Below, one piece after another: positions 1 to 8,264 of a DNA stretch of 8,264 nucleotides. Source of the DNA: Candidatus Sulfotelmatobacter sp. GTDB lineage: Bacteria > Acidobacteriota > Terriglobia > Terriglobales > SbA1. The notes below the pieces were generated by a model, which worked only from the letters and a program-made list of their open reading frames with translations, was not told the origin of the DNA and made no database searches. Within the stretch, counting starts at the first letter, position 1. The number at the start of each line of letters is the position of its first letter. Made by a program: the position numbers and the translations under genes. The DNA is taken from assembly GCA_030151135.1 (NCBI GenBank), contig JASLEQ010000623.1, positions 1 to 8,264 of the forward strand, in the 5' to 3' direction.

Positions 1-156
1 CGCTATCGCGAGGAGGTCATCCGCAAGCGAAAAGCAGAACAGGACATCGAAGCCCAACTCGCGGCGCTGGAAGCCCAGCTTCGAGGCGAGAAGAGCGAAG
101 GCGAATTCTTACCTGCCCCAATTGAAGCCGAGGCGCAGGGAATGGCAGCAGACTAG
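1..156 (+). CDS. C-terminal fragment of an unidentified charged, probably coiled-coil protein
   Basis: An open frame enters from the left edge and ends at a TAG at 154-156, leaving 51 residues. The first 35 residues are rich in Arg, Lys, Glu, Gln and Ala (RYREEV, KRKAEQ, EAQLAALEAQLRGEK) with Leu and Ala spaced as in an amphipathic or coiled-coil helix. The tail is acidic and Ala/Pro-rich and ends in GMAAD. Most third codon positions are G or C, as in the other genes here. No catalytic motif or recognisable domain is visible, so no function is offered. It converges on the minus-strand tRNA-Sec, with 27 bases between them and no clear terminator. The fragment could be the end of any cytoplasmic or membrane protein with a helical tail. 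Confidence 0.6.
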   Translation, partial: RYREEVIRKRKAEQDIEAQLAALEAQLRGEKSEGEFLPAPIEAEAQGMAAD

Positions 157-183
157 TCGCTGCCCGTGGCTGGCACAAAACTT

Positions 184-281
184 TGGCGGAAGCGAGTGGG
201 GGTCGAACCCACCGGTGACAGGATTGCCTGCCACCCGCCGGTTTTGAAGACCGGGACGATCACCGGACCGCATGCGCTTCC
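184..281 (-). tRNA. selC: tRNA-Sec (anticodon TCA), selenocysteine tRNA
   Basis: Read on the minus strand, this 98-base sequence has the special shape of bacterial selenocysteine tRNA. The acceptor arm is GGAAGCG/CGCTTCC with an eighth C-T opposition that does not pair. The D stem has 6 bp (GCGGTC/GATCGT, two G-T pairs) closed by a CGGT tetraloop. The anticodon stem is CCGGT/ACCGG around the loop CTTCAAA, giving anticodon TCA. The long variable arm has 9 bp (GGTGGCAGG/CCTGTCACC) with a CAAT loop. The T arm is GTGGG-TTCGACC-CCCAC. The gene ends in discriminator G and an encoded CCA. The tRNA is charged with Ser, converted to Sec by SelA and delivered to UGA by SelB. It implies that the genome encodes selenoproteins, although none is visible here. 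The long variable arm and 6-bp D stem exclude an ordinary suppressor-type or Trp tRNA. Confidence 0.95.
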
Positions 282-439
282 GCAGTCACTTAGCTCGCCG
301 TCGGACCGCTTCAAGACTAATTCAGCCGCATCCGGAAGCTCCTGCATGGCGGACTACAAAAGATTATCACCCGCTTTGATGTAACTGGAGTTTGCGCTTC
401 CGGACACCCGCACTCAGCCGTGATTTATTACCACAACAA

Positions 440-483
440 CATTATTGAGTGTGGATAATGAGCGAGATGGCGATTTATCGCCA
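440..483. repeat. Two adjacent short inverted repeats upstream of the GloVer gene
   Basis: The first pair is CATTAT (440-445) and ATAATG (455-460), around a 9-base loop. The second is TGGCGAT-TT-ATCGCCA (468-483), 7 bp per arm with a 2-base centre. The second has the form of a dimeric-regulator site rather than an RNA hairpin, because its centre is too short to fold well. No family can be assigned. Confidence 0.4.
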
Positions 484-497
484 ACAATGCCCGAAGA

Positions 498-512
498 AAT
501 GTGATTCACATT
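498..512. promoter_or_regulatory. Candidate operator: perfect 7-1-7 palindrome
   Basis: AATGTGA-T-TCACATT is a perfect inverted repeat whose right end overlaps the -35-like TTGATA at 511-516. The half-site TGTGA resembles CRP/FNR half-sites, but those are separated by six bases and here there is one. If it is an operator, it belongs to another family. The position over a -35 box would fit repression of the downstream secreted protein. The function is inferred. Confidence 0.35.
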
Positions 513-537
513 GATAAACCTTCGGCTTCGCTATAAA
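511..537 (+). promoter_or_regulatory. Weak sigma70-like promoter candidate for the GloVer gene
   Basis: TTGATA (511-516) and TATAAA (532-537) are separated by 15 bases, which is short for a sigma70 promoter. The start would fall near 544 and leave a 5' leader of about 130 bases before the ATG at 678. It is the best pair in the gap but not strong. Confidence 0.3.
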
Positions 538-677
538 CTTTGCGCCTGAAATATACGGGCAATGTGGGTGCCCGCGTGTTGGTTCTCGGTTCTCCCCCGA
601 ATCGGCCCCGGTTGTTCTCACCTGCTCAATTCATTCGGGTCGTTGTCCCGCGGGTGAAATGTCGCTAGGAGGAAAAC

Positions 678-2147
678 ATGCGGATTAGAAATGTTCATGT
701 GATCGAATCCATGTGCTGGAAAACGGTCTTCGCAATCTTTCTATTTTGTACCGTTGCGACGATTGCCTCGCAGGCGCAGAACTTCACTACTCTGACCAGT
801 TTTAACTCTTACGTTGACGGGGGTGCCCCCTATGGGTCACTCGCCCAGGGTTTCGACGGGAATTTTTACGGAACGACATCATCCGGCGGAAGCAATGGCA
901 CTCTCGCGGGTACAGTTTTCAGGATGACTCCCGAAGGGACGCTGACCGTGATTTACGCCTTTTGCTCCCAAATCAATTGCGCTGACGGCGAGAATCCTTT
1001 CGGAGGTCTGGTGCTAGGCACGGACGGCAATTTCTATGGAACGACGCTTGGTGGCGGGACCTTCGGAACCTTTGGAACTGTCTTCAAGATCACCTCCGGA
1101 GGCCAGTTGACCACGCTGCATAGTTTTCAAGGCTCCGACGGCGTCACCCTTTTCTTCGGACTGGCCCAAGCCACCGACGGCAACTTCTACGGCACTACTT
1201 ACGAAGGCGGATCAAGCACGAACTGTCCCGCTGGATGCGGCACGGTCTTTCAGATAACTCCTGCTGGCTCCTTCACGATGTTGCATAGCTTCTGCCCTCA
1301 GTCGGGTTGTGCTGATGGCTCCGCTCCTCAAGGCCTGCTCCCAGGCAGCGACGGCAACCTCTACGGAACTACCGGCAGCGGGGGGGCAAACGGGATGGGT
1401 ACGATCTTCAGAATCACGCCTGGCGGTGCGTTCACTACGTTGCACAGCTTCAACGGCGCTGACGGCAATTTTCCGATCGCAGCTTTGGTGCAAGCTGGTC
1501 AAAGCAATTTTGGATACGGCGCAACCGCGACTGGTGGAACACAGAGCAATGGCACCCTATTTAGCAGCACGGCGACCGGGAATGTTACGACTCTCTACAA
1601 TTTCTGTTCTCAAACGAACTGCGCCGACGGGCGGCAGCCCTCAGGACTGATACGGGCTACCGACGCAAATATCTACGGGACTACCCTGGGCGGTGGTAGT
1701 TCCTTCAGCGGGGGCGGCATCTTATTTGGAATGACTCCAACAGGCAAGTTCCACACACTTCATACTTTTTGCGCCTCGAGGACTTGTGCCGATGGCGAGG
1801 CACCCCGCGGAGGATTGATCCAGGGTACTGACGGAAGCATATACGGCACTACGCAATTAGATGGAACCGCCGGTGGCGGCACCGTGTTCCGGCTGACAGT
1901 GGGTCTTGCCCCTTTTGTGAGAACGAGTCCCTCCTTTGGCAGCGCGGGAGCAACGGTTGTCATTTTTGGAACTAATCTGACAGGGGCGACTGCTGTCAGC
2001 TTTAACGGCACGACGGCATCGTTTACGGTCGTCTCCGGCACGGAAATTACGGCCACGGTTCCCTCCGGAGCGACCAGCGGCACGGTCGCCGTGACAACTC
2101 CCAGCGGCACACTCACCAGCAATGTGCCTTTCCAGGTAGCAAAGTGA
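678..2147 (+). CDS. Secreted GloVer-repeat (TIGR03803-like) protein with C-terminal IPT/TIG domain
   Basis: The 489-residue product has an N-terminal signal peptide: a hydrophobic stretch at about 16-30, with likely cleavage after SQA at 31-33. Seven repeats of 50-58 residues follow. Each is built on a DGNFYGTT core (60-67, 116-123, 167-174, 224-232, a degenerate copy at 275-283, 329-336, 385-392) followed by GTVF.ITP.G..TTLHSF. This is the Gloeo_Verruco (GloVer) repeat, common in Acidobacteriota, Verrucomicrobia and cyanobacteria and of unknown function. Seven such repeats could close a beta-propeller, which is an inference. Residues about 411-487 form an Ig-like IPT/TIG domain (GSAGATVVIFGTNL, VSFNGT, ITATVPSGATSGTVAVTT). 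Four repeat junctions carry CX4C-ADG (Cys 96/101, 206/211, 310/315, 365/370), and two others lack these cysteines. AGGAGG five bases upstream supports the ATG start. No catalytic residues are evident; adhesion or carbohydrate binding at the cell surface is a guess. Confidence 0.85.
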   Translation: MRIRNVHVIESMCWKTVFAIFLFCTVATIASQAQNFTTLTSFNSYVDGGAPYGSLAQGFDGNFYGTTSSGGSNGTLAGTVFRMTPEGTLTVIYAFCSQINCADGENPFGGLVLGTDGNFYGTTLGGGTFGTFGTVFKITSGGQLTTLHSFQGSDGVTLFFGLAQATDGNFYGTTYEGGSSTNCPAGCGTVFQITPAGSFTMLHSFCPQSGCADGSAPQGLLPGSDGNLYGTTGSGGANGMGTIFRITPGGAFTTLHSFNGADGNFPIAALVQAGQSNFGYGATATGGTQSNGTLFSSTATGNVTTLYNFCSQTNCADGRQPSGLIRATDANIYGTTLGGGSSFSGGGILFGMTPTGKFHTLHTFCASRTCADGEAPRGGLIQGTDGSIYGTTQLDGTAGGGTVFRLTVGLAPFVRTSPSFGSAGATVVIFGTNLTGATAVSFNGTTASFTVVSGTEITATVPSGATSGTVAVTTPSGTLTSNVPFQVAK

Positions 2148-2318
2148 CAGCTTAACCGATAAATGTCGGGCCGCCCTTTTGACGCGCCTCTCTTCCAGGC
2201 AGGAACAACCCTGTGGCGCAAGGGTATTGCTTACAGGCGATTTCGCGCTTTGAGCCGCAAAGTATGGTTACTGATGAAAACTTGCCGTTACACTCAAAAC
2301 CCTAGAATCGGTATCACC

Positions 2319-2350
2319 GGCTCCGGATCACCTCCGGAGCCTTCCTTCCT
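2319..2350 (+). terminator. Possible intrinsic terminator for the GloVer transcript
   Basis: GGCTCCGGA and TCCGGAGCC form a perfect 9-bp stem with a 5-base loop (2319-2341), followed by a T-rich but interrupted run, TTCCTTCCTT. It lies about 170 bases after the GloVer stop codon. The broken T run makes it weaker than the other terminators here. It could equally be a repeat-element hairpin. Confidence 0.4.
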
Positions 2351-2357
2351 TATTCTC

Positions 2358-2372
2358 ATCCCGATTCGGGAT
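2358..2372. repeat. Perfect 7-1-7 palindrome
   Basis: ATCCCGA-T-TCGGGAT is a perfect inverted repeat. Its left half recurs as TCTCATCCCGA at 2375-2385. It is too compact for a stable RNA hairpin, so a protein site or a remnant of a dispersed repeat is more likely. Confidence 0.35.
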
Positions 2373-2416
2373 AATCTCATCCCGAACTTGTCCTGATCTA
2401 GTCCAAAACACACAGT

Positions 2417-2458
2417 AAAAGACCCACGAAAGCCCGAATTTCGTGTGGTTTCGTGGGT
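2417..2458 (-). terminator. Hairpin with short T run on the minus strand
   Basis: On the minus strand ACCCACGAAA pairs with TTTCGTGGGT (10 bp, 17-base loop), followed by C and TTTT at 2420-2417. The loop repeats part of the arm (CACGAAA). It could end a short minus-strand transcript covering the tRNA-Sec fragment at 2468-2509, or it could be a dispersed intergenic repeat. The T run is short, so termination strength is uncertain. Confidence 0.4.
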
Positions 2459-2467
2459 GACTAAAGC

Positions 2468-2509
2468 TTTGAAGACCGGGACAATCGCCTGGACCGCATG
2501 CGCTTCCGC
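2468..2509 (-). pseudogene. Truncated duplicate of the tRNA-Sec 5' half
   Basis: This 42-base segment matches 243-283, the 5' half of tRNA-Sec from just upstream of its 5' end to the anticodon loop. The two differ by two substitutions and one inserted base. It has the same strand as the intact tRNA and keeps the acceptor 5' strand, a pairable D arm and the CTTCAAA anticodon loop. Similarity stops abruptly right after the anticodon loop, so there is no variable arm, T arm or acceptor 3' strand. It cannot make a tRNA. It may mark the far end of an inserted segment, or a captured tRNA half used in another RNA. Confidence 0.8.
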
Positions 2510-2534
2510 GACTCCAGCCATTCTAATAGAGACG

Positions 2535-2561
2535 AAAAAAGCGCAGACTCGCGCCCGCGCT
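2535..2561 (-). terminator. Intrinsic terminator of the peroxiredoxin gene
   Basis: Beginning 23 bases past the peroxiredoxin stop, the minus strand can fold a 9-bp stem (two G-T pairs) capped by a GCGA tetraloop (2540-2561). It is followed directly by a run of T (2540-2535). The position, GC-rich stem and T run fit a Rho-independent terminator. Confidence 0.75.
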
Positions 2562-2583
2562 GATCCTGTAACGCAAGAGACGA

Positions 2584-3264
2584 TTATTTCGGCTGCGGCG
2601 CTGTCCTCAGATATGGCTTGATTGTCTTGAAGCCAGGAAATTTTTGCTGGGCCTCTTCGTTCGACACCGCCCCGGTAAGAATCACGTCGTCCCCCGATTT
2701 CCAATTCACCGGAGTGGCGACTTTATGCTTCGCCGTAAGTTGCATGGAATCGATCACCCGCAGGATCTCGTCGAAGTTGCGGCCGGTCGTCATCGGATAG
2801 CTGAGTTGTAGCTTGATCCGCTTGTCCGGACCGATGACAAAAACGGTCCGCACGGTCGCGTTATCGGCGGGCGTCCGGCCCTCGCACGTATCGCCTATGT
2901 CGCCTGGAAGCATTCCGTAGAGCTTTGCAACCTTGAGTTGCGGATCGCCGATCATCGGGTAGTTCACCGCGGCACCCTGCGTTTCTTCAATATCTTTCTC
3001 CCACTTTTCGTGGCTTGAAACTGGATCCACGCTCAGCCCAAGTATCTTCACGTTCCGCTTGGCGAACTCTGGCTGCAGTTTTGCCATGTATCCCAGCTCG
3101 GTTGTGCAAACAGGGGTAAAGTCTTTCGGGTGCGAAAACAGAATGGCCCAGCTATTCCCGATCCAATCGTGAAAATGAATCGTGCCCTGCGTAGTCTCCG
3201 CAGTAAAGTCGGGAGCGACGTCGTTAATCCTCGGGACACTATAGGTTTCGGTCGCGGTCGTCAT
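2584..3264 (-). CDS. 1-Cys peroxiredoxin (Prx6 family)
   Basis: The 226-residue product reduces hydrogen peroxide and organic peroxides in the cytoplasm through a Cys-sulfenic acid intermediate. The AhpC/TSA thioredoxin fold opens with NDVAPDFTAETTQGTIHFHDW (about residues 14-34). The active-site motif PKDFTPVC gives Thr50 and peroxidatic Cys53, and Arg139 in ATVRTVF is the matching catalytic Arg. The extended C-terminal domain (SYPMTTGRNFDEILRVIDSMQL, then TPVNWKSGDDVI and FPGFKTIKPYLR) and the length are typical of Prx6 rather than typical 2-Cys enzymes. A second Cys (127) occurs, but there is no C-terminal VCP motif. I chose the ATG at 3264 because GGAGG (3277-3273) precedes it by eight bases and the family's N-terminus starts there. 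The frame stays open to 3402, but that stretch covers the leader terminator. The gene has its own terminator and a long leader with an apparent Cys-codon attenuator. Confidence 0.93.
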   Translation of the reverse strand: MTTATETYSVPRINDVAPDFTAETTQGTIHFHDWIGNSWAILFSHPKDFTPVCTTELGYMAKLQPEFAKRNVKILGLSVDPVSSHEKWEKDIEETQGAAVNYPMIGDPQLKVAKLYGMLPGDIGDTCEGRTPADNATVRTVFVIGPDKRIKLQLSYPMTTGRNFDEILRVIDSMQLTAKHKVATPVNWKSGDDVILTGAVSNEEAQQKFPGFKTIKPYLRTAPQPK

Positions 3265-3341
3265 TGGTAGTTCCTCCGTAAATTCCATCGGTTGATGTTT
3301 TCGAAATCCGCCCGCTCCGGTGCCCAGCTCACAAAGCGGAT

Positions 3342-3374
3342 GAAAACAAAACCCACCCGCTTTGGCCGGGTGGG
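3342..3374 (-). terminator. Intrinsic terminator in the peroxiredoxin leader (attenuator)
   Basis: On the minus strand CCCACCCG pairs perfectly with CGGGTGGG (3374-3352) around a 7-base loop, followed immediately by TTTTGTTTT (3351-3343). It is the strongest-looking terminator in the window. It lies 78 bases upstream of the peroxiredoxin start and about 83 bases after the predicted transcription start. No other minus-strand gene lies between it and the promoter except the Cys-rich leader ORF, so it must act within the peroxiredoxin leader. Confidence 0.8.
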
Positions 3375-3409
3375 TGGGAGAAATTCGTTGAATGCTACCC
3401 ACACACCGG
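3366..3409 (-). promoter_or_regulatory. Alternative antiterminator pairing in the peroxiredoxin leader
   Basis: On the minus strand CCGGTGTGTGGG (3409-3398) can pair with CCCACCCACCCGG (3378-3366): 11 Watson-Crick pairs with one bulged C and one U-C mismatch. This would consume the whole 5' arm of the terminator. The upstream arm is exactly codons 17-20 of the leader ORF. A ribosome finishing the ORF would cover it, and one stalled at Cys codons 11-13 would leave it free. A competing upstream hairpin (CACCG 3443-3439 with CGGTG 3408-3404, and GCGA 3433-3430 with TCGC 3419-3416) places the Cys codons in its loop. No folding energies were calculated. Confidence 0.55.
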
Positions 3410-3457
3410 CATCGGGCGACAACAACACATCGCTCCGGCGGTGAATGAGTGAATCAT
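3395..3457 (-). CDS. Cys-rich 20-residue leader peptide of the peroxiredoxin gene
   Basis: The frame runs ATG to TAG on the minus strand and encodes 20 residues. Residues 10-14 read MCCCR (three consecutive TGT codons at 3427-3419) and residues 16-20 read MPVCG. The ATG lies seven bases from the end of the -10 hexamer, so the predicted mRNA begins at or next to the start codon. No Shine-Dalgarno is present, so translation would be leaderless. The stop is 20 bases before the leader terminator. Leaderless polycysteine ORFs that attenuate downstream genes in response to cysteine are known in mycobacteria. The same logic here would raise peroxiredoxin expression when charged Cys-tRNA is scarce. 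The peptide itself probably has no function. Chance occurrence is possible, but promoter, stop codon, terminator and alternative pairing all fit. Confidence 0.65.
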   Translation of the reverse strand: MIHSFTAGAMCCCRPMPVCG

Positions 3458-3463
3458 AGGTTT

Positions 3464-3492
3464 AGCATAGGCGGGACCGGCGGCAGTGTCAA
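3464..3492 (-). promoter_or_regulatory. Sigma70-type promoter for the peroxiredoxin leader
   Basis: On the minus strand a consensus -35, TTGACA (3492-3487), is followed by a 17-base spacer and TATGCT (3469-3464). The start is predicted at about 3457, the A of the leader ORF's ATG. It is the best promoter match in the window. It lies in the gap shared with the divergent PhzF-family gene. Confidence 0.7.
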
Positions 3493-3542
3493 ACGCCCTA
3501 GCAGCGCGTGTTCAGGGGATTTTTTGCATCGCCCGCGCGATC

Positions 3543-3557
3543 GCAATCATCGATTGC
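3543..3557. repeat. 6-3-6 inverted repeat upstream of the PhzF-family gene
   Basis: GCAATC-ATC-GATTGC lies 26 bases before the PhzF-family start codon. It could be a regulator site or a small hairpin in the 5' leader. Nothing in the sequence shows which. Confidence 0.3.
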
Positions 3558-3583
3558 TACGAAGTATCGAGATGGAAACCTAA

Positions 3584-4477
3584 ATGGCAACCGAGACGCG
3601 ACGCTTCGCAATGGCTCAATGGGACGTCTTCAGCGCACGTGCGCTCGAGGGCAATTCCCTCGCTGTCCTATTCGATGGACGAGGTCTTACGGACGCGGAA
3701 ATGCAGGCCATCGCCAAAGAGACCAATCTTTCCGAGACTACTTTCGTATTGCCCCGCGACCCGGAAGTGGAACGTGCCCGTGGCGTACGCGTCCGCATCT
3801 TCACCGTCGAAGAAGAACTCCCTTTTGCCGGTCATCCCACCCTCGGGACGGCGTTTGCATTACGCGGAAATACCGGCGTAGCCGAAATCGCTTTGGAGTT
3901 GAATGCAGGCCGAGTTCCAGTGCGCTTTGAAGATAAAGAAGGAGAGCCGGTTTTTGGGGAGATGACGCAAAATGACCCGGTGTTCGGTTCCATTCACGAT
4001 CGGGATGCTGTTGCCCGCGCCACCGGGCTGAGCGTCGATGACTTCCATCCTGAACTCCCAATCCAGACCGTATCAACCGGACTCCCCTTCACGATCGCAC
4101 CCCTGAAATCTCTGGCCGCCATCCGCGGCCTGCGTGTGAATTTGCGGTCAGCCGCCGAATACCTTCAGAATTCTGGTAGCAAGTTCTTTTATTTCGTCAG
4201 CCGCGAAACTGTCGACCCCGACGCGCGACTGCACGCCCGCATGTTGTTCTACAACGGCGAGGACCCGGCCACGGGATCGGCCGCGGGCTGCACCGCTGCA
4301 TGGATGGTGCAACACGGTGTCGCGGAACCCGAGCAGCGCGTGCTGATCGAACAAGGCATCGAAATGCGCCGTCCCAGCAGAATCTTTGTTCGCGCTTCGC
4401 GCCGCGATAACCGTATAGTTAACGTCCGCGTCGCAGGCAATGCGATCGAAGTTATTCGTGGCGAGATTTTCCTCTAA
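3584..4477 (+). CDS. PhzF-family isomerase-like protein
   Basis: The 297-residue product has the two-lobed diaminopimelate-epimerase-like fold of the PhzF family, judged from its motifs. The N-terminal half has DVFSARALEGNSLAV (14-28), the catalytic Glu51 in NLSETTF (48-54), and RIFTVEEELPFAGHPTLGTA (71-90) with the conserved GHP. The C-terminal half has NGEDPATGSAAG (224-235), which forms the second half of the active site. Length is normal for the family. PhzF itself isomerises trans-2,3-dihydro-3-hydroxyanthranilate in phenazine synthesis. No other phenazine gene is present, and most family members are broad or uncharacterised isomerases, so the substrate is unknown. I chose the ATG at 3584 because ETRRFAMAQWDVF aligns with the usual first strand; the ATG at 3611 would cut it. 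The Shine-Dalgarno is poor. The gene is divergent from the peroxiredoxin leader and has no clear downstream partner. Confidence 0.88.
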   Translation: MATETRRFAMAQWDVFSARALEGNSLAVLFDGRGLTDAEMQAIAKETNLSETTFVLPRDPEVERARGVRVRIFTVEEELPFAGHPTLGTAFALRGNTGVAEIALELNAGRVPVRFEDKEGEPVFGEMTQNDPVFGSIHDRDAVARATGLSVDDFHPELPIQTVSTGLPFTIAPLKSLAAIRGLRVNLRSAAEYLQNSGSKFFYFVSRETVDPDARLHARMLFYNGEDPATGSAAGCTAAWMVQHGVAEPEQRVLIEQGIEMRRPSRIFVRASRRDNRIVNVRVAGNAIEVIRGEIFL

Positions 4478-4531
4478 CGTCTGTCTCGCAAAATACGGAA
4501 AATACTGACGACGATTCATCCTTGAAAAATG

Positions 4532-4553
4532 CAATGGCCGAAAGGTTCCATTG
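4532..4553 (+). repeat. Hairpin downstream of the PhzF-family gene
   Basis: CAATGG (4532-4537) pairs with CCATTG (4548-4553). Between them CC-GAAA-GG can add two pairs and a GNRA tetraloop, with two T bulged. No T run follows, so it is not a classical terminator. It lies 55 bases past the PhzF-family stop codon. Confidence 0.35.
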
Positions 4554-4566
4554 GCTTCGACGATAC

Positions 4567-4595
4567 TTTACAGCGCGGCATTTTCCTTTTAGCAT
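4567..4595 (+). promoter_or_regulatory. Promoter candidate for the receiver-domain gene
   Basis: TTTACA (4567-4572) and TAGCAT (4590-4595) are separated by 17 bases. Transcription would start near 4602 and give a leader of about 80 bases before the ATG at 4682. Each hexamer has two mismatches to consensus. Confidence 0.4.
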
Positions 4596-4681
4596 CCATC
4601 TCGCTCTGTAATTCTTCACAATTGAGAACGGCCTCCACCGGATCGCCCGGCTCCCGGGTGAAGGTGGGTTGCGGAAGGCGA

Positions 4682-5107
4682 ATGAAACCAAAACGCACGA
4701 TCTTGTGTGTCGACGATAATGAGCAGTCGCTCTCCCATCGCAAAATCATGTTGGAAACTCGTGGTTATCGCGTCGCAAGCTTTTCGCGGAGCGATGAAGC
4801 GCTGGAGCGTTTTGCTCAGGGCGGCGTGGATCTTGTCATCGCCGATCTGGCCATGCCGGGTCTCGATGGCCCTCAACTCATCGGCAAGATGAAGACCATC
4901 TCACCGCAGACCCCTGCAATTCTGATCTCCAGCAAAGTGCGCGTCTACGATCACGACTCGAAAGCTGACATCTTTCTCACCAAGGGCATGTATTCTCCTG
5001 CTGATTTGCTCGAGCGGGTACGCCTGCTGCTAATTCGCAAACGGGGACCAAAGCGAATGCAACAGCCTCGTACGGCACCTGTAGCTGAGCATGTTGGCGT
5101 AGCCTGA
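4682..5107 (+). CDS. Stand-alone receiver-domain (CheY-like) response regulator
   Basis: The 141-residue product is a single phosphoacceptor receiver domain. It shows the acidic pair Asp11-Asp12 (ILCVDDNE), the phosphoacceptor Asp55 (VIADLAMPGLDG), the Ser at 83/84 after the fourth strand (AILISSK) and the conserved Lys101 (FLTKG). The remaining 40 residues complete the last helix and end in a basic, Pro/Arg-containing tail without a DNA-binding or enzymatic domain. It would pass phosphate or act by protein contact, with a histidine kinase encoded elsewhere. I chose the ATG at 4682 because the receiver begins five residues later and GGAAGG (4673-4678) precedes it closely. An in-frame GTG at 4658 and the longer upstream frame from 4529 add no recognisable sequence. 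It sits between unrelated genes, so neighbourhood gives no clue to its signal. Confidence 0.85.
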   Translation: MKPKRTILCVDDNEQSLSHRKIMLETRGYRVASFSRSDEALERFAQGGVDLVIADLAMPGLDGPQLIGKMKTISPQTPAILISSKVRVYDHDSKADIFLTKGMYSPADLLERVRLLLIRKRGPKRMQQPRTAPVAEHVGVA

Positions 5108-5203
5108 TTCTCATCGTCGCTTGAAATACTTGACCGGCGCGCGCTCCCATCTGCATGCAGTCGCGCACGCCGATCGCCATGCTTCGTGTAAGATTTCTTC
5201 AGC

Positions 5204-5914
5204 ATGGCCGAAGCCTTTATCGAAGCTCGCGAACTCCGCAAGACCTACCACATCGGCAAAATCGAGGTGGAAGCGCTTCGCGGAATTTCATTCGCAGTGC
5301 AGAAGGGCGAGTTCGTGAGCGTGGTCGGGCCATCCGGCAGCGGCAAATCCACGCTTTTCTACCTTCTCGGCGGATTGTCTCGCCCCGACAGCGGCAGCGT
5401 CATCCTTGATGGAGACGATCTCGCTTCGCTTTCCGATGCTGAGCGCACCCGCATGCGCAAACGCAAAATTGGATTCGTCTTCCAGAAATTTAATCTGCTG
5501 CCCACACTGGATGCGCGTTCCAATATTCTGATCGCCCACGAGATTGCAGGCACGAACGGCTATGATTCCGCTTTCTTCAATCGGATTACCGATTTGCTGG
5601 GACTCAGCAAGCGCCTCCAGCATCGCCCCTCCGAACTCTCTGGCGGAGAGCAGCAACGCGTCGCGCTGGCCAGAGCTTTGATCAATAAGCCGACGGTCGT
5701 GCTCGCCGATGAACCCACCGGCAATCTCGACTCCAAGAACTCTGACGCCGTCCTGGGCATGCTCCGGCTGTCGAATAAGGAACTGGGCCAGACCGTAATG
5801 ATGATTACCCACAATCCGGAAGCCGCTTGTTATGGGGACCGTATCATCCACATGCGCGATGGGCAAATCGTGAATCCCGAACAGGACCCGCAGTGGGCGC
5901 GTCCGGAGCGGTGA
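5204..5914 (+). CDS. ABC transporter ATP-binding protein, LolD/MacB type
   Basis: The 236-residue product is a complete nucleotide-binding subunit. It has Walker A GPSGSGKST (42-50), the Q-loop Gln94 (FVFQKFNLLP), the signature LSGGEQQR (145-152), Walker B VVLADEP (165-171) with the D-loop GNLD, and the switch His203 (ITHN). The wording LRKTY..G...V.AL.GISF, FQ.FNLLPTL and ADEPTGNLDS is characteristic of the subfamily that powers LolCDE and MacB or FtsX-like permeases. These act on lipoproteins, peptides or envelope substrates rather than importing solutes. No permease gene is adjacent, so the partner must lie elsewhere. The start codon has no Shine-Dalgarno; a TAAGAT at 5189-5194 could give a nearly leaderless message, without a matching -35. 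The S1 gene begins 42 bases downstream and might be cotranscribed. Confidence 0.9.
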   Translation: MAEAFIEARELRKTYHIGKIEVEALRGISFAVQKGEFVSVVGPSGSGKSTLFYLLGGLSRPDSGSVILDGDDLASLSDAERTRMRKRKIGFVFQKFNLLPTLDARSNILIAHEIAGTNGYDSAFFNRITDLLGLSKRLQHRPSELSGGEQQRVALARALINKPTVVLADEPTGNLDSKNSDAVLGMLRLSNKELGQTVMMITHNPEAACYGDRIIHMRDGQIVNPEQDPQWARPER

Positions 5915-5956
5915 TATCCTTGTAGATTCAGATCCCACCGAGGGCTGTAATTTTTC

Positions 5957-7651
5957 ATGTCTGATCCTCAAACTGCTGACACCAACAACCCCAAGATCCA
6001 ATCTGCCGAGCAAACTGAATCTTTCGGCGAAATCCTTTCTCAATTCCAGAAGAGTCATTCGCACAAGACCGAAGGCTCCCGGCAACTGGAGGGCACAGTG
6101 ATCGCCGTGACCTCGGAAGCCGTGTTCTTCGACATCGGATTCAAATCCGAGGGCATTCTTCCCTTGACGGCGCTGCAGGGCGAGACGCTCAAGGCTGGCG
6201 ACAAGGCCTTAGTCACGGTGAAAGGCCGCGACCTCGACGGCTATTACGAACTCTCACGCTTCAAAGTTGAACGTCCGATGGACTGGTCCGCTCTCGAAAA
6301 GGCTTTCGCCGACAAATCCGCCGTACTCGGCACCGTGACCGCGCTGGTGAAAGGTGGATTCAGTGTCGACGTTGGCGTTCGCGCCTTCATGCCCGCCTCG
6401 CGCAGCGGGGTCCGCGAAGCTTCGGAGATGGAAAACCTTGTCGGTCAGGAAATCCGCTGCCGCATTATCAAGCTCGATGTCGCCGATGAAGACGTCGTAG
6501 TCGATCGGCGCGCCCTGGCCGAAGAAGAAGAACGCGCCACCAAAGACAAGCTCTACGGCCAGATCAAAGAAGGTGACACGGTTCCCGGCACAGTCCGCAC
6601 TCTGACGGACTACGGCGCGTTCATTGATCTCGGCGGTGTCGATGCTCTCCTGCACGTCGGCGACATCTCGTGGGGACGAGTTAACAAGCCCGCAGACGTC
6701 CTTTCCACCGGTCAGCAGATCGAAGTGAAAGTCCTCAAGTTGGGCGAGGAAGGCGGGAAAAAGCGCATTTCGGTCGGCCTCAAGCAATTGCAACCTCATC
6801 CCTGGGATGCCGGCGCTGGCAAATTTAATCCCGGCGATCGCGTCCGTGGTACGGTCACGCGCCTTATGGAATTCGGCGCCTTTGTCGAACTCGAACCCGG
6901 CATCGAGGGCCTGATTCACATCTCCGAGATGTCGTGGTCGAAAGGCAAGATTCGAAAAGCAAGCGACGTAGTCAAGCCGGGCGAGACCGTCGAGGTCGTT
7001 GTGCTGGGCGTGAATGCCGCGGAACGGCGTATCTCGCTCGGCCTGAAACAGGCGCTCGGTGATCCCTGGGTCGATGTTCCGCAGCGCTTTCCCGTCGGAT
7101 CCGCCATCGAAGGCCCGGTCACCAGCCTCACGAAATTCGGGGCCTTCATCCAGCTTTCCGAAGGCGTTGAGGGGATGGTGCACGTGAGCGAGATCAGCGC
7201 CGACAAGCGCATTGGCCAACCCGCTGAGGTCCTTCGCGTCGGACAAGTGGTGAAAGCCCAGGTTATCGGTCTGGAACCCGAGAAGCGCCAGATCCGCTTG
7301 AGCATGAAGCAACTGGTGCCCACCGGCCTGGACGAATACCTTTCCGAGCACAAGCCTGGAGACGTTGTAAGTGGCCGCCTTGTGGACGACTCGTCCGACC
7401 AGGCGCGCGTCGAGCTGGGAGAAGGCATCTTTGCGACCTGCAGGATGAAAAACACAGAAGCGCCGCAGACCGCATCCTCACCCTCGGGTAAGGCAGATCT
7501 CTCTTCCCTTAGTTCCATGCTCCAAGCGCGCTGGAAGACAGGTGCCGGAGCGCCTGTGAAATCGGAACCCGCCAAAGCCGGACAAGTGCGCAGTTTCCGA
7601 ATCACCAAAATTGACAGCGCAGCCAAAAAGATCGAACTCGATCTAGCCTAG
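5957..7651 (+). CDS. rpsA: Ribosomal protein S1-like protein with five clear S1 domains and a split sixth
   Basis: The 564-residue product is a chain of OB-fold S1 RNA-binding domains at about 42-103, 119-186, 205-276, 291-364 and 378-452. A sixth, at 466-564, is broken by a Ser/Ala/Pro/Gly-rich insertion of about 40 residues (498-538). Domains 3 to 5 carry the standard G.V..L..FGAF(I/V).L..G.EGL.H.SE pattern. Domains 1 and 2 are divergent, as in the ribosome-binding end of S1. Length and domain number fit bacterial S1 (about 550-580 residues), which binds the 30S subunit and recruits mRNAs with structured or weak leaders. The N-terminal 40 residues are polar and probably disordered. GAGGG at 5940-5944 lies 12 bases before the ATG, longer than usual. 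A second S1-repeat paralogue is the alternative identity, since cmk and ihf, common rpsA neighbours in other phyla, are absent. Confidence 0.85.
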   Translation: MSDPQTADTNNPKIQSAEQTESFGEILSQFQKSHSHKTEGSRQLEGTVIAVTSEAVFFDIGFKSEGILPLTALQGETLKAGDKALVTVKGRDLDGYYELSRFKVERPMDWSALEKAFADKSAVLGTVTALVKGGFSVDVGVRAFMPASRSGVREASEMENLVGQEIRCRIIKLDVADEDVVVDRRALAEEEERATKDKLYGQIKEGDTVPGTVRTLTDYGAFIDLGGVDALLHVGDISWGRVNKPADVLSTGQQIEVKVLKLGEEGGKKRISVGLKQLQPHPWDAGAGKFNPGDRVRGTVTRLMEFGAFVELEPGIEGLIHISEMSWSKGKIRKASDVVKPGETVEVVVLGVNAAERRISLGLKQALGDPWVDVPQRFPVGSAIEGPVTSLTKFGAFIQLSEGVEGMVHVSEISADKRIGQPAEVLRVGQVVKAQVIGLEPEKRQIRLSMKQLVPTGLDEYLSEHKPGDVVSGRLVDDSSDQARVELGEGIFATCRMKNTEAPQTASSPSGKADLSSLSSMLQARWKTGAGAPVKSEPAKAGQVRSFRITKIDSAAKKIELDLA

Positions 7652-7713
7652 ACGCAGCTTTCCTGCGGCGGTCGTTCCAGCTGGCGTCCAGGCGGCTCGC
7701 GCTGCAAATGCGG

Positions 7714-7719
7714 TATAAT
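7714..7719 (+). promoter_or_regulatory. -10 box of the tRNA-Gly promoter
   Basis: A perfect TATAAT lies 12 bases before the mature tRNA-Gly 5' end, placing the start near 7726. No clear -35 is seen about 17 bases upstream. The downstream tRNA-Cys, 65 bases past tRNA-Gly, may share this promoter. Confidence 0.5.
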
Positions 7720-7731
7720 TTCCCTCGACGA

Positions 7732-7806
<75 letters not shown>

Positions 7807-7871
7807 GATTTCTTTTATTTTCAGCCTGCTAGTTGCTCTGCAGACGGACTCGTCCGGGTGGATCGAGCAGG

Positions 7872-7948
<77 letters not shown>

Positions 7949-8118
7949 CTTCTCCCTCTCAATCAATTCCCTTCCCCTATCTTTCGCTTTCACTGCGGCA
8001 GTAAATCCACGGCCCATCCCATTGCATCCAGTGACTCCCCGTTCCACCGCGATGGGTGACGCTGTCCCACAGTCGCAGCCGTAAGACATAGACGAGCCGC
8101 TAGGCCTTGGACCTGCCG

Positions 8119-8264
8119 TTTCCGTTTTCTGTGGATCGCGAGCAGGGCCACGATTTCGGTCGAACTCCCGTTCGCAACGCTGACCGCCGTCGCACGGCTT
8201 CACGTCGCGAACGGGAGTTCGACCGTAAATCGTAGCCCTGCTCGCGATCCACAGAAAACGGAAA
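8119..8264. repeat. Long near-perfect inverted repeat at the right edge
   Basis: The left arm (8119-8175, 57 bases) and right arm (8207-8264, 58 bases) are reverse complements except for one substitution and one single-base insertion. They flank a 31-base centre that contains a small hairpin (CCGT-CGC-ACGG at 8187-8197). The repeat reaches the last base of the window and may continue. Transcribed, it would form a 57-bp hairpin. It could be a fold-back or MITE-like element, or a dispersed intergenic repeat. The two differences between arms argue against a simple assembly fold-back. The 172 bases between tRNA-Cys and this repeat hold nothing recognisable. Confidence 0.85.

Follow-up and report, generated by a model that had tools for sequence, protein, structure and literature searches.

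Organization of the peroxiredoxin locus

The DNA analysed here, called the window, is a stretch of 8,264 nucleotides from Candidatus Sulfotelmatobacter sp. (Acidobacteriota, Terriglobia). Its minus strand carries a promoter, a leader open reading frame (ORF) with three consecutive Cys codons and a fourth one further on, an intrinsic terminator and a Prx6 gene; the sequence confirms the presence of all these parts, which were listed in the initial annotation. The features of the locus are as follows.

3464..3492 (-), sigma-70-type promoter TTGACA-17-TATGCT, with 10 of 12 consensus matches
3395..3457 (-), leader ORF of 20 codons encoding MIHSFTAGAMCCCRPMPVCG and then a stop, predicted to be leaderless (ORF reading and alignment)
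3419..3427 (-), run of three Cys codons (codons 11-13), the predicted stall site (conserved in the class-A leaders described below)
3397..3450 (-), protector (upstream) hairpin between the N-terminal codons and the ORF end (minimum free energy fold)
3394..3411 (-), antiterminator segment 2, which starts inside codon 16 and extends one base beyond the stop (complementarity to the terminator 5' arm)
3351..3375 (-), intrinsic terminator ACCCACCCG-GCCAAAG-CGGGTGGGT with 9 pairs and a loop of 7, and a T-rich tract reaching to about 3343
3273..3277 (-), Shine-Dalgarno sequence GGAGG of the peroxiredoxin gene (sequence)
2584..3264 (-), gene of a Prx6-type 1-Cys peroxiredoxin of 226 aa, with ATG at 3264 (AhpC-TSA and 1-cysPrx_C domains)
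2540..2561 (-), terminator-like hairpin 3' of the peroxiredoxin gene (sequence scan)

The fourth Cys of the leader is encoded by codon 19, and TTTGTTTT directly follows the terminator hairpin. The terminator had been placed 20 bases after the leader stop, in good agreement with a 5' arm that starts 19 nt past it. Three promoter-like sites were found in the scanned 2.2-kb stretch against a mean of 1.3 in shuffled sequences. Since the leader ATG lies 6 nt past the -10 box, the transcript should begin at or next to the AUG, near 3457, and judging from this promoter spacing the leader message should be leaderless. The hairpin behind the peroxiredoxin gene suggests that prx6 forms a one-gene transcription unit.

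The domain scan identified the gene product as a Prx6-type 1-Cys peroxiredoxin. Its best solved relatives by sequence are 7kuu, the top PDB match, and 6p0w; the record of 7kuu is titled only Alkyl hydroperoxide reductase C, and we take this protein to be LsfA of Pseudomonas aeruginosa. An Rfam scan of the window gave no match in 3343-3492 and elsewhere returned only tRNA genes and one microRNA match at chance level. Among the tRNA genes, tRNA-Cys(GCA) at 7872-7946 (+), about 4.4 kb from the Cys leader, adjoins tRNA-Gly(GCC) at 7732-7806. A tRNA-Sec gene was called by ARAGORN at 184-281 (-), with 68.8 bits for the Rfam tRNA-Sec family. Several AhpC/TSA family matches in related genomes contain one in-frame TGA, which suggests that selenocysteine-containing relatives exist.

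Conservation of the leader among peroxiredoxin loci

Searching genomes with the window peroxiredoxin gave 516 confirmed stretches; the analysis was based on the 80 best loci. A Cys-rich leader together with a terminator was found in 43 of these best 80 loci, 41 by script and two (L027 and L032, the latter with a partly masked Cys run) by eye. The full leader is absent from the other 37, which include loci from Burkholderiales and their relatives, Bryobacterales and other Acidobacteriota; at two loci (L044 and L058) an apparently degenerate form of it is present. The leaders fall into two divergent forms. Class A resembles the window, with about 20 codons that mostly end in CG and a stop, while class B occurs in Granulicella, Edaphobacter, Terriglobus and their kin and often has an extended Cys run and a larger distance to the terminator. 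Two class-B leaders (L037 and L045) come from records titled as other phyla, which we suspect to be mislabelled metagenome bins. On a quick peroxiredoxin tree, 4 changes suffice to explain the leader label, compared with a mean of 27 after shuffling; hence the leader follows descent, with the tree silent on the direction of change. An absurdly long branch in this tree is that of L111, which belongs to a different peroxiredoxin subfamily.

The Cys codons are well conserved in the class-A alignment. Codon 12 encodes Cys in all 29 rows (27 TGT, 2 TGC), codon 13 in 28 of 29 (21 TGT, 7 TGC) and codon 11 in 22 of 29, and the stop codon is kept in every one of the 29. TGTGGGTAG is nearly invariant across the alignment. 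At codon 20, Gly is encoded by GGG in 26 of the 29 rows, a bias that we take to reflect RNA pairing. Altogether the leaders contain from two to ten Cys codons, and the run varies in length and spacing (CC, CCC, CVCCC, CCCCCCCC). Among the 30 class-A leaders, GTGTGGGT follows the first Cys run at a distance of 14 nt in 15, 11 nt in four, 8 nt in three and 17 nt in one, a spacing that always changes in steps of three; in the other seven the motif is altered.

With up to ten Cys residues in a leader peptide, one could imagine that the nascent peptide itself senses metal or redox state, its thiols binding metal or forming disulfides and thereby arresting the ribosome. A nascent peptide of about 20 residues would stay inside the ribosome exit tunnel, however, and the variable Cys runs show no fixed CxxC pattern by eye. 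As the leader targets also include sulfur-assimilation genes (see below), we regard such a peptide sensor as highly improbable.

A strong promoter with the start codon 5-8 nt past the -10 box precedes 27 of 30 class-A leaders, a count favoured by the script, which chose the in-frame start with the best promoter. An equally strong promoter at this spacing was found for two of 12 class-B and two of 19 sulfite-reductase leaders (the latter are described below). The leader starts exchange ATG and GTG at a near-constant promoter spacing. At the other end of the leader, a CCCACC-like terminator 5' arm recurs in both peroxiredoxin leader classes and in many of the sulfite-reductase leaders. Nearly all leaders examined in these three groups have strong intrinsic terminators with T-tracts; L026 and L142 have weak ones, and in L029, where the leader has an early stop, a terminator is visible further on.

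These data also bear on whether the ORF is incidental. A plain promoter-proximal terminator or a small-RNA gene with an incidental ORF, in which the Cys codons are by-products of RNA pairing, would account for the strong RNA constraint, namely the near invariance of TGTGGGTAG, the GGG preference at the Gly codon and the position of the last Cys codon within the pairing segment. The Cys run, however, lies outside the nearly invariant pairing core and is kept through TGT/TGC exchange. Class-B and sulfite-reductase leaders, which differ in nucleotide sequence, have a Cys run as well, and the exchange of ATG and GTG starts at near-constant promoter spacing likewise speaks against an incidental ORF. 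The incidental ORF is thus already disfavoured and retains very little probability.

The leader is not a general signature of antioxidant genes. Among 30 AhpC/TSA loci examined (of 98 places in 8 genomes), leader and terminator were called in five, comprising four Prx6 loci and one overlapping ORF (L188) that we take to be a chance occurrence; for AhpC/TSA genes other than Prx6 the count is therefore one of 26, namely L188.

Genes preceded by the leader

In a family sample of 80 genomes, 45 Prx6 places were found in 44 genomes. The leader model matches 28 of the 80 genomes, once each. By coordinates, 19 of these 28 matches closely precede a Prx6 gene in the same orientation, and eight precede a second peroxiredoxin subfamily (L111, L286-L290, L292 and L293; five were scanned, all of them scoring over the NCBIfam PRK13189 cut-off, and three were assigned by eye). 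The last one precedes the gene of a rhodanese-domain protein (L291), so that all 28 matches stand before a peroxiredoxin or a rhodanese-domain (sulfurtransferase-like) gene. Of the 45 Prx6 places, 30 were examined for the leader itself. Nineteen have the leader with a called terminator. Five others (L271-L273, L278 and L281) have a Cys-rich ORF for which no terminator was called, another five have no Cys-rich ORF, and L267 is ambiguous. At L289, where the leader precedes a PRK13189-type peroxiredoxin gene, the Cys run extends over eight consecutive codons (MTHMCCCCCCCCDRQPMCG), as long as that of L043.

Retention of the terminator with loss of the Cys codons had been named beforehand as the pattern that would speak against Cys-codon control. 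It was seen once, in L292, among the nine non-Prx6 matches. Two degenerate-looking loci of similar appearance (L044 and L272) keep CC, and their terminator is weak or gone.

A covariance model of class-A leaders was searched in 19 genomes with such peroxiredoxin loci. A match at E<=1 was obtained in 19 of 19, and the peroxiredoxin leader was the best match in 16. In the three exceptions the best match was a cysH leader (G015), an antisense match on the peroxiredoxin leader (G016) and L099 (G018). At L099 (1501-1629) a short ORF, MIRSTSIAVRCCCRLP, lies before a TonB/carboxypeptidase-like protein (assigned by eye) and has no good terminator. Over 151 genomes of the class the model gave 10 matches at 1e-4; a peroxiredoxin gene follows three of them and a sulfite/nitrite-reductase-like gene the other seven. 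The sole reductase gene of the seven to be domain-scanned (L112) has the NirA family as best match. Across the phylum, with strict filters, matches at 1e-5 were found in 3 of 396 genomes, and these are the three peroxiredoxin places of the 151-genome search. Weak matches at L119, L120, L122-L125 and L128-L130 were attributed to chance or to bare terminators, and four terminator-only matches (L100-L103) were dropped. The match at L126 is the known L072 leader, and L098 is an antisense match on the L054 leader.

Searching for this reductase at a threshold of 1e-60 across 20 genomes yielded 13 loci, distributed over 12 genomes. A Cys-rich leader ORF is present at 12 of these 13 sulfite-reductase-like loci, and the 13th lies at a contig end; 11 of the 12 also have a terminator scoring at least 20 on our own scale. 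In seven genomes a cysH gene of the same orientation follows the sulfite-reductase-like gene at a distance of about 2 kb, and one cysH (L097) is itself preceded by a Cys-rich leader. By the strict rule, leader and terminator were found together in two of 23 cysH/cysD loci. Cys-rich leader ORFs also stand before cysD-like genes in class-B genomes (L162, L169, L171, L172 and L179). The terminator of cysD leaders is mostly weak or absent, with none clear in L162, L169 and L179, and these leaders possibly represent another mode of control.

Such leaders raise the question of whether control after transcription initiation depends chiefly on Rho or on coupling to translation, as has been proposed for the Cys leaders of mycobacteria, and not on the intrinsic terminator. 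In the mycobacterial cys leaders, conserved terminator hairpins were reported to be missing (PMC1262725, in the part of the text available to us), and the three cysD leaders without a clear terminator fit the same picture. Strong intrinsic terminators followed by T-tracts, on the other hand, are found in the window and in almost every class-A, class-B and sulfite-reductase leader examined, which makes Rho or coupling an improbable main device here.

The leader is not a signature of all cysteine genes either, being found at none of 29 cysK/M and none of 10 cysS loci. For cysK/M, 30 of 44 listed places were examined and 29 were evaluable, L224 starting at a contig end. Leader and strong terminator were not found at three contig-end loci, L177, L214 and L224, where the upstream sequence comprises only 213, 323 and 3 bases, respectively. 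A short Cys-rich ORF (e.g. MKPADTIRCCMCCPSCW) occurs just before a ThiF/MoeB-like adenylyltransferase-rhodanese gene in 7 of 18 loci (L144, L145, L146, L148, L150, L152 and L153). It was not counted as a leader, as it has no clear terminator and sits in a gap between genes.

The range of target genes is relevant to the signal that such a leader might respond to. The same attenuator could act as a redox sensor if peroxide depletes reduced cysteine or disables the charging of Cys-tRNA, so that ribosome stalling induces a peroxidase. The sequence logic of this thiol-oxidation signal is identical to that of cysteine shortage, and 27 of the 28 family-sample matches precede peroxiredoxins of two subfamilies. 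Cys-rich leaders before sulfite reductase and cysH point instead to cysteine supply, and given this sulfur-gene context, cysteine or sulfur shortage is the likelier primary signal. Thiol oxidation in its place seems possible but rather unlikely.

Alternative RNA pairings

In the window, segment 3411-3394 can pair with 3381-3364 through 14 pairs at -21.1 kcal/mol (z -2.3), and 7 of 200 dinucleotide shuffles are as good. An earlier description of this duplex as 11 pairs between codons 17-20 and the terminator 5' arm captures its core fairly. The minimum free energy fold of the window holds the upstream hairpin 3450-3397. Its loop had been thought to contain the Cys codons, which is true of two of the three, the third lying in the stem.

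The pairings were evaluated in 61 leaders, comprising 30 class-A and 12 class-B peroxiredoxin leaders and 19 sulfite-reductase leaders. Left out of these counts were L027, L029, L032 and L044 (unmatched by the script, early stop, masked bases and degenerate, respectively), and for L007, L024 and L072 the terminator position was set by motif. For each leader we computed how well the terminator 5' arm pairs with the sequence that follows the first Cys run, and a leader passed if at most 10 of 200 dinucleotide shuffles were as good. The antiterminator duplex passes in 24 of 30 class-A, 8 of 12 class-B and 10 of 19 sulfite-reductase leaders. For the upstream hairpin the corresponding numbers are 15 of 30 (including the window), 4 of 12 and 11 of 19.

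The 3' edge of a ribosome lies about 12 nt past the first base of the A-site codon, and this footprint was assumed in modelling the effect of translation. With the modelled ribosome on the first Cys codon, the 5' arm is predicted to pair upstream (P>0.5) in all 30 class-A, all 12 class-B and all 19 sulfite-reductase leaders. With the ribosome at the stop it does so in 0 of 30, 1 of 12 and 0 of 19, a contrast that is partly built in because the stop state leaves little upstream RNA. When no ribosome is present, upstream pairing of the 5' arm persists (P>0.5) in 17 of 30 class-A leaders (0.77 in the window), which gives the protector hairpin no clear advantage in this state. At equilibrium the terminator is favoured in most of the stalled class-A leaders (median P 0.86), hence readthrough would have to rest on folding kinetics, as it does in known attenuators.

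Conservation of the pairing could not be read from covariation in the usual way. The initial annotation had looked to homologous upstream regions for a conserved Cys run, stop codon and alternative stems with covariation. The run, the stop and the complementarity are indeed kept; classical covariation is nearly absent, with a two-sided change in one of 11 predicted pairs, in the terminator, because the columns of the core hardly vary. Shuffle and partner-swap tests were used instead for this reason. On segment 2, a leader's own 5' arm pairs better on average than the arms of its group mates, with permutation p values of <0.0002 (class A), 0.046 (class B) and 0.0006 (sulfite reductase), and it exceeds the row mean in 25 of 30, 6 of 12 and 17 of 19 leaders, respectively. 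In the same test the upstream hairpin also prefers its own partner (p <0.0002, 0.0036 and <0.0002 in the same order); neither of these partner-swap results is freed from the effect of kinship. The bases just after the stop, tested against those just before the 5' arm, gave a negative result (p 0.37).

Proposed mechanism of regulation

In trp and his attenuators the control codons lie in a protector hairpin, and alternative 2:3 and 3:4 pairings decide over a terminator. The leader in the window has a conserved short ORF with a codon run for one amino acid, its translation being predicted, and an intrinsic terminator between this ORF and the gene. According to the computed folds, the ORF end pairs with the terminator 5' arm when the ribosome is on the control codons but not when it is at the stop. 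The parts match an attenuator of the trp/his type with Cys as the sensed residue. Two things set it apart, as the controlled gene lies outside the pathway of the sensed amino acid and initiation is predicted to be leaderless.

We conclude, with a probability of roughly 80%, that the leader is a cysteine-responsive, ribosome-mediated transcription attenuator that places the peroxiredoxin in a cysteine/sulfur-shortage regulon. Membership in this regulon is suggested by the same leader logic before sulfite reductase and cysH in relatives. From the observed parts, their conservation and complementarity and the identity of the target genes we infer a transcription start, translation, stalling, readthrough and a signal in the following sequence of events. 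RNA polymerase would begin transcription at the leader AUG or next to it, and the leaderless message would then be loaded with a ribosome. With ample Cys-tRNA(Cys), this ribosome would pass codons 11-13 to the stop and cover segment 2 (3411-3394), so that the terminator at 3375-3351 forms and prx6 stays off. When charged tRNA-Cys is scarce, the ribosome would wait on the Cys run with its leading edge short of segment 2; the free segment would then pair with the terminator 5' arm, and the polymerase would read on into prx6. If the leader is not translated, the upstream hairpin might hold segment 2, which would favour termination. A plausible reason for inducing the peroxiredoxin is that scarce cysteine may entail scarce low-molecular-weight thiols.

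Cys-codon attenuation of a 1-Cys peroxiredoxin, as first proposed for this locus, is thus supported by the joint retention of Cys run, stop, antiterminator and terminator in many relatives and by the occurrence of the same logic before sulfur-assimilation genes in related genomes.

Comparison with known systems

Polycysteine leaderless short ORFs of mycobacteria were described by Canestrari (2020). The targets of such mycobacterial leaders are reportedly sulfur genes. In the accessible portions of the respective reports, a small leaderless ORF with contiguous Cys codons controls downstream genes by cysteine availability (PMC9031893), and Cys-run leaders precede the mycobacterial cys operon (PMC1262725). 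The leaders described here share with these the small ORF, predicted to be leaderless from the promoter spacing in the window and in 27 of 30 class-A leaders, and its contiguous Cys codons. They differ in the intrinsic terminator and antiterminator, in the phylum and in the peroxiredoxin target. The hairpin-less attenuation of mycobacteria is not seen in window-type leaders, which have strong intrinsic terminators; the present system therefore works like the mycobacterial leaders without being a member of that group.

Another comparable leader is uORFC-8-2 before cysS of Rhodobacterales. The available text describes a first stem that contains tandem Cys codons and an intrinsic terminator behind it, and proposes ribosome-mediated attenuation (PMC8632094). 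Cys codons, the subsequent intrinsic terminator and the proposed ribosome-mediated attenuation are common to both. In uORFC-8-2, however, the target is cysteinyl-tRNA synthetase, the two Cys codons are at positions 14-15 and the phylum is another one, whereas the window leader precedes prx6 and none of the 10 cysS loci examined here has a leader.

With respect to the controlled enzyme, a precedent is LsfA of Pseudomonas aeruginosa, a 1-Cys peroxiredoxin of the Prx6 group raised by sulfur shortage. According to the portions of the reports at hand, lsfA was named for its induction by low sulfate (PMC4199769), and a 2025 study found LsfA induced >45-fold in sulfur starvation and called the reason for antioxidant induction in sulfur limitation largely unexplored (PMC12581299). 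OxyR was reported to bind its promoter, and the same portions of PMC4199769 and PMC12581299 describe no leader attenuator. A link between peroxiredoxin and sulfur therefore has a precedent by another mechanism. Within the open-licence literature, in the text available, we found neither a peroxiredoxin gene under a Cys attenuator nor any Cys attenuator from Acidobacteriota. A 2010 survey lists Acidobacteriota as a phylum with almost no predicted attenuators of assigned function (PMC2965389, from the part of the text available).

Implications

Attenuation by Cys leaders and sulfur-induced 1-Cys peroxiredoxins were both known already; a Cys attenuator on a peroxiredoxin, and in Acidobacteriota, appears to be new to the open-licence literature searched. 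On the favoured reading, an amino-acid attenuator would be aimed at an antioxidant enzyme and not at the pathway of the sensed amino acid, and peroxide defence would be joined to cysteine supply by a cis-acting device, independently of the Pseudomonas example. The occurrence of the same leader before two peroxiredoxin subfamilies suggests repeated selection for a link between peroxiredoxin and cysteine. More tentatively, and with the odds against it, the ribosome stalled on the Cys run may serve in Terriglobia as a direct sensor of peroxide or thiol oxidation that induces two peroxiredoxin subfamilies together with sulfur-assimilation genes. If this is true, a leader RNA would do what OxyR or PerR do with protein.
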